The notes under the pieces were generated by a model, which did no database searches, had not been told where the DNA came from, and saw only the letters and a program-made list of their open reading frames with translations. 64,000 nt of DNA from Erysipelotrichaceae bacterium (GTDB lineage Bacteria; Bacillota_I; Bacilli_A; Erysipelotrichales; Erysipelotrichaceae). A program made the position numbers and the translations under genes. Position 1 is the stretch's first letter; every line of letters starts with the position of its first letter. The stretch lies in the NCBI GenBank assembly GCA_017473265.1, contig JAFULQ010000002.1, positions 1 through 64,000 of the forward strand. The letters are read 5' to 3'. This document shows positions 1 to 64,000 of the stretch, piece by piece.

Positions 1-4
1 TGAT

Positions 5-75
5 AAAAATCCTCCTCGTTATTTTATTTCGTAGTTTCGCAGACCACGATTTCATTATAACTCAGAGGATTTTTT
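5..75. promoter_or_regulatory. Structured inverted repeat at left edge (possible RNA leader or terminator)
   Basis: Positions 5-14 pair with 65-74 (10 bp). Inside are a GTTAT/ATAAC helix and a 6-bp helix (29-34 with 44-49) closed by a 9-nt loop. On the minus strand the inner helix is fully paired through a G-U wobble, whereas the plus strand has an A-C mismatch, which favours a minus-strand RNA. Its 3' arm then contains GAGGAGG, well placed for a start codon just outside the window, so it could be a leader hiding a ribosome-binding site. Alternatively, the T-run at 70-80 makes it a weak plus-strand terminator. I could not match it to a known riboswitch class. Confidence 0.35.
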
Positions 76-108
76 ATTTTCATTATCACTCCAGTAAACT
101 TTGTAGGG

Positions 109-136
109 ACCCCCAGACTATCTGGGGGTTTTGTTT
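109..136 (+). terminator. Intrinsic terminator, plus strand
   Basis: A 9-bp stem (109-117 with 121-129) with a 3-nt loop is followed by TTTTGTTT. No plus-strand gene in the window feeds it, so it probably ends a transcript entering from the left. Confidence 0.6.
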
Positions 137-137
137 A

Positions 138-165
138 CAAAAAATGGCAAGCATTACTGCTTACC
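138..165 (-). terminator. Terminator of the nucleotidyltransferase operon
   Basis: On the minus strand GGTAAGCA-GTAA-TGCTTGCC forms an 8-bp hairpin with one wobble, followed by a U-run (139-144). The TAA stop of the preceding gene lies inside the 5' arm. Confidence 0.85.
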
Positions 166-1492
166 ATCCATATTTATCACTACCCCAAGGTTTAACTTCA
201 ACTTCTTGTTTAGGCATAACCAATTGATTATCTAAGATATCCTTTTGAATTGTTAGATTTGGTCCTAATGCACAATGAGAACCAACTTTTACACCAGGAT
301 AGAATACATTACAAATACCTGTACGAGTATAATCACCAATACATACAATATTCGTATTCTTATTTGCATAGCGTTTAGCACCCACTTTTTGAGAGACTAA
401 CATATCATCAAATTTCAAGATACCGGTTACACAACCAGCCGCAATATCTACATATTTACCAACTACACCATAGATTTCACTACCATGTACTTGTGCCATA
501 CCTGTAAATGATACTCCACCAAATTCTGCAGAGAATCCCATCTTATTTTTAGGACCTACTACACTGCAGTCATTGATTTTACAATTATCTGTAACTACCG
601 AACCACTACCAATCACGCAATTAGGATAAATAATTGCGCCATCAGAAATTGTTACATCATCACCAATTTCACAATTTCCTTTGATAATAACACCATCACC
701 AATTTTACTATTTTTACCAACTTTGATAAAACCACGAATAATTGCTTTATCAGAAATTGTTGCTGTTTCATCAATGCAATTGCTATACATGGTTTTTACA
801 TATTGTTCACAATACCATTGATTCGCATCCATGATATTCCATGGGAAGTCCATATCAATGACATCTTCACAAACATGCGCATGAATGTTAATACCTTCAT
901 TCATAGCTAAAAACATTGTATTTTCTAAATGGTATTCATGATCTGGCATTTGTCCACAATTTACAGAATCAAATCCTAAAGGTGTAATATCAATATAAGA
1001 TAACAATTCTTTAGTTAGTTTATAAACACCACATAATCGCGTATTCGCATAACTACCTCTAGAATGTCCATATACACAAACCACTTCATTATTTTCTACT
1101 TTTGCAGTTAAATAATCTTGTGTTGGTAAATATTCACCTGTTGGTTGTACTAATACACAGTTACCTTCATGAGCTAATACTGCATCCACAGTTTCTTCAC
1201 TAACTACAATATCACCATAATAAACCAAACAATCGTCTATACATTCTTGTTCTAATGCTTGTTGTAAGTTATTACTCATCACAAAACGCACATCACTTCT
1301 ACCTAATGTAGAAATTACATCTTGCGCTTGTTCATTTACTACAACTACAATTTCATCAACTTTACCTTCTAATTGTTTAACAATACGTACAATATTTGGT
1401 TGATTCCCTACTGGTAAAGTACATTTTTGTCGATGAGAGGCAAAAGGAAACATTTTGTTTCCTTTTCCACCAGCTAAAATAATCGCCTTCAT
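161..1492 (-). CDS. Sugar-phosphate nucleotidyltransferase with hexapeptide-repeat domain (GlmU-like)
   Basis: 443 aa. The N-terminal ~230 residues are a nucleotidyltransferase fold with the motif LAGGKGNKMFPF near residue 6; the usual G-T-R triplet is N-K-M here. The C-terminal ~200 residues show hexapeptide repeats (V/I-G-x-x-x periods) of a left-handed beta-helix, as in GlmU and in archaeal bifunctional sugar-1-phosphate uridylyltransferase/acetyltransferases. It probably makes an NDP-sugar, perhaps with acyl transfer; the substrate is unknown. The ATG at 1492 overlaps the SIS gene stop (TAATG), implying coupling; an upstream TTG is less likely. It is the last gene of an operon behind an amino-sugar-type regulator, so a GlcNAc-related role is plausible. 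True cell-wall GlmU is not certain because of the altered signature and the catabolic context. Confidence 0.75.
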   Translation of the reverse strand: MKAIILAGGKGNKMFPFASHRQKCTLPVGNQPNIVRIVKQLEGKVDEIVVVVNEQAQDVISTLGRSDVRFVMSNNLQQALEQECIDDCLVYYGDIVVSEETVDAVLAHEGNCVLVQPTGEYLPTQDYLTAKVENNEVVCVYGHSRGSYANTRLCGVYKLTKELLSYIDITPLGFDSVNCGQMPDHEYHLENTMFLAMNEGINIHAHVCEDVIDMDFPWNIMDANQWYCEQYVKTMYSNCIDETATISDKAIIRGFIKVGKNSKIGDGVIIKGNCEIGDDVTISDGAIIYPNCVIGSGSVVTDNCKINDCSVVGPKNKMGFSAEFGGVSFTGMAQVHGSEIYGVVGKYVDIAAGCVTGILKFDDMLVSQKVGAKRYANKNTNIVCIGDYTRTGICNVFYPGVKVGSHCALGPNLTIQKDILDNQLVMPKQEVEVKPWGSDKYGW

Positions 1493-2223
1493 TATTTCCA
1501 ATAACCGTAATATTTATCAAATAATTCATTATTGTATTCATCAGCACCATCGACATTAGAACTTCTAAATACAGGAGGTTGATGACCATCTTTAACTAAT
1601 TGATCAATAACAGTAACAATCAAAGTATTAGCTAAAGCAATACCAGCAAAATCACTTGTAGGACCTGTAGGAACATTGAAATTGTCTACATAGAAATTTG
1701 CATCACCTTTATCAGCTACGTTATCTAATACAACATCTGCACATTCAAATAAACGTTTTCCACTTGAATGACGAGAAGTAACTTCAGCAGAGTGTTTCAT
1801 AGAAGTCATAGCGATAACTTTTGCGCCTTTTTTCTTAGCTTCAATAGCCATTTCCACTGGAACAGCATTACGTCCAGAGTTAGAAATAATCATAATTGTA
1901 TCTTTTTCATCTACTTTATATAAATCTAACATTGCTTTTGAGAAACCATCTAAACGTTCTAACCATGTAGATTTGTTAGGCATTTCATGTAACATTAATT
2001 CTGGAGGTAAAATCGCTTTAACATAACCCAATCCACCAGCACGAATATAAATTTCTTCAGCTACCATATGAGAATGTCCTGAACCAAATACATAGAAACG
2101 ACCACCATTTTCACAGCTTTCAACCACTAATTTTGCAGCTGCTTCAATATTTTCAACTTGTGTTTCTACGATTTCATCTAATTTTGCTTGTAATACATCT
2201 AAATACTTCTTTGTTACTGACAT
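1492..2223 (-). CDS. SIS-domain sugar isomerase-family protein
   Basis: 243 aa. This is a single SIS domain (SIS_2 type) with YVFGSGHSHM near residue 45 and IISNSGRN near 113, the phosphosugar-binding glycine/serine loops. The family includes phosphosugar isomerases, deacetylating enzymes and sugar-phosphate sensors. Start ATG with GAGGA nine bases upstream; it overlaps the ceramidase-family gene by 10 bp and abuts the nucleotidyltransferase gene, so all three are translationally linked. The inferred role is conversion of a phosphosugar or amino sugar within this operon. The exact substrate cannot be read from sequence. Confidence 0.75.
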   Translation of the reverse strand: MSVTKKYLDVLQAKLDEIVETQVENIEAAAKLVVESCENGGRFYVFGSGHSHMVAEEIYIRAGGLGYVKAILPPELMLHEMPNKSTWLERLDGFSKAMLDLYKVDEKDTIMIISNSGRNAVPVEMAIEAKKKGAKVIAMTSMKHSAEVTSRHSSGKRLFECADVVLDNVADKGDANFYVDNFNVPTGPTSDFAGIALANTLIVTVIDQLVKDGHQPPVFRSSNVDGADEYNNELFDKYYGYWK

Positions 2224-3482
2224 AATTCTTTTCCTCTTTCTTTCATTTCTTTTGATAACAATTCTCCAACACCTTTTTCAAATGGAGAAGACATAGCTTC
2301 ATAATATCCTTTTTCATAAGAATATTCATCTGCTATATAAATATAATAACCATTACCATATCCAAACACTTCAATACCCTCATCTTTTAAAGGTCTTCCT
2401 AAAGTTGAGAACATTTCACCTGGAGTAACAGCAATTACCACATTTTGAAGACGCATCATTGTATAATGCACATTTTCTTCTTTAATACCTTGTAACGCTT
2501 TTGCTAGATTAACCGCTGTTTTAGCACCTTCCGCAAAAGATGCAATCACACGTAATTCACTAGCACTTAAATTTTGTTTCTTCGCTTCTTCCAATTGTTT
2601 TTCATATTCAGTCAATTGGGCCTCTTCCACTTCAACTGGACGAACTTTACGAATTGGAAGAGTTACATTATAGGAATTCATAAATACATCATTGAATGTT
2701 CCTTCATATACAGGATGTTCTAAAGCTTCTTCAATTCCTTTAATAATTCTTTCAGCATAAATATCTACTTGTTCAAAGCTACTATCAATTCTTGTAAAAC
2801 GAGAACTAATATCACCACAACAACTATTCACAAACATCACCATATCATAGTCCATATCACGTTCTACAGCATATGGAAAATCTGCAGTCATTTCAATATT
2901 TCCAGGACCAGTTACCGTTGGATGGCATGCATAATTATACAATAAGATTTCTCTTCCATCTTTTCTTCTAAAATTAAAGACTAATAGCGAATCATCACCA
3001 GGTAAGGATGGATCATGTCTTTCAGTTCCCACATTTTCCACTTTACCTCTAGCAATAACAACTTCACTTTCAAGCATATCTTCACTAGCATTACGAACTG
3101 CTAAAGCAATTTTATCCGCAATCATTTCAATCAACGGCATATCCGTCATACCAAATATACCTTGCATTTGCTCAAATAATCCTTCTGATGTATTAAATAC
3201 ACCACTTGGACCAGCATGTGTATGCGTCGCTACAATTGTAATATGTTCTTTTTTAATACCTAATTCTTTTACACGTTGATATACACAATCTATTAATAAT
3301 GGATCAATCGCAATAATATCGCATTGAGCCAATACAAACAATTCACCATCTTGGTTCATCAATAAGACACGTGTATATAAGTCATCATGCACTTCTTTCG
3401 CAATTCTCTCCATTTCATAACCACATAAAGCTCTTGGTAATTCTGGAGTAATGCATTGACGATCAAAGCCTAAAGTTACCAT
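2214..3482 (-). CDS. Neutral/alkaline ceramidase-family hydrolase
   Basis: 422 aa. It resembles the N-terminal catalytic domain of neutral/alkaline non-lysosomal ceramidases: HTHAGPSG (residues 87-94), a third zinc-type His in YNYACHPT (His187), and NSCCGDIS (219-226), where the last Ser fits the family nucleophile. There is no signal peptide, and the usual C-terminal immunoglobulin-like domain is absent, so it is probably a cytoplasmic amidase rather than a secreted ceramidase. Start ATG 3482 has GGGAGG 7 bases upstream; a GTG at 3497 lacks a site. First gene of the operon, under a TTGACA promoter and a UTRA operator. The inferred substrate is an N-acylated amino sugar or amino alcohol, not shown. 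Confidence 0.7.
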   Translation of the reverse strand: MVTLGFDRQCITPELPRALCGYEMERIAKEVHDDLYTRVLLMNQDGELFVLAQCDIIAIDPLLIDCVYQRVKELGIKKEHITIVATHTHAGPSGVFNTSEGLFEQMQGIFGMTDMPLIEMIADKIALAVRNASEDMLESEVVIARGKVENVGTERHDPSLPGDDSLLVFNFRRKDGREILLYNYACHPTVTGPGNIEMTADFPYAVERDMDYDMVMFVNSCCGDISSRFTRIDSSFEQVDIYAERIIKGIEEALEHPVYEGTFNDVFMNSYNVTLPIRKVRPVEVEEAQLTEYEKQLEEAKKQNLSASELRVIASFAEGAKTAVNLAKALQGIKEENVHYTMMRLQNVVIAVTPGEMFSTLGRPLKDEGIEVFGYGNGYYIYIADEYSYEKGYYEAMSSPFEKGVGELLSKEMKERGKELCQ

Positions 3483-3501
3483 AATAGCACCTCCCACATT
3501 T

Positions 3502-3529
3502 ATTTTAAAGCATAATTCATACTTGTCAA
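3502..3529 (-). promoter_or_regulatory. Promoter of the ceramidase-SIS-nucleotidyltransferase operon
   Basis: On the minus strand there is a perfect -35 TTGACA (3524-3529), a 16-bp spacer and TAAAAT (3502-3507). The adjacent palindrome lies just upstream. Confidence 0.7.
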
Positions 3530-3532
3530 TAC

Positions 3533-3550
3533 AACTTGTATATACAAGTT
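3533..3550. promoter_or_regulatory. Operator palindrome for the GntR/UTRA regulator
   Basis: AACTTGTATATACAAGTT is a perfect 18-bp palindrome. Its GTATATAC core is typical of HutC/UTRA-branch GntR operators (NagR/DasR-like). It lies between the two divergent promoters, so one dimer could control both directions. Confidence 0.75.
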
Positions 3551-3559
3551 AATATTGTA

Positions 3560-3568
3560 TGCTATAAT
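3560..3568 (+). promoter_or_regulatory. Extended -10 promoter of the GntR/UTRA gene
   Basis: TG-C-TATAAT is an extended -10 with no good -35. The operator ends 9 bp upstream, over the place where a -35 would lie. Confidence 0.6.
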
Positions 3569-3590
3569 AACACTACAAGGAGGAATCACC

Positions 3591-4292
3591 ATGAAAAAAT
3601 CACAAATAGTAAAAGAATATATTCTACAAAATATTGCCAATGGTGTTTATCCAATTGGTCATATGATAGAATCAGAACCTGTATTATCCGAGAAATTAAA
3701 GATTTCAAGAATGACAATACGCGAAGCCATTCGTGATTTAGTAGATGAGAATATATTAGAAAAACAACATGGGCGTGGAACTTTTGTTTTAAAACAACCG
3801 AAATTTAAAGGTTTTCAGTGTGGTATTGGATTCTCAGAAGAAATGATACGTCATGGTATGACACCTTCTGCAAAAAATGTAATCTTACAAGAAACACAAG
3901 CAACAGAAGATATCGCAAACGATTTACATATTCCAGTTAATGCAGCTATTTGGAACATTAAACGTGTTCGTTTAGCAAACGATATTCCAATGGCTTATGA
4001 AGATGAATATTTCTCAAAAGCTATTGTGCCAAATCTTACTGAAGAAATCGCAAATGATTCCATCTATAAATATCTATCACAACAAGGTGTTGAATTCACT
4101 TATGCAGATCAAATGTTAGATGCCGTATTAGCAAGCGATGAAATTGCAAGCTTATTAGAAGTACCAGTAGGAACTCCATTGATTCGCATGTACATTATTG
4201 CACACTTAAAAAATGGTACCCCATTTAACTGTGGTACCACCTATTATAGAACCGATAATTATCAACTATCACAAACAGTTTTTAGAAAATAA
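3591..4292 (+). CDS. GntR family transcriptional regulator with UTRA effector domain
   Basis: 233 aa. The N-terminal ~70 residues are a GntR winged helix (EPVLSEKLKISRMTIREAIRDL, with recognition helix SRMTIREAI). The remainder is a UTRA ligand domain of the HutC subfamily, which in NagR/DasR binds phosphorylated amino sugars. Start ATG 3591 follows AAGGAGGA by 5 bases; upstream in-frame ATGs lie in the promoter. Divergent from the ceramidase-family operon across the palindrome at 3533-3550, so it probably represses that operon and itself. The ligand is inferred to be a sugar phosphate. Confidence 0.85.
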   Translation: MKKSQIVKEYILQNIANGVYPIGHMIESEPVLSEKLKISRMTIREAIRDLVDENILEKQHGRGTFVLKQPKFKGFQCGIGFSEEMIRHGMTPSAKNVILQETQATEDIANDLHIPVNAAIWNIKRVRLANDIPMAYEDEYFSKAIVPNLTEEIANDSIYKYLSQQGVEFTYADQMLDAVLASDEIASLLEVPVGTPLIRMYIIAHLKNGTPFNCGTTYYRTDNYQLSQTVFRK

Positions 4293-4319
4293 TAGTTGCT
4301 TGTATTTTAATCAACTATT
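4291..4319. repeat. Inverted repeat downstream of the regulator
   Basis: AATAGTTG and CAACTATT flank a 13-nt spacer. No T-run follows, so it is not a clear terminator; it could be a weak attenuator or mRNA-stabilising stem before the 77-aa gene. Confidence 0.3.
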
Positions 4320-4354
4320 ACAATTATATTAATATTATTAAAGGAGACATAATT

Positions 4355-4588
4355 ATGGCAAAGAAAGATTTTGATGTATTAGAAATCGTTGAAAAAGCGG
4401 CGAAAAAATTATTAAGTGACGAAAAATTACAAGAACAATTCAAAAAAGAACCAATTAAAGCATTAGAAAAATTATTAGATGTTAATCTACCAGATGAATT
4501 ATTAGAACCAGTAATCGATGGTATCAAAGCTAAATTAGTAGCTGACAAAGTTGGCGATGCTACTAAATTATTAAAAAAATTATTCTAA
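4355..4588 (+). CDS. Small helical protein, weakly resembling Nif11/NHLP leader regions
   Basis: 77 aa, Lys/Leu/Glu-rich, predicted mostly helical. I do not recognise a named family. The stretch with FKKEPIKALEKLL followed by VNLPDELLEPV resembles the leader part of Nif11/nitrile-hydratase-like precursors (F..L..DP..AL...G..LP). No Gly-Gly cleavage site, core peptide or modification enzyme is nearby, so a stand-alone helical protein is equally likely. AAAGGAG lies 9 bases before the ATG. The gene ends at a strong shared terminator. Confidence 0.75.
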   Translation: MAKKDFDVLEIVEKAAKKLLSDEKLQEQFKKEPIKALEKLLDVNLPDELLEPVIDGIKAKLVADKVGDATKLLKKLF

Positions 4589-4596
4589 AAAACTGA

Positions 4597-4621
4597 AAGC
4601 GGGTTAATGACCCGCTTTTTC
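4597..4621. terminator. Bidirectional terminator between convergent genes
   Basis: AGCGGGT (4598-4604) pairs with ACCCGCT (4610-4616) around a 5-nt loop. T-runs follow on both strands. The stop of the minus-strand Sel1 gene lies inside the hairpin. Confidence 0.85.
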
Positions 4622-5095
4622 TAATTCCTTCATAATTTCAATTGCTTGTGGATGATCATTTTCAGCAGCTGCACGCATACATTCAACACCATAGTTAAAC
4701 GCTTCTTCATTATCCTCAGTCGCAAACATATATAACCATCCCAATTGGAACATCGCATCCACATGTCCTAATTCATTAGCTTTATAATACCAATCACATG
4801 CTTTATTTAAATCTTCTTCAACACCCATGCCATTTTCATAGCATAGTCCAACTGTATACATAGATTGTGCATTACCTTGATTTGCACTTTTTAGATAATA
4901 ATCAAATGCTTTCTTTTGATTAATTATTGTTCCTCTACCAACTTGATAGCATAAACCCAACATATATTGTAAAAAAGCATCATGTGTTTGTTCTTCCGCT
5001 TGTTTAGCTAAATCAAACACTTTTTGATATTCTTCATCAGATAAACCCGCTTGGCTCATCATTGTAATAATTTGTTCAACTGTTTCTTTTATCAT
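4604..5095 (-). CDS. Sel1-repeat (TPR-like) protein
   Basis: 163 aa with about three Sel1-like repeats from residue 40 onward; typical units read A-x-x-x-Y-x-x-G-x-G-x-x-x-x-x-x-A-x-x-Y-Y. No signal peptide or membrane segment, so probably a cytoplasmic protein-interaction scaffold. Its partner is unknown. Monocistronic: it is preceded by the ATP synthase operon terminator and a TATACT -10 (5113-5118), with a weak GGGTGA ribosome-binding site. Sel1 proteins are common in host-associated bacteria, but the cytoplasmic form here gives no specific function. Confidence 0.8.
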   Translation of the reverse strand: MIKETVEQIITMMSQAGLSDEEYQKVFDLAKQAEEQTHDAFLQYMLGLCYQVGRGTIINQKKAFDYYLKSANQGNAQSMYTVGLCYENGMGVEEDLNKACDWYYKANELGHVDAMFQLGWLYMFATEDNEEAFNYGVECMRAAAENDHPQAIEIMKELEKAGH

Positions 5096-5120
5096 ATTTC
5101 TTCACCCATCATAGTATAAC

Positions 5121-5149
5121 AAAAAACTTCCCACAAAGTGTGAGAAGTT
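5121..5149 (-). terminator. Terminator of the ATP synthase operon
   Basis: On the minus strand AACTTC-T-CACA and TGTG-G-GAAGTT form a stem with one mismatch, followed by six U residues (5121-5126). Confidence 0.8.
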
Positions 5150-5153
5150 ATAT

Positions 5154-5552
5154 TTATTGATATTTATGTACTGCTTGGATACGATTCATCGCTCTAGCCA
5201 ATGCCAATTGCGCTCTTTGAATATCTAAATTATCCGCTTTTTTCGCTAAGCGTTCATTTGCACGATCCGCCGCTTTTTGAGCACGCTCTACATCGATTAA
5301 TTCGATATCCTCAATCGCATCTGATAAGATATTCGCTACATTATTTTCGAAATACATCATTCCACCATTAATGGTATAACGCTTTGTATTTCCATTTTCA
5401 ATAGTTTTTAATGTACCAATCTTTAACATTAATACAATTGGCATATGATTTGATAAAATACCCCTTTGCCCATCAATCGTATCAATCGTAATACGACTTG
5501 TTTCAACGGTACGATATAAACCTTCAGGAGTAATCAAATTTACCGTAATCAT
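5154..5552 (-). CDS. atpC: F1Fo ATP synthase epsilon subunit
   Basis: 132 aa. It has an N-terminal beta-sandwich (VNLITPEGLYRTVE, then the conserved GQRGILSNHMPIV) and a C-terminal two-helix region with repeated A-x-x-R-A residues. It is the central-stalk subunit and regulates ATP hydrolysis through its C-terminal helices. Last gene of the atp operon, one base after the atpD stop and followed by a hairpin terminator. Normal family length. Confidence 0.95.
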   Translation of the reverse strand: MITVNLITPEGLYRTVETSRITIDTIDGQRGILSNHMPIVLMLKIGTLKTIENGNTKRYTINGGMMYFENNVANILSDAIEDIELIDVERAQKAADRANERLAKKADNLDIQRAQLALARAMNRIQAVHKYQ

Positions 5553-5553
5553 A

Positions 5554-7796
<2,243 letters not shown>

Positions 7797-7798
7797 AA

Positions 7799-9319
7799 CT
7801 ATGCTCCTACAGTCATTTCAAACTGTTTCGTAAAGTCAGCCAATGCTTTCACAAAACGACTGTTTAAAGAATCAGAAAGAACATGAGTTTCTTGTAATTC
7901 TTTCATTAAATCTTTATGATTGATATCCATATAAGATAACATATCTTTTTCATACTTCTTAACCATATTCACAGGAATATTCTTCAAACATCCATTATTA
8001 GCAGCTAATAAAGAAACTACTTGATGTTCAACTGTCATTGGTGAATATTGATCTTGTTTCAACAATTCAGTTAAACGTTCACCATGATCCAATACCGCTT
8101 TAGTTGCTGCATCAAGGTCAGAACCAAATTGCGCAAATGATAACATTTCACGATATTGCGCCAATTGTAATTTCAATGAACCAGAAACTTTCTTCATCGC
8201 TTTAATTTGTGCACTACTTCCTACACGAGATACACTCAAACCACTATCCACAGCAGGACGAACACCACTATTAAACATATCTGTTTGTAAGAAAATTTGT
8301 CCATCTGTAATAGAAATTACGTTTGTAGGAATATACGCTGAAATATCACCAGCTTGTGTTTCAATAATTGGTAATGCAGTTAAAGAACCACCACCCAATT
8401 CATCAGATAACTTCGCAGCACGTTCCAATAAACGGCTATGTAAGTAGAATACATCCCCAGGATATGCTTCACGTCCAGGTGGACGATGTAATAATAATGA
8501 CAATGTACGATAAGCAACCGCATGTTTACTTAAATCATCATAAACAATTAATACATCCTTACCTTCTTCCATCCATTCTTCACCCATTGCACAACCAGCA
8601 TAAGGCGCAATGTATTGTAATGGAGCCAACTCAGATGCTGTAGAAGCTACTACTGTTGTATAACTCATAGCACCATGTTGTTTTAATTTTTCTACAATTT
8701 GAGCAACTGTAGACGCTTTTTGTCCAATCGCAACATAGATACAATACATATTTTCATTCTTTTGATTAATGATTGTATCAATCGCAATTGCAGTTTTACC
8801 AGTTTGTCTATCACCGATAATTAATTCACGTTGTCCTCTTCCAATAGGAATCATAGAGTCAATACTCTTCAATCCTGTTTGAACTGGTTGATGTACTCCC
8901 TTACGAGTCATAACCCCAGGCGCAACACGTTCAATAGGACGATATTTAGTTGTTGCAATTTCACCCAATCCATCGATTGGTTGTCCTAACGCATTAACAA
9001 CACGTCCTCTTAAAGCATCCCCAACAGGAACTTCAATAATTCTTCCTGTACGAGAAACTTCATCACCTTCACTAATTAAACTATCAGAACCTAAAAGTAC
9101 AACACCAACATGTTCTTCTTCCAAGTTCATTACCATTCCATATACATCATGAGGGAATAATAACAATTCACCAGCCATTGCATCATCCAAACCTTGAACC
9201 AATGCAATACCATCACCAACTGTGATAACATAGCCAATATCTTTTGTTTCAATACGATCCTCATAATGCTCAATTTGATCTTTGATCAACGCACTAATTT
9301 CTTCAGGTCTTAACGCCAT
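7799..9319 (-). CDS. atpA: F1Fo ATP synthase alpha subunit
   Basis: 506 aa. Walker A GDRQTGKT at 169-176, alpha-subunit C-terminal helical domain intact. It is the non-catalytic nucleotide-binding partner of AtpD in the F1 hexamer. Four bases separate it from atpH. Full family length. Confidence 0.98.
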
Positions 9320-9323
9320 ATTC

Positions 9324-9860
9324 TCACCTGCTTTCCTTTAATAAAGATGTACGCAAGTTTTCCACACGATTCTTCATAGAACCATCATAAACTTTTCCAT
9401 CAATCACTACTTTGATACCTAAAATCAAAGTATCATCCAACTTCTGTTTCAACTCAACTGTACGATTCATCTTAGAACCAACAGCTTTTTCAATCATTGT
9501 AACTTCTTCTGCACTTAATGCATAAGGACTATAAACAATACCTTCAACAATATTCTTAGACTCATTACACAATCTATGGAAACATGTTGTAATTTCCAAA
9601 ATATAATTAAATCTACCCTTATCCACTAATAAACGTAAAAAGTTATATACCGGACGATCTAAAGAAGAAAAACACTTCTCTAAAATATCTTTTTTGTCCT
9701 TAGAATCAATTTTTGAATGCTTAAGAATCTCCAAAATACGCGGATTACTACCAATTGATTCACCAACAACATCCATTTGTTCTTGCCACAAATCAATTTT
9801 ATTCTTCTCATTCGCTAATTCAAACAATGCTTCTACATATCTTTGCGCAACATTATTCAT
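9324..9860 (-). CDS. atpH: F1Fo ATP synthase delta subunit
   Basis: 178 aa. Starts with the typical V-A[11 protein letters not shown] of OSCP/delta proteins and ends with the I-D-G-K-V-Y-D-G-S-x-K-x-R segment. It links F1 to the peripheral b stalk. Overlaps the end of atpF by 8 bp. Confidence 0.95.
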
Positions 9861-10368
9861 TTTCAGTCATTCCTTCAACAAAAGCCACAACAGACTCACG
9901 ATTTTTTTCTTCATCTGCTTGCTCTTTCATTAATTTTTCAGTCGCTAACAATGCAACATCTACAATTTCCTTTTGAATATTTTGTCTCATCTTATCTTGT
10001 TCAAAAGCAATTTGTTCACGCGCATTCTTTAACATTAAATCCGCTTGTGCACGTCCATCACGAATAATTGATTCTTTGACAATTTTACCTTCATCCTTGC
10101 CTTTTTCCACAATATCTTTAGCTTTAAAACTAGCTTCAGACAATTGTTGTTTTGCGTTACGCATTTGTCTTTGCGCTTCTTCATTCGCAGCTTTTGCTTC
10201 ATTCAATTCTTTTTGAGTCAATTCTGCTTTAGCAGCTAAAAACTCACGAGCAGGATTCCACAAGAACTTATAAGCAACAATGAAAATAACCCCTGTTGAA
10301 CATAGTTGAATAATCACTGTAAATATATTAGGAAACAGTTTTTCTGCAACATCAAATGTAATATTCAT
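9853..10368 (-). CDS. atpF: F1Fo ATP synthase b subunit
   Basis: 171 aa. One N-terminal membrane helix (about residues 15-35) is followed by a long charged, Ala/Glu/Lys/Gln-rich coiled coil to the end. It forms the peripheral stalk holding F1 via AtpH. Only one b-type gene is present, so the stalk is a homodimer. Confidence 0.95.
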   Translation of the reverse strand: MNITFDVAEKLFPNIFTVIIQLCSTGVIFIVAYKFLWNPAREFLAAKAELTQKELNEAKAANEEAQRQMRNAKQQLSEASFKAKDIVEKGKDEGKIVKESIIRDGRAQADLMLKNAREQIAFEQDKMRQNIQKEIVDVALLATEKLMKEQADEEKNRESVVAFVEGMTENE

Positions 10369-10410
10369 GATTATTCACCTCCGTAATTACCATAATCAAA
10401 ATATTTTTTC

Positions 10411-10644
10411 TTATTTAAATACGAAGATTAATAAAATAGAAATCAACATACCATAGATCGCACATGTTTCAGCTAATGCACAACCAATAATTAATGTTGA
10501 ACGAATTTCTCCTACTGCTTCTGGGTTTTTCCCTACAGCTTCAACTGCTTTAGACGCAGCCAAACCTTGTCCAATACCTGTAAACATACCTGTCATAATT
10601 GCTAAACCAGCACCAATCGCAACTAAACCTCTAGCTAATTCCAT
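10411..10644 (-). CDS. atpE: F1Fo ATP synthase c subunit with sodium-type ion-binding residues
   Basis: 77 aa, two membrane helices joined by the polar loop (K-N-P-E-A). The ion-binding Glu59 is followed by Thr60, with Gln26 in helix 1 and Tyr64 one turn after Glu59. The same spacing (Gln 33 residues before Glu, Tyr five after, Ser/Thr directly after) defines the Na+ site of Ilyobacter-type c rings (Gln32, Glu65, Ser66, Tyr70). This suggests a sodium-coupled synthase, by homology only. A strong AAGGAGGA ribosome-binding site fits the need for many c copies. Confidence 0.95.
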   Translation of the reverse strand: MELARGLVAIGAGLAIMTGMFTGIGQGLAASKAVEAVGKNPEAVGEIRSTLIIGCALAETCAIYGMLISILLIFVFK

Positions 10645-10675
10645 ATTCTTTTCCTCCTTATAATTTATATGGTTA

Positions 10676-11359
10676 TTAAGCGGCCTTATTACCAGCCAAA
10701 ATAGTTGTTAATGAAATAAAGATAAACATTTGAATTAAACCTGCAAATACATCAAAATACGCATGTAATATTGGTGCAATTGCAATACCAATAATATTAA
10801 ATTCACCTAAGAAAGGTAACAATATTGAAGTTAACCACCCTGTAAATGTATAAACCAGAGTCATTAAAATACCACCTACTAAAATATTACCAAATAAACG
10901 TAGGGACATAGAAAGTAATGGAGCGATTTCACCAAATACATTCACCGGTAACATTACAAAGAATGGTTCTAACAATCCTTTTAAATATCCCTTCAATGTA
11001 TTGGCATGAATATTTACTCCCATGATAATACACCAAGAAATAAATGCTAAAGTCAATGTAACAGAATAGTTTGCTGTTGGAGCAGGAAGTCCAAACAAAC
11101 CACTCAAATTCGCAACACTCATATACAACATTAGCGAACCAATATATGGTGCAAAATGTTTTTTAAATTGAGCACCCATATTTTGTGATGTAAAATCATC
11201 CATCCATGTTACTACAATAATTCCCAAATTGGCTAAACCAGCAGGCTTTTCAGCAGGATCCAATTTTTTAATTTGGTTTCCCATACAAATCATGAGTACA
11301 CACAACAAAACTGCAATAATTAATATTGTATATACTTCTGGTTGAACCTTAATTACCAC
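10676..11359 (-). CDS. atpB: F1Fo ATP synthase a subunit
   Basis: 227 aa, about five to six membrane helices. The essential Arg is at 154 in SMSLRLFGN. It forms the ion half-channels against the c ring. Four bases separate it from the upstream atpI-like gene. Confidence 0.95.
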   Translation of the reverse strand: MVIKVQPEVYTILIIAVLLCVLMICMGNQIKKLDPAEKPAGLANLGIIVVTWMDDFTSQNMGAQFKKHFAPYIGSLMLYMSVANLSGLFGLPAPTANYSVTLTLAFISWCIIMGVNIHANTLKGYLKGLLEPFFVMLPVNVFGEIAPLLSMSLRLFGNILVGGILMTLVYTFTGWLTSILLPFLGEFNIIGIAIAPILHAYFDVFAGLIQMFIFISLTTILAGNKAA

Positions 11360-11362
11360 CTT

Positions 11363-11719
11363 CTACAACACCTTCTTTCTAAATCCTTGTACATACATAA
11401 CAATTTTAAATATAAACATAGAACCAAATACCGCCCATACATTACAACGGTCTGGTTTTAATACCGCCAATAATAACGGTATAAACAACACTGCATAGCG
11501 AATCAAATAGACAATAAGATAACTAAACACTTGAAATCTTTGACTTAACAAAATCATAGTCATCTGTGAAGATAAAATCATATAATTGCAAATCGATGCA
11601 ACCATACCAATTATAATACCTACACTGATTCGACAATCAATTAATAAAGAAACAACTGCACATATTATGGCAATAATAACAGAAATGATTATATATTTTT
11701 GATTACGATCTTTTTCCAT
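11363..11719 (-). CDS. atpI: ATP synthase subunit I-type membrane protein
   Basis: 118 aa with four predicted membrane helices, matching the ATP synthase I family, whose members help assemble the c ring or handle ions. It sits directly before atpB, the usual place. The ATG at 11719 lies inside the end of atpZ (about 17 bp overlap); a GTG three bases further upstream is possible. The sequence is poorly conserved in this family, so the call rests on topology and position. Confidence 0.8.
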   Translation of the reverse strand: MEKDRNQKYIIISVIIAIICAVVSLLIDCRISVGIIIGMVASICNYMILSSQMTMILLSQRFQVFSYLIVYLIRYAVLFIPLLLAVLKPDRCNVWAVFGSMFIFKIVMYVQGFRKKVL

Positions 11720-11903
11720 CACTATTCACAGCCATTCTATATAAATACACAAAGGATAAGAATGTTCCCAATAAAATACCAATTAAGATACCCAATGGAC
11801 TACATCCTAACCACTTATCTATAGAATACCCTAAAAACGTAAAGAATCCCATAGATAATACAATTGTTGTTCCTAAATGTAAAAATTGTGCAATTCCCTT
11901 CAT
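11703..11903 (-). CDS. atpZ: AtpZ-type small membrane protein
   Basis: 66 aa, two membrane helices (about 8-30 and 35-57) with the G-x-x-x-D-x-W-L-G pattern of AtpZ/AtpI-like proteins (FLGYSIDKWLG). AtpZ acts with AtpI in synthase biogenesis and has been proposed to conduct Mg2+ or Ca2+. Its ATG overlaps the upp stop (TAATG). Confidence 0.85.
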   Translation of the reverse strand: MKGIAQFLHLGTTIVLSMGFFTFLGYSIDKWLGCSPLGILIGILLGTFLSFVYLYRMAVNSDGKRS

Positions 11904-12523
11904 TACTTAGTTCCGAAAATACGGTCTCCAGCGTCACCTAAACCTGGAACAATATAACCATTTTCATTTAATCTTTCATCTTGAGATGCTAAATAAATAT
12001 CAACATCTGGATGCTTCTTTTCAATTAAAGCAATACCTTCAGGAACACCAACTAAGCAGATTAACTTAATTTGTTTAGCACCTTTTGCTTTTACTAATGT
12101 TAAAGCCGCATCAGCACTACCACCAGTAGCTAACATTGGATCCACAACCATAACTACTGCATCTTGTAAATTCTTTGGATATTTACCAAAATATTCATGT
12201 GGTAATAATGTTTCTTCATCACGATATAATCCAACATGACCAATTTTAGCTGTTGGAATTAATTCTAGAATACCATTTACCATACCTAAACCAGCACGTA
12301 AAATTGGTACTAAAACTATCTCTTTAGAAATTTGTTGAGTCACTGTTTTACAAATAGGTGTTTCTACTTCAACATCTTTTGTAGGTAAGTCTCTAGTTAC
12401 CTCATACGCCATCAAACCAGCGATTTCATCTAAGTTTTCTCTGAAATCTTTAGTTGTTGTTTTGGCATCACGCATCAATGATAACTTGTGTGTGATTAAT
12501 GGATGATTTAATACATGTAACAT
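11903..12523 (-). CDS. upp: Uracil phosphoribosyltransferase
   Basis: 206 aa. Makes UMP from uracil and PRPP in pyrimidine salvage. The PRPP-binding loop is [16 protein letters not shown] (about 125-140), and the uracil-binding [10 protein letters not shown] is at the C-terminus. Located between glyA and the atp genes, a common arrangement in Firmicutes; it is 12 bases after glyA. Confidence 0.97.
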
Positions 12524-12535
12524 TTCCTGTTCCTC

Positions 12536-13747
12536 CTAAAATTTGCTCGTTAATTCACGAACTTCTTTTCTTACTCTATTTATTACATCCTCATCATCAG
12601 GATGATGTAATACTTCTGAAATCCACAATGCAATTTGTTTAAACTCTTCCTCTTTATAGCCTTTTGTAGTCATAGCAGGAGAACCTAAACGAATACCACT
12701 TGTATAAAATGGTTTCTCTTTATCAAATGGAATACTATTTTTATTACAAGTAATTCCTACTAAATCTAATAAGTGCTCTGCTTTTTTACCAGTTAATCCA
12801 CAACTTGCCATAGTATCTACTAAAACCATGTGATTATCTGTTCCACCACTTACTAGTCTAAAACCTTCTTCTTTTAATGTAATTTCCAATTGTTTAGCAT
12901 TTTTAATAATTTGATGTGCATACTCTTTAAATTCCGGTTGCATCACTTCATTAAAACAAACAGCCTTACCAGCAATTACATGCATAAGTGGTCCACCTTG
13001 AATACCAGGGAACACTTTCTTATCTAACACTTCCGCAAATTCTTTTTTACATAAAATGACACCGCCACGAGGACCTCTTAATGTTTTATGTGTGGTACTT
13101 GTCACAAAGTCCGCATATGGAACTGGATTCATATGATATCCCGCCGCTACTAAACCAGCAATATGTGCCATATCTACCATTAAATATGCACCAACTTCAT
13201 CACAAATTTCTCTAAACTTATCAAACTTAATTTCACGTGCGTATGCACTAGCACCTGCCACAATTAATTTAGGTTGTAAATAATGTGCTAATCTTCTTAC
13301 TTCTTCATAATCAATCATTTCAGTCTCAGGATCTACACCATATCCAAAAAACTCATAAGTTTGACCACTAAAACTCATCTTATGACCATGTGTTAAATGA
13401 CCACCACAATCTAAACTCATACCTAATACACGATCATGTGGTTTTAAGATTGCTTGATATACACCCATATTCGCTTGTGAACCAGAATGTGGTTGCACAT
13501 TCGCATGTTCTGCACCAAAGATTTCGCATAAACGACGTTTCGCAATATCTTCAACTACATCAACATTAACACATCCACCATAGTAACGTTTACCAGGATA
13601 TCCTTCTGCATATTTATTCGTTAAGATACTACCTACAGCTTCCATAACATCATCAGAAACAAAGTTCTCAGATGCAATTAATTCAATATTATACTTTTGA
13701 CGCTCCGCTTCCGCTTCAATCGCCTTCAACACTTCTAAATCTTTCAT
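12536..13747 (-). CDS. glyA: Serine hydroxymethyltransferase
   Basis: 403 aa. PLP enzyme interconverting serine and glycine with tetrahydrofolate, the main source of one-carbon units. The PLP lysine is K221 in [14 protein letters not shown]. Start ATG 13747 follows GAGGAG by 5 bases and overlaps the tsaC/sua5 stop (ATGA); a GTG two codons upstream is less likely. Works with folD further right in the window. Confidence 0.97.
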
Positions 13748-14349
13748 AAGCACTCCTCGATTCTTTCTCTAGAAATTACACCTTCACGCAAAATTTTAAT
13801 TTCATCTGTAGTTAAATCTACAATCGTACTCGCAACACTTCCACCGCTTTGCCCATCAACTACACAAGCAATACGGCCATCTAATTGTGCTAACACTTCT
13901 TCTGTATTTGAAGTATTTGCGCCACCAGATAAATTTGCACTAGTAACTAATAATGGTTTACCTATTTTTGAAATTAAGGATAAAACAAAAGCATCATCCG
14001 GCATACGAATAGCAATCGTATTCTTATCATTCGTAACAAAACCAGGAACACTTTCCTTTTTATTTACAACGATTGTTAATGCTCCCGGCATTAATGTCTT
14101 CATTAGTTTTTCATATTTATTATCAACATTTGCGACAAGATAGATATCTTCTAAACTAGAAACCATCATTGGAAAAGGTTTCCCCTCATCTCTACCTTTC
14201 GCAATCTTCATTTTATTAATTGCATCGTAATTATCATAACAAACAGCAACACCAAAAACAGTGTCAGTCGCAAAAGCTACAACTTCACCCTGATTTAATA
14301 AAGCAATTACTTCATTCATTTGTTCTTTTTGAAGCAACTTCGTATGCAT
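13744..14349 (-). CDS. L-threonylcarbamoyladenylate synthase (TsaC/Sua5/YrdC type)
   Basis: 201 aa, a YrdC domain only: K-x-R/K region [13 protein letters not shown], then ADTVFG-like TDTVFGVAV near residue 29 and SANLSG near 138. Makes threonylcarbamoyl-AMP for t6A37 of ANN-decoding tRNAs. It lacks the long Sua5 C-terminal domain, so it is closer to TsaC. First gene of the glyA-upp-atp transcription unit; its stop overlaps the glyA start. Confidence 0.9.
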
Positions 14350-14372
14350 AATACGACACCTCCATTTTTAAC

Positions 14373-14401
14373 ATTTTAACACAAATTGTTTTGTATCTAA
14401 A
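14373..14401 (-). promoter_or_regulatory. Promoter of the tsaC-glyA-upp-atp operon
   Basis: On the minus strand TTTAGA (14396-14401), a 17-bp spacer and TAAAAT (14373-14378) with an extended TGT element. Confidence 0.6.
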
Positions 14402-14425
14402 GTAAAAACCGTGTAAATACCATAA

Positions 14426-14467
14426 AGAAAAAGAATTGTAACTATATTGAATCTACAATTCTTTTAA
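14426..14467. terminator. Terminator after the broken AlbA_2 gene
   Basis: AAGAATTGTA (14431-14440) pairs with TACAATTCTT (14454-14463) around a 13-nt loop. T-runs flank it on both strands. It lies just after the ancestral stop of the pseudogene at 14469, supporting that stop as the original gene end. Confidence 0.75.
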
Positions 14468-14468
14468 T

Positions 14469-15953
14469 TCAAGTTTTCTTATATCGTTTACTTTTATTTA
14501 TTCCTTCAGTAATTAATTGTTTACTATCCACCAAATTATTTAACAATACTTTTAACCTACTTATTTTCACATCAACAAAGTCTAATATTTCACTACTTTT
14601 ATACCATACATCCTTTTCCATTGAAGACAGTATTTGCTCATAGTGTTGCTTAGTTTTTAACGTTTTCTATATTTCATTATTATTTATCGCCATTTTTTTG
14701 TCGCCGTTTTTTATCGCCACTTTTTTCTTAAAACTCAACCTTAATACCGTTCTTTCATATGGTTCAATCCATTCTTCAATAATTGGTTCTACCCATCCTT
14801 CTTGATTCCACACCGAAAACAATTGCGGCACACCACTACCAGCTCGTTCTCCAATTCCAATTAAATTAAACATTTTCATCAATGCTTTATTTCTAGAATC
14901 AGATATACCACCATATTTCATACGATATTTACCCACTCTAATATTTCCAGGATTTTCTAATATTAAAGAATCTTCTTCTTGTCTTATAACAATTCCCAAA
15001 GGAATAAAAAAATCACTATTTACAATACAATTAACTAAAGCCTCTCTTATAGCTTTATGTACTGGTGTGTCATCCACTCGAGTGTCTTCTACTAATTTGA
15101 ATGGAATTTTCACATTACGAATCATTTTATGATACACACGAAAATAAAAATCAAATAAATTTCCCGACCATTCACCCGAAGTTGAATGCAATCGATCCGT
15201 CCATCTAATGACTGGATCTAACATTTCTCGATAGTCTAGAAAATATTCTGGATAATACCGCGTAATTTTATATTCATTCCCAAACATCATTAAACCCGCA
15301 ACCGTTGGATGTAATTGTCCATCTTTACCTTTTTGTGCCCCACCTATCATTTCTAAATAATGTTCATTATCCAAATGACTCCATGTATGATCCGGTCTAA
15401 ATAAACGATGTCTATTTCGATACGCATTTAAAGAATCTACATTAAATACACTCATATCCATTTCTTCAATTACAACCATATCCATTGTTTCATCAATTTA
15501 ATCTCTTAACATCGATTTCACTTGTAATCGACTACAATGATAATCACCCGTATGTGCTCTTTTATATGTACCTTTAAACATATCATTATTAATATAGACT
15601 GGCCTATCTTCTCTTTTGGCCATCGGAACATGGATTGCAATTACAATATCTTCATCAACTTCATATACTTCTATATCTTTTTCAGTTAGCAAATTTATAC
15701 TTACTTTGTTTTTGTTGTGGATTTGACTCCAAAAATCATCTAGTAATTTTTCTTTACCCTTTAAACCTGTAGTCTTCCAATGATTATCATCTATTTCTTT
15801 CACTCCTAAAATAATCACACCACCATATGTATTAGCCATACTTGAATAGGTTTCCCAAAGAGAAACAGGTAAACCACCATTGGCTTTTTTTACTTCTCTT
15901 CGATTATCTTCTTTGTATGAATCAAACATTGATATATCAAATAAAGCATCCAT
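14469..15953 (-). pseudogene. AlbA_2/Schlafen-type putative DNA-binding protein, interrupted by two in-frame stops
   Basis: One continuous reading frame of about 494 codons is interrupted by TAA at 15498-15500 and TAG at 14667-14669. The first part (about 150 residues) is an AlbA_2 domain (KEDNRREVKKA, ANTYGGVIILGV). The middle is the associated ATPase-like region (REALVNCIVNSDFF, IGIGERAGSGVPQLF). After the second stop the same frame continues for ~65 residues with a winged-helix-like tail ending at TGA 14469-14471. No frameshift is needed, so this is a recent nonsense-mutated gene, or one that is recoded. The start at 15953 is chosen because AGAGGA lies 10 bases upstream. Family members have been linked to transcription control or stress/phage responses; the function is not established. 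Confidence 0.8.
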
Positions 15954-15981
15954 CAATCTCATTCCTCTCATTTACAACATA

Positions 15982-16008
15982 ATTGTATCATGCTGAAAAA
16001 TGAGTAAA
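15982..16008 (-). promoter_or_regulatory. Possible promoter of the AlbA_2 pseudogene
   Basis: Minus-strand TTTACT, a short 15-bp spacer, and TACAAT with an extended TGA element. Confidence 0.35.
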
Positions 16009-16017
16009 GCATAACCA

Positions 16018-16380
16018 CTACTCAAACAAACTCATGATAATAGATTCACCTCTAGGTTTCACTACACAACTCTCCTGTACTAATTCTCCATGAATATATG
16101 TACCCATACCATCACCGACTACAACTGTTACTACATAATCTTTATAAGTTACTTCACTATTCTCGATAATAAAATAATCTTTTTCCAATAAATCACCTAC
16201 ATAGATGTTATCTACTCTATCTACCAAGGCATCAAACTGCTTAAATAACTCCTTCTTTACCTCAAACACTCGTGTAACATTAGAGTCATCGTATATTTCG
16301 TATTGAATTACATACGATTTTGCCCATAAAACATTAGATAATACTACAAACCATAAAGCTATAATAAGTACATACTTCAT
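16018..16380 (-). CDS. Hypothetical exported or membrane-anchored protein
   Basis: 120 aa. An N-terminal hydrophobic segment (residues 3-20, ending near AKS) looks like a signal peptide or anchor, with no lipobox cysteine. The rest is a small acidic extracytoplasmic domain. I recognise no family. The ATG at 16380 directly follows the U-run of the preceding terminator, and its only ribosome-binding sequence (AAAGGA) lies in that terminator's 3' arm. Expression therefore seems to depend on escape from the hairpin. A second upstream ATG (16392) has no spacing to a binding site. Confidence 0.65.
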   Translation of the reverse strand: MKYVLIIALWFVVLSNVLWAKSYVIQYEIYDDSNVTRVFEVKKELFKQFDALVDRVDNIYVGDLLEKDYFIIENSEVTYKDYVVTVVVGDGMGTYIHGELVQESCVVKPRGESIIMSLFE

Positions 16381-16413
16381 AAAAAAATCCATCCTTTCTA
16401 CTGAAAAGATGGA
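16380..16413 (-). terminator. Terminator/attenuator after prmC, containing the next gene's binding site
   Basis: On the minus strand an 11-bp stem (16403-16413 with 16388-16398, one wobble) with loop AGTA is followed by seven or more U residues. It ends the prfA-prmC unit and sequesters the AAAGGA of the next gene. Confidence 0.8.
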
Positions 16414-16427
16414 CTAATTTCTAAATT

Positions 16428-17279
16428 TTATACATTGTGATAGATAAATAACATACGATCCTTACCGTTGATATCTTTTAATACTTCTACTTTATCACCA
16501 ACAAACGCTTCCTTCGCTAAAGCTTCCAAAGCCTCTTTTTGGTCATAACCAATTTCAAATGCTAAGATACAACGATCTTTCATCACTAAATGAGCTCTTT
16601 CAAAAATGCGACGATAACAATACAAACCATCAACGCCACCAAATAAAGCAACATTTGGTTCAAAGTCTTTTACACTAACTTCCAATACTTGACTATCTGG
16701 AATATATGGTGGATTACTTACTAAGAAATCCAATTTTACTCCACGTTCAATTAATGGTTCTAATAAATCACCTTGGAAGAATTCTACATTCGCTTCTAAG
16801 TTTGCATTATTCTTTCTAGCAACACCCAATGCTTCTTCACTAATATCACTAGCAACCATAGATACTCTAGGTTCTTCTAATGCCAAACTAATCGCAATAG
16901 CGCCACTTCCTGTACCAACATCAGCCATAGATACTGTTCCTTCTGGGAAATATTCATCAATATCTGCCAACACATTCGCAACCAATTCCTCTGTTTCATA
17001 TCTAGGAATCAATACATTTTCATCTACAATAAATTGACGACCATAAAACCATTGATATCCTAAGATATATTGTAAAGGTTCTTGTTGTTTTAAACGAGCA
17101 AATGCTTCCATGTATTTAGCTAATAAATCACTAGGCATTTCTTCTTCATAACACATATACAAATCAGCCGCAGATTGATTCGCTAATTCAAGCATCAATA
17201 ATTGAGCACTTTGTTCATAAACACCAACTTCTTTTAATTCTTGTTGAGAGTTTCTTAATACTTCTTTATATGAAGGCAC
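16428..17279 (-). CDS. prmC: Peptide chain release factor N5-glutamine methyltransferase
   Basis: 283 aa. SAM-binding motif ADVGTGSGAIAI at 119-130 and the catalytic NPPY at 189-192. Methylates the Gln of the GGQ loop in RF1/RF2. GTG start overlapping the prfA stop (TAGTG), so it is translationally coupled with its substrate. Confidence 0.95.
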   Translation of the reverse strand: MPSYKEVLRNSQQELKEVGVYEQSAQLLMLELANQSAADLYMCYEEEMPSDLLAKYMEAFARLKQQEPLQYILGYQWFYGRQFIVDENVLIPRYETEELVANVLADIDEYFPEGTVSMADVGTGSGAIAISLALEEPRVSMVASDISEEALGVARKNNANLEANVEFFQGDLLEPLIERGVKLDFLVSNPPYIPDSQVLEVSVKDFEPNVALFGGVDGLYCYRRIFERAHLVMKDRCILAFEIGYDQKEALEALAKEAFVGDKVEVLKDINGKDRMLFIYHNV

Positions 17280-18346
17280 TATTGTTCACCTGCAATCTTC
17301 GCTTTTTGATCCGCATCTAATAAAGCAGCGATAACATCATCCAATTTACCTTCCATAATACGGTCTAATTGTTGGATAGTAAATCCAATACGATGGTCTG
17401 TTACACGGTTTTGAGGATAGTTGTATGTACGAATCTTTTCAGAACGGTCCCCAGTACCAATTTTACTACGACGAATTTCACCTTTTTCTTCATCAATACG
17501 ACGTTGATATTCATCATATACACGCGCCTTAATTAAACGCATAGCTGTTTCTCTATTTTCAATTTGAGAACGACCATCTTGACAGTTTACAGTAATACCT
17601 GTTGGTGTATGTGTAATACGAACTGCTGAGTCTGTTTTATTGATATGTTGTCCCCCAGCACCACTAGCACGGTGTGTTTCAATAACTAAATCATTCATGT
17701 TGATTTCAATTTCAACATCTTCAACATCTGGCAATACTAATACAGTAGCTGTAGATGTGTGAATACGACCTTGAGATTCTGTCTTTGGAACACGTTGTAC
17801 ACGGTGAGCACCTGATTCAAATTTGAAACGGCCATGTGCACCATCTCCTTTAATAATGAAACAGATTTGGGCGAATCCACCAGCTTCAGATTCAACAGCT
17901 TCAACTAATTCCACTTTGAAACCTTGACTTTCCGCATAACGTGTATACATACGATATAAGTCACCCGCAAAGATATTACCTTCATCTCCACCAGCAGCTC
18001 CACGAATTTCGAAAATTGCATCACAATCATCGTTAGGATCCTTTGGAATCAATAATACTTCTAAACGGTCCATTAATTCTTGACGACGTGGTTCTAATTC
18101 TTCTAATTCCATCTTCGCCATATCCATCATTTCAGGATCTTCTAATAACATATTCGCTTCTTCTAATTGTTGTAAAACACTCTTTAATTCTTGGAAAGCT
18201 TCAACTGTTGGTTGAATTTTTGCATGTTCCTTCCCAATTTTTGCATAGCGTTTAGGATCAGACATTAATTCAGTATCCATTAATAAACTATTAAGTTCAT
18301 TATAACGTTCTTCCATACCTTCCAAACGCATCATCATTTTATCCAT
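17279..18346 (-). CDS. prfA: Peptide chain release factor 1
   Basis: 355 aa. GGQ at 231-233, whose Gln is the PrmC target. The stop-codon recognition tripeptide P-x-T is PKT at 187-189, identifying RF1 rather than RF2 (SPF). Recognises UAA and UAG on the ribosome. Good ribosome-binding site (AGGAGG) at 18354-18359. Confidence 0.97.
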
Positions 18347-18361
18347 AAAAATACCTCCTGT

Positions 18362-19729
18362 TTACGCAGTCTTTACTTCTTTTGTAAGATTTTGAGCCCA
18401 TATACCAGACTTATGTCGATATAAGCCAATAATAATACGAACAAATTGTTCTATTTGCACTAGTAAGAATACCACAGCAATATTCTTTAGTCCACACACT
18501 AATACAAGAAAATATGACAAAGGTATACCAACTAGCCACATAATTCCTGAATCCAAGAATACCATATACTTAGTATCCCCTCCAGCACGCATTGATGCAA
18601 ATATCACTACATTAAATAAACGCATCGAAATACGTACAGCTGTTACTCTAACTACCCAAATTGCCAAATCATGAACAATAGGATCAGCCAACCCGAATAA
18701 AGAAACTAAGAAACTTGAACTAGCAAATATAACAGTTGTAACAATTACTGCTAATACACCAGCTAATCCCAAGAAATAATCTCCATACTCTTTTGCTCTA
18801 TCAATTTTATTCTTACCAAGTTCAGAACCAAGAATTGCACTTGCGGCACTACTAATCCCATTACAAGCCGCAATAAACAATGTACCAATTTGATTACCTA
18901 CATAATAACTATCCATCGCATTTGTTCCCAAAATACCATACGCTTTAATAAATAATGAAGAACCAAAACTATATAAAGCCTCATTAATCACTAAAGGATA
19001 TGTTCTCTTTAAAATTGGTTTTACAAAATCAAAATGGAAACCAAATATTTGACTAAAACTTCCAATAAATGGTTCTTTTGCGTAAATCGCATAACTCAAA
19101 TAAGCAATTAAACTTATACTTTGTGCACACAAAGTCCCCCATGCTGCACCAGCCACTCCTAATGCTGGAAAACCAAAATGCCCAAAAATTAATACATAGT
19201 TTAATACTACATTACTCATCATAGAACTAATACCTATATACATTGGTATATAGGTCTTCTGCATACAACGATAGAAATAACTAAAAGTAAATGATAAGCA
19301 TAATGGAATATATGAAAATCGAGCAATATTTAAATATTTCAATGCACTTGTAATGACTATTTCATCTTGAATATAGAAAGACACAATTTGATGACCAAAG
19401 AAAGTGATTCCACTCCACCACAATAAACCACATAAAACCGCAAAAATAACCCCTATTCCAAAGGTCTTTTTCATATTGTCATATTCTTCAGCACCAAAAA
19501 ACTGTGAAGCAAAAATACCAATACCCGTAACCGCACCAAAACATACCGTAATACACATATTCTCCAATTGTGATGCTGTACCAACTGCTGTCACTTCACC
19601 AATCCATGACACCATAATACTATCCACAATTCCCATGGCATTACTTAATAATTGTTGTAAAGCTAAAGGTAAAGCGATAAATATAACTCTTTTATAAAAA
19701 TTCCAATCCCCAAAATACTTCTTAATCAA
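18362..19729 (-). CDS. MATE family multidrug/cation antiporter
   Basis: About 455 aa with 12 predicted membrane helices and two MATE halves; the first begins IALPLALQQLLSNAMGIVDSIMVSWIG, typical for the family. It exports cationic compounds using an H+ or Na+ gradient. The likely start is TTG 19729 with AGGTGA 5 bases upstream; a GTG at 19738 lies inside that site. It interrupts the otherwise standard tdk-prfA-prmC order. The substrate is unknown. Confidence 0.9.
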   Translation of the reverse strand: MIKKYFGDWNFYKRVIFIALPLALQQLLSNAMGIVDSIMVSWIGEVTAVGTASQLENMCITVCFGAVTGIGIFASQFFGAEEYDNMKKTFGIGVIFAVLCGLLWWSGITFFGHQIVSFYIQDEIVITSALKYLNIARFSYIPLCLSFTFSYFYRCMQKTYIPMYIGISSMMSNVVLNYVLIFGHFGFPALGVAGAAWGTLCAQSISLIAYLSYAIYAKEPFIGSFSQIFGFHFDFVKPILKRTYPLVINEALYSFGSSLFIKAYGILGTNAMDSYYVGNQIGTLFIAACNGISSAASAILGSELGKNKIDRAKEYGDYFLGLAGVLAVIVTTVIFASSSFLVSLFGLADPIVHDLAIWVVRVTAVRISMRLFNVVIFASMRAGGDTKYMVFLDSGIMWLVGIPLSYFLVLVCGLKNIAVVFLLVQIEQFVRIIIGLYRHKSGIWAQNLTKEVKTA

Positions 19730-19756
19730 AATAATCACCTATTTTTACATATTATA

Positions 19757-19788
19757 CCAAAAAAAAGAAACGATTATTTCGTTTCTTT
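19757..19788 (-). terminator. Terminator of tdk
   Basis: Ten-bp stem AAAGAAACGA/TCGTTTCTTT with a 5-nt loop, followed by a U-run (19759-19766). The tdk TAA stop lies in the loop. A TATAAT (19751-19756) directly after it may serve the MATE gene. Confidence 0.85.
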
Positions 19789-20382
19789 CCAATCAAATTT
19801 ATGATGTGCATTACCAACCACATGACAATGACGACAAACCGCTTCATAACTTTCAGCAGCACCAACCATAATAATTGGATCATCATAATTAGCAGGTTTA
19901 CCATCAACTAAACGTTGTGTACGAGTTGCAGGAGCACCACATTGTACACACACAGCAGTTAATTTTGTAACAAACTCTGCACGAGTAATTAATTGAGGCA
20001 TAACACTAAATGGTTCACCTCTGAAATCTGTATCCAAGCCAGCAACCATAACACGTTTTCCTTGGAAAGCTAACATATCACAAATTTCAATAATATCTTC
20101 ATCAAAGAATTGTACTTCATCAATAGCTACAACTTCAGTATCTTCTTTTACATAATCTAAAATTTCTTTTGCGTCTGAAATTACAACACTTTCTACACAA
20201 CTACCCGCATGAGAAACCACTTGAGTATCACTGTAACGATTATCAATTTTTGGTTTAAAAACGATAATTTTCTTCTTAGCAAATTCTAATACTTTAATAC
20301 GACGAATTAATTCTTCTGTTTTACCAGCAAACATACATCCACAAATAACTTCTAAAAAACCTAAACGATATTGATTATACAT
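19774..20382 (-). CDS. tdk: Thymidine kinase
   Basis: 202 aa, type II TK. P-loop [15 protein letters not shown] at about 14-28, catalytic DEVQFF near 88, and a four-Cys zinc site in [11 protein letters not shown] and CRHCH. Phosphorylates thymidine for salvage. Start ATG 20382 has GAGGT 9-10 bases upstream. Confidence 0.96.
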
Positions 20383-20451
20383 AAACAAACTACCTCACAC
20401 GTGTTTATTATATACTAATAAATATATAAAAATAGTCCTTGACAAGAATTT

Positions 20452-20883
20452 TTATGAATATTTTTTGTCCAAATACACTCCAAAGATAATCATACCAACA
20501 CCAATCAGTTTTAATACATTAAACTCTCCACTTACAATAGAGTCTACAACATATCCAGCAAATAATTGACCTACTAACATCAAAATTGTTGCATATATCA
20601 TAGAACTCTTCTGCATGCCTTTCAATGCCAATAACATAGAGATTACACCGAACAATCCTCCTAAAAAGAAATACCATGGAACCTCAATGAATACTTCATA
20701 TTTCCATAATGCTCCACCAAATAGTAAAACCAATACACCAGCAATCAAACTACTTTCAACATAGTTCAATAATGTACCATTCCAAGTACCCAAACCTTTT
20801 TTAGCTTCTAAATTCAATAGTTTATTGATAACACCAGCACACCCACTAATGAATGCTAATAACCCAATGAATACATATGCCAT
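20452..20883 (-). CDS. YdcZ-type DMT family transporter, second of a pair
   Basis: 143 aa with about five hydrophobic segments. It matches the short DMT/YdcZ type (LGGLFGVISMLLALKGMQKSSMIYATILMLVGQL is characteristic in its central region). It starts one base after the neighbouring paralogue ends. Small DMT proteins usually work as dimers; two co-translated, diverged copies suggest a heterodimer with opposite topologies. Substrate unknown. Confidence 0.8.
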   Translation of the reverse strand: MAYVFIGLLAFISGCAGVINKLLNLEAKKGLGTWNGTLLNYVESSLIAGVLVLLFGGALWKYEVFIEVPWYFFLGGLFGVISMLLALKGMQKSSMIYATILMLVGQLFAGYVVDSIVSGEFNVLKLIGVGMIIFGVYLDKKYS

Positions 20884-20884
20884 A

Positions 20885-21304
20885 TTACCACCCCACCATC
20901 ATAAGCAAGCCAAGCAATATGATTCCATATGCAGGTAAACGTTTCAAATTAAACACCTTTTTCTCTTTGCCAAACCATCCAAAATGATCCACCATAGCAC
21001 TCATTACCAATTGTCCAAACACAGACAAAGACATAGTTAAAGTTGCACCAATTCTTGGTGTACAAAAACTAGATATCGCAACCAATCCCACACCAAACAA
21101 TCCTACTGTATATACATATAATGGTAATCCTTTAAATGTAAGCTTTTCTTTAGTAGTAAGTTGTTTACATAGTAATAAGAAAAGAACCCCAATCACATGT
21201 ACCACAAAACAAACTTCAAACACATGATAGTATGTAGCTAATTGACCATTAAAACTTTGCATCAAGCCCAAAAACAAACCTGATAATAACAAGATAATTT
21301 CCAT
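20885..21304 (-). CDS. YdcZ-type DMT family transporter, first of a pair
   Basis: 139 aa, about five hydrophobic segments, same family as the next gene (FNGQLATYYHVFEVCFVVHVIG; RIGATLTMSLSVFGQLV). The two are only distantly similar. It follows rpmE and its terminator. Its function is unknown; an efflux or lipid/osmolyte role would be a guess. Confidence 0.8.
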   Translation of the reverse strand: MEIILLLSGLFLGLMQSFNGQLATYYHVFEVCFVVHVIGVLFLLLCKQLTTKEKLTFKGLPLYVYTVGLFGVGLVAISSFCTPRIGATLTMSLSVFGQLVMSAMVDHFGWFGKEKKVFNLKRLPAYGIILLGLLMMVGW

Positions 21305-21315
21305 ATTTCCTCCAC

Positions 21316-21340
21316 AAAAAAATGGGGATAACTCCCCATC
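21316..21340. terminator. Terminator of rpmE
   Basis: ATGGGGA (21322-21328) pairs with TCCCCAT (21333-21339) with a 4-nt loop. T-runs flank it on both sides; on the minus strand it ends rpmE. Confidence 0.85.
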
Positions 21341-21351
21341 TTTTTAATTTT

Positions 21352-21555
21352 TTACTTAATTCCGTATTTTTTGTTAAATTTTTCAATTCTACCAGCTGCA
21401 GCTGCGAAACGTTGTCTTCCTGTGTAGAATGGGTGACAGTTTGAACATGTATCAACACGAATTTCTTTCTTTGTTGAGTGAGTATCAAACTCATAACCAC
21501 ATGATGCACAAACAACTTTAGTTGCATAAACTGTTGGATGAATTTTTGCTTTCAT
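21352..21555 (-). CDS. rpmE: Ribosomal protein bL31, zinc-binding type
   Basis: 67 aa. Two CxxC pairs (Cys16, Cys19, Cys37, Cys40) mark the zinc-containing form. Part of the large subunit central protuberance. It begins the rpmE-tdk-prfA-prmC cluster typical of Firmicutes. Own promoter and a leader hairpin just upstream of AAGGAG. Confidence 0.97.
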
Positions 21556-21572
21556 TTCTATTTCTCCTTCCG

Positions 21573-21597
21573 CCTTGAATATCTTATCAATTCAAAG
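21573..21597 (-). promoter_or_regulatory. Leader hairpin upstream of rpmE (possible L31 autoregulatory element)
   Basis: On the minus strand CTTTGAAT and ATTCAAGG form an 8-bp stem with one wobble and a 9-nt loop. It ends three bases before the AAGGAG of rpmE. L31 leader RNAs with feedback control are known in Firmicutes, but I cannot confirm this is that motif. Confidence 0.35.
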
Positions 21598-21619
21598 TAA
21601 GTTGCACATTTGCTTTGTC

Positions 21620-21648
21620 ATATTAGCATATATATATCAATTTGTCCA
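21620..21648 (-). promoter_or_regulatory. Promoter of rpmE
   Basis: Minus-strand TGGACA (21643-21648), 17-bp spacer, TAATAT (21620-21625) with an extended TGC element. The 5' UTR would be about 55 bases. Confidence 0.6.
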
Positions 21649-21670
21649 TATGTTTTCTTGATTTCTTTTT

Positions 21671-21706
21671 TTAAATTTAAAAGAGAGATTAATCAATAAC
21701 CTCTCT
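21671..21706 (-). terminator. Probable terminator of murA
   Basis: AGAGAG (21701-21706 on the minus strand) pairs with CTCTCT (21682-21687) around the murA stop, followed by TTTTAAATTT and a short U/A tract. Weaker than its neighbours. Confidence 0.55.
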
Positions 21707-22975
21707 CCATATCTTAGCTCCCATAGCTTCTAATTTACCATCTAAATTATCATATCCACGATCAATATGATAGATTTCATGAATTGTTGTAATACCTTCT
21801 CCAATTAAACCAGCAATTACTAAACTTGCTCCACAACGCAAGTCTGTCGCAGTAACATGTGTCCCTCTTAATTTAGTAGGACCAACAATTTGTGCTCTTG
21901 GTTCATTTACTTGAATCTTAGCACCCATCTTTTCTAATTCAAAACAATGTTTGAAACGTGCACGATAGATTTTTTCTGTAACACTAGAAGTTCCTTCAGC
22001 TTGTGTTAACAATGTTGTTAATGGTTGTTGCAAGTCTGTTGCTAATCCTGGATATGGGTTAGTAGTAACATCAATGGCATGCAATTTATTTCCACCACGA
22101 ATAGTTACTTTATCTACTTCAATATCCATATCAACACCCATTTCTTGTAATTTAGATAACAATGACTCTAAGTGTTGAGGAATGATATTTTCTACAACCA
22201 TATGTTCTGCAGCAGCTGCAGCCATAACAATGAATGTACCTGCTTCAATACGGTCTGGAATGATTTCGTGGAAACATCCATTCAATCTTGTTACTCCATC
22301 AATCGTGATAACATTTGTACCAGCACCACGAATTTTAGCACCCATTTTATTTAATAATGTTACAACATCTATAATTTCTGGTTCTTTTGCGGCATTTTCA
22401 ATAATTGTACGACCCTTCGCATATACAGCAGCCATTAAAATATTAATTGTAGCTCCAACTGACGCAATATCTAAGAAAATCTTAGTACCAACTAATTCAT
22501 TAGCTTGGATTGTATAATAACCATAGGTTTCCCCATTTTTTGTTTCTTCGTTGTATTCAACTGTTGCGCCTAATGCTTCAAATCCTTTTAAATGCAAATC
22601 AATTGGACGAGGCCCTAAATAACAACCACCCGCCATACGAATCTTAACATATTTATATTTACCTAATAAGGCACCCATAAAATAGTAAGATGCACGCAAC
22701 TTAGAAACTGCTTCATGATCTAAAACTTTATTTTGCATTCCTCTTGGTTCTATAATTAAATGATCTTCAGCTTTTTCAATTACTTGTACATTTAATTCAT
22801 TTAAAATTGTAGTTAATGCCTTAACATCAGAAATATTAGGAACTCCTACAATTGTAACAGGACCATTTGCCAAGATTGCTGCAGGAATTAAAGCCACAGT
22901 CGCATTTTTAGCACCACTAACACGTACTGTACCATTTAATTTTCTGCCACCTTCAATACGAATTACTTCTTCCAT
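21689..22975 (-). CDS. murA: UDP-N-acetylglucosamine 1-carboxyvinyltransferase
   Basis: 428 aa. First committed step of peptidoglycan synthesis (PEP + UDP-GlcNAc). The reactive Cys is C118 in [16 protein letters not shown], the residue attacked by fosfomycin, so the usual sensitivity residue is present. GGAGGA lies 7 bases before the ATG. 21 bp after the fruK-like gene, so probably in the same transcript. Confidence 0.97.
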
Positions 22976-22996
22976 GTGTATTCCTCCATATTTCTT

Positions 22997-23914
22997 CTAT
23001 AGTTTATGATATGTAACTACCGCTTCCGGTAATCGCGCTAAAATATCATTTCTTCTTGCTAAACGTTCACTAAATGCTGTTAAAGCACCACAAACAAGTC
23101 CCATTTTCAAAGACTTGCTATAATCTTTAGTATTTATCCATTCACACACAAAACCAGCAACCATTGAGTCACCTGCACCAATAGAATTCACACGCTTACC
23201 TTTAATAGGTTCACCAAAATAAACTCCGTCTGTCGCAACTAAAATAGCACCTTTAGATCCATTAGATACTAATACATTTTGCGCCCCTAATTCTTGTAAC
23301 TTTCTAGCATATTCAACAATATCATCTTCATTTGAAATTGATGTTTTAAATACACCAGCTAATTCTGCCACATTTGGTTTAATTAAAAATGGCTTATATT
23401 GTAATAATCCTTCTAAATATGCTTGGTTGGTATCAACAACTAATAATGCATTCTTTTCATTCGCTAATTTACATAAAGTCGCATAATCATCTCGATCAAT
23501 ACCTCTAGCTGAATTTCCACTTATTACCAATGCATCTTCATTTGTTAAATTTTCATTTAAGTATTGATACATTTTTTCAAACTGTTCACGATTTACGTTA
23601 ACACCTGTTAAATTAATTTCCGTTTCATCAATACCTGCAATCTTCATATTAATACGAGTAATGCCATCGGCTTCGATAAAATGATGAGCAATACCCTCTT
23701 TTTCTAATTCTTCTTTTACAAAATTGCCAGTGAAACCACCTAAAAATCCAGTCGCAATCGTTTCCATTTGCAATTGATTACAAACCATTGAAACATTTAA
23801 GCCTTTTCCACCAGCCATATATTCTTCCTTACGGACTCTATTTAATTCTCCAACTTCAATATCTGCTTCTACAAATAAATCAATAGAAGGATTGAATGTA
23901 ACGGTATAAATCAT
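22997..23914 (-). CDS. PfkB-family kinase, 1-phosphofructokinase type
   Basis: 305 aa. PfkB signatures: GGKGLNVS near residue 35 and NSIGAGDSMVAGF near 245 with the catalytic Asp intact. It starts TVTFNPSID, the LacC/FruK form, so fructose-1-phosphate or tagatose-6-phosphate 6-/1-kinase is likely. Start ATG 23914 follows AGGTGA. No fructose PTS gene is adjacent, so FruK versus LacC cannot be decided. The two class II aldolases nearby could take its bisphosphate product. Confidence 0.85.
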   Translation of the reverse strand: MIYTVTFNPSIDLFVEADIEVGELNRVRKEEYMAGGKGLNVSMVCNQLQMETIATGFLGGFTGNFVKEELEKEGIAHHFIEADGITRINMKIAGIDETEINLTGVNVNREQFEKMYQYLNENLTNEDALVISGNSARGIDRDDYATLCKLANEKNALLVVDTNQAYLEGLLQYKPFLIKPNVAELAGVFKTSISNEDDIVEYARKLQELGAQNVLVSNGSKGAILVATDGVYFGEPIKGKRVNSIGAGDSMVAGFVCEWINTKDYSKSLKMGLVCGALTAFSERLARRNDILARLPEAVVTYHKL

Positions 23915-23935
23915 TATATTCACCTACCTATGATT

Positions 23936-23963
23936 ATTATATCTTATTTTTTTTAATGTTAAA
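23936..23963 (-). promoter_or_regulatory. Promoter of the fruK-like kinase and murA
   Basis: Minus-strand TTTAAC (23958-23963), 16-bp spacer, TATAAT (23936-23941). Confidence 0.55.
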
Positions 23964-23983
23964 AGGTTATAAATAGTTAGCTA

Positions 23984-24009
23984 AATTAAAAAGCGTTCAT
24001 TGAACGCTT
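23984..24009 (-). terminator. Terminator of the YugP-like gene
   Basis: AGCGTTC and GAACGCT form a 7-bp stem (23992-23998 with 24002-24008) with a 3-nt loop, followed by TTTTTAATTT on the minus strand. It overlaps the stop codon. Confidence 0.8.
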
Positions 24010-24676
24010 AATCTCTTCTACGATTTGCTATTAACAAGAAACGTAAAATTTGTAATGCAGATGAAATAACCGCTGCTACATATGTCATAGCTGCAGCACT
24101 TAACATCTTTTTAGCACTAGATACTTCTTCATCATAGATAATGCCATCACTAGATAAAATCCATAATGCACGACTAGATGCATTAAATTCAACTGGCAAT
24201 GTTACAACTTGGAATAGCAATACTCCAACTAACATAATAATTCCAATATACAATAATGGTTCCATCGCAAAGAATAATCCAATAAACAACGCAGGCCAAG
24301 CTAAATTACTAGCAATTGAACAGAATGGTAAAATTGAATTTCTTAAAGCAATAAATCCATAATTTTCTGCATGTTGAATTGCATGTCCACATTCATGTGC
24401 AGCTACACTAACTGAAGCAATTGATGTTCCATAATAAATATCTGGTGATAAACGAATCACTTTTTTACTAGGATCATAATGATCACCTAATGTACTATTG
24501 GTAATTTCTAAAGCAACATCATATAGATTGTTATTATCTAAGATTCTTCTAGCAACTTGAGCACCAGTAACTCCTCTTTCATTTTGTACTTGCTTATATT
24601 TTTGATACGCTGAAGTAACTGATGATTGTGCAAGAAGCACTACTACAAACGCTAATAAATACAACATTGTATCCAT
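24008..24676 (-). CDS. YugP-family zinc metallopeptidase, membrane protein
   Basis: 222 aa. HExxH zinc motif HECGH at 94-98, between an N-terminal membrane helix (5-22) and two to three further helices after residue 115. Matches the neutral zinc metallopeptidase (Zn_peptidase_2/YugP) family, of unclear substrate and possibly in membrane protein turnover. The extended -10 TGT-TATACT lies at 24705-24713. Single-gene unit with its own terminator. Confidence 0.88.
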   Translation of the reverse strand: MDTMLYLLAFVVVLLAQSSVTSAYQKYKQVQNERGVTGAQVARRILDNNNLYDVALEITNSTLGDHYDPSKKVIRLSPDIYYGTSIASVSVAAHECGHAIQHAENYGFIALRNSILPFCSIASNLAWPALFIGLFFAMEPLLYIGIIMLVGVLLFQVVTLPVEFNASSRALWILSSDGIIYDEEVSSAKKMLSAAAMTYVAAVISSALQILRFLLIANRRRD

Positions 24677-24771
24677 AATACATACCTTCTTTCATGTACT
24701 ACATAGTATAACAAGAAATTATGGGAATATTATCAAATATACGTAAATTTATTTACAAAGGGAAAAGAATG

Positions 24772-24802
24772 TAAAAAAAGAATGTATCCTAAGACACATT
24801 CT
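24772..24802 (-). terminator. Terminator of fba
   Basis: Ten-bp stem with one wobble (24779-24788 with 24793-24802) and a 4-nt loop, followed by seven U residues on the minus strand. Confidence 0.85.
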
Positions 24803-24823
24803 CTTTATACATATTTAGAAAAA

Positions 24824-25693
24824 TTATTCAGCTTTACCTACGCTACCGAAAATTTCCATTTTCTTAATAACGATATCAGTAATTGCATCTGTACCAGGTT
24901 TTAATAACTTACGAGGGTCGAATCCTTTACCTTCTAAGTCTTTACCAGCTTCGATGTATTTACGTGTTGCTTCAGCAAATTCTAATTGGCATTCTGTATT
25001 AACGTTGATTTTAGAAACACCTAAGTTGATAGCTTTCTTAATCATTTCTTCAGGAATACCTGTACCACCGTGTAATACTAATGGTAATGTACCTGTTTCT
25101 TCTTGAATAGCAGCTAAAACATCAAAGTTTAAACCAGCCCAGTTAGCAGGATATTTACCGTGGATATTACCAATACCAGCAGCTAAGAAATCGATACCTA
25201 AATCAGCAACCATCTTACATTCTTTTGGATCAGCACATTCACCAGCACCTACAACACCATCTTCTTCTCCACCGATTGAACCAACTTCAGCTTCAACAGA
25301 GATTCCTTTAGCGTGGCAGATTTCAACGATTTCTTTTGTTTTAGCAATATTTTCTTCGATTCCATAGTGAGAACCGTCGAACGTAATTGATGTGAAACCA
25401 GCTTCGATAGCAGCTTTAGCACCTTCGAAAGAACCATGGTCTAAGTGAATAGCAACTGGAACAGTAATTCCTAATGATTCGATCATTGGAGTAACCATAC
25501 CAACAACTGTTTTATAACCAGTCATGTATTTACCAGCACCTTCAGAAACACCTAAGATAACTGGTGATTTAGCTTTTTCAGCAGCTAATAAAATTGCTTT
25601 TGTCCATTCTAAGTTATTGATATTGAATTGACCAACAGCATAATGTCCTTCTTTTGCTTTTACAAGCATTTCTTTTGCAGAAACTAATGGCAT
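24824..25693 (-). CDS. fba: Fructose-bisphosphate aldolase, class II
   Basis: 289 aa. Zinc-dependent aldolase: HLDHG near residue 83 and LHGGTG near 206. Cleaves fructose-1,6-bisphosphate in glycolysis; the class also contains tagatose-bisphosphate aldolases. Strong AAGGAGG binding site, own promoter and a strong terminator fit a highly expressed glycolytic gene. It is next to a second diverged class II aldolase. Confidence 0.92.
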   Translation of the reverse strand: MPLVSAKEMLVKAKEGHYAVGQFNINNLEWTKAILLAAEKAKSPVILGVSEGAGKYMTGYKTVVGMVTPMIESLGITVPVAIHLDHGSFEGAKAAIEAGFTSITFDGSHYGIEENIAKTKEIVEICHAKGISVEAEVGSIGGEEDGVVGAGECADPKECKMVADLGIDFLAAGIGNIHGKYPANWAGLNFDVLAAIQEETGTLPLVLHGGTGIPEEMIKKAINLGVSKINVNTECQLEFAEATRKYIEAGKDLEGKGFDPRKLLKPGTDAITDIVIKKMEIFGSVGKAE

Positions 25694-25729
25694 ATATTTA
25701 TTTCCTCCTTATATATGTACACAGTTATT

Positions 25730-25758
25730 TTAATACATTTTTATGTATTTGAAAACAA
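25730..25758 (-). promoter_or_regulatory. Promoter of fba
   Basis: Minus-strand TTGTTT (25753-25758), 17-bp spacer, TATTAA (25730-25735). The inverted repeat ATACAT-tttt-ATGTAT (25733-25748) overlaps the spacer and -10 and could be an operator. Confidence 0.55.
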
Positions 25759-25761
25759 TTT

Positions 25762-26616
25762 CTATGCTTTATTATTGCTTCCAAACAACAAAATCTTACT
25801 TTCAACGATTTCTTCAATTGCTTCTTTCGCAACCCATGTTGTTTTTAATGGGTCAATTAACAAAGCATCCTTAGCTAAAATGTCTCGTAAGCGATTATGG
25901 AATGCTCTACGATTTTCTGTAGCTACATTAATCTTAGCTGTTCCTCTTTCAATACACATACGAATTTGATAATCAGGAATACCTGAACCACCATGTAATA
26001 CCAATGGAACATTTGTAGCTTCACTAATAGCTTGCATTTCATCAAATCCTAATTTAGGTTCTCCTTTATAATCTCCATGAACAGAACCTAATGCAGGTGT
26101 TAAACAATCTACACCTGTTTCTTTAACCATACGAACACATTCATTTAAATCCGCATATAATACTTCTTTACTTCCATTGGCCTCATCACCACCAACATGA
26201 CCAATTTCAGCTTCTACACTTATATTATGTGCATGTGCATAATATACGACTTCTTTTGTCACTGCAATGTTTTCTTCTAATGGTAAACTTGAAGCATCAA
26301 TCATTACTGATGTAAAGCCAGCATCAATTGCCTTTTTACACCATTCAAATGAACTACCATGATCTAAATGAATGACATAGGGAATTGTATAACCTTTATC
26401 CTTAACTAAACCATCAATCATTCCAACAACTGTATGCACACCACCAAGTCTTTCTACTTGGAAAGGTGCAGTACCAATAATAATTGGAGACTGTAATCTT
26501 TGTGCAGTATCCATTACTGCATGTAACCATTCTAATGTATCAATATTAATCAATGGTACAGCATACTTTTCTTCTTTTGCTTTCTTTAGTAATTCCACCA
26601 TATTTACTTTAGGCAT
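25762..26616 (-). CDS. Second class II aldolase (fructose/tagatose-bisphosphate aldolase family)
   Basis: 284 aa. Same fold and motifs as fba (HLDHG; LHGGSG) but clearly diverged, e.g. GHVGGDEANGSKEVLYAD in place of the fba GSIGGEEDGVVGAGECAD loop. It ends without a matching C-terminal tail. Start ATG 26616 follows AAAGGAGG. A different substrate, such as tagatose-1,6-bisphosphate or another ketose bisphosphate, is possible given the PfkB kinase 2.7 kb away; this is inference. Confidence 0.85.
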   Translation of the reverse strand: MPKVNMVELLKKAKEEKYAVPLINIDTLEWLHAVMDTAQRLQSPIIIGTAPFQVERLGGVHTVVGMIDGLVKDKGYTIPYVIHLDHGSSFEWCKKAIDAGFTSVMIDASSLPLEENIAVTKEVVYYAHAHNISVEAEIGHVGGDEANGSKEVLYADLNECVRMVKETGVDCLTPALGSVHGDYKGEPKLGFDEMQAISEATNVPLVLHGGSGIPDYQIRMCIERGTAKINVATENRRAFHNRLRDILAKDALLIDPLKTTWVAKEAIEEIVESKILLFGSNNKA

Positions 26617-26647
26617 ACAATTACCTCCTTTATATAATTCAATCATA

Positions 26648-26677
26648 TAAAAAAAGTTCTGTTTTTTCAACAGAACT
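26648..26677 (-). terminator. Terminator of rpoE
   Basis: Nine-bp perfect stem (26655-26663 with 26669-26677), 5-nt loop, and a U-run on the minus strand. The rpoE stop overlaps the stem. Confidence 0.88.
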
Positions 26678-27008
26678 AGTAATCATCCATAGATACGCCG
26701 TCAACTTCTTTATCTTCTTCAGCGAATTCATCGCTTTCATCAGAATCATCAATAACAATAGAACTTGTATCGATATATACATCTTCGAATTTCATACGTT
26801 TCTTTAATTCCCAATAGTTATCTTTTAAAGCCACAAAACGACCATCTAAAGATAAATCACTATAGAATAAAGAAATCTTTTTAGCTGCTTTAGCAGCATC
26901 TAAACCTAATTCCAAAGTTACAGCTTTCCATAACTCTTTAAAATTTACTGGTTCAGATTTTTCATTTAAAATTCTATATGCAATATCTATCATAGACTGT
27001 GCACTCAC
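26676..27008 (-). CDS. rpoE: DNA-directed RNA polymerase delta subunit
   Basis: 110 aa. N-terminal HARE-HTH domain (SMIDIAYRILNEKSEPVNFKELW) and an acidic tail from about residue 82. The tail is shorter than in Bacillus (~173 aa total). Delta speeds polymerase recycling and lowers non-specific binding in Firmicutes. Follows ywiB-argS, the usual order. Confidence 0.93.
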   Translation of the reverse strand: MSAQSMIDIAYRILNEKSEPVNFKELWKAVTLELGLDAAKAAKKISLFYSDLSLDGRFVALKDNYWELKKRMKFEDVYIDTSSIVIDDSDESDEFAEEDKEVDGVSMDDY

Positions 27009-27020
27009 GTTTACATCCTC

Positions 27021-28667
27021 CTACATCTTTTCTGGAGCAGTAACTCCAATTACCTCTAAAGCATTCTTTAAAGTAATTTGTGTAGCTTTAACTAAAGCTA
27101 AACGTTCGCTTTGTAATGGTAAATTAGAGTCATCTAATACTTTGCAATCCGCATAGAAACTATGGAATGCTTGAGCAATTTTTTGTACATAGTTACACAC
27201 TTTATGTGGAGCACGATTTAATGCCGCATCCGCAACAACAGATGGGAATTCATTAATTTGTTTAATTAATGCAGCTTCTTTCGCATGTGATAATAAAGGA
27301 TATTGTTCCTTCACTTCAATGCTATCCACATTTCTTAAAATTGAACACATACGTGCATGCGCATATTGTGCATAATATACTGGATTTTCATTAGTTTGCG
27401 CAACCGCTAAACCTAAATCAAAATCCAAATGAGTATCTGCAGCACGAGATACAAAGTTATAACGAGCCGCATCCACACCAATTTCTTCAATTAGTTCTCT
27501 TAAGGCAATCGCATTACCTGTACGCTTAGACATTTTAACTTCTTCGCCATTTTTGATTAAACGTACCATTTGAATAATATCAATATTCAATGCATCTTTA
27601 TTATAACCCAAAGTTTGCATAGCCGCTTTCATACGATTGATATATCCATGATGATCAGCCCCCAAGATATCTACTAACATATCATTACCTCTACTAAACT
27701 TATTGTTATGATATGCAATATCCGGAGTAAAATACGTATAAGTTCCATCTGCTTTAACTAACACACGGTCCTTATCATCTCCATATAAACTTGTTTTTAA
27801 CCATAAAGCATCTTCATGTTCATAAACCATATCTTTAGCTTTTAATACATCTAAGATTTCAGTTACTTTATTTTGTTCATATAAAGATTTTTCAGAGAAG
27901 AATACATCAAACTCAACACGGAATAAATCCAAGTCACGTTTAATTTTTTCTAACTCTCTCTTACATCCTTCAGTTTTAAAGAAATCAACTGCTTCTTCAG
28001 CTGAAACATGTAAATATTTATCACCAAACTCATTCTTAATATCTGTAGCGATATCAATAATATCATGAGCATAGTAACCATCTTCAGGCATTTCCACTTC
28101 TAAACCAAACAATTGTTGATAACGAGCATATAAAGATAAACCTAAATTGTAAATTTGGTTACCACCATCATTTACATAATATTCTCTAGTTACATCATAA
28201 CCCGCTTTTTTCATTAAACGACTAATAGCATCACCAATAGCCGCACCACGACCATGTGCAACGTGAACATCACCTGTTGGATTAACAGACACATATTCAA
28301 CATTTACTTTTAAGCCATTACCTGCATTAGTTTGACCAAAATTTTCATTTTGAGTTAATACAGTATGAATTACCGTAGTTAATGAACCTGTTTGCATTTT
28401 AAAGTTAATGAAACCTGGACCAGCAATAGTTGCTGTTTCAATACCAGCTTCTTCTAAATCCAAATTCGCAATTAAATTTTCTGCAATCATTTTTGGATTA
28501 CTTCTTAATTGTTTTGTTAAACGCATAGCTAAGTTTGTTGCATAGTCACCATGAGACTTATCCTTTGGAATTTCGATAACAATTTGATCTAATTCAACAT
28601 CAACATCCCAAGCTTTTTTAACTGCATTTTGGATACCTTGTTTTAGTTTATTTTCGATTGCATTCAT
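27021..28667 (-). CDS. argS: Arginyl-tRNA synthetase
   Basis: 548 aa, class I. The HIGH motif is HVAHGRG near residue 120 and the KMSKS loop reads KMSKR near 352. N-terminal Add1 domain and C-terminal DALR anticodon-binding domain (ARMCSILRN and following). Its ATG overlaps the ywiB stop (ATGA). Confidence 0.97.
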   Translation of the reverse strand: MNAIENKLKQGIQNAVKKAWDVDVELDQIVIEIPKDKSHGDYATNLAMRLTKQLRSNPKMIAENLIANLDLEEAGIETATIAGPGFINFKMQTGSLTTVIHTVLTQNENFGQTNAGNGLKVNVEYVSVNPTGDVHVAHGRGAAIGDAISRLMKKAGYDVTREYYVNDGGNQIYNLGLSLYARYQQLFGLEVEMPEDGYYAHDIIDIATDIKNEFGDKYLHVSAEEAVDFFKTEGCKRELEKIKRDLDLFRVEFDVFFSEKSLYEQNKVTEILDVLKAKDMVYEHEDALWLKTSLYGDDKDRVLVKADGTYTYFTPDIAYHNNKFSRGNDMLVDILGADHHGYINRMKAAMQTLGYNKDALNIDIIQMVRLIKNGEEVKMSKRTGNAIALRELIEEIGVDAARYNFVSRAADTHLDFDLGLAVAQTNENPVYYAQYAHARMCSILRNVDSIEVKEQYPLLSHAKEAALIKQINEFPSVVADAALNRAPHKVCNYVQKIAQAFHSFYADCKVLDDSNLPLQSERLALVKATQITLKNALEVIGVTAPEKM

Positions 28668-29056
28668 GCTAGTGCCTCCTTAATCATCCATGTGAATTCA
28701 AATACACTTATCACTTCATCGTTTTGTAGTAAATAATACGTTACCTTCCATTCATCTTCTGTCGCAATTAAGCTCGCCAACTGCGCATCAAAATGAAGTT
28801 CACCATATTCAGTTTTCATTTTAATCTTAGATTCTTGTTCCACGTGTAATAATACCTTAGATTCATACACACCTTTACGTAAAATCCAACATAATTGGTC
28901 AGTAAAACGAACATTGGTAACTGTACCATCTTCTTCAATATATTTTATATATTTACCTAATGCACTCTCAGAATACTGAGCTACACCACTATATATAACC
29001 TGTCGCTCTTGTTGGTCTTGCCTTTGAGTAACAGTAATCACTACATTGTTTTCCAT
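28664..29056 (-). CDS. ywiB: DUF1934 (YwiB family) protein
   Basis: 130 aa. A beta-barrel, calycin-like small protein of the YwiB/DUF1934 family, usually next to argS and rpoE as here. Function unknown. The ATG at 29056 has AGGTGA at proper spacing; upstream in-frame codons overlap the promoter. A near-parS sequence lies in its coding region (28836-28851). Confidence 0.88.
   Translation of the reverse strand: MENNVVITVTQRQDQQERQVIYSGVAQYSESALGKYIKYIEEDGTVTNVRFTDQLCWILRKGVYESKVLLHVEQESKIKMKTEYGELHFDAQLASLIATEDEWKVTYYLLQNDEVISVFEFTWMIKEALA
28836..28851. other. Near-match to the ParB binding site parS
   Basis: Matches the parS consensus at 14 of 16 positions, with the left half and CACGTG core intact and two mismatches in the right half. 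It lies inside ywiB. It may be chance or a weak site. Confidence 0.3.
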
Positions 29057-29081
29057 GAAATCACCTATATTGTCGACCTGT

Positions 29082-29110
29082 ATTATATACACAAAAATCA
29101 AAGAGTACAA
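29082..29110 (-). promoter_or_regulatory. Promoter of ywiB-argS-rpoE
   Basis: Minus-strand TTGTAC (29105-29110), 17-bp spacer, TATAAT (29082-29087). Confidence 0.65.
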
Positions 29111-29163
29111 TACCAAGTTTAAAAAATTTATTCACGGTTAAACTATTAACGAGGTGTTAAAAA

Positions 29164-31098
29164 ATGAAATCGTTTATCCGCATCCTATTTATATTACTTT
29201 CTTTCGTAAGTATAACTATTTTTGTATTCTATCTCTTCGCTTTTTTTACACCAATTTCAAATTTTGGTGATAATAATCGTATTCGTATTTTCGATAGAAA
29301 TCAAGTACTTTTTTATGAATCTAACAATTCATTAACTTCTTCATGGATAACTTATGATGAAATCCCACAAACTTTTGTAAATTCTATTGTTTCTATTGAA
29401 GATAAACACTATTTTCAACACTTTGGTTTCGATCCATTACGTATAGTAAAAGCTTTATATATAAATATTAAGGAAAAAGATATCCTTCAAGGTGGATCTA
29501 CTATCACTCAACAATATGCTAAAAATCAATATCTCACCAATGAAAGAACTTGGACTCGCAAATTAAAAGAAGCATTTTTGGCAGCTCAACTAGAAACTCA
29601 TTATACAAAAGAACAAATCTTTGAGGGCTATGTTAATACATTATATTTTGGACATGGTATCTATGGTATTAAAGATGCTTCTTATTTTTTCTTTGATAAA
29701 CCTATAGAGAATTTATCTATAGCTGAAATAGCATTGCTAACTGCCATTCCTAATGGCCCTGGTATTTATTCTCCTTATATACATTATGATAATGCAATTT
29801 ATCGACAACAATTAATCTTAGAAACAATGTTACATAATAAGAATATAGATGAAGAAACGTATCTAAAAGCTTTAAATGAACCAATCATCCTTAAACAATA
29901 TGATGAAACCTATTTATCTACATCTACATTATCTGGTTATTATCGCGATTCCGTTATCCAACAAACGATTGATATGGGCTATATAAATAAGGATGATAAT
30001 TTCTATAGTGTTGATATCTATACGTACTATGATCCAAATGTTCAAGAAATTTTAGTGAATCAAATTCAAAAACATAATATTGAAGAAACTATGGAAGTTG
30101 CGGCAGTTATATTAGAACCTTACACCAGTCATGTTTTAGCGATTGCTGGAGGAAAAGATTATGGCATTTCTCAATTTAATCGTGCTTTATATTCCAAAAG
30201 ACAAGTTGCTAGTACCATTAAACCATTACTATATTATTTAGCTTTACAAGAAGGATTTAGTCCTTCAACTACCTTCTTATCTAAATATACGACTTTTCAA
30301 ATTTCAGATACCGAAACATATGCTCCTACTAATTATGGACACGTTTATGCAGAAGAACCTATTTCATTAATTAATGCGATTTCTTTATCAGATAATGTCT
30401 ATGCCATGAAAACACATATGTACTTAGGAACAAATGCCTTACAAAAAGCATTGGAACATTTTGGTATAGAAACTGATCCAAATGCCTCTTTAGCACTCGG
30501 AACCGCTTCCTTTCCTATTATTAAACTTGCTGAAATTTATAATACCTTTGCTTCCGAAGGTTTATATACGAAACCAAGTATGATTCAGAAAATTACTAAT
30601 CATGATAATCAAGTAATTTATGAAGATACATCCAAATCTGTTGCACTACTAAATCAAGAAGATACCCTTATTTTGAATCAGTTGTTACGTTCATCCTATG
30701 ATTTTAAGAATAATAATCATTTAAAAGCAACTATGTTAGGTTATGAACCAACGATTACTACCGCTGCTAAATCTGGAACTAGCGATTGGGATAGTATTGT
30801 TGTTGGATTTAATCCTCAATATACCCTTGCCATATGGAATGGGTATGATGACAATCAGCCAATGACATTAGAAACTCAACGCAAACTATCAAAATTAATT
30901 TTTCGTGATACCTTTAATGAATTGTATAAAGACTCTTCATCTGATCCATGGTACCAATTAACAGATAAATTACATGCAAGAAAAGTTAATCCTATTACTG
31001 GAGAACTTTCTTCCTTTGGTAGTTGGTATTGGTATTATAAAGATGATGCTATTCATAATACCCAAATCATAGAAGAATCTCACAATTCTCTAGAGTAA
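29164..31098 (+). CDS. Class A penicillin-binding protein (glycosyltransferase/transpeptidase)
   Basis: 644 aa. N-terminal membrane anchor (8-29). GT51 domain with catalytic Glu79 in SIEDKHYFQHFG and GGSTITQQ at 110-117. Transpeptidase domain with S350-T-I-K353, SDN at 409-411 and KSGT at 536-539. Polymerises and cross-links peptidoglycan at the membrane outer face. No C-terminal extension, so it is a short PBP1/PBP4-like form. Plus strand, opposite to its neighbours, with GAGGTG upstream. Confidence 0.93.
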   Translation: MKSFIRILFILLSFVSITIFVFYLFAFFTPISNFGDNNRIRIFDRNQVLFYESNNSLTSSWITYDEIPQTFVNSIVSIEDKHYFQHFGFDPLRIVKALYINIKEKDILQGGSTITQQYAKNQYLTNERTWTRKLKEAFLAAQLETHYTKEQIFEGYVNTLYFGHGIYGIKDASYFFFDKPIENLSIAEIALLTAIPNGPGIYSPYIHYDNAIYRQQLILETMLHNKNIDEETYLKALNEPIILKQYDETYLSTSTLSGYYRDSVIQQTIDMGYINKDDNFYSVDIYTYYDPNVQEILVNQIQKHNIEETMEVAAVILEPYTSHVLAIAGGKDYGISQFNRALYSKRQVASTIKPLLYYLALQEGFSPSTTFLSKYTTFQISDTETYAPTNYGHVYAEEPISLINAISLSDNVYAMKTHMYLGTNALQKALEHFGIETDPNASLALGTASFPIIKLAEIYNTFASEGLYTKPSMIQKITNHDNQVIYEDTSKSVALLNQEDTLILNQLLRSSYDFKNNNHLKATMLGYEPTITTAAKSGTSDWDSIVVGFNPQYTLAIWNGYDDNQPMTLETQRKLSKLIFRDTFNELYKDSSSDPWYQLTDKLHARKVNPITGELSSFGSWYWYYKDDAIHNTQIIEESHNSLE

Positions 31099-31125
31099 GC
31101 ATAGAGTTACATGAAGTTAAATTGC

Positions 31126-31153
31126 TTGTAGCCTATATTTTATATGGTAAAAT
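31126..31153 (+). promoter_or_regulatory. Promoter of cca
   Basis: TTGTAG (31126-31131), 16-bp spacer, TAAAAT (31148-31153) with an extended TGG element. Confidence 0.55.
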
Positions 31154-31173
31154 AAAAATAAGGAGTGATGTCC

Positions 31174-32505
31174 ATGTTTATTAAACTACCAAAAGATGTA
31201 GAAACAATATTAACAACTTTACAAAATAATGGACATGAAGCTTATGTTGTAGGCGGCTGTGTTCGTGATGCTTTGTTAATGAAAACACCTGATGATTGGG
31301 ATATCACAACCTCCGCAAAACCTCATGAAGTAAAGGCATTATTTCCACGTACATTTGATACAGGTATTCAACATGGGACAGTTACTGTTCGTTTAAATCA
31401 TACAAATTATGAAGTCACAACCTTTAGAATTGAAGATGATTATGTAGATGGTCGTCATCCTAGTTCTGTTGCTTTTACAAATCTATTATCCGAAGATTTA
31501 AAACGTCGTGATTTTACGATTAATGCTATGGCGTATAATCCTACAGTAGGTTTAGTTGATTTATTTGAAGGATGTCATGATTTAGAACATAAAATCATTC
31601 GTTGCGTAGGAAATGCAAAGGAACGCTTTGAAGAAGATGCTTTACGTATATTAAGAGCTTTACGCTTTAGTGCACAATTACACTTTCAAATTGAAACAAA
31701 TACACTGAATGCTATTAAAGAATGTGCTACATTACTAACAAAAATTAGCATGGAACGTGTAAATGTCGAATTAACGAAATTACTTACTTCCAATCATCCT
31801 GAATATATGCAACTTTTGTATGATACTGGTGTAAGTAAAGTAATTCTTCCAGAATTTGATATCATGATGGAAACTATGCAATGCAATCCGCATCATTGTT
31901 ATTCAGTAGGAAAGCATACAATTGAAGCTTTAAAACATGTACCAAATGATCCTATCTTACGTTATAGCATGTTATTTCATGATTTAGGTAAACCAAATAA
32001 AAAGACGACTGATGATAAAGGAATTGATCATTTCTATGGTCATCAAAAAGAAAGTGCCAATATTGCTCATGCAATTATGAGACGCTTAAAATTTGATTCA
32101 CATTCTATGCAATTAATCGAACGATATGTTGAACATCATGATTGTAGAATGGAACCAAATCTTCGAAATGTAAGAAGAAATATTGCTCATATTGGTAAAG
32201 ACTTATTTCCTAACTTCTTTCTAATTCAAAGAGCAGATATATTGGCTCAAAGTGACTATTTGCGAGATAAAAAACTCGAAACTCTATCTTTAGTAGAGAC
32301 TATTTATAAAACAATCATTAAAGAAGATCATTGTTTATCAATCAAAGATCTTAAAATCAATGGTAAAGATTTATTAGACTTAGGTTTTACAGCCGGACCA
32401 CGAATTGGAGAAATCTTACAATCTTTATTAAATGAAGTACTAGAAAATCCAGAAATGAATCAACATGATACTTTAATTACATATTGCAAAGAACATTTTT
32501 TATAA
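31174..32505 (+). CDS. cca: CCA-adding tRNA nucleotidyltransferase with HD domain
   Basis: 443 aa. Class II nucleotidyltransferase head with VGGCVRDALL and DDWDI near residues 20-40, RRDFTINAMAY near 108, and an HD domain with LFHDLGKP near 270. Adds or repairs the 3' CCA of tRNAs; the HD part may act as a phosphohydrolase. ATG 31174 is 7 bases after AAGGAG; the ATG at 31168 is too close. Confidence 0.93.
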   Translation: MFIKLPKDVETILTTLQNNGHEAYVVGGCVRDALLMKTPDDWDITTSAKPHEVKALFPRTFDTGIQHGTVTVRLNHTNYEVTTFRIEDDYVDGRHPSSVAFTNLLSEDLKRRDFTINAMAYNPTVGLVDLFEGCHDLEHKIIRCVGNAKERFEEDALRILRALRFSAQLHFQIETNTLNAIKECATLLTKISMERVNVELTKLLTSNHPEYMQLLYDTGVSKVILPEFDIMMETMQCNPHHCYSVGKHTIEALKHVPNDPILRYSMLFHDLGKPNKKTTDDKGIDHFYGHQKESANIAHAIMRRLKFDSHSMQLIERYVEHHDCRMEPNLRNVRRNIAHIGKDLFPNFFLIQRADILAQSDYLRDKKLETLSLVETIYKTIIKEDHCLSIKDLKINGKDLLDLGFTAGPRIGEILQSLLNEVLENPEMNQHDTLITYCKEHFL

Positions 32506-32507
32506 AC

Positions 32508-32535
32508 TAAAAGCGAGGATATTTCCTCGCTTAGT
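32508..32535. terminator. Hairpin between convergent cca and HD gene
   Basis: AGCGAGG (32512-32518) pairs with CCTCGCT (32525-32531) around a 6-nt loop. T-tracts are modest on both sides, so it is probably a weak bidirectional terminator. Confidence 0.6.
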
Positions 32536-33751
32536 TATTTAATTCATCTGGGAAGAATACTTTCTTCTCATTTTTATTTTCACCTTTTAAGATAGCATCT
32601 ACAATGGTTGATACTTTAGACAACTCTTGAATACTTCCATCTCTCATCAATACCCAAATCGCATTATCTTCATGATCTCGATATGGTTGATATGGTCTTT
32701 GTTCCGTTCGATCTACATACATATAGTATTCTGGATCAAAACCATGAGATTGAATCCATTTAAAATACTCATTTTCTTGTTCAATGGTATAAATATCATC
32801 ATATTCAAATAAATGACGACTTAACAAACGATTGGATAAATCTTTTAAGATGTCATCTTCACACTTTGTTAATTGCATAAACCCGAATTGACATGCACAT
32901 TCATCTAATTCATATAACTCACTATTTGTTAAGTATTCTTTTTCACATAAAGCCTTAAACATTGGTGCTTCATCAATAATACTTGGATCCATATGATATA
33001 CATCAAATAAACGTTTAAAGAAACTATGTAAGATTGCTTCATAACTACGACTTACTGGATGATAGTATACTTGCCAATACATATGGTATCTAGCCATAAT
33101 ATAGTCTTCAATAGTATGAATACCACTTTCTTTAACTACCAACTTTTGATTTTTCACACGAATCGTACGCAATACTCTTTCTAAATCAAATTCACCATAG
33201 CTCGTTCCTGTAAAATAAGCATCACGTAGTAAGTAATCCATTCTATCCGCATCTAATTGTGATGATACCATTTGAATTAACAATGAATTTGGATGTGTAT
33301 GATTGATTACACTTGCGACATCATAAGGCAATCTTGGATTTTCCTTACTTAAAATACGATAAATGCTAGAATCACCTGTAATAATATTACATGTACATTC
33401 TTCATGATTGTATTTACTTACATGTTCAAAGGAATGTGAAAATGGTCCATGTCCAATATCATGTAATAAAGCAGCTAACATAACTGTAATCTTTTCATAT
33501 TGACTTAACGCTTGTCCGATATCTCCATTTTCAGAAATCATTCTTCTAACAATTTCATATACACCTAATGAATGTGAAAAACGAGAATGTTCTGCTGTAT
33601 GATATACAATATGTGTTGCACCTAATTGATGAATTCTACGTAAACGTTGAAATTCAGGCGCATTCAAACAATCCCATATAATTTGATATTTAATGTGGAT
33701 ATAGCCATGAATTGGATCACGTAATACTTTAACTTCATCTAATTTCTTCAT
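32531..33751 (-). CDS. HD-superfamily phosphohydrolase (YwfO/SAMHD1-like)
   Basis: 406 aa. Metal-binding residues in SRFSHSLGVYEIVRR (His ~59), LLHDIGHGPFSHSFEH (~95-110) and QLDADRMDYLLRDA (~168). The family includes dNTP triphosphohydrolases such as YwfO and SAMHD1, so it may control dNTP pools. It sits 16 bases after ispF in one transcript, with GAGGGTGA upstream of the ATG. Confidence 0.87.
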   Translation of the reverse strand: MKKLDEVKVLRDPIHGYIHIKYQIIWDCLNAPEFQRLRRIHQLGATHIVYHTAEHSRFSHSLGVYEIVRRMISENGDIGQALSQYEKITVMLAALLHDIGHGPFSHSFEHVSKYNHEECTCNIITGDSSIYRILSKENPRLPYDVASVINHTHPNSLLIQMVSSQLDADRMDYLLRDAYFTGTSYGEFDLERVLRTIRVKNQKLVVKESGIHTIEDYIMARYHMYWQVYYHPVSRSYEAILHSFFKRLFDVYHMDPSIIDEAPMFKALCEKEYLTNSELYELDECACQFGFMQLTKCEDDILKDLSNRLLSRHLFEYDDIYTIEQENEYFKWIQSHGFDPEYYMYVDRTEQRPYQPYRDHEDNAIWVLMRDGSIQELSKVSTIVDAILKGENKNEKKVFFPDELNN

Positions 33752-33767
33752 ACATTCACCCTCAATC

Positions 33768-34241
33768 TTATTTTCTTACTAATAATACAACAGCTGTTGC
33801 TTGAACTCCTAATTCTTCTCCTACAAAACCTAAACCTTCACCACGAGTTGCTTTTACATTCACTTGTGATAATTCACAATGTAATGCATTCGCGATATTT
33901 TGTTTCATTTGATCAATATGTGGAGCCATTTTTGGTTTTTCAATCATAACCAATGAATCAACATTACCAATTTTATACCCTTCTCTATCCATTAATTTAT
34001 AGGTTTCTTCTAATAATAATAAGGAGGAGATTCCTTTATATTTAGGATCCGTATCTGGGAAATGTGTACCAATATCTTTTAAACCCATTGCACCAATAAT
34101 TGCTTCTATAATCGCATGTAACAGTGCATCCGCATCTGAATGCCCTAATAAACCTTTTGTATGTGGAATTTCTACTCCACCTAAAATTAGTTTTCTTCCT
34201 TCTACTAATTTATGAATATCTATTGATTGTCCAATTCTCAT
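33768..34241 (-). CDS. ispF: 2-C-methyl-D-erythritol 2,4-cyclodiphosphate synthase
   Basis: 157 aa. Metal ligands Asp8 and His10 in SIDIHKL and the GHSDADALLHA motif. Makes MEcPP in the MEP isoprenoid pathway, so this organism uses the MEP route. The C-terminal TRGEGLGFVG is typical. TATAAT (34268-34273) lies upstream with an unclear -35. Confidence 0.96.
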   Translation of the reverse strand: MRIGQSIDIHKLVEGRKLILGGVEIPHTKGLLGHSDADALLHAIIEAIIGAMGLKDIGTHFPDTDPKYKGISSLLLLEETYKLMDREGYKIGNVDSLVMIEKPKMAPHIDQMKQNIANALHCELSQVNVKATRGEGLGFVGEELGVQATAVVLLVRK

Positions 34242-34305
34242 ATGATTACCTCATGTTTCTTTTCTTGATTATAATATGGAATTCTATTCTTTTCTATGTA
34301 TTTTA

Positions 34306-34314
34306 TGCTAAAAT
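34306..34314 (+). promoter_or_regulatory. Extended -10 promoter of the PfkB-like gene
   Basis: TG-C-TAAAAT, 20 bases before the start; -35 not clear. Confidence 0.5.
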
Positions 34315-34334
34315 GAAATATATGAGGTGAGAAT

Positions 34335-35213
34335 ATGGCAGAAATTAGTATAATTGGCTCAGCATGGATTGAAGAATGCATTCATTGTGTAAAACCAACC
34401 ATTCATACTGGCACAAATCTTTCAACAATTACTCGTTATTATAGTGGTGATATGTATAATATCGCTTATACAATGTCACAATTTAATGTACCAACCTCAT
34501 TTTGTACAAAATATGGTAATGATTTAGATTCTGCCCAATTATGGAACCAATTAAATGAAAAGAATGTAATGCTTTATGGTCCTACTGTTACAGAAAAAAT
34601 GCAAAACCAAGTAATTATTCATTCAGATAATCGTATATTAACTTTCTGGGAAGGTAATGAAGCATTTAAATTTGATATAGATGACTTATATCCACACACT
34701 GCATTTGCGAAAAGTGATTATGTTGTTACGGATATTAATGATGATAAAGTATTAGAAGTTTTATTTAAAAAATCTCCGAATACAAAATGGATTGTTTCTC
34801 GTCATATTCCTAGTAAAGAATTATTTGAACATGTTGAAGGATTAATCCTTACATATGATGATGCATTAAAATTAGGTAAGGCTACTGATTTTGATCGTAT
34901 TTGTTATCGTTTGTGTGAATTAGGTGCAAAATGGATCATTATTTATATGGGAAAACAAGGAATTTATGCTTATTCCTTCAAAAAACCATTAAATTATCAA
35001 TCTCTATTCAAAGACAAGGGTTTTGATTCAGGTTGTTATTCAGGCTTTATTTCTGGTTTATTATATGGTTTAACTACTTATCATGACTTCCATAAAGCGA
35101 TTACGATTGGAACAAAGATCTCTGCTTGCATATATGAGTTCCCTGAATCTACAAGAGATGATATTCAAGAAGCAATCAAACAATATGATGATGTAGAATC
35201 CTTTATCTATTAA
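34335..35213 (+). CDS. PfkB-like protein lacking the catalytic Asp (probable pseudokinase)
   Basis: 292 aa. The overall layout is PfkB/ribokinase-like: an N-terminal substrate lid, then YYSGDMYNIAYTMSQF in place of the usual GG-x-x-x-N-x-A, and C-terminal SGFISGLLYGL matching the helix after the catalytic loop. The catalytic G-A-G-D reads G-C-Y-S (233-236), so the base Asp is replaced by Ser236. It may bind a sugar or nucleoside without phosphorylating it. Good AGGTGA ribosome-binding site and its own terminator argue it is expressed. Function unknown. Confidence 0.75.
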   Translation: MAEISIIGSAWIEECIHCVKPTIHTGTNLSTITRYYSGDMYNIAYTMSQFNVPTSFCTKYGNDLDSAQLWNQLNEKNVMLYGPTVTEKMQNQVIIHSDNRILTFWEGNEAFKFDIDDLYPHTAFAKSDYVVTDINDDKVLEVLFKKSPNTKWIVSRHIPSKELFEHVEGLILTYDDALKLGKATDFDRICYRLCELGAKWIIIYMGKQGIYAYSFKKPLNYQSLFKDKGFDSGCYSGFISGLLYGLTTYHDFHKAITIGTKISACIYEFPESTRDDIQEAIKQYDDVESFIY

Positions 35214-35217
35214 AATA

Positions 35218-35246
35218 GGCTATAACAAATGTTATAGCCCTTTTTA
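35218..35246 (+). terminator. Terminator of the PfkB-like gene
   Basis: Nine-bp perfect stem GGCTATAAC/GTTATAGCC (35218-35239) with loop AAAT, then CTTTTT. It may also act for the convergent darA. Confidence 0.85.
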
Positions 35247-35247
35247 A

Positions 35248-35571
35248 TTATAATTTAATAAATTGTTCTACATTCAATACAAAGATGGTTGCACCACCAA
35301 CTTGTACTTCAACTGGATAAGATGTGTATCTTCCAATATCAAATGATGCAGTTGCAGGAACCATTTCTGTTCTCTTACAACTTTCACTTCCGATTAAAGA
35401 AATGCATTCTTCAACCTTTTCATCTTCAACACCCACTAAAAGTGTTGTATTACCAGCTCTTAAAAAACCACCTGTTGTTGATAACTTAGTTACTTGGAAT
35501 TTATTTTTTGTTAATGCTGTGATAACTGCACTACTATCATCATTTGAAACAATTGCAATTAATAACTTCAT
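35248..35571 (-). CDS. darA: DarA-type c-di-AMP receptor (PII-like)
   Basis: 107 aa. CdaR/YaaQ family: KLLIAIVSNDDSSAV at the start and TTGGFLRAGNTTLLVGVED near residue 35, the c-di-AMP-binding loops of DarA/PstA. A signal-transduction protein, partners not settled. ATG 35571 follows AAGGAGG. In Bacillus darA lies in the tmk-holB region; here it stands alone. Confidence 0.9.
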   Translation of the reverse strand: MKLLIAIVSNDDSSAVITALTKNKFQVTKLSTTGGFLRAGNTTLLVGVEDEKVEECISLIGSESCKRTEMVPATASFDIGRYTSYPVEVQVGGATIFVLNVEQFIKL

Positions 35572-35595
35572 ACATTTATCCTCCTTTATATACAC

Positions 35596-35604
35596 ATTAT
35601 AACA
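35596..35604 (-). promoter_or_regulatory. Extended -10 promoter of darA
   Basis: Minus-strand TG-T-TATAAT, 24 bases before the start. Confidence 0.55.
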
Positions 35605-35624
35605 TAATTTTTGTGACGAATATG

Positions 35625-36725
35625 TTAAACATTGAATCTGAAGTGCATAATATCTCCATCTTGCACTACATATTCTTTACCTTCTAAGCGAAGTCTACCA
35701 GCTTCTTTTACTCCAGCTTCTGTTTGATATTTCATCAAATCATCATATGAGTAAGTTTCTGCACGAATAAATCCTTTTTTGAAGTCTGTATGAATAATAC
35801 CTGCGCAATCAGGTGCTTTCATACCACGTTTGAATGTCCATGCTCTAACTTCTGGTTCGCCTACTGTGAAATATGTACATAACCCTAAAATATCATAAGC
35901 AGTTGTTATTACTTGATCTAAACCTGATGTTTGAATTCCTAATTCTTCTAAGAACATAGCTTTTTCTTCTTTATCTAAGCTAGCTAATTCTTCTTCAATT
36001 TTAGCAGATACTGGAATTACATGGTTATTTTCTGCTTCTGCAAATTTAACTACTGCTTGATAATGAACACATGATTCTGGTTCTGAAATTTCATCTTCTG
36101 ACATATTCGCAATATAAATAACTGGTTTAGCAGTTAAGAAATGGAAACCTTTTAATAAATCTTGTTCTTCCTTTGTCATTTCTAAACTTCTAACTGGTTT
36201 TTCACTCATTAACACTTCATGAATACGTTTTAATAAGTTATATTCAAATACTGCTTCCTTATCATTTGATTTTGCTTTACGTTCTACTTTAGAAATACGG
36301 TTTTCTGCAGTTTGTAAATCTGCGAAAATTAATTCTAAGTTTATAATTTCAATATCACGAATTGGATCTACTCCACCTTCAACGTGTGTAATATCCGCAT
36401 TTTCAAAACAACGTACAACATGACAAATAGCATCACATTCACGAATGTTTGATAAGAATTGGTTTCCTAAACCTTCCCCTTTAGATGCGCCCTTAACTAA
36501 TCCAGCAATATCAGTAAATTCAAATGTTGTATAAATAGATTTTCTTGGATTAAACATTTCTACTAATTTATCCATTCTTTCATCTGGAACTTCTACCACA
36601 CCAACATTTGGACTAATTGTCGCAAATGGATAGTTTGCAGCTTCTACTTGCGATTTGGTAATCGCATTAAATAATGTAGACTTACCAACGTTAGGTAATC
36701 CTACAATCCCTGTTGTTAATGCCAT
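35625..36725 (-). CDS. ychF: Ribosome-associated ATPase YchF (OLA1 family)
   Basis: 366 aa. GLPNVGKST at 8-16 (G1/P-loop) and a C-terminal TGS-like domain. The G4 position is not the NKxD of GTPases, in line with the ATP preference known for YchF. Binds ribosomes and is implicated in stress response. Last gene of the dtd-folD-DUF951-ychF set. No clear terminator is visible before darA. Confidence 0.95.
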   Translation of the reverse strand: MALTTGIVGLPNVGKSTLFNAITKSQVEAANYPFATISPNVGVVEVPDERMDKLVEMFNPRKSIYTTFEFTDIAGLVKGASKGEGLGNQFLSNIRECDAICHVVRCFENADITHVEGGVDPIRDIEIINLELIFADLQTAENRISKVERKAKSNDKEAVFEYNLLKRIHEVLMSEKPVRSLEMTKEEQDLLKGFHFLTAKPVIYIANMSEDEISEPESCVHYQAVVKFAEAENNHVIPVSAKIEEELASLDKEEKAMFLEELGIQTSGLDQVITTAYDILGLCTYFTVGEPEVRAWTFKRGMKAPDCAGIIHTDFKKGFIRAETYSYDDLMKYQTEAGVKEAGRLRLEGKEYVVQDGDIMHFRFNV

Positions 36726-36731
36726 ATATTA

Positions 36732-36926
36732 TTACTCCTTATCTTCTGTTACTATAACTTTCTTTAACTTTTTCTCAAACTCACTTCTTGGAAATAATAC
36801 GCTTGCACCGCATCCTAAACATTTAATACGGATATCTGCACCCATACGTATAATTTTCCATTGTTTTGACTTCTTACAAGGATGTTCCTTTTTCATTTCA
36901 ACAATATCATTTAAATTGTATTCCAT
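36732..36926 (-). CDS. DUF951 protein
   Basis: 64 aa. Short basic domain with CLGCG-type cysteine pair (KCLGCGASVLFPR) plus an upstream HPCKKSKQWKIIRMGADIRIKC. DUF951 is found beside ychF across Firmicutes; it may bind nucleic acid. Its ATG overlaps the folD stop (TAATG). Confidence 0.9.
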   Translation of the reverse strand: MEYNLNDIVEMKKEHPCKKSKQWKIIRMGADIRIKCLGCGASVLFPRSEFEKKLKKVIVTEDKE

Positions 36927-37777
36927 TATTTCATCCTCCCCTTGAATGATTCTACCACATTTTCTAATAACATTGTAGTTGTTACTGGACCAACACCTCT
37001 AGGAACTGGTGTTACATAGGATGCTTTTTCTAAAATTCCATCAAAATCTACATCTCCACATAGTTTTCCGTTTTCATCCATATTGACTCCAACATCCACA
37101 ACTATAGCTCCAATTTGAATCCAATCAGCTTTTACATATCGAGGTCTACCAATAGCAACCACTAATATTTCTGCTCTTTTACATACTTCAGCTAGATTTT
37201 TTGTCTTACTATGACAAATAGTAACTGTCGCATTTTCATTAACTAACAATTGCGCAACAGGTCTACCTACAGAATGGCTTCTACCAATCACAACAACTTC
37301 TTTACCAGCCAATTCGATATTATATTCCTTTAACATACGCATAACTGCTTTTGGAGTACACGGAATCATACCTTTTTGATTCATATACATCTTCGCAACA
37401 TTATGACTTGTTAAACCATCCACATCCTTACTAGGATCCATGCATTCAATTACTGCTTGTGTATTGATATGCTTAGGTAATGGCATTTGAATAATAATGC
37501 CATCAACACTATGATCGTTATTAAGTACATCAATCTCTTGTACTAATGTTTCTTGTGAAACAGTTTCTTCAAATGTTACTAGTTTCACATCAATTCCTAC
37601 ACCATCACAACCTTTAGTAATACTCTTTACATAAGAAATTGAACCATCATCATGTCCAACTAATAGAATTGCTAAAGTTGGTTTACGTAGACCTTTATCT
37701 ATATAAGAAGTAATCTCTTGTTTTAATGTTTCCTTAATTACAGTAGATACTGTATTTCCATACATAATATTTCCCAT
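36926..37777 (-). CDS. folD: Bifunctional methylenetetrahydrofolate dehydrogenase/cyclohydrolase
   Basis: 283 aa. Catalytic Lys region SYVKSITKGCDGVGID and the NADP domain VVIGRSHSVGRPVAQLL; tail PVPRGVGPVTTTMLLEN. Converts methylene-THF to formyl-THF, pairing with glyA. Start ATG with AAGGA upstream; two bases follow the dtd stop. Confidence 0.96.
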   Translation of the reverse strand: MGNIMYGNTVSTVIKETLKQEITSYIDKGLRKPTLAILLVGHDDGSISYVKSITKGCDGVGIDVKLVTFEETVSQETLVQEIDVLNNDHSVDGIIIQMPLPKHINTQAVIECMDPSKDVDGLTSHNVAKMYMNQKGMIPCTPKAVMRMLKEYNIELAGKEVVVIGRSHSVGRPVAQLLVNENATVTICHSKTKNLAEVCKRAEILVVAIGRPRYVKADWIQIGAIVVDVGVNMDENGKLCGDVDFDGILEKASYVTPVPRGVGPVTTTMLLENVVESFKGRMK

Positions 37778-37779
37778 AA

Positions 37780-38226
37780 CTACAATTCCTTACTATCTAA
37801 CATAACCGTTACTGGTCCATCATTGTACAATTCAACTTTCATATCTGCACCAAAAATGCCAGTCTCTACATGTAGTCCTAGATTTCTTAAGGTATCATTG
37901 AAATATTCATACAAACGATTGGCTTCATCTGGCTTAGCAGCGTTGGTAAAACTTGGTCTTCTTCCTTTTTTACAATCTGCATATAACGTAAATTGTGAAA
38001 TGGATAAGATATCACCTTTCACATCTGTAATTGATAAATTCATTTTTCCTTGTTCATCTTCAAACAAACGTAAATCATAGACTTTTTTTGCTAATTTTTC
38101 TACAACCTTTTCATCATCTTCATGTGTCATACCTACAAATAGTAAGTAACCTCCTTGAATTTGTCCATTTACGTTTCCTTCAATTGTTACTTTCGCATGT
38201 TTTACTCTTTGAATTAGAACTTTCAT
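37780..38226 (-). CDS. dtd: D-aminoacyl-tRNA deacylase
   Basis: 148 aa. Starts [15 protein letters not shown]; catalytic [17 protein letters not shown] near residue 78 and the cis-Pro GPVTVML near 137. Hydrolyses D-amino acids (and Gly) from tRNA. ATG 38226 follows AGGTGA by 5 bases. No adjacent relA, unlike many Firmicutes. Confidence 0.95.
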
Positions 38227-38250
38227 ATCTATCACCTTTTCTATTGTTCT

Positions 38251-38278
38251 ATTTTACCATTTTTTATTTAACAATAAA
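38251..38278 (-). promoter_or_regulatory. Promoter of dtd-folD-DUF951-ychF
   Basis: Minus-strand TTTATT, 16-bp spacer, TAAAAT with an extended TGG. Its -35 overlaps the divergent rarA promoter. Confidence 0.5.
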
Positions 38279-38295
38279 CAAATTTACGATAAAAT
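38267..38295 (+). promoter_or_regulatory. Promoter of rarA
   Basis: TTTAAC (38267-38272), 17-bp spacer, TAAAAT (38290-38295). It overlaps the dtd promoter, so the two probably compete. Confidence 0.5.
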
Positions 38296-38314
38296 ATTAT
38301 TCGAGGTGAATTAC

Positions 38315-39568
38315 ATGAAAGAACCTTTAGCATTTAGACTTCGTCCTCAAACATTAGATGAAGTTATTGGACAAGAACACTTAACAAATGAGAATGGTAT
38401 TTTACGCAAATGTGTAAAACAACAAACTATGTTCTCTATGATTTTATTTGGTCCTCCTGGTACTGGGAAGACTACTTTAGCTATGGTTCTTGCGAATGAA
38501 TTACAAATACCTTATCGATTATTTAATGCAGTTACTTCTAATAAGAAAGATTTAGAGAAAATCTTTGATGAAGCAAAATATTATCGTGGCATGATTGTTA
38601 TTGTTGATGAAGTACATCGTTTAAATAAGGATAAACAAGATCTATTATTACCTTATATTGAAGATGGAACTATTACATTAATTGGGGCTACAACCGCCAA
38701 CCCATATCACAGTATCAATCCAGCTATTCGTTCTCGTTGTCATTTATTAGAAGTTAAAGCTGTTACACAAAAAGGTGTCGTACTTGCTTTACAAAGAGCG
38801 CTTCAACATCCAAATGGATTAAATAATCAATATACTATGGATGAAGATGCTTTAGATATGATTGCAAGATATAGTAATGGTGATATTCGTTATGCATTAA
38901 GTTTATTAGATTTAGTTACACTTGTGACTACAACAAACCACATTTCTTGTGAACTAGTAAAGGAATATGCGAAAGTTCCTAATTCATCAATTTCAAGTTC
39001 TGATGATGGTCATTATGATGCAGTTAGTGCCTTTCAAAAATCCATTCGTGGTTCTGATGTTGATGCCGCATTGTATTATCTAGCAAGGCTAATTAGTGCT
39101 AATGATATGGACTCTATTGAAAGACGATTATTAGTCATTGCCTATGAAGATATTGGTCTAGCCAATCCTGCAGCTTGTGCAAGATGTGTTCAAGCTATTG
39201 ATGCAGCGAAACGAGTTGGTTTCCCTGAAGCGCAAATCATCTTAGCGAATGCTGTAATTGATTTGACTTTATCACCTAAATCACGTTCGGCATCAGATGC
39301 AATTCATGAAGCTACTGCACTAGTTAATCAAACGGCATATCAAGTGCCTGAATATTTACGACTAACACCTGTTGGTTTAGATCCGAAAGATGCTTATGAT
39401 TATGGTCGATTTGATATCTGGCATAAAATTCAATATTTACCTAATGAAATTAAAGATGTTGAATTCTATCAACCAAATATCAATAGCAGTTATGAAAAAC
39501 AACTAGCACAAAATCGTGATAAATTAAAACAAATTAAACGAACAAACGAGTTACGCTCCCTTAAATAG
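38315..39568 (+). CDS. rarA: Replication-associated recombination protein A (RarA/MgsA)
   Basis: 417 aa. AAA+ ATPase: GPPGTGKT at 46-53 (Walker A), VDEVHR Walker B near residue 100, and the C-terminal MgsA tetramerisation domain. Acts at stalled forks. ATG 38315 has GAGGTGA upstream. The 3' end overlaps the convergent permease gene by 8 bp. Confidence 0.94.
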   Translation: MKEPLAFRLRPQTLDEVIGQEHLTNENGILRKCVKQQTMFSMILFGPPGTGKTTLAMVLANELQIPYRLFNAVTSNKKDLEKIFDEAKYYRGMIVIVDEVHRLNKDKQDLLLPYIEDGTITLIGATTANPYHSINPAIRSRCHLLEVKAVTQKGVVLALQRALQHPNGLNNQYTMDEDALDMIARYSNGDIRYALSLLDLVTLVTTTNHISCELVKEYAKVPNSSISSSDDGHYDAVSAFQKSIRGSDVDAALYYLARLISANDMDSIERRLLVIAYEDIGLANPAACARCVQAIDAAKRVGFPEAQIILANAVIDLTLSPKSRSASDAIHEATALVNQTAYQVPEYLRLTPVGLDPKDAYDYGRFDIWHKIQYLPNEIKDVEFYQPNINSSYEKQLAQNRDKLKQIKRTNELRSLK

Positions 39569-39583
39569 GAACGTAACTTTTTT
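39549..39583 (+). terminator. Terminator of rarA overlapping the convergent gene end
   Basis: AGTTACG (39549-39555) pairs with CGTAACT (39572-39578), with an inner GGA/TCC pairing in the loop, then TTTTTT. Both stop codons of the convergent genes lie within it. Confidence 0.75.
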
Positions 39584-40634
39584 CTATATCTAATATAGAC
39601 TTTCTCATACTATTTTTACTGAAATATAGTAGAAAATAGAGAAATATACCCTCTAAGAGCATATATCCGTAGTAAATTAGGCTAATTTCACCATCTAAAC
39701 TCAAACTCATTGGTAACAATAGAGTTTGTAAAAATGGTATATATTTACAATAATTTATTACATTTGTGTCAAAAATTGACATTGCTACATAGTAAATAAG
39801 TATTGGAAGACTATGTATCCATATCATCATATGATTCGCTTCCTCAATACTCTTAGACTTACTCATAAATAACACAATTACATACTGAATCATAAAGATT
39901 CCTATTAACATACTAACTATTCCTACTAATAAAATTGGTAATCGGAAATAAGATCCATCTAACACAATAAAGTTTTGAATCCAATCATACAATTGATGAG
40001 TGAATGGATAACCATAACGAATTAGTGCCCATATACAAATGAAAACAAACATACATATGTACTCTATGAATATTTGTATCCACCCTTCCACAATTTTACA
40101 GACAACATACTGATTACTAGATATGCAAGTTAAATAGTAACTAGCCATTCCACTATGTTTATCTTCAATGATTTCTTGTACACTCCCAATAGATTTTGAC
40201 ATTAAAATAAAGTAAACCATGGTATATACAATCAATTCTAAATACGGATCTTTTATTTTAGAGTGATAGTAGGAAATATCATATAAAGGTTCTGGATATG
40301 TAAAACCTGGTACTTTTGAAATGCTGTTTTGAATATCAAACATAACCTCTTCACTTATCACTTCATCACTATATATCTTCCAATCATCTTCAAAAACAAT
40401 ACGAATGTTCGCTTTATCTACATATTCTACATTTACAGTATCTTTGAAGTATTCTTGGTACATGATTGTACTTTCATCTAATGAAACTTGCACTCTTTGA
40501 AACAATGTAATATTTTCTAGTATTCTATCTACATATAAGATTCCACCTAAAACCATAAAAATTATTATTAGTTTTAGTACATATTTCTTATTCCATAATT
40601 TTCTTTTTAATCCAAAAAATATCATATTAATCAT
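39561..40634 (-). CDS. ABC transporter membrane protein (ABC-2 type)
   Basis: 357 aa. One N-terminal membrane helix (about 23-41), a ~100-residue extracytoplasmic region, then about five helices from residue 140: the layout of ABC-2/NatB-type exporter permeases. ATG 40634 lies inside the end of the ATPase gene with GAGGTG upstream. Very hydrophobic and Ile/Tyr-rich. Substrate unknown (peptide, antibiotic or Na+ are options). No regulator is adjacent. Confidence 0.75.
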   Translation of the reverse strand: MINMIFFGLKRKLWNKKYVLKLIIIFMVLGGILYVDRILENITLFQRVQVSLDESTIMYQEYFKDTVNVEYVDKANIRIVFEDDWKIYSDEVISEEVMFDIQNSISKVPGFTYPEPLYDISYYHSKIKDPYLELIVYTMVYFILMSKSIGSVQEIIEDKHSGMASYYLTCISSNQYVVCKIVEGWIQIFIEYICMFVFICIWALIRYGYPFTHQLYDWIQNFIVLDGSYFRLPILLVGIVSMLIGIFMIQYVIVLFMSKSKSIEEANHMMIWIHSLPILIYYVAMSIFDTNVINYCKYIPFLQTLLLPMSLSLDGEISLIYYGYMLLEGIFLYFLLYFSKNSMRKSILDIEKSYVPI

Positions 40635-41268
40635 GAGACACCTCTTCAATCGATTCAACGCAACCATCTTTTAAATAGATAACTTTATCACATATACAAT
40701 TGACTAATTCATATTGATGAAGACTGATTAGGGTAATCCCTTTTCTATTTCGAATCAGATGTATGACTTGTTGGAGTTTATTCTTGTCTAATCCATTAAA
40801 CGGCTCATCTAAAATTAGGATTTTAGGATTATGTAATATAGCCATAATAATTTGTAATATTTGTTGATTTCCTTTTGATAACTCATATACTTTCCTATAC
40901 TTAAAATCATGAAGATCAAAATCCTGTAAGCACTCATTAATCTTCTTATTTATATCCTTCTTACCTACACCTTTTAATGTTCCTACAAGTGTCAATAAAT
41001 CATTCACTATACAATCTTGATATAACCTTTTTTCTTCTGGAACATAACCAAATGCATTTAGATTCATTGCATTAATTGGTCTATTATTGTAGAGTATAAC
41101 TCCTTCATCTACATCTTCTAATTGTAATAACAGTTTAAATGTTGTTGTTTTACCACAACCATTATTTCCTAGAATTCCTACTACTTTGTTATTCTCTACT
41201 TCCCATGTACAATTCCTTAAACCTTTGTTTGACGCATACAATCGAGTCACATTTTTAAATGTTAACAT
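40627..41268 (-). CDS. ABC transporter ATP-binding protein
   Basis: 213 aa. Walker A GNNGCGKT at 34-41, Walker B ILILDEPFNGLD near residue 155, H-loop in LISLHQ. The signature LSGGQ reads LSKGNQQ, where the second Gly is changed to Lys; this occurs in some exporter ATPases. Translation is coupled to the permease by overlap. ATG 41268 follows GAGGTGG. Confidence 0.88.
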   Translation of the reverse strand: MLTFKNVTRLYASNKGLRNCTWEVENNKVVGILGNNGCGKTTTFKLLLQLEDVDEGVILYNNRPINAMNLNAFGYVPEEKRLYQDCIVNDLLTLVGTLKGVGKKDINKKINECLQDFDLHDFKYRKVYELSKGNQQILQIIMAILHNPKILILDEPFNGLDKNKLQQVIHLIRNRKGITLISLHQYELVNCICDKVIYLKDGCVESIEEVSHD

Positions 41269-41323
41269 TTTTACCACCTCAATTATTAATACGTCAACTT
41301 TTTGAATTATTCCTACCTAAAAA

Positions 41324-41351
41324 TAAAAAAACGTTTCAAAATTGAAACGTT
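41324..41351 (-). terminator. Terminator of mutS-mutL-miaA-tcdA
   Basis: Nine-bp perfect stem (41330-41338 with 41343-41351), loop ATTT on the minus strand, then a U-run. Confidence 0.88.
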
Positions 41352-42063
41352 ATTCAATTAATGTTCTAACTACATAAGATGCGCAAGCTAATCCTGCACT
41401 TGAAGGAACAAATGGACTACTAGAAACTGGATACTTTTCTTTTCTTGTTTGTCCATCTTCATTAATTACTTTGTTTTGAGTAATTGGTGTTTCTGTTGAA
41501 AATACTACCGGAACTTTTAGTGATAGATTTCTTCTTCTAGCTTGTGTTCTAACACTTTTAGCTAGTGGATCATTTTCTGTTTTATCCAAGCGAGTTACAA
41601 TAACTTTCGTTGGATCTAAACGATTTGCCATTCCTAATGAACTTATAATCGGAATTTGTTTTTCTTGTGCATATTCATATAAATCCAATTTACTGGTGAC
41701 AGTATCAATCGCATCTACTATAAAATCTACTTGTCCTTGCATCATTTCATCAATGTTATCTTTATTCATAAAACAAGCAAATGCAGCAACATTACATTCA
41801 GGATTAATATCCGCAATTCTTTGTTTCATAACATCTACTTTTTTAAGTCCCACTGTTGAATGTAGTGCTGGAATTTGTCGATTGATGTTTGTTACATCTA
41901 CAACATCGTGATCAATTAACACTAATGAACCAATTCCACTTCTCGCTAGAGCTTCACAAGCATAGGAACCTACTCCACCAACACCAAAAACAACAACTCT
42001 CTTCTTAGTTAATAGTTCAACATTCTCTTGTCCTATTAAATACTTCATTCGTTCATTCCACAT
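41350..42063 (-). CDS. tcdA: tRNA threonylcarbamoyladenosine dehydratase
   Basis: 237 aa. E1-like/ThiF fold with GVGGVGSYA at 27-35 and the DHDVVDVTNINRQ nucleotide loop near 54-66. TcdA cyclises t6A to ct6A using ATP, and so acts downstream of the tsaC-type enzyme at 13.7 kb. The absence of a MoaD/ThiS partner supports TcdA over MoeB. ATG 42063 follows GGAGGA and lies 19 bp inside miaA. Confidence 0.87.
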   Translation of the reverse strand: MWNERMKYLIGQENVELLTKKRVVVFGVGGVGSYACEALARSGIGSLVLIDHDVVDVTNINRQIPALHSTVGLKKVDVMKQRIADINPECNVAAFACFMNKDNIDEMMQGQVDFIVDAIDTVTSKLDLYEYAQEKQIPIISSLGMANRLDPTKVIVTRLDKTENDPLAKSVRTQARRRNLSLKVPVVFSTETPITQNKVINEDGQTRKEKYPVSSSPFVPSSAGLACASYVVRTLIE

Positions 42064-42971
42064 GAAACATTCCTCCAAGTATCTATATCTTTAAGAATTT
42101 GTTCACTAATATTAGGTAAACTCATGTCATACCAATGTACATTCATTTGATTATTGAACCAAGTATACTGTCTTTTCGCAAATTGACGTGAATGTTTTTG
42201 AATATTTTCAATAACTTCCTCTTTTGTTTGATTTCCTAGGAAATATTGTTGCCATTCACGATATCCAATACCTTGCATACCTTGCATATTCCAAATACCC
42301 TCTACCTTACTAAGAGTTTGTATTTCTTCGAACAATCCTTGGTTCATCATTAGTTCTACCCTTAAATTAATACGTTCATACAATTTTGTTCGATCCATTG
42401 TACATCCAATGATAAATGCATCATAGATTGGTTTATGTTGTTGGGCATCAATTATCTCTGATTTTACATTACCTGACTTCGCCATAAACAAGGCGCGTAA
42501 TACACGTTTACGATTATTCATATGAATAGTTTCACATGATTTAGGATCAAGTTCTTTTAACATGGCATACAGCTGTTCACTTGTATATTGTTGATGTTCC
42601 TTCATGAACTCTGTATCATCCTCTTGTTCTTTAAATACATAATCATACAAAGTTGATTTGATATATAAACCAGTTCCTCCAGCAATTACTGGAATCTTCT
42701 TTTCTTGATGTAATGAAGTCATAATTTCACGAGAAACCTTTTGGAACTCCATAACATTATATTCATCAGTTAATTCTTTAATATCAATTAAATGATGCTT
42801 TACACCATCCATTTCTTCAGGTGTTACTTTAGCGGAACCAATATCCAAACCTTTATAAACTTGAATAGAGTCACCACTAATAATTTCTGTATCTAAATGT
42901 TTGGCTATTAAAATACTTAAACTTGTTTTTCCTACTCCTGTAGGTCCAACAACAGCTATAACTTTATCCAC
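42045..42971 (-). CDS. miaA: tRNA dimethylallyltransferase
   Basis: 308 aa. P-loop GPTGVGKT at 9-16 and GGTGLYIK near 100. Adds the isopentenyl group to A37 of UNN-decoding tRNAs. Overlaps mutL by 8 bp; mutL-miaA linkage is common in bacteria. Confidence 0.96.
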   Translation of the reverse strand: MDKVIAVVGPTGVGKTSLSILIAKHLDTEIISGDSIQVYKGLDIGSAKVTPEEMDGVKHHLIDIKELTDEYNVMEFQKVSREIMTSLHQEKKIPVIAGGTGLYIKSTLYDYVFKEQEDDTEFMKEHQQYTSEQLYAMLKELDPKSCETIHMNNRKRVLRALFMAKSGNVKSEIIDAQQHKPIYDAFIIGCTMDRTKLYERINLRVELMMNQGLFEEIQTLSKVEGIWNMQGMQGIGYREWQQYFLGNQTKEEVIENIQKHSRQFAKRQYTWFNNQMNVHWYDMSLPNISEQILKDIDTWRNVSCGMNE

Positions 42972-44748
42972 GTTTAAACTCCTTTATTAATTGTTTTTCA
43001 CTAATACAGATTAATGTAGGTCTTCCATGAGGACAATGATATGGTTCATCACACTTACCTAAATCATCAATTACTTGTTGTAATTCTACATTCGACAAAT
43101 GTCGATTGAATTTGATTGAGTAATGACAAGCTAAAGAAGCAATAGCTTCTTTACGAATTTCATCAATCGTATATGTCTTATTTTGATTATACAAATCAAT
43201 CATATCTTGTAAGAATTCTTTTATTTCTACTTTTTGAATCCAGTTTGGTAATTCTCTACATAATACTGTATTATTTCCAAATGGTTCAAATTGAATACCA
43301 ATTTGTGATAATTGTTCATTCATTTCTTCAATACGAACTGCTTGGCTTAAAGATATTTCTAATACAATCGGCATTAACAATGGTTGCATAGTAAATGATT
43401 GTTTACTGATAGCATTCTTAAATACTTCATAATTGTACTTTTCTTGAGCTGCATGTTGATCAATGATGTATAATCCTTGTTCACCTTGTGCCAAGATATA
43501 TTTACCATGTAATTGTCCAATGACCTTTAAATCTGGTAAAGTATTCTTCTTTTCTACTTTAACCACTTGTTCTACAACTGTAGATTTAACTTCTACTGGT
43601 TGTTTTTCTTCTTTAACAATCACAGGAACTTCTTCTGTAATATAAGTTACAGGTTCTTCCTTTACTTTTACTTCATTCACATATACATCTTCAAACAGAT
43701 TTTGTAGTTCTGCCTTTGGTTTAGGTGCTACTAATGTTTTAGGACTTTCTACTTCCATCACATTCATATTTGCATGTATTTCTTTATGAATTTGTTTTGC
43801 TAGTAAGTCATATAATTGTTTTTCTTTTGATAAACGAATTTCCCACTTAGAAGGATGTACATTCACATCTACTAATTGATAATCCATTTCTATATTTAAA
43901 ATACAGATAGGATATCTTTCTGGTGAAATATATTTACGATATGCTTCTAGTATCGCTTTTTGGATTAAATAATGATGTACAATACGACCATTAATAAACA
44001 ATGTCATATATTGTTTTGTTGCGCGTGTAACATGTGGTAAGACAATTACACCTGATACTTTGAAATCATAATCTTCAAAAGCTACATTTACACAATTCTT
44101 AGCAACTTCTTTACCATAGACTCTATAAGCCACTTCTGCTAAAGAACCATTCCCATTTGTTTCTAAACGAGTTACATCATTACAAATTAATGAGAATGCA
44201 ATTTCAGGATGCGAGAATGCAAATTTCTCCATCACATCTACAATAGCATTCGTTTCTGCATTCACTGATTTCATGTGTTTTAAACGTGCTGGTGTTTTAT
44301 GGAATAAACCGGATACAGTAATATCCGTTCCTTTTGGGACTGCATATGGTCCTGCAGATACCATTTTTCCATATTCCATATCGATACGTGTAGAATCTAC
44401 ACCATCACATGTTAATAAATTTACTTTTGCTACTGAGGCAATCGATGGTAAAGCCTCTCCTCTAAACCCTAGTGTTTGTATAGACCATAAGTCATTAATT
44501 GTTTTAATCTTACTTGTCGCATGTCTTTGGAAGGCATTTACTGCATCTTCCTTATCCATACCACATCCATTGTCTATAACTTGTATGGATTGAATACCAC
44601 CATCTATAATTTTTACTTGAATACGTGTTGCTTGGGCATCAATTGCATTTTCAACCAATTCTTTAATAACTCCCATTGGTCTTTCTACAACTTCTCCAGC
44701 CGCAATCATATTCGATAAATGTTCATCTAACTTTATAATCTTTCCCAT
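42964..44748 (-). CDS. mutL: DNA mismatch repair protein MutL
   Basis: 594 aa. N-terminal GHKL ATPase: ELVENAIDAQA, DNGCGM, GFRGEALPSI. The C-terminal domain has the endonuclease motif DQHA-x2-E-x4-E (DQHAAQEKYNYE near residue 430), so this is a nicking MutL, as expected without MutH. The central linker (320-400) is Val/Glu/Lys-rich. AAGGA upstream of the ATG. Confidence 0.96.
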   Translation of the reverse strand: MGKIIKLDEHLSNMIAAGEVVERPMGVIKELVENAIDAQATRIQVKIIDGGIQSIQVIDNGCGMDKEDAVNAFQRHATSKIKTINDLWSIQTLGFRGEALPSIASVAKVNLLTCDGVDSTRIDMEYGKMVSAGPYAVPKGTDITVSGLFHKTPARLKHMKSVNAETNAIVDVMEKFAFSHPEIAFSLICNDVTRLETNGNGSLAEVAYRVYGKEVAKNCVNVAFEDYDFKVSGVIVLPHVTRATKQYMTLFINGRIVHHYLIQKAILEAYRKYISPERYPICILNIEMDYQLVDVNVHPSKWEIRLSKEKQLYDLLAKQIHKEIHANMNVMEVESPKTLVAPKPKAELQNLFEDVYVNEVKVKEEPVTYITEEVPVIVKEEKQPVEVKSTVVEQVVKVEKKNTLPDLKVIGQLHGKYILAQGEQGLYIIDQHAAQEKYNYEVFKNAISKQSFTMQPLLMPIVLEISLSQAVRIEEMNEQLSQIGIQFEPFGNNTVLCRELPNWIQKVEIKEFLQDMIDLYNQNKTYTIDEIRKEAIASLACHYSIKFNRHLSNVELQQVIDDLGKCDEPYHCPHGRPTLICISEKQLIKEFKRG

Positions 44749-44751
44749 ACA

Positions 44752-47289
44752 TTAGTCCTTCTTATTTACTTCTGTTTTTAAATCCATAACTAATTGTAGA
44801 GCTTCTATTGGAGTCAATCGATTTGGATCAATCATATCCAATGTCTTCTTAACAGTTTCTAATCCTACTGGAATTCTTTCCATCATTAACATTTGTGATT
44901 GTACTTGTTTCTTATTGGTTTTCTTTTGTTCAAAAGAATTCAATAATACTTGTGCTCGATCTAATACACTTTCAGGCAACTTCGCTAAACGAGCTACATT
45001 AATACCATAAGAACGATCTGCTCTACCATCTTTAATCTTATATAAGAAAGTAACTTGATCATTCTTTTCATGTACTTCAACATGCACATTATGTACCCCA
45101 GGTAATGTATCTTCCATTTGTGTTAATTCATGATAGTGTGTGGAGAACATGGTTTTAGCACCAATACAAGAAGTAATATACTCTAACATTGATTGTGCTA
45201 ATGCCATACCATCATAGGTAGATGTACCTCTACCAATTTCATCAAATAGAATAAATGAATTTTCTGTCGCATGTTTTAATGCTTGGTTCGCTTCACTCAT
45301 TTCTACCATGAATGTTGATTGTCCACTTAAAATATCATCACTAGCACCAATACGAGTAAATACCTTATCAAAGATTGGAAGTTCTGCTTTTTCACAAGGA
45401 ACATAACAACCAATTTGTGCCATTATAATAATAATAACTGTTTGACGCATATAGGTACTTTTACCACCCATATTAGGACCAGTAATAATTAATACATTCT
45501 TATCATTACTCATAGTTACATCATTAGGAATGTAACGAGTGTCTTTATACATTGCTTCAATAATTGGATGTCTACCACCTACGATATGTAAGTGATTATC
45601 TTCATTAAATACTGGACGAACATAACTACTTCCTTCACTCACAACAGATAATGAATACAAAGCATCCGCAATGGCTAGTGCATGAGATAGTTGTTGTAAA
45701 TGAGGAATATGTTTCTTCATTTCATTCATTAATGCTAAGAATAACTCTGTTTCTAAACGAATTGTACGTTCTTCAGCATGTAAAATAGCATCTTCTCTCT
45801 CTTTTAACTCGCTAGTTACAAAACGCTCGGCATTGGTTAGAGTTTGTTTTCTTACATATCCCCAGTCATCTTGTACTAAAGCGACATTGCCTTTACTTAC
45901 TTCAATAAAGTAACCAAACACACGATTATAACCAATTTTAAGATTTTTAATTTGTGTACGTTCTCTTTCTTTATTTTCTAGTGCCGCAATCCACGCTTTA
46001 CCATTACGTTGAATATCACGATATTCATCTAATAGTTCATTATAGCCATCCACAAACATATTTCCTTCTTTGATAGATACTGGTGGATTCTCTACAAATA
46101 CATCACGAATTAATGCTAAGGCATCACCACATGCATCCACTTCATCAAACAAACTATAAATGCCACTATCTCTCATAATATCTAAGATGATAGGTGCTTG
46201 TAATAATGTTTGTTGTAAACGTAAGCAATCTTTAGCATTTGCACTGCCATAAGCTATACGAGTAATTAAACGATCTAAATCATAAATTTTAGATAATGCT
46301 TCTTTTAAGTCACCTTTAGCCATAAAATTGCGATTTAAATATTCAATCATATTTAAACGTTGTTCAATTAACACTCTATCTAATAATGGATACTCTACCC
46401 ACTTCTTCAACAAACGAGAACCCATACTACTTCTACAATGATCCATAAAAGACCATAAAGTTTCATTTTTACTTGATGTACGTAAAGGTACAATTAATTC
46501 TAAATTTTGTTTTGTAGAATAGTCCATATATAAAGATTCTGCTTCATCTGCAATTGTTACTACTTGAAGATGTTGCATCATTCTTTTTTGTGTTGTTTCT
46601 AAATATTGTAATAATCTTCCTACTGAAGAAATAATACGTAAATCTTCTACTTCTTTACATAAGTAGTTATACTCTTCTTTTAATTCATAACTATCACATA
46701 CAGAAATAGTGATACCACTTGTTTGTTTAATTAAATGAGCAGCTTCAGATTCTACAAATTGTTGATCTACTACAATTTCTCTAACACTTTTCGCTTTTAA
46801 GAATTGTACTAATGCTTGATCACTCTTTTCAACAAAGTAACCCTTAGTTTCCCCTGTAGCCATTTCACACATAGTTACAGCATATCCATATTGATAATCA
46901 TAAATAGACGCAATATAAATACTCATTCTTTCATCTAAAGATTCATCCATAATAGTTCCAGGAGTAACCACACGAATTACATCACGTTTAACAATACCTG
47001 TTGCTTGTGATGGATCTTCTAATTGTTCAACAATCGCAACTTTATACCCTTTCGCAATTAATCTTTGAATATATCCATTTACAGCATGATGAGGAACTCC
47101 ACACATAGGAACCTTTTCCTCTACACCTGCATTTCTTCCGGTTAATACTAAATCTAATTCATGAGATGCCGTTTTTGCATCATCAAAAAACAACTCATAA
47201 AAGTCGCCTAATCTATAAAATACTAATGCATCTAAATAGTTCTTTTTAACTTCTAAATACTGTTGCATCATTGGCGTATATTCTGCCAT
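44752..47289 (-). CDS. mutS: DNA mismatch repair protein MutS
   Basis: 845 aa. Phe-x-Glu mismatch wedge region at the N-terminus (RLGDFYELFFDDA), Walker A GPNMGGKST near 600, Walker B and DEIGRGTST. Recognises mismatches and recruits MutL. First gene of the operon; TATAAT at 47313-47318 with an unclear -35. Confidence 0.97.
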   Translation of the reverse strand: MAEYTPMMQQYLEVKKNYLDALVFYRLGDFYELFFDDAKTASHELDLVLTGRNAGVEEKVPMCGVPHHAVNGYIQRLIAKGYKVAIVEQLEDPSQATGIVKRDVIRVVTPGTIMDESLDERMSIYIASIYDYQYGYAVTMCEMATGETKGYFVEKSDQALVQFLKAKSVREIVVDQQFVESEAAHLIKQTSGITISVCDSYELKEEYNYLCKEVEDLRIISSVGRLLQYLETTQKRMMQHLQVVTIADEAESLYMDYSTKQNLELIVPLRTSSKNETLWSFMDHCRSSMGSRLLKKWVEYPLLDRVLIEQRLNMIEYLNRNFMAKGDLKEALSKIYDLDRLITRIAYGSANAKDCLRLQQTLLQAPIILDIMRDSGIYSLFDEVDACGDALALIRDVFVENPPVSIKEGNMFVDGYNELLDEYRDIQRNGKAWIAALENKERERTQIKNLKIGYNRVFGYFIEVSKGNVALVQDDWGYVRKQTLTNAERFVTSELKEREDAILHAEERTIRLETELFLALMNEMKKHIPHLQQLSHALAIADALYSLSVVSEGSSYVRPVFNEDNHLHIVGGRHPIIEAMYKDTRYIPNDVTMSNDKNVLIITGPNMGGKSTYMRQTVIIIIMAQIGCYVPCEKAELPIFDKVFTRIGASDDILSGQSTFMVEMSEANQALKHATENSFILFDEIGRGTSTYDGMALAQSMLEYITSCIGAKTMFSTHYHELTQMEDTLPGVHNVHVEVHEKNDQVTFLYKIKDGRADRSYGINVARLAKLPESVLDRAQVLLNSFEQKKTNKKQVQSQMLMMERIPVGLETVKKTLDMIDPNRLTPIEALQLVMDLKTEVNKKD

Positions 47290-47320
47290 AATCTCACCTA
47301 CTGTCTTTATCTATTATAAC

Positions 47321-47352
47321 AAAAAAAGAAAAGTAGATGCTACCATCTACTT
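47321..47352 (-). terminator. Terminator of the EIICB-like gene
   Basis: Nine-bp perfect stem (47331-47339 with 47344-47352), loop GTAG on the minus strand, U-run after it. Confidence 0.87.
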
Positions 47353-48936
47353 CACTTTGATTTGACTTTCTTGTTCAACTGGTTTTCTTAACAATTCTTC
47401 TTGATACTTTTTCCACTCTTTAACAACACCCTTACGGATAATTGTACTATTTGGACCAAATTCAATCGCAAAACCTGCACGAGATTCTGTTACTTTAAAG
47501 ACGTCAATTTCTTCTAATAATCGATAATTTAATTTCGTTGGATCATATAACATAACTGTAATTTTATTTAATGAAGAATTGATAATACGAATATTCGCAA
47601 CACCACCAATAGCTTCAATAAAAGTAAATAGTGTATCTTCATTTTTATGAATATCCAAGAAATCACCAGCTAATACTTTATAGTATAGATTTGTCATTAA
47701 GAAATATAGAATGAAATAAATAACACCAACAATTAAAATAATCATAATTGTTTGAGCATAATTTTCATTTCCAAAGTAACCAATCAATGATGTTAATGTA
47801 CCTGGCATAGCTGTTTCCAATGCTCCTGTAAATGTATAACCCAATTGTACAGATAAACCTGTAAATATTGCAAACAGTGCACTCATTGATAATACGTGCA
47901 TGAAATATAACATTGGAGCTGATACAATTAATAAGATTTCTAATGGAATTAATGTTCCATTAAATACAGAAACAAAAGTCGCTAACACGAAGAAGAAAGC
48001 ATATTTTCTTTTTTCCATTTTGTCTGTATGTAAAAAGAACATTGCCCAAATCATTCCAGGAACTGCAAACATATTCATTACATAATATGGAGTAATGAAT
48101 CTTCCATATCCAAATGTATCTAAATTTTGTGTTGTTAAAGCAGTCCAAATACTTACATCACCAACATAATTCTTACCAAAAGCATCCATCCAAGATCCAC
48201 CTAAGCTATTTAGCCAAAATGGATTTCTAATTAATACATCCAATCCAAATAATGACATAATACGTTCAATAACACCATACACAAACATATTAATTGGATT
48301 ATAAATATCAGATGCTATCATTTCAAATATTTGTTTTAAGAAGTTAATTACATATGGCCATCCTAATGAGAATAAAATTGCAACTATAACAGTATATATA
48401 ATTGTTGTAATTAATGACCAACTATCATTATCAATAAAAGATAAAACACCATAAGTAAATCGTCTTCTAGAACCCATATAACACATTCTAGTAATGACAA
48501 CTACAATAATACTTGATAACAACCCAGTTACTAATGGATAACGAATACCACCAGCAGATAACAATACTACTTTCGCATCAATTTGCATTCCTAAAAAAGA
48601 AGAATAACAATAACTTGGTAAATCCGTTGTTGCAACAAACATCGTCACTACATGGAAAATAACAAAAGCAATTACACCAACATAAGCTGGGACTGAATCT
48701 TCATATCGTTTAGATAATAATTTAATTACAATTAACATTGGAAATAATGCAATTAAGAAACTACCTACATATTTTAAAAATCTACAAATTGATAAGAATA
48801 TTTCATTTGTTACATTGATATAAGGTGTAATATTGGGATTTATAAAAAAATCACCAATCCCCATAAGTACGATTGCTATAAAAAACATTTTCAAAGGAAA
48901 TTGAAGAATTTCTAGCAATGAATACCATCTTTTCAT
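47347..48936 (-). CDS. PTS EIICB-like membrane protein (glucose family), catalytic residues missing
   Basis: 529 aa. About ten membrane helices, then a C-terminal EIIB-type domain (438-510). The EIIC loop normally G-I-T-E-P-x-E reads GTLIPLE at 327-333, with the first Glu replaced by Ile. In the EIIB domain the phosphorylated Cys of the D-A-C-A-T-R-L-R motif is Ser455 (NSSLNKIT). So it cannot follow the normal PTS phosphate relay. It may be a facilitator, a sensor, or a decayed paralogue; the intact frame and strong signals argue against recent decay. ATG 48936 follows AGGTGA. No EIIA or sugar gene is beside it. Confidence 0.75.
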   Translation of the reverse strand: MKRWYSLLEILQFPLKMFFIAIVLMGIGDFFINPNITPYINVTNEIFLSICRFLKYVGSFLIALFPMLIVIKLLSKRYEDSVPAYVGVIAFVIFHVVTMFVATTDLPSYCYSSFLGMQIDAKVVLLSAGGIRYPLVTGLLSSIIVVVITRMCYMGSRRRFTYGVLSFIDNDSWSLITTIIYTVIVAILFSLGWPYVINFLKQIFEMIASDIYNPINMFVYGVIERIMSLFGLDVLIRNPFWLNSLGGSWMDAFGKNYVGDVSIWTALTTQNLDTFGYGRFITPYYVMNMFAVPGMIWAMFFLHTDKMEKRKYAFFFVLATFVSVFNGTLIPLEILLIVSAPMLYFMHVLSMSALFAIFTGLSVQLGYTFTGALETAMPGTLTSLIGYFGNENYAQTIMIILIVGVIYFILYFLMTNLYYKVLAGDFLDIHKNEDTLFTFIEAIGGVANIRIINSSLNKITVMLYDPTKLNYRLLEEIDVFKVTESRAGFAIEFGPNSTIIRKGVVKEWKKYQEELLRKPVEQESQIKVK

Positions 48937-49038
48937 TTTTTTATCACCTCTATATAATATAATATCATTATAAAAAGTTGCTTTCAACAAAAGGAAAATT
49001 TTGTAGTTGTTTTTAATAGACTAGAAAAGAGGATTATT

Positions 49039-49584
49039 ATGCTTGATAATAAAGAAGTAGAATTAAAAATGATTTTAACTAAGGAACAATTTGATGCATT
49101 ATTACAATTTTATTTACCATCAAATTTTATCAAACAAACGAATTATTACTTTTCTTCAACAAACAAAACGAATTTTCAATCTATTAGAATTAGAGAAAAA
49201 GAAGGAAAATATCTTTTTACTTTAAAAGAAAAATATCCAGATTATGTACAAGAATATGAAAAATATACTCATTCCTTAAATTTAATGGATGATAGCGATA
49301 TTCTTAAAGTTTTGGAAGAAAGAAAATTATATCCTCCGTATAATGAGATTGGTAAGTTAACAACCAAGCGATTCACTTATGTAATTCCAAATCAAGCAGA
49401 GTTATGTTTTGATATCAATGAATATTATGGAATTATAGATTATGAAATTGAATATGAAGTAATCAATCCTCATAATCATCTCGAAGCTTTTGTAAACATT
49501 CTAAAACAAGCAAACATCCAATTTATCCCTAACCCTATCTCCAAAGTAAAACGTTGTTTACAAGCAAAAGAAAAGAACGACTAG
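49039..49584 (+). CDS. CYTH domain protein (triphosphate tunnel fold)
   Basis: 181 aa. N-terminal E-x-E-x-K (Glu6, Glu8, Lys10) and later basic/acidic tunnel residues such as RIREKEGKYLFTLKEK and ELCFDINEYYGIIDYEIEYE. The family hydrolyses triphosphates (thiamine-PPP or inorganic PPP) or makes cAMP. Here a YjbK-like phosphatase is most likely. Divergent from the EIICB-like gene. Confidence 0.88.
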   Translation: MLDNKEVELKMILTKEQFDALLQFYLPSNFIKQTNYYFSSTNKTNFQSIRIREKEGKYLFTLKEKYPDYVQEYEKYTHSLNLMDDSDILKVLEERKLYPPYNEIGKLTTKRFTYVIPNQAELCFDINEYYGIIDYEIEYEVINPHNHLEAFVNILKQANIQFIPNPISKVKRCLQAKEKND

Positions 49585-49599
49585 CGTCGTTCTTTTTTA
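49573..49599. terminator. Bidirectional terminator after the CYTH gene
   Basis: Stem AAGAACGAC/GTCGTTCTT (49573-49581 with 49586-49594) with loop TAGC containing the CYTH stop, then T-runs on both strands. Confidence 0.85.
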
Positions 49600-50523
49600 T
49601 TCGATAATTACTTGTTCATCTTGATCAAAATATTTTACTAAAGAAGTTTTAATTGTGTCATTTGTTAAAACATGAAATACATATTTGTCTTTTTCATCTT
49701 TAACAACACTCTTCCACATAAGAATATGTCCAAGCAATAATTTTAATTTATTCGCATCTTTATATCCAATATGAGCAGGAATGTAAATATGAATAGAACC
49801 ATTAATCCACTTCATCCATTCATATTCACTATAAATTAATGGATATACCCATTCATCATTTTTACGAATTTCTTTGAATACATTTTTATTTTTCTTACTT
49901 TCTGATTCTGTATATGGATAATCTTGAACTTTAGTGTGTAATGCAGAAATTTTTAATAAATTAACATCTTCTTCAAATTTCAATACATCTACTACTTTGT
50001 TATTCATAGCAGCTGACCAAATATCAATACCAATTTCTTTTGCTTTTTCTAAAATTTGGCATGTGATTGTACTTCCATTCTTATCATCTAAATACATGTA
50101 ACTTTCCATATTTACTGGAACATTCATACCAAATTCTGATAAATAGATTGGATGATTAAAGAAAAGCACATCTTGAATATATAAACAATTCAATTGTTCT
50201 GGCAATTCACCATCACTAGTTAAATTACAAATAGCTTCAGATAATTCTGCTTTTGTGCTATATCCATTTTCTTGTTGATATTGTCTCCACATTTGATCAA
50301 AACTCATTGTACGGTTTTTAATGTATTTACCATATCCTACAATTCCCTTTTCATTCCCTTTTTGACCATTTATTGTTTTTGTTAAAAAGAAAATCATATC
50401 TCCTGGGTGAAAATTTCTAATTTTCTTTTGTGACATTGGTCTCCAAAAGTTTAATGACTGATTACCATTTAATCTATGAAACTCAATCATATTTTTATCA
50501 GTCACATATACAATAGATGCCAT
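49597..50523 (-). CDS. Protein with EVE/PUA-like N-terminal domain
   Basis: 308 aa. I do not recognise a named family. The N-terminal ~90 residues have the pattern of EVE/PUA/ASCH-like domains: N-FWRP start, F-H-P-G-D-M-I-F-F-L (38-47) and GIVGYGKY (60-67). Such domains bind modified bases in nucleic acids. The rest is mixed alpha/beta with no recognised motif. ATG 50523 follows GGAGGTGA. A perfect parS site lies 19-34 bp upstream of its start. The domain call is by pattern only. Confidence 0.55.
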   Translation of the reverse strand: MASIVYVTDKNMIEFHRLNGNQSLNFWRPMSQKKIRNFHPGDMIFFLTKTINGQKGNEKGIVGYGKYIKNRTMSFDQMWRQYQQENGYSTKAELSEAICNLTSDGELPEQLNCLYIQDVLFFNHPIYLSEFGMNVPVNMESYMYLDDKNGSTITCQILEKAKEIGIDIWSAAMNNKVVDVLKFEEDVNLLKISALHTKVQDYPYTESESKKNKNVFKEIRKNDEWVYPLIYSEYEWMKWINGSIHIYIPAHIGYKDANKLKLLLGHILMWKSVVKDEKDKYVFHVLTNDTIKTSLVKYFDQDEQVIIE

Positions 50524-50541
50524 ATCTTCACCTCCAACAAT

Positions 50542-50557
50542 TGTTTCACGTGAAACA
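50542..50557. promoter_or_regulatory. parS site (ParB/Spo0J binding)
   Basis: TGTTTCACGTGAAACA is a perfect 16-bp palindrome identical to the ParB consensus. About 13 kb from oriC, just upstream of the EVE-like gene start. Confidence 0.92.
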
Positions 50558-50598
50558 CTATAATTATTATACAAAATTAATCAACAAAACTCACCATT

Positions 50599-51276
50599 TT
50601 ATGAATTAATATTTACTGAATTATAAACTTTTTGAGCCCATAATAAATCAATTTCAAAATCATTAAATCGATTTATTACACCTTCATATTCTTTTTCTAA
50701 TCGTGTATATTCCATCTCATCAAAAGATATTGCTCTTACATTATCAATAACATCTTTTTCAAATAAGATAAACACACATTCAGCACTACCATCTACATTC
50801 ACAAAAATAATATCATCTAAATTATTCAATTCTTTATCATATCCATTTACAATGAATTCATATTTATATAATTCAATAATACGATCATCTAAATCTCTAT
50901 CAAAAATTCTAACCTTCTCTTTTAATCGTTCATATTCATTCACAATACGATATTTATAAGATAATTCTTTAAAATTTGATTTTAATTCACTATTAATTGT
51001 ATTTACAAACGTATTAAACTCTTCCTTTTGTTTATCTACATTTTCATTATTGGTATAACGAATCATATAATGAACATCCATATCGTTATAAGTAAATGGA
51101 TAAGATAAATAGAACATCTTGCCACATTTAGGACATGTTAATACAAACAATTCATCATTAATCACTTTATCTTTCAAAATTGGATTCAAAGTTACATTAA
51201 CAGAATCAAATACATCATATTCCATTACTTCATTACATTGATTACAAGTTACATTTCTATAAATTTGACTTATCAT
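50599..51276 (-). CDS. CpXC domain protein
   Basis: 225 aa. CxxC pairs C11/C14 and C48/C51 around an N-terminal zinc-ribbon-like CpXC domain, then an acidic C-terminal region. The function of the family is unknown. ATG 51276 has a weak AAAGGAG upstream. It probably follows recR in transcription; its gap to recR is 33 bp. Confidence 0.85.
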   Translation of the reverse strand: MISQIYRNVTCNQCNEVMEYDVFDSVNVTLNPILKDKVINDELFVLTCPKCGKMFYLSYPFTYNDMDVHYMIRYTNNENVDKQKEEFNTFVNTINSELKSNFKELSYKYRIVNEYERLKEKVRIFDRDLDDRIIELYKYEFIVNGYDKELNNLDDIIFVNVDGSAECVFILFEKDVIDNVRAISFDEMEYTRLEKEYEGVINRFNDFEIDLLWAQKVYNSVNINS

Positions 51277-51309
51277 ATATTTACTCCTTTTATTAATAAA
51301 AAGATAGAA

Positions 51310-51894
51310 TTATTGTTTAATTCTACCTTCCATTGCTTTAATTAAAGTTAATTCATCCGCATAATCCAAATTAGCACCCATAGGTAATCCATGAGCTAAT
51401 CTTGTTACTTCAACATTTCTTTCTTTTAACGTCTTCGATAAATATAAAGCTGTTGTTTCACCATCCAATGTAGGATTTGTCGCAATAATTACTTCACGAA
51501 TACCTTCTAATCTTTCATATAAAGATTTGATATTGATATCATCAGGTAAAATTCCTTTAGTTGTTGAAATTGCACCATTTAATACATGGTAATATCCACT
51601 ATACCCTGTTTTTTCTATTGCAAAGATATCTTTAGGATGTTGTACAACACAAATATACTCTTTTTTTCTATTTTCATTTGCACAAATATCACAAATATTA
51701 CCTTCAGTAATATTTCCACAAATACTACAGGTTTTAATGTTATTTTTTACTTTTAATAAACTTGATGCGAAATCTTCTACATCTTCAACGGATTGATCCA
51801 AAATACACAAAGCATATCTCTCTGCGGTTTTAGCACCAACACCAGGTAAAGATTTAAATGCATCAATCAAATTTTGTAATGATTTAGGATACAT
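51310..51894 (-). CDS. recR: Recombination mediator RecR
   Basis: 194 aa. HhH at the N-terminus (LPGVGAKTAERYAL), C4 zinc finger C56/C59/C68/C71, and a Toprim domain (VATNPTLDGETTALYL). Works with RecF (also here) and RecO in gap repair. Starts one base after the dnaX stop, with no ybaB between them. Confidence 0.96.
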   Translation of the reverse strand: MYPKSLQNLIDAFKSLPGVGAKTAERYALCILDQSVEDVEDFASSLLKVKNNIKTCSICGNITEGNICDICANENRKKEYICVVQHPKDIFAIEKTGYSGYYHVLNGAISTTKGILPDDINIKSLYERLEGIREVIIATNPTLDGETTALYLSKTLKERNVEVTRLAHGLPMGANLDYADELTLIKAMEGRIKQ

Positions 51895-51895
51895 A

Positions 51896-53623
51896 TTAAT
51901 CCTCCTTAATAATTACATTTCCTTGTCCAAATAATTGAATTACTTTTTCTTCTACACTAAGATTTTTAGGTGTTTCAATTTTTTGTTCCACTTTTTCTTT
52001 GATATAGCTTTTAGAAGATGGTAAAGTACCATTACTTCTTCTTACCTTAAACAATTCAATTAATTTTGTGCGTTCTTCTGCAATTAAAGCAACTACACAA
52101 CGGTCATTGCCTAATACTTTTACTAATAATTCTTGTAATTCATCAGTATCACTAAAATTATTAATTTCATTAGCTATTGACTTATTCGTTACTGCTAAGA
52201 TAAGACTATCTTCGCTAGCTGCAACAATTTCAGCAGATTTTAATAAGTTTGCATATTTAGCATATTGAATATCAAATTGATATTTGTTAAATAAGTTCCA
52301 TGAACTTAAATCTTTTTCTTTTTGCGTTTTGTTAGCTTCTACTAGCATTTCTAATAACATTTCATAATCAATCTCAACATCTTCTGGAGTTTTAATATTT
52401 TCTACTACTTCTTTTTTAACTTCTTCAAATGTTTCACGTGAAACATCAATAGACATTTCTTTTAATTTATTTTTTAAATCATCAACATTACGAACAACGT
52501 TTACAGGTTCTGTTTTTTCAACAACTACTTTAACTTCTTCTTTTTTATTAAATAAATCTGTAGCTTTAATTAACATAACCTCAAAATAAGAATTTACATT
52601 TGTAGAGAAGCGATACTTTTCAATAGTATCTAATAATAAATCAATTAAAGAAACTAACTCCTTAGCACGATAATCATACAAGATAGATTCTACTTCCTTT
52701 TTATTTAATTTATTCAACAATTCTACATTTTCAACATATGAATAAATTAAAATTTCTTTAGAAATTTCCATTAAATCCGCAGTTAAGCGTTTAATATCTA
52801 CCCCTCTATCAAAATATTGTTTAGCTAATGATAATAATTGGTCTACATCTTTATTATGAATAAGTCTTAACATAGTTATTAATTCTTCACTAGAAACTAA
52901 ACCATAAATTTCAGATACATCTTCAATACGAATACCATCAATAGCATAAGATACACATTGATCTAAGATACTTAATGCATCACGCATTCCACCATCTGCT
53001 AATCTAGCAATTAATTGTAGTGCATCATCGCTGCAAATAATATCAGCATCTTCGCAAACAATACGCAAGCGATTTACAATATCATTATCAGCCACTTTAC
53101 CAAAATCATATCTTTGACAACGAGATAAGATAGTTGGCAGTACTTTATGTGGTTCTGTTGTAGCTAAAATGAAAATAACATGTGCAGGTGGTTCTTCTAA
53201 TGTTTTTAATAAAGCATTAAAAGCACCTTGAGTTAACATATGAACCTCATCAATAATATAAACTTTATATTTAGATTGTAGAGGTGCATACTTTACTTTT
53301 TCAATTAAATCACGAATTTCATCAACACCATTATTACTAGCTGCGTCAATTTCTATAACATCTGGATGTGTTCCTTCAATAATAGCTAAACAATTATCAC
53401 ATAAGTTACATGGTTCTTCGTTATAATCAGCACAATTTACCGCTCTAGCAAAAATTTTAGCTAAAGTTGTTTTTCCTGTTCCTCTAGGACCACAAAATAA
53501 ATATGCATGTGCAATATGATCTTTTTTAATTGAATTTCTTAGTGTTTGAATAATATATTTTTGCCCAACAACCTCATTAAAAGCTAATGGACGATATGTA
53601 CGATATAGTGCTTTATATGCCAT
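51896..53623 (-). CDS. dnaX: DNA polymerase III gamma/tau subunit
   Basis: 575 aa. Walker A GPRGTGKT at 45-52, zinc module CADYNEEPCNLCDNC near 64-78, Walker B and LLKTLEEPP. The C-terminal tau domain begins near 370. A perfect parS lies in the codons near residue 395. The A6G tracts in the gene are out of the frame needed for the known dnaX frameshift. TATAAT at 53650-53655. Confidence 0.96.
   Translation of the reverse strand: MAYKALYRTYRPLAFNEVVGQKYIIQTLRNSIKKDHIAHAYLFCGPRGTGKTTLAKIFARAVNCADYNEEPCNLCDNCLAIIEGTHPDVIEIDAASNNGVDEIRDLIEKVKYAPLQSKYKVYIIDEVHMLTQGAFNALLKTLEEPPAHVIFILATTEPHKVLPTILSRCQRYDFGKVADNDIVNRLRIVCEDADIICSDDALQLIARLADGGMRDALSILDQCVSYAIDGIRIEDVSEIYGLVSSEELITMLRLIHNKDVDQLLSLAKQYFDRGVDIKRLTADLMEISKEILIYSYVENVELLNKLNKKEVESILYDYRAKELVSLIDLLLDTIEKYRFSTNVNSYFEVMLIKATDLFNKKEEVKVVVEKTEPVNVVRNVDDLKNKLKEMSIDVSRETFEEVKKEVVENIKTPEDVEIDYEMLLEMLVEANKTQKEKDLSSWNLFNKYQFDIQYAKYANLLKSAEIVAASEDSLILAVTNKSIANEINNFSDTDELQELLVKVLGNDRCVVALIAEERTKLIELFKVRRSNGTLPSSKSYIKEKVEQKIETPKNLSVEEKVIQLFGQGNVIIKED
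52430..52445. promoter_or_regulatory. parS site inside dnaX
   Basis: TGTTTCACGTGAAACA, identical to the site at 50542 and 1.9 kb away. In its reading frame it encodes part of D-V-S-R-E-T-F-E of tau. Confidence 0.92.
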
Positions 53624-53658
53624 AGAATAACCTCTCTTACAATATATTTATTATATAA

Positions 53659-53686
53659 TAAAAAAAGCGATAAGACTATCGCTTTT
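53659..53686 (-). terminator. Terminator of tadA
   Basis: Ten-bp perfect stem (53663-53672 with 53677-53686), loop GTCT on the minus strand, U-run. It overlaps the tadA stop. Confidence 0.87.
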
Positions 53687-54140
53687 ACTTTTGACGTTTC
53701 TTTTTAAAGTATTCTTTCAATAAATTTGAACATTCTTCTTCTAATACTCCACCCTTATATTCAGGATAGTGATTAAAACCATTATGATCATACATATGTA
53801 AGCAACTTTCGACACATCCACCTTTAGGATCATATGCACCATATACAACTCTTTTCATTCTAGATAAAATCATAGAACCAGCACACATAGGACATGGTTC
53901 CAATGTTACATATAATGTACAACCATCTAGTCTCCAACTATTTAATTTCTTACATGCTTTTTGTATTGCTAAAATTTCTGCGTGTGCTATTGCATCTTTT
54001 AATTTTTCACGTTTATTGTATGCTCTAGCAATAATTACTCCATCTTTAACAATCACTGCACCAATTGGAACATCATCAATTGCTTCCGCTTTTTTTGCTT
54101 GTTTAATTGCCTCTTTCATAAATAGAATATCATCATTCAT
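53685..54140 (-). CDS. tadA: tRNA-specific adenosine deaminase
   Basis: 151 aa. Zinc site H53-A-E55 and P-C83-P-M-C86. Makes inosine 34 in tRNA-Arg(ACG). ATG 54140 follows GAGGTG and is directly after the SRP RNA gene. The tadA-ffs-dnaX order is common in Firmicutes. Confidence 0.95.
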   Translation of the reverse strand: MNDDILFMKEAIKQAKKAEAIDDVPIGAVIVKDGVIIARAYNKREKLKDAIAHAEILAIQKACKKLNSWRLDGCTLYVTLEPCPMCAGSMILSRMKRVVYGAYDPKGGCVESCLHMYDHNGFNHYPEYKGGVLEEECSNLLKEYFKKKRQK

Positions 54141-54161
54141 ACTTACACCTCTTTTAGATAC

Positions 54162-54244
54162 AAAAAACGGTACACACACAAACCGACTCTTATGGCTGCT
54201 TCCTTCCGGACCTGACCCGATTCAAGCGATTCATGTTGTACCGC
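54162..54244 (-). ncRNA. ffs: Small SRP RNA (4.5S type)
   Basis: The minus strand contains the universal SRP domain IV (GGTCAGGTCC then GGAAGGAAGCAGCC). The ends pair (CGGTACA with TGTACCG) and a U-run follows. About 77 nt plus tail; it lacks the Alu domain of Bacillus scRNA. It binds Ffh for membrane targeting. Ends estimated from pairing and promoter. Confidence 0.95.
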
Positions 54245-54248
54245 TAGT

Positions 54249-54277
54249 ATTATACTATAAACCCAATATCGAAACAA
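54249..54277 (-). promoter_or_regulatory. Promoter of ffs
   Basis: Minus-strand TTGTTT (54272-54277), 17-bp spacer, TATAAT (54249-54254), five bases before the RNA start. Confidence 0.75.
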
Positions 54278-54284
54278 CCTTTTT

Positions 54285-54668
54285 TTAATCAATATCAAAT
54301 TGGAACACCATCTTCTTAGGCTTATTTCTTTTATCAGCTAACTCAATAATTTTATCAATTTCAATACTAGATAAATCATGATTACTTAAATAAGCATCCA
54401 AAAATTTAACGACAGATCCATCATAAATAGTATTAATAATTTCACTAGATTCACTTTTTTGATAATCATCTTTAGATATTAATGATTTTACAAACGTATT
54501 CTCATTCACTAAGATTCCCTTTTCATTCAATCTCTTAATAAATGTATATGTAGTTGATTTTTTCCAGTTAAATTGATCATTACATAATTTAACTAATTGT
54601 GTAGAACAAATTGGTTCATATTGCCATACCAAATTCATAAATTTGATTTCTGTATTCGTTAATCCCAT
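54285..54668 (-). CDS. BlaI/MecI/CopY-family repressor
   Basis: 127 aa. N-terminal winged helix: LTNTEIKFMNLVW and WKKSTTYTFIKRL (recognition helix), typical of BlaI/MecI. The C-terminal dimerisation part is diverged. No BlaR1/MecR1 sensor, beta-lactamase or copper gene is next to it. ATG 54668 follows AAAGGTGG. Probably autoregulated via the operator at 54711. Confidence 0.85.
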   Translation of the reverse strand: MGLTNTEIKFMNLVWQYEPICSTQLVKLCNDQFNWKKSTTYTFIKRLNEKGILVNENTFVKSLISKDDYQKSESSEIINTIYDGSVVKFLDAYLSNHDLSSIEIDKIIELADKRNKPKKMVFQFDID

Positions 54669-54710
54669 AAATATACCACCTTTTATTACTAATATAGTAT
54701 ACAAATAGTT

Positions 54711-54720
54711 TACAAATGTA
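54711..54720. promoter_or_regulatory. Operator of the BlaI-type repressor
   Basis: TACAAATGTA fits the BlaI/MecI/CopY consensus TACA-N2-TGTA and lies just upstream of the TATACT -10 of this gene. Confidence 0.6.
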
Positions 54721-54732
54721 AACTTATATTTC

Positions 54733-54760
54733 AAAAAAAAGGATTCAAATTTGAATCCTT
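54733..54760 (-). terminator. Terminator of serS
   Basis: Nine-bp perfect stem AAGGATTCA/TGAATCCTT with a 4-nt loop, followed by eight U residues. Confidence 0.88.
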
Positions 54761-54765
54761 TTGAC

Positions 54766-56052
54766 CTATTTTTTAGGAGTAATAATTGTTTTACCACCCA
54801 TATATGGACGTAATGCTTCAGGAATTAATACTGAACCATCTTCTTGTAAATTATTTTCTAAGAAAGCAATTAACATTCTAGGAGGAGCTACACAAGTATT
54901 ATTCAATGTATGAGCGAAATATTTACCATTTTCACCATTTACACGAATACCTAAACGACGTGCTTGTGCATCACCTAAATTTGAACAACTACCTACTTCA
55001 AAATATTTTTGTTGTCTTGGAGACCAAGCTTCAACATCGATTGATTTAACTTTTAAATCTGCTAAATCACCTGAACAACATTCTAATGAACGCACAGGAA
55101 TATCCAATGTACGGAAGAAATCAATTGTATTCATATATAATGTTTCAAACCATTTTGGACTATCTTCTGGTTTACATACAACAATCATTTCTTGTTTTTC
55201 AAATTGGTGAATACGATATACACCACGTTCTTCAATACCATGAGCACCTTTTTCTTTTCTAAAACATGGAGAATAACTTGTTAATGTATAAGGTAATTCT
55301 TTTTCTTCTAAAATAGAATCAATAAATTTACCAATCATAGAGTGTTCACTTGTACCAATTAAGTATAAATCTTCACCTTCGATTTTATACATCATATTTT
55401 CCATTTCAGCAAAACTCATAACACCAGTAACAACTTCACTACGAATCATATATGGTGGAATAACATAAGTGAAACCACGATCAATCATGAAGTCTCTAGC
55501 ATAAGAAATAATAGCTGAATGTAATCTAGCAACATCTCCCATTAAATAATAGAAACCATTACCAGCAACTTTACGAGCACTGTCTAAATCAATACCTGCT
55601 AATTTTTCCATAATTTCAGTATGATATGGAACATCAAAAGGTTTTAATGCAGGTTCACCATATTTTTGTAATTCAACGTTTTCACTATCATCTTTTCCAA
55701 TAGGAACTGTTGGATCAATAATATTAGGAATAATCATTTGAATTTGTTTTACTTTAACTTGTAATTCATCTTCTAGTTTTTCAATAGCTGCCATTTCATC
55801 GCCTAATGCTTTTACTTGAGCTTTTACTTCTTCAGCTTCTTCCTTTTTCTTTTGACCCATTAATACACCAATTTGTTTACTTAATGCATTTCTTTGAGCA
55901 CGTAAATTATCTGCCTTTGTTTTACAACCACGATATTGAGCATCTAACTCAATTAATTCATCAACCATAGCTACTTTATGATCTTGGAATTTTTTACGGC
56001 AATTTTCTTTTACTAGTTCCGCATTTTCACGGATAAATTTCATATCTAGCAT
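54766..56052 (-). CDS. serS: Seryl-tRNA synthetase
   Basis: 428 aa, class II. N-terminal coiled-coil arm (35-105) for tRNA-Ser, then motif 2 (FRKEKGAHGIEERGVYRIHQFEKQE) and motif 3 at the end. ATG 56052 follows GGAGG. Controlled by the T-box leader immediately upstream. Confidence 0.97.
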   Translation of the reverse strand: MLDMKFIRENAELVKENCRKKFQDHKVAMVDELIELDAQYRGCKTKADNLRAQRNALSKQIGVLMGQKKKEEAEEVKAQVKALGDEMAAIEKLEDELQVKVKQIQMIIPNIIDPTVPIGKDDSENVELQKYGEPALKPFDVPYHTEIMEKLAGIDLDSARKVAGNGFYYLMGDVARLHSAIISYARDFMIDRGFTYVIPPYMIRSEVVTGVMSFAEMENMMYKIEGEDLYLIGTSEHSMIGKFIDSILEEKELPYTLTSYSPCFRKEKGAHGIEERGVYRIHQFEKQEMIVVCKPEDSPKWFETLYMNTIDFFRTLDIPVRSLECCSGDLADLKVKSIDVEAWSPRQQKYFEVGSCSNLGDAQARRLGIRVNGENGKYFAHTLNNTCVAPPRMLIAFLENNLQEDGSVLIPEALRPYMGGKTIITPKK

Positions 56053-56076
56053 TTCTATTTCCTCCTTAAAATAAAT

Positions 56077-56302
56077 AAAAAAAGACATCACCCACAAAGG
56101 GACGATATCTCGCGTTGCCACCCTTCTTATAGATAATAAAAATTATCTATCACTCAATTAGATAACGGCTAATACCGGAAGTGAATACTTAATTTCCTCA
56201 CTTCACTCCGAGGTTGATTTCCATATATTTTTACATCAGTTTACACCAACCACTGATTCTCTTTGCTAAAAGATATATGTACTTATCCTCATCAACGAGT
56301 TA
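56077..56302 (-). promoter_or_regulatory. T-box leader of serS
   Basis: The minus strand contains the T-box AGGGTGGCAACGCG, stem I with the distal AG-rich loop, and an overlapping terminator (56077-56109) with a U-run. The antiterminator bulge is UGGC, whose C pairs with a G discriminator, as in tRNA-Ser. A UCA in the 3' side of the specifier region is a candidate specifier codon. Uncharged tRNA-Ser would allow readthrough into serS. Confidence 0.92.
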
Positions 56303-56307
56303 ACAGT

Positions 56308-56337
56308 ATTATACACAAAATGAATCAAATTATGCAA
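56308..56337 (-). promoter_or_regulatory. Promoter of the serS T-box transcript
   Basis: Minus-strand TTGCAT (56332-56337), 18-bp spacer, TATAAT (56308-56313). The stretch from here to 56412 has no gene; it holds an imperfect inverted repeat (ACTCTA/TAGAGT near 56390-56410) of unknown role. Confidence 0.65.
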
Positions 56338-56412
56338 TAAAATAACAAGAAAACAGGTAAAATAAGCCATTTTTACTACAAAAATATCAACTCTATACTT
56401 ACGTTAGAGTAT

Positions 56413-56443
56413 AAAAAAGGATGAAACTATTAAATTTCATCCT
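56413..56443 (-). terminator. Terminator of gyrA
   Basis: Nine-bp stem AGGATGAAA/TTTCATCCT with an 8-nt loop, then six U residues on the minus strand. Confidence 0.83.
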
Positions 56444-56450
56444 CAAAACT

Positions 56451-58901
56451 CTATTCAGACACTACTTCTTCAGTAGTTTCTTCACTATTTTCATCCAATT
56501 CTTCTTTCATTAAAACTGTACAAGAAGAAACAGCACAATCTTCATCAACATTAATTAAACGAACACCTTGTGTATTTCTACCATAAATAGCAACATTTTC
56601 TAATGAAATACGAATCACAATACCAGCATCAGTCACAATTAATAAATCTTCATCGCCATTTACAGCACGTAAACAACATAACTTACCATTACGATCTGTA
56701 ATATTAATTGTACTTACACCCTTTGCTCCACGAGAAGTTAAACGATATTCAGTAATTAAAGTTTTCTTACCATAACCTTTTTCTGTTACAGCTAAGATAT
56801 ATTCACCTTCAGCATTAGTTGCCATACCAACAACTTCACTATCATCTACATTAATACCCTTAACACCAGAAGCATTTCTTCCCATTGGACGAACATCATT
56901 TTCATTGAAACGAACAGCCTTACCATTAGAAGCACCAATGATAATTTCATCATTACCACTAGTTCCCTTAACATCAACCAATTCATCATCAATTAATGTA
57001 ATCGCAATCTTACCATTTTGACGAATAGATTCAAATTCACTAATTGCTGTACGTTTTACAATACCCTTCTTCGTCACAAAGAATAAGTATTTAGATTCAT
57101 CTTCTAAATTATAAGGAACTAAAGCTTGTACCTTATCATCTTTATCAATGTTCAATAAGTTAATGATAGGAATACCTTTACTAATACGACTACCAGCAGG
57201 TAATTGGAATCCTCTCATTCTAAATACTTTACCTCTATTTGTAAATACTAATAAATAATCATGAGTAGACATATTGATAGCACGATCAATTACATCATTT
57301 TCATTCATATTCATACCCTTAACACCTTTACCACCACGATTTTGTGTACGATAGGTATCAATAGGTAAACGTTTAATATAACCAGTCTTAGTTAATGTAA
57401 CTACAATCTTTTCTTCTGGAATTAAAGATTCATCATCAAGATATTCAATATCAGTTAAATTAATTTCAGTACGACGTTCATCCGCATACTTCGCTTTAAT
57501 TTCCAATAATTCATCTTTAATAACTTTAAGAATATTTGCTTCACTAGATAAAATAGTACGTAAACTATCTACTAATTTGAATAATTCTAATAATTCATTT
57601 TCAATCTTATCTCTTTCTAAACCAGTTAATCGTTTCAAACGCATATCTAAAATAGCATTTGCTTGAATATCAGACAAATCAAAACTTGTCATCAAACGAT
57701 TTCTAGCTTCATCATCATTTTTAGAAGAACGAATAATGTGAATTACTTCATCAATATTATCCAATGCTTTCTTTAAACCTTCTAAAATATGAACACGTTT
57801 TAATGCTACATCTAAATCATAACGAGTTCTACGTTCAATGATTTCTTTTTGATAATCAACATATTTACGTATAATATCAATCAATCCTAATGTCTTAGGA
57901 ACACCTTTATCCAACATCAATAGAATAATTCCATAAGATGTTTGGAATGAAGTATGCTTATATAATTGATTTAAAATAACTTGAGCATTCGCATCACGTT
58001 TTAAAGTAATTGTAATCTTAATACCATTCTTTAAATCTGAATGATAGTCCGCAATACCTTCAATTGTTTTATTATGAACTAACTCAGCTACTTTATTCTT
58101 TAATTCAGACGTATTTACGCCATAAGGAACTTCATCAATAATAATGACTTGTCTACCCTTTTCCTCTTCAATACGTGCCTTAGAACGAACAGTAATCACT
58201 CCACGGCCTGTTTCATAAGCCTTACGAATACCACTATTACCTAAAATAGTAGCTCCAGTAGGAAAATCAGGTCCTTTAATATATTGCATCATTTCACCCA
58301 ATGTAATTTCATTGTTATCAATATATGCAACACAACCATCAATCACTTCACCTAAATTATGAGGAGGAATATTTGTAGCCATACCAACCGCAATACCTGT
58401 TGTACCATTTACTAAAATATTAGGAAAACGAGAAGGTAAAACTACAGGTTCTTTTTCACTCTCATCAAAGTTAGGAATAAAATCAACTGTATTTTTATTA
58501 ATATTTCTTAATAATTCTAAAGAAATCTTAGATAAACGAGACTCTGTATAACGCATAGCCGCAGCCCCATAACCCTCGATATTACCAAAGTTACCATGAC
58601 CATCAACTAACATATAACGATACGAGAAATCCTGTGCCATACGCACCATCGCATCATAAATACTTGAATCTCCATGAGGATGGTATTTCCCCATAACATC
58701 CCCAACAATTCTTGCACTCTTTTTATGAGGTTTATCCGGACTATAACCAGATTCATACATAGAATATAAAATACGTCTATGAACAGGTTTTAAACCATCA
58801 CGCAAATCTGGTAAAGCACGTGAAACAATAACACTCATTGAATATTCAAGAAAGGAATCTTTGACTTCTTTTACAATGTTATTTTTTTCTAAACGATCCA
58901 T
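56451..58901 (-). CDS. gyrA: DNA gyrase subunit A
   Basis: 816 aa. Catalytic Tyr118 in [10 protein letters not shown]; the QRDR equivalents of E. coli Ser83 and Asp87 are Ser79 and Asp83, i.e. no known resistance change. GyrA box QNRGGKG near 527 and the C-terminal beta-pinwheel, followed by an acidic tail. ATG 58901 follows AAAGGAG. Confidence 0.97.
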
Positions 58902-58917
58902 CAAATCATTCTCCTTT

Positions 58918-60861
58918 CTAGAAATCTAAATTTTGTACATATGTAGCATTTGTTTCAATAAATTGTCTTCTAGGTTCAACTTCTTCACCCATCAACATAG
59001 AGAATACTAAATCTGCTTCCATTGCATCATCAACCGTAATTTGACGCAAAATACGCTTATTAATATCCATAGTTGTTTCATTTAATTCTTCCGCATCCAT
59101 TTCACCTAAACCCTTCATACGATTAATTTCGTATTTTGTATTAGGAGACAATGTAGCTAAATATTCATCTCGTTCTGCTTCATTTAAAACATATTTAATC
59201 TTTTTACCATGTTTAATAACAAACAATGGAGGTTGAGCTGCATACACATGACCAGCTTCCACAATCGGTTTAAAGAAACGATAGAACAATGTTAATAACA
59301 ATACACGAATATGACTACCATCAACATCGGCATCAGTCATAATAATAATTTTATTGTAACGAAGTTTTGATAAATCAAAATCCTCACCAATACCAGTACC
59401 AAAAGCCGTAATAATTGTACGAATTTCTTCATTAGATAAAGCACGATCTAAACGAGCCTTCTCAACATTTAAAATCTTACCACGTAAAGGTAAAATAGCC
59501 TGTGTCATACTATCTCTACCTTTAATCGCACTACCACCAGCAGAATCCCCTTCGACTAAGAAAATTTCAGATACAGAAGAATCCTTACTCTTACAATCTG
59601 ATAACTTACCATAGAAATTAGTAATATCTAAATCACCTTTTCTACGAGTTAATTCACGAGCTTTCTTAGCAGCTAAACGAGCCTTACTAGCTAAAATTGT
59701 TTTATCAACAATTGTACGAGCTACACTAGGATTTTCTAACAAGAAACGTTCCAATTGTTTACCAAAAATATTAGAAACAATCTTACGAACTTCAGAGTTA
59801 CCTAATTTTGTCTTTGTTTGTCCTTCATATTGAGGATCTGGATGTTTAACAGAAATAATAGCTGTTAAACCTTCTCTAACATCATCACTACTCAAAGATT
59901 CATCATTTTTAATCATCTTGTTATCTTTTGCATAGTTGTTAATAATACGAGTTAAAGCTAAACGGAAACCTTCTTCATGCGTTCCACCTTCACCTGTATT
60001 AATGTTATTACAGAAAGAATAAATATTTGAAACATAACCAGAATTGTATTGCATAGAAATTTCACATACAATACCATCTTCTTCACCTTCACAATAAACA
60101 ACTTCATCATGAATTGGATCTTTACTCTTATTCAAATATTGAACATATTCTTTAATACCACCACTATACAAATATTCAACTGTCTTATCTTCAGGTTCAA
60201 ATTCAAACACTAATTTAATTCCCTTATTTAAGAAAGCTAACTGACGAATTCTTTGTTTTAATGTTTCATAATCATATTTTGTTGTTTCTTGGAAAATTTC
60301 ACCATCCGCTTTAAAAGTAACTAAAGAACCATGCTTACTAGCATCACAATCCCCAACAACCTTTAAAGGTTCTTCAATATTTCCACCATTACTAAACTTA
60401 ACAAAATATTCTTTACCTTCATTAAATACAGAAACCGTTAACCATTCACTTAATGCATTAACTACAGAAGCACCAACACCATGTAAACCACCAGAAACTT
60501 TATAAGCTCCTCCACCAAATTTACCACCAGCATGTAATACTGTAAAAATAGTTTCTACTGCACTAATTCCAGTTTTTGTATTAATACCAACAGGCATACC
60601 ACGTCCATTATCTTCAATAGATACGATATGATCTTTATCAACACGAATATGAATTTCACTTGCATATCCAGCTAACGCTTCATCAATTGAGTTATCAACA
60701 ATTTCCCATACTAAATGATGTAAACCTCTTTGTGATGTAGAACCAATATACATACCCGGTCTTTTACGAACCGCTTCTAATCCTTCTAAAACTTGAATAT
60801 CATCCGCTTCATACGAATGTTCAACTTTAGTTTCTAAATCATAGATTTGTTTTTCATCCAT
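58918..60861 (-). CDS. gyrB: DNA gyrase subunit B
   Basis: 647 aa. GHKL ATPase ([20 protein letters not shown]), Toprim EGDSAGGSA near 430, and C-terminal [12 protein letters not shown] and RMKGLGEM. Forms A2B2 gyrase. Overlaps recF by 28 bp. Confidence 0.97.
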
Positions 60862-61952
60862 TGATTAGCACTTCCTTTCTCAATTTTATAAATCACCGCC
60901 TGATTCATTATTGAATCCAATAAATCCTCAGGATCTGTTGTTGTAATAATTGTTTGTACCTTTTTAGGTAAAATTTGAATCAAACGATTTTTTTTATGAT
61001 TATCTAATTCAGATAACACATCATCTAACAATAAAATTGGATATTCATTTGTATATTCATGAATAATTGCGACTAAAGATAATTTTAATGCAATAATAAT
61101 CATTCTCTTTTGACCTTGAGAAGCCATAGCTAATACATCAAAATCATTGATAGTAAAAACAATATCTTCTCTATGAATACCAATATTTGTTTGTCTTAAT
61201 AATAAATCTCTATCCCTTGTTGTTTCATACTTAGAAATTAAATCATGTTTAATTACTTCATCATCAATATCATAATTAACTACACTATCGTATTTAATTT
61301 TGATAACATCATCAGACTCCGTCATTAATTGATAAAATTTCGTAATATATCCATTCAATTTATCAACAAACAATTGTCTTTTCTTAATAATTGAAACTTG
61401 AGGTAAAATCATTTGTTCAGTAATTGCATCAAACAAAATACGATCAACATTATCTTGCTTTAAATACGCATTTCTTTCCTTTAACAAACGATTATATGTA
61501 TTTAATTGATTAATATATATATTTGACATTTTACCCAACTCAACGTCTAAAAAATGACGACGATACTTAGGAGAAGCATCAAATAAATTCATATCTGTAG
61601 GAGAAAATAAAACTGCATTAATTTTCCCAATAAATTCACTAACTTTTTTAACAGATTGATTACGAATACTTAGATTTTTTCCTTTTTTATGAATTACAGC
61701 AGAAAACCATAATTTTTGATCCTCATAACAAGTATGACAATCAATACAAGAAAATTCTTCATTCAATTTAATCAATTGAACATCTTCAATATTACGATGA
61801 GACTTTGTTGTGGACATAAAATAAATGGATTCAAGTAAATTTGTCTTACCCTGTCCATTTTTCCCAATGAAAATATTAATACCAGGAGTTAATGTAATAG
61901 CACATTGATCATAATTGCGAAATGATTTCAAACGTAATTGATCAATATACAT
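60834..61952 (-). CDS. recF: DNA replication and repair protein RecF
   Basis: 372 aa. ABC-type ATPase: Walker A GKNGQGKT at 30-37, Walker [12 protein letters not shown] near 315. Loads RecA at gaps with RecO and RecR. Its ATG overlaps the yaaA stop. Confidence 0.96.
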
Positions 61953-62155
61953 TATTCAACCTCATATTCTTTATTTTCAATTTGGATTTTATCATTAGGA
62001 TATAATTTTCTTCCACGACGATCTTCTTTTTCACCATTCACTTTGATATTCAAAGTCTTAACAGCAACCTTAGCTTCACCACCAGAAGAAATCCAATCAG
62101 TGATCTTCAACAACTGTCCAAGTGTGATAAATTCAGTTGTAATTTTTACCTTCAT
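61952..62155 (-). CDS. yaaA: S4-domain RNA-binding protein YaaA (RlbA-like)
   Basis: 67 aa, a single S4-like domain with LGQLLKITDWISSGGEAKVAV. It always sits between dnaN and recF in Firmicutes and may be linked to ribosome assembly. A TATAAT (62184-62189) behind the dnaN terminator could start a separate yaaA-recF-gyrB-gyrA transcript. Confidence 0.93.
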   Translation of the reverse strand: MKVKITTEFITLGQLLKITDWISSGGEAKVAVKTLNIKVNGEKEDRRGRKLYPNDKIQIENKEYEVE

Positions 62156-62198
62156 TTACATCCCTCTTTTCCATTTTTCCACCATTATATTTTACCAT

Positions 62199-62226
62199 AA
62201 AAAAGCCCTTTTTATAAGGGCTTTTT
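62199..62226 (-). terminator. Terminator of dnaN
   Basis: Ten-bp stem AAAAGCCCTT/AAGGGCTTTT (62201-62210 with 62216-62225), 5-nt loop, U-run. Separates dnaN from yaaA. Confidence 0.88.
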
Positions 62227-62227
62227 A

Positions 62228-63352
62228 CTAAGAAAATGTACGAACAGGAAGAACTAATTGAAGCGTTGTTTCATCATCTAAAGAAGTAAGAATAAATGGT
62301 TTCATTTCCCCACAAAATTGAATTTTAACCTTCTCACCATTTAATCCTTTTAAGGCATCAGAAACATATTTTCCACTAAAAGATAACTCTAGTGGTTTAC
62401 CTTCATAACTGTCAAAATATAGATTTTCTTTAGATGAACCAATTTCTTGAGAACGAGAAGAAATAACAATTTCATTTTCATTCATACTTAATTTTAAAAT
62501 ACAGAATAAATCATTTTCATTTTTAATAAATGATTGTCTATCAATCGCATGAACTAAATCTTTAATATTCATAACTAAAGAATAGTCATAGTTGTTAGGA
62601 ATAAAACGAGAAGTATCTGGATAAGAACCATCAATTAAACGAGTTTGAATAATTGTATTATTACAAATAAATTGAGCTTTCTTATCTGTAATAGCAACTT
62701 CTACATTTTCTTCTTTATCTAATAATCTAGCAACTTCTAATAAACTTTTTGCAGGAATTGTAATATTAAATTTTAAATCATTATTAATTTCAACAACCTT
62801 ACGAGATAAACGATAACTATCAGTCGCAATACATGTCATTGAAGAACCATCACAGCTAAAGTTAATACCTGTTAATGCTGGTCTTGTTTCTTGTGATGAA
62901 GTAGCGAAATATGTTTGGTTTATAATATTTTTTAATAAAGTAGATGAAATTGTAAAAGATTTAGCTGGTTTATTAAAATCAATTAATGGATATTCATTAG
63001 ATTTAATACCATTGATTTTAAATTCAGAAGTATTACCACTAATCTTAGTTAAAGAACCATCAATAATTTCAATTTCAACTACATCACTATCAATCTTACG
63101 AATAATATCATTAATATAATTTTTATTAATTACAATACTACCTTCTTCATATACTTCAAATACGCCTTCATCATTTTTAGATTTCATAGTTTTAATTGAA
63201 ATATCTGAATCAGAAGCAGTTAATTCAATATGATCATTTTTAACATCAAACTTAATACCTAATAATGAAGGTAATGGTGAATTTGAAGAAATTGCTTTAG
63301 AAGCAATCGTAATCATATTCAATAAATCAATACGGGACATTTTAAAATACAT
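62228..63352 (-). CDS. dnaN: DNA polymerase III beta sliding clamp
   Basis: 374 aa, three clamp domains with the C-terminal L-V-L-P-V-R-T motif. Holds PolC/DnaE on DNA. ATG 63352 follows AAAGGAG. Its promoter must lie in the oriC spacer (TATAAT at 63378-63383, -35 unclear). Confidence 0.97.
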   Translation of the reverse strand: MYFKMSRIDLLNMITIASKAISSNSPLPSLLGIKFDVKNDHIELTASDSDISIKTMKSKNDEGVFEVYEEGSIVINKNYINDIIRKIDSDVVEIEIIDGSLTKISGNTSEFKINGIKSNEYPLIDFNKPAKSFTISSTLLKNIINQTYFATSSQETRPALTGINFSCDGSSMTCIATDSYRLSRKVVEINNDLKFNITIPAKSLLEVARLLDKEENVEVAITDKKAQFICNNTIIQTRLIDGSYPDTSRFIPNNYDYSLVMNIKDLVHAIDRQSFIKNENDLFCILKLSMNENEIVISSRSQEIGSSKENLYFDSYEGKPLELSFSGKYVSDALKGLNGEKVKIQFCGEMKPFILTSLDDETTLQLVLPVRTFS

Positions 63353-63360
63353 AACTATCT

Positions 63361-63494
63361 CTCCTTTTATATATATAATTATACTCTAATAATAATAAGG
63401 GGTGTGGAAAATGTGGAAAACTCACAAAAACCCTTTATTTATAGTATTTTTTTATGTTTTTTAATGTTGATAAAAAGTGAATAAATGTGAATAA
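63361..63494. other. oriC: DnaA boxes, GC spacer and DnaA-trios in the dnaA-dnaN spacer
   Basis: Two abutting DnaA boxes of the form TTTTCCACA (63403-63411 and 63412-63420), a G4 spacer (63399-63402), four TAA trios (63387-63398, i.e. 3'-AAT-5' repeated) and an AT-rich tract (63365-63386). Two more boxes: TTATTCACA (63486-63494, consensus) and TTATTCACT (63476-63484). Same order and orientation as the Bacillus subtilis basal unwinding module. Confidence 0.85.
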
Positions 63495-64000
63495 CTATGT
63501 TAGTTTCTTTTCAATATCTAAAATTGCTTGTTGATATTGAGGGTTTTCTTTTAATAGTTTTTCAATCTTTGTACATGCAGAAATAACTGTCGCATGATCA
63601 CACTTATTAAAAGTAGCACCAATTTTCTTATAAGGCATATCTAAGTGTTTTCTACATAAATACATAGAGATATGTCTTGCGGTAGTAATGGTTTTAATTC
63701 TTGATTTAGATAAAACTTGTTGTTTTGTTAAACCGTAATAATTAGCTACTGTGTTAATAATGAATGATGGACTAATATTATTTTTATTAATATTAGCATT
63801 TGCAATCATATCTTTTAATGCTTCTACTGTAAAATCGTAAGTGATTTTTTGTCCTTTACCAAAGTTAATTGAATAGTAAACAAGTCTTGTTAGCATACCT
63901 TCTAAAGAACGAACATCACCAGTGCAGTTAGTCGCAATATATGAAAGAGATTCTTCATCACATAAAGATGAGAAATCAGTTCCTTGTGTTTTTGCTTTTA
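63495..64000 (-). CDS. dnaA: Chromosomal replication initiator DnaA, C-terminal part (5' end outside window)
   Basis: The window holds the last 168 codons. It covers the end of the AAA+ domain (GDVRSLEGMLTRL) and domain IV with the DnaA signature region (TARHISMYLCRKHLDMPYKKIGA). The usual G-G-R-D-H-T/S-T-V reads N-K-C-D-H-A-T-V, so an Arg and the base-contacting Thr differ. The stop TAG is at 63495-63497, immediately beside the first DnaA box. Confidence 0.97.
   Translation of the reverse strand, partial: KAKTQGTDFSSLCDEESLSYIATNCTGDVRSLEGMLTRLVYYSINFGKGQKITYDFTVEALKDMIANANINKNNISPSFIINTVANYYGLTKQQVLSKSRIKTITTARHISMYLCRKHLDMPYKKIGATFNKCDHATVISACTKIEKLLKENPQYQQAILDIEKKLT

Follow-up and report, generated by a model that had tools for sequence, protein, structure and literature searches.

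The window that we analysed, a 64,000-nucleotide stretch of Erysipelotrichaceae DNA beginning at a contig edge, carries a real and conserved operon of three genes from known families. These genes, here termed CER, SIS and NTP, are transcribed in that order from the minus strand (161-3482), and the regulator gene REG diverges from them on the plus strand (Table 1). We put at roughly 0.5 the probability that this is a self-regulated operon for the cytoplasmic processing of an N-acylated amino-sugar 6-phosphate. The general reading, that N-acyl amino-sugar phosphates are processed, is supported by gene context. To this extent the N-acyl amino-sugar salvage proposed in a preliminary description of this DNA is supported, by the conserved trio, a predicted cytoplasmic hydrolase of the ceramidase superfamily, and neighbouring phosphotransferase system (PTS), NanE and NagA genes; the reaction order, the isomerase and the NDP-sugar step of that proposal are not supported.

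Table 1. Features of the operon and its control region (window positions).
Feature	Position	Strand	Description
NTP	161..1492	-	Nucleotidyltransferase domain and left-handed beta-helix (hexapeptide) acyltransferase-like domain, GlmU-like
SIS	1492..2223	-	Sugar-isomerase-domain protein, PRK02947/UPF0309 family, NagS-related
CER	2214..3482	-	Neutral-ceramidase-family zinc hydrolase, 422 aa, predicted cytoplasmic
REG	3591..4292	+	GntR/UTRA (HutC-type) regulator, 233 aa; PF00392, PF07702
Promoter-like site for CER-SIS-NTP	3502..3529	-	TTGACA-16-TAAAAT, 11/12
Second operator-like site ACTTGTCAATACAA	3521..3534		Imperfect; adjoins palindrome; putative
Perfect 18-bp palindrome AACTTGTATATACAAGTT	3533-3550		Probable REG operator
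Promoter-like site for REG	3541..3568	+	TATACA-16-TATAAT, overlaps palindrome

The most likely translation starts, as read from the sequence, are ATG codons at 3482 for CER, 1492 for NTP and 3591 for REG; a longer CER reading frame extends to a GTG at 3497. With these starts, the CER and SIS genes share 10 bases, SIS and NTP share a single base (TAATG), and the open reading frames lie where the preliminary description had placed a trio of overlapping genes divergent from a UTRA regulator. As an opposite-strand gene follows NTP in two sister species, the operon very probably terminates after NTP. Both the GntR winged helix-turn-helix and the UTRA domain of REG are recognised by Pfam profile match, and in one sister species the protein has equal length and 94% identity. 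A small ORF of about 77 aa lies downstream of REG (4354-4588).

The perfect palindrome reported earlier between the divergent genes is present, and it is the sole match with three or fewer mismatches in the window, where 0.12 would be expected. Its core, TGTATATACA, is found 5′ of the same genes, once each, in eight other loci (L050, L051, L052, L059, L061, L062, L065 and L069), a conservation that we read as phylogenetic footprinting for a putative local, self-regulating operator. The promoter-like site for CER is strong and abuts the palindrome, and a palindromic version of the second operator-like site, TCAACTTGTCAATACAAGTTGA, occurs at L077 upstream of the same genes. When the genome was searched with the palindrome for a wider regulon, allowing up to three mismatches, nothing rose above background outside the operon; two further sites resemble it at three mismatches, a count not above that of the reversed-pattern control. 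REG would act as a repressor, its site being the palindrome that abuts or overlaps each of the two divergent promoters, and its effector would probably be the sugar phosphate.

The trio accompanied by REG occurs in three species belonging to the window genus, in two species of genus g48, and in g38 and g35, which makes four genera of one family. The three genes are therefore conserved together elsewhere, and the preliminary reading survives on this point. L107 (genus g30) has REG, SIS and NTP without CER, and pairs of CER and SIS without NTP occur in further genera, including another family of the same class (L140). SIS lies within four genes of CER and on the same strand for 19 of the 66 CERs collected, where a rough estimate from about five SIS genes in the window's genome gives a chance expectation of about 1; the CERs were gathered by similarity to the window CER, sister species included, and such co-occurrence counts are not independent. 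Most loci have CER without SIS. Fifteen SIS proteins whose genes neighbour CER, or NTP in L107, form a clade apart from the SIS proteins found beside MupG (support 88/92), and most of the SIS proteins of the 19 pairs belong to it. Short CER-like proteins occur in 52 of 145 sampled genomes of the family, and a scan of named genomes gave one relative, in a water-buffalo Erysipelotrichaceae MAG. NTP is rare, being present in 2/392 genomes of a phylum sample (E 1e-50) and in 15/315 of an order sample (E 1e-40), the latter count including a distant branch linked to MupG. In the literature searched, which took in few subscription papers, we found no description of this gene combination.

SIS matches PF13580, NCBIfam PRK02947 (E 2e-95) and the structures 3CVJ (E 5e-90) and 9EOL (E 1e-46), the last being the NagS protein SCO4393. 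Streptomyces NagS is a dehydratase that turns GlcNAc-6P into 6P-chromogen I, and in the Streptomyces route it is followed by a deacetylase step; its ligands include GlcNAc-6P and ManNAc-6P, whereas GlcN-6P is not bound (PMC12680351). The two proteins share the SIS_2 family and eight of nine mechanistic residues (H53, S54, R64, E94, S119, S121, D179 and N228); SIS differs from NagS in residing in another operon and in having Thr in place of S91. The word isomerase, as applied to SIS previously, thus reflects the name of the domain, whereas the characterised relative is a dehydratase. Since NagS, the nearest characterised relative, does not bind GlcN-6P, SIS by analogy probably acts before deacylation rather than after it, if the need for an N-acyl group holds, and this argues against the proposed order of deacylation followed by isomerisation. 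Of four NagS homologues tested for GlcNAc-6P dehydratase activity, the three from outside Streptomycetaceae showed negligible activity or none; they come from Clostridium (33% identity; negligible activity), Paenibacillus and Acidothermus (PMC12680351). Given the result with the clostridial protein, the substrate of SIS may differ from that of NagS. About five SIS genes are present in the window's genome. Another SIS gene of the same genome is an immediate neighbour of NanE, of the ManNAc-6P epimerase family (L015:6808-8295), a further link between SIS proteins and phosphates of N-acyl amino sugars. At L085:11073-13295 and at L170:9799-12039, three different members of the SIS family are encoded in tandem.

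CER matches PF04734 (E 2e-11). When a profile built from seven CER members was compared with solved structures, only neutral ceramidases matched above noise, namely 2ZWS of Pseudomonas aeruginosa (E 2e-21) and 4WGK, human ASAH2 (E 3e-20). The score on the NCBIfam ceramidase equivalog is 20 bits, below the cut-off of 1200. With the neutral/alkaline ceramidases CER has in common the catalytic domain, with the THTH, xHPT and PGE motifs, GDxS, the Tyr ligand and a conserved Arg. The positions aligned with what we take to be the zinc ligands of 2ZWS are largely kept among the 66 members: His87 in 65, His187 in 63, Glu356 in 60 and Tyr382 in 63 (ATG numbering). The serine and the residues next to these positions are likewise shared by most members. 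The zinc and Ser motifs described earlier are thus borne out by profile alignment to 2ZWS and 4WGK.

CER also departs from the ceramidases in several ways. It is about 420 aa long compared with 646-688 aa in the ceramidase structures, it is encoded in sugar operons, and it appears to be cytoplasmic. The CER N-terminus is not strongly hydrophobic and no export signal or membrane segment was apparent, which supports the cytoplasmic location and lack of a signal peptide suggested earlier. Where the human ceramidase motif is GDVSPN (PMC6952831), CER has GD-x-S-[ST]-R-F-x-R; in the window protein (GDIS-S-R-F-T-R) GDxS is retained and PN is replaced. The signature for the whole family is GD-x-S-[STN]-R-x-x-R, and its two arginines, at positions 228 and 231 beside the serine (ATG numbering), are present in 64/66 and 59/66 members. 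Retention of the zinc residues together with these arginines fits an anionic substrate, and we infer that CER is an amidohydrolase for an anionic, probably phosphorylated, compound, with ester or other bonds also possible. A structure prediction made with two input sequences reached a pLDDT of 36, too poor for inspection of the pocket. Ceramidase-like proteins at L075:7119-8291 and L076:1040-2170 have Gln for a zinc His, Asn for the conserved Ser and Ile for the Tyr ligand, and are possibly inactive or re-purposed. Next to the trio, another ceramidase-like protein, shorter at 384 aa, is encoded at L052:3689-4843, where it has no Pfam match, and at L069:10930-12084; in both loci its gene is followed by those for a PepV-like M20 dipeptidase and then a HAD phosphatase.

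NTP matches the NTP_transf_3 and Hexapep profiles, the structures 2GGO/5Z09 and the archaeal GlmU-like family TIGR03992 (E 6e-41), on which its 140.7 bits fall below the curated cut-off of 292.1. The two-domain layout and the left-handed beta-helix (LbH) histidine are those of archaeal-type GlmU; this residue, His339, is invariant in 16 aligned CER- or MupG-type relatives and aligns with the 2GGO histidine. NTP differs from GlmU in its linkage to CER or MupG and in its nucleotidyltransferase loop, which in the window reads GGKGNK..K, with Lys at the position of Arg in the GlmU motif G-x-G-x-R...K. The loop is present in the window, L050, L051, L082 and L107 and destroyed in L052, L058 and L069 (e.g. 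DPKDDKMFPF, PPASDAMFPF), with Asp positions missing in some. Thus three of eight trio-type orthologues have lost it, with the helix domain, His339 and a C-terminal YGW end retained. Among the genes of the trio loci we recognised none for a phosphomutase. These observations speak against the NDP-sugar step of the preliminary description, and NDP-sugar formation does not appear to be a conserved part of the module. Loss of the loop in some orthologues with retention of His339 makes acyl transfer the more likely conserved function. A second, more distant branch of the NTP family sits in MupG operons.

In related bacteria, the gene order at L058 and L069 is NanE, EIIB, EIIC, EIID, EIIA, CER, SIS, NTP, with REG divergent and an M20 dipeptidase-like gene after NTP; L069 also has a second CER before the dipeptidase-like gene and a HAD phosphatase after it. 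EIIABCD, NanE and an M20 dipeptidase-like gene share the operon with the trio in g38 and in one species of g48. The g35 operon holds EIIABCD, and the L082 order is REG, EIIB, EIIC, EIID, CER, EIIA, SIS, NTP. Among 62 CER loci, neighbours include a mannose-type PTS (15), NagA (4) and NanE (3), and L088 brings NanE, NagA, GPI, ManA, PTS and CER together. A neighbouring protein at L141 and L147 resembles the YdjC/ChbG carbohydrate deacetylase, as judged by a look at the sequence rather than by profile. The PTS, NanE and NagA context suggests N-acylated amino sugars that are imported and phosphorylated at C6. Components of NanE-NagA-NagB catabolism stand beside CER in relatives, whereas CER, SIS and NTP lie outside that known route. 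The operon of the window genus has no transporter genes. Three mannose-type PTS loci of genome G000 were considered as part of the pathway; they have neither the operator nor CER nor a SIS of the PRK02947/UPF0309 family, and look unrelated.

If the general reading is correct, the sugar would, in the relatives, be imported and phosphorylated by the mannose-family PTS of the same operon. SIS would bind the N-acyl sugar 6-phosphate and open its ring, with elimination or isomerisation as in NagS. CER, as a zinc amidohydrolase that has the ceramidase fold and two additional arginines, would take off the N-acyl group of the same or a linked phosphosugar, and the hexapeptide domain of NTP would then acylate the freed amine. 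Orthologues with an intact loop, the window NTP included, may also activate a sugar 1-phosphate. More tentatively, and at odds short of even, we propose that gut Firmicutes have turned the ceramidase fold to a new use, as an amidohydrolase that acts in the cytoplasm on N-acyl amino-sugar 6-phosphates brought in by a PTS. The enzyme would parallel NagA and would work with a NagS-like SIS and a hexapeptide acyltransferase in a pathway, so far undescribed, of acyl exchange or elimination. Were this true, gut bacteria would have a second enzyme family besides NagA for N-acyl sugars, and many annotations of short ceramidase-like proteins, named after a lipid enzyme, would be misleading. For the SIS family, in which we found no characterised protein other than NagS, there would also be a testable second substrate.

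Four other explanations were weighed against this one. A linear salvage, with deacylation by CER, isomerisation of the free amino sugar phosphate by SIS and NDP-sugar synthesis by NTP, would suit the gene order CER-SIS-NTP and the loop retained in the window genus and in L082/L107. We regard this as unlikely, because the deacetylated sugar phosphate is not a ligand of NagS, L052, L058 and L069 have lost the loop and kept the remainder of NTP, and the trio loci have no recognised phosphomutase gene. Alternatively, the operon could encode the 6P-chromogen I pathway proper, as known from Streptomyces, with SIS dehydrating GlcNAc-6P or ManNAc-6P and CER serving as the dedicated deacylase of the product, a role that NagA has there by promiscuity. 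The near identity of the NagS active site (eight of nine residues, the ninth S to T), the deacetylase that follows NagS in Streptomyces (PMC12680351) and the NanE gene in the operons of L058 and L069, whose product links ManNAc-6P and GlcNAc-6P, are consistent with this idea. It is nevertheless quite unlikely in view of the negligible or absent activity of the Clostridium, Paenibacillus and Acidothermus homologues on GlcNAc-6P. A lipid substrate is highly improbable: CER keeps the zinc residues and serine of a ceramidase, but for it to act on ceramide or another N-acyl lipid the recurrent proximity of its gene to those for PTS and amino-sugar enzymes would have to be incidental, and its short length, the arginines flanking its serine and the lack of an apparent signal or membrane segment also weigh against such a role.

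The remaining explanation is cell-wall salvage, in which SIS would resemble the MurNAc-6P etherase MurQ and CER would cleave an amide in a sugar that derives from muropeptides. Within the order, MupG operons do contain relatives of NTP and SIS, reminiscent of MupG/MurQ/MurP cell-wall sugar recovery (PMC6262408), and the more distant NTP relatives are found there with MupG, GH4 and PTS genes. A SIS of the PRK02947/UPF0309 family stands in L111-L113 where L108-L110 have MurQ, and genomes G000, G019 and G038 are without a full MurQ. The trio loci, unlike those recovery operons, have no MupG or MurQ. Moreover, MupG is absent from G000, G019, G096 and G038, the CER-linked SIS proteins form their separate clade, and in G498, G501 and G144, where SIS adjoins MupG, MurQ is present elsewhere too. 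Cell-wall salvage is thus very unlikely in our view, and a MurNAc route is disfavoured for the window genus, as G000 has neither MupG nor a full MurQ. Processing of an N-acyl amino-sugar 6-phosphate remains our preferred reading. In the NTP-MupG-SIS operons themselves (L111:911-4238, L112:893-4122 and L113:5235-8490), it is possible that the NagS-family SIS is a functional replacement for MurQ or provides an extra step in MurNAc salvage.

What the first reader, a model, noticed from the sequence alone, without database searches (positions are those of the whole stretch)
14469..15953. AlbA_2/Schlafen-type gene split by two in-frame stops without any frameshift
TAA at 15498 and TAG at 14667 interrupt a single frame that stays coding-like on both sides, down to a TGA at 14469 followed by a terminator. 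Two clean nonsense changes suggest recent inactivation, phase-type selection, or readthrough. It is one of few decayed genes in an otherwise dense window.
Basis: seen in the sequence. Interest (0 to 1): 0.5.

Follow-up and report, generated by a model that had tools for sequence, protein, structure and literature searches.

The report
Recently broken Schlafen-type defence gene
A bacterium carries a recently disabled copy of a gene that relatives keep whole and probably use against viruses; the broken copy is ordinary, but the gene family shows an odd swappable tail.

Summary
On the minus strand one frame runs 15953 to 14469, cut by TAA (15498-15500) and TAG (14667-14669). The pieces are an SLFN_AlbA_2 domain, a HATPase_c_4 part and a C-terminal winged helix. 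In relatives this is one gene: 85 of 93 distinct complete homologous ORFs run unbroken. Residues conserved in relatives are still in place (0 of 48, 4 of 105 and 0 of 4 strongly conserved columns changed in the three parts), so the breaks look young. The genome has no second copy, no suppressor tRNA among 37 tRNA matches, and ordinary use of TAA and TAG. A sister genome about 96% identical lacks the gene here. Best reading: a patchily distributed Schlafen-type gene, probably antiphage, recently inactivated. Sequencing or mixed-strain error cannot be excluded without reads. Readthrough is not supported. Slippage made neither stop, but stop 2 lies just behind a tandem array. That array is a family trait (86 of 94 genes) and travels with the adjacent winged helix: some genes with nearly identical bodies carry a different array and winged helix. 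This side observation is more interesting than the pseudogene.

The parts
15501..15953 (-). Part 1: SLFN_AlbA_2 domain (Pfam match 15534-15911); start ATG 15953 with AGAGG 10 nt upstream
   Evidence: fold of the equivalent domain of relative L120 resembles SAMD9 and Schlafen nuclease domains
15498..15500 (-). Stop 1 (TAA), just after the AlbA_2 domain; 91 of 93 relatives have a residue at this column, 2 a gap
14670..15497 (-). Part 2: conserved middle plus HATPase_c_4 (about 14775-14990); an in-frame ATG at 15485 has no strong ribosome-binding site
14679..14726 (-). Degenerate tandem array, 13-14 nt units, about 3 copies, coding the lysine-rich linker
14667..14669 (-). Stop 2 (TAG), just behind the array and before the winged helix; 88 of 93 relatives have a residue here, 5 a gap
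14472..14666 (-). Part 3: C-terminal winged helix (65 aa), then TGA 14469-14471
   Evidence: fold of relative L120 residues 433-495
14429..14465 (-). AT-rich hairpin between the gene and tsaC, possible weak terminator
   Evidence: not listed
14438..16017 (.). Segment absent from sister genome G003, which has 53 bp here between flanks about 96% identical

Best explanation
This is a recently inactivated, patchily distributed bacterial Schlafen-type gene. The intact form has an N-terminal AlbA_2 (Schlafen RNase-like) domain, a minimal histidine-kinase-type ATPase part and a C-terminal winged helix. In relatives it probably acts in antiphage defence: sensing through the rear parts would switch on RNA cleavage by the front domain (inferred from published relatives, not shown here). 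In this genome two substitutions created in-frame stops. Translation would end after the AlbA_2 domain, so the full protein is not made. Shown: the stops, homology of all three parts to one gene, retained conservation, no second copy, absence in the sister genome. Inferred: loss of function, young age, defence role.
For: Single ORF in 85 of 93 distinct complete relatives; all 8 short ones are also frameshifted or stopped, so loss recurs in the family. Strongly conserved columns changed: 0/48, 4/105, 0/4 for parts 1-3, inside the range of 47 intact representatives. Under a simple neutral model 4 or fewer changes of 157 has P 0.026 at 3% and 0.00016 at 5% divergence, against 14% at fourfold sites between the two sister genomes (122/866), which suggests the breaks are younger than that split. 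One PF04326 gene in the genome. Sister G003 lacks it at this place. Patchy spread: AlbA_2 part matched in 47 of 195 family genomes. Defence context: relative L069 sits between a PglX-like methylase, PglZ and BrxL; plasmid relative H1 lies between hsdS and hsdR; PMC12839542 passages describe Schlafen RNase + minimal histidine kinase + wHTH as widespread with BREX.
Against: No reads and no second strain of the species were available. At the looser 80% threshold part 2 is a little more deviant than most (16/139; 8 of 47 representatives as high). No expression data. In this genome nothing else points to defence: no PglZ and housekeeping neighbours. Most neighbours of relatives that were looked at are housekeeping too.
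Confidence: 0.8

Rival explanations
1. Assembly or base-calling error, or a mixed-strain consensus: the gene is intact in most cells.
For: Draft genome of 29 contigs; conservation is nearly undamaged.
Against: Two independent substitutions both creating stops in one accessory gene, without any indel, is an unlikely error pattern; neighbouring genes are open.
Confidence: 0.12
2. The split gene still works as separate proteins: a free AlbA_2 domain and a reinitiated HATPase part.
For: Stop 1 falls right at the domain end, part 1 keeps the two glutamates conserved in 88 of 93 relatives, and an in-frame ATG lies a few codons behind the stop.
Against: 85 of 93 relatives are unbroken; that ATG is Met in 50 of 93 relatives anyway and lacks a strong ribosome-binding site; stop 2 additionally removes the winged helix.
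Confidence: 0.05
3. Stop-codon readthrough or recoding joins the parts.
For: All parts remain conserved.
Against: Normal use of TAA/TAG in the window, RF1 present, no suppressor anticodon in 37 tRNA matches; the genome is 95% complete, so a missing tRNA is possible.
Confidence: 0.01
4. A phase-variable locus caught in an off state.
For: Non-triplet array before stop 2; 4 of 8 broken relatives are frameshifted in the linker.
Against: Both stops are substitutions in the reading frame; changing the array length by one unit would put part 3 out of frame.
Confidence: 0.02

Closest known systems
Schlafen RNase + minimal histidine kinase + wHTH proteins linked to BREX (PMC12839542, passages read)
   Same: Same domain order; a close relative (L069) lies inside a BREX operon
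   Different: Window copy is broken by two stops and its genome has no PglZ
DIP2311 of Corynebacterium diphtheriae, PDB 3lmm
   Same: Whole-length match to the model of relative L120, Foldseek E about 1e-15; Z 14.5 over 365 residues but rmsd 14.9, so the domain arrangement differs
   Different: 16-18% identity; function of 3lmm not tested here
SAMD9 tRNase and Schlafen N-terminal domains (9o0d, 7cux, 7fex, 9uie, 5yd0)
   Same: AlbA_2 domain fold of relative L120, Z 8.5-9.9
   Different: Only the N-terminal domain; eukaryotic; cleavage by the bacterial protein not tested

Membership tests
AlbA_2-HATPase_c_4-wHTH (bacterial Schlafen) gene | SLFN_AlbA_2 domain (PF04326) | tested here: met
   E 2.3e-12, over cut-off
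AlbA_2-HATPase_c_4-wHTH (bacterial Schlafen) gene | HATPase_c_4 (PF13749) | tested here: met
   E 2.1e-7, over cut-off
AlbA_2-HATPase_c_4-wHTH (bacterial Schlafen) gene | C-terminal winged helix | tested here: met
   Part 3 homologous to C-termini of relatives; relative's fold, residues 433-495, Z 11.0, rmsd 1.4 over 62 residues to 1qbj. Part 3 itself has no Pfam match over cut-off
AlbA_2-HATPase_c_4-wHTH (bacterial Schlafen) gene | One uninterrupted reading frame | tested here: not met
   Two stops: member by descent, not an intact gene
AlbA_2-HATPase_c_4-wHTH (bacterial Schlafen) gene | RNase active-site carboxylates | tested here: inconclusive
   Two Glu five residues apart conserved in 88 of 93 relatives and kept in the window; their catalytic role is by recall of SLFN13
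BREX-linked Schlafen module | BREX genes nearby | tested here: not met
   No PglZ in the genome; the L069 PglZ has a relative in only 1 of 80 related loci, L069 itself
Recoded or readthrough gene | Suppressor tRNA or reassigned stop | tested here: not met
Phase-variable (contingency) gene | Slippage tract whose length sets the frame | tested here: inconclusive
   Array exists but does not explain either stop; no strains available

The most novel reading that the evidence does not exclude
In this Schlafen-type family the linker array and the winged helix behind it form one exchangeable 3' cassette on a conserved effector body. The array may be a DNA-level site read by the protein's own winged helix, so that each swap brings a matched recogniser and site, giving a defence gene with a replaceable specificity part. 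The window copy would be a dead allele with stop 2 at the cassette border. The cassette exchange is well supported by sequence; self-recognition is inference.
Probability: 0.22. Interest if true: 0.65.

Novelty: new member of a known kind. Interest (0 to 1): 0.3.

Why it matters
The broken gene itself is an ordinary example of loss of an accessory, probably defensive gene. What may matter is the family pattern met on the way: near-identical genes differing only in a roughly 240 bp array-plus-winged-helix segment would make it directly testable whether bacterial Schlafen-type proteins change their trigger or target by swapping this part.

Tried and rejected
A G003 deletion scar derived from the gene's 3' end: an 11-nt match exists next to the orf124 stop, but shuffles reach the local score 619 of 5000 and the global score 402 of 5000 times (an earlier, badly bounded test gave 253 of 2000). 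So deletion in G003 versus insertion here is undecided.

Promoter autoregulation by array units: own array 9-mers occur upstream of 6 of 84 genes against 5.25 expected by swapping upstreams: no support. Own 9-mers in the rest of the gene: 27 of 84 observed, 15.8 expected, not pursued.

Flanking direct repeats as a sign of mobility: 13 of 93 testable relatives against 1 of 128 control segments (L005 and L127 are the same gene, the L040 and L061 repeats are 18 bp, and the L076 repeat looks like a tRNA gene by eye). In the L036 genome the repeat occurs only at the two flanks. The window gene has none, so this was not used for the verdict.

Other blanks: no relative in viral contigs; no NCBIfam model; no PDB relative by sequence; part 1 has no PADLOC match, part 2 and intact relatives only weak matches to SIR2/pAgo and one PDC model. 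Literature on arrays or cassette exchange in this family: nothing found in searches (listings and starts of abstracts seen); the preprint cited for bacterial Schlafens is not held, so it was not read.

In one search the rows are dominated by residues 429-495; absence of other folds there is not evidence.

Full report
Observation. Window 14469-15953, minus strand, is a single frame of 495 codons including three stops: TAA 15498-15500, TAG 14667-14669 and the final TGA. With the window's base composition two or fewer stops in 494 codons has probability about 5e-15. Part 1 is SLFN_AlbA_2, part 2 carries HATPase_c_4, part 3 has no Pfam match over cut-off but matches the C-terminal ends of relatives. 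Flanks are tsaC-like (13744-14349) on one side, a 124-aa ORF (16018-16392), prmC and prfA (RF1) on the other.

Relatives. A genome-contig scan kept the best 80 of 152 confirmed loci; 30 of 60 relative genomes match part 2 and 47 of 195 family genomes match part 1. Of 142 loci given to tblastn (six loci of the own genome or of the empty site left out), 124 matched. From these, 100 ORFs scored above 150 bits with part 2; 3 incomplete and 4 identical ones were dropped, leaving 93. Of the 93, 85 are 470 aa or longer and run through as one ORF; the other 8 are shorter and each shows frameshifts or stops in the remaining gene. So the intact form is one gene and loss is recurrent. At the stop columns 91 and 88 of 93 relatives have a residue, the rest a gap.

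Age of the breaks. At columns at least 90% conserved in 47 representatives under 85% identical, the window departs at 0 of 48 (part 1), 4 of 105 (part 2) and 0 of 4 (part 3); 11 of 47 representatives are as deviant in part 2. At 80% conservation the figures are 7 of 71, 16 of 139 and 0 of 6, with 14, 8 and 47 of 47 representatives as deviant. A simple neutral model gives P(4 or fewer of 157) 0.75 at 1%, 0.026 at 3% and 0.00016 at 5% divergence. Sister genome G003 differs at 122 of 866 fourfold sites, so the breaks appear younger than that split. The model assumes equal rates and no earlier departures, so this is a rough bound.

Locus history. G003 aligns to window 12247-14437 and 16018-17319 at 96.3 and 96.6%, with 53 bp where the window has 1580. 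G002 also has no match to the gene and a short interval at the same place. G001, same genus, has copies at other places. Whether G003 deleted the gene or never had it could not be decided.

Readthrough and phase switching. Of 55 window ORFs of 150 aa or more, 34 end in TAA, 17 in TAG, 4 in TGA. All 37 tRNA matches in the 95% complete genome were covered by ARAGORN on 33 loci, with no anticodon for a stop codon. Neither stop lies in a short-unit repeat. The array 14679-14726 begins about 10 bases before stop 2 on the coding strand side, but the stop is in the frame of part 3, so slippage did not create it.

Likely function. The fold of intact relative L120 (mean pLDDT 70, pTM 0.44) matches 3lmm along its whole length, SAMD9 and Schlafen domains at the N-terminus, an anti-sigma-factor kinase-type fold (1tid, Z 8.5) at 252-405 and Z-alpha-type winged helices at 433-495; histidine kinases appear in the Foldseek list with weaker scores. 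PMC12839542 (passages read) describes Schlafen RNase fused to minimal histidine kinase and wHTH near BREX in at least 1017 taxa. Here relative L069 lies in such an operon; its PglZ has no relative in the other 79 of 80 loci. Plasmid relative H1 lies between hsdS and hsdR. Most other neighbours examined were housekeeping genes, and one (L051) is an AAA_13/PDC-S06-like gene. The defence role is therefore plausible but not shown.

Side finding. In 86 of 94 genes (93 relatives plus the window) Tandem Repeats Finder reports an array of score 50 or more in the linker before the winged helix, against 1 of 94 genes with such an array elsewhere; 11 of 208 unrelated ORFs of 300 aa or more in the same loci have one. 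Among 87 genes with any linker row, the best period is 27 in 52, 13 in 20, 14 in 4, 26 in 3, 39 in 1, and other values (11, 12, 15, 21) in 7. Units are a short core and a run of A; the core differs between genes and is alike within a gene. More distant relatives also have linker arrays, often of 12 nt: 8 of 17 examined; 8 of the 25 loci had no usable match and were left out.

Cassette exchange. Among 80 intact genes with arrays, 76 pairs are at least 93% identical before the linker; in 25 of them the winged helix is 56% identical or less (pairs are not independent). L040 and L061 are 92-100% identical per 60-bp block up to 5780, 55-75% across 5781-6020 and 100% from 6021 to 6200. L043/L073 and L102/L103 break at the same place. 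Over 3160 pairs, array similarity follows winged-helix identity with body identity held constant (partial rank correlation 0.54, 0 of 500 Mantel permutations as high) and not body identity with winged helix held constant (-0.10). No pair has a winged helix clearly more alike than its body, so transfer between distant bodies is not shown. Linkage within an exchanged segment is enough to explain the pattern; self-recognition of the array is not shown, and own array words are not enriched upstream.

Verdict. Ordinary, recently broken accessory gene, with a family-level pattern worth a separate look. I found no paper on the arrays or the exchange in the searches named under Tried and rejected.

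Noticed in passing
window 14679-14726; linker of 86 of 94 genes: Family-wide tandem arrays, mostly 13/14/27 nt, in the linker before the winged helix.
   Followed up: partly
L040 5781-6020 vs L061; L043/L073; L102/L103: Array plus winged helix replaced as a unit in otherwise near-identical genes.
   Followed up: partly
L036 3705-3807 and 5334-5436; L047, L059, L063, L042, L035: Genes flanked by 65-103 bp direct repeats that contain a hairpin in several; only the two flank copies in the L036 genome.
   Followed up: partly
window 10676-11359 (atpB): atpB differs from sister G003 far more than its neighbours: 33 of 68 fourfold sites, 56 of 221 residues; perhaps replaced by recombination.
   Followed up: no
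L069 839-10614: Relative embedded between PglX-like methylase, PglZ and BrxL.
   Followed up: partly
L007, after the ORF end: 4.8 perfect copies of a 20-nt unit with a palindromic core two bases behind the ORF.
   Followed up: no
L067 1848-5370: Two tandem copies of the gene, the second frameshifted.
   Followed up: no
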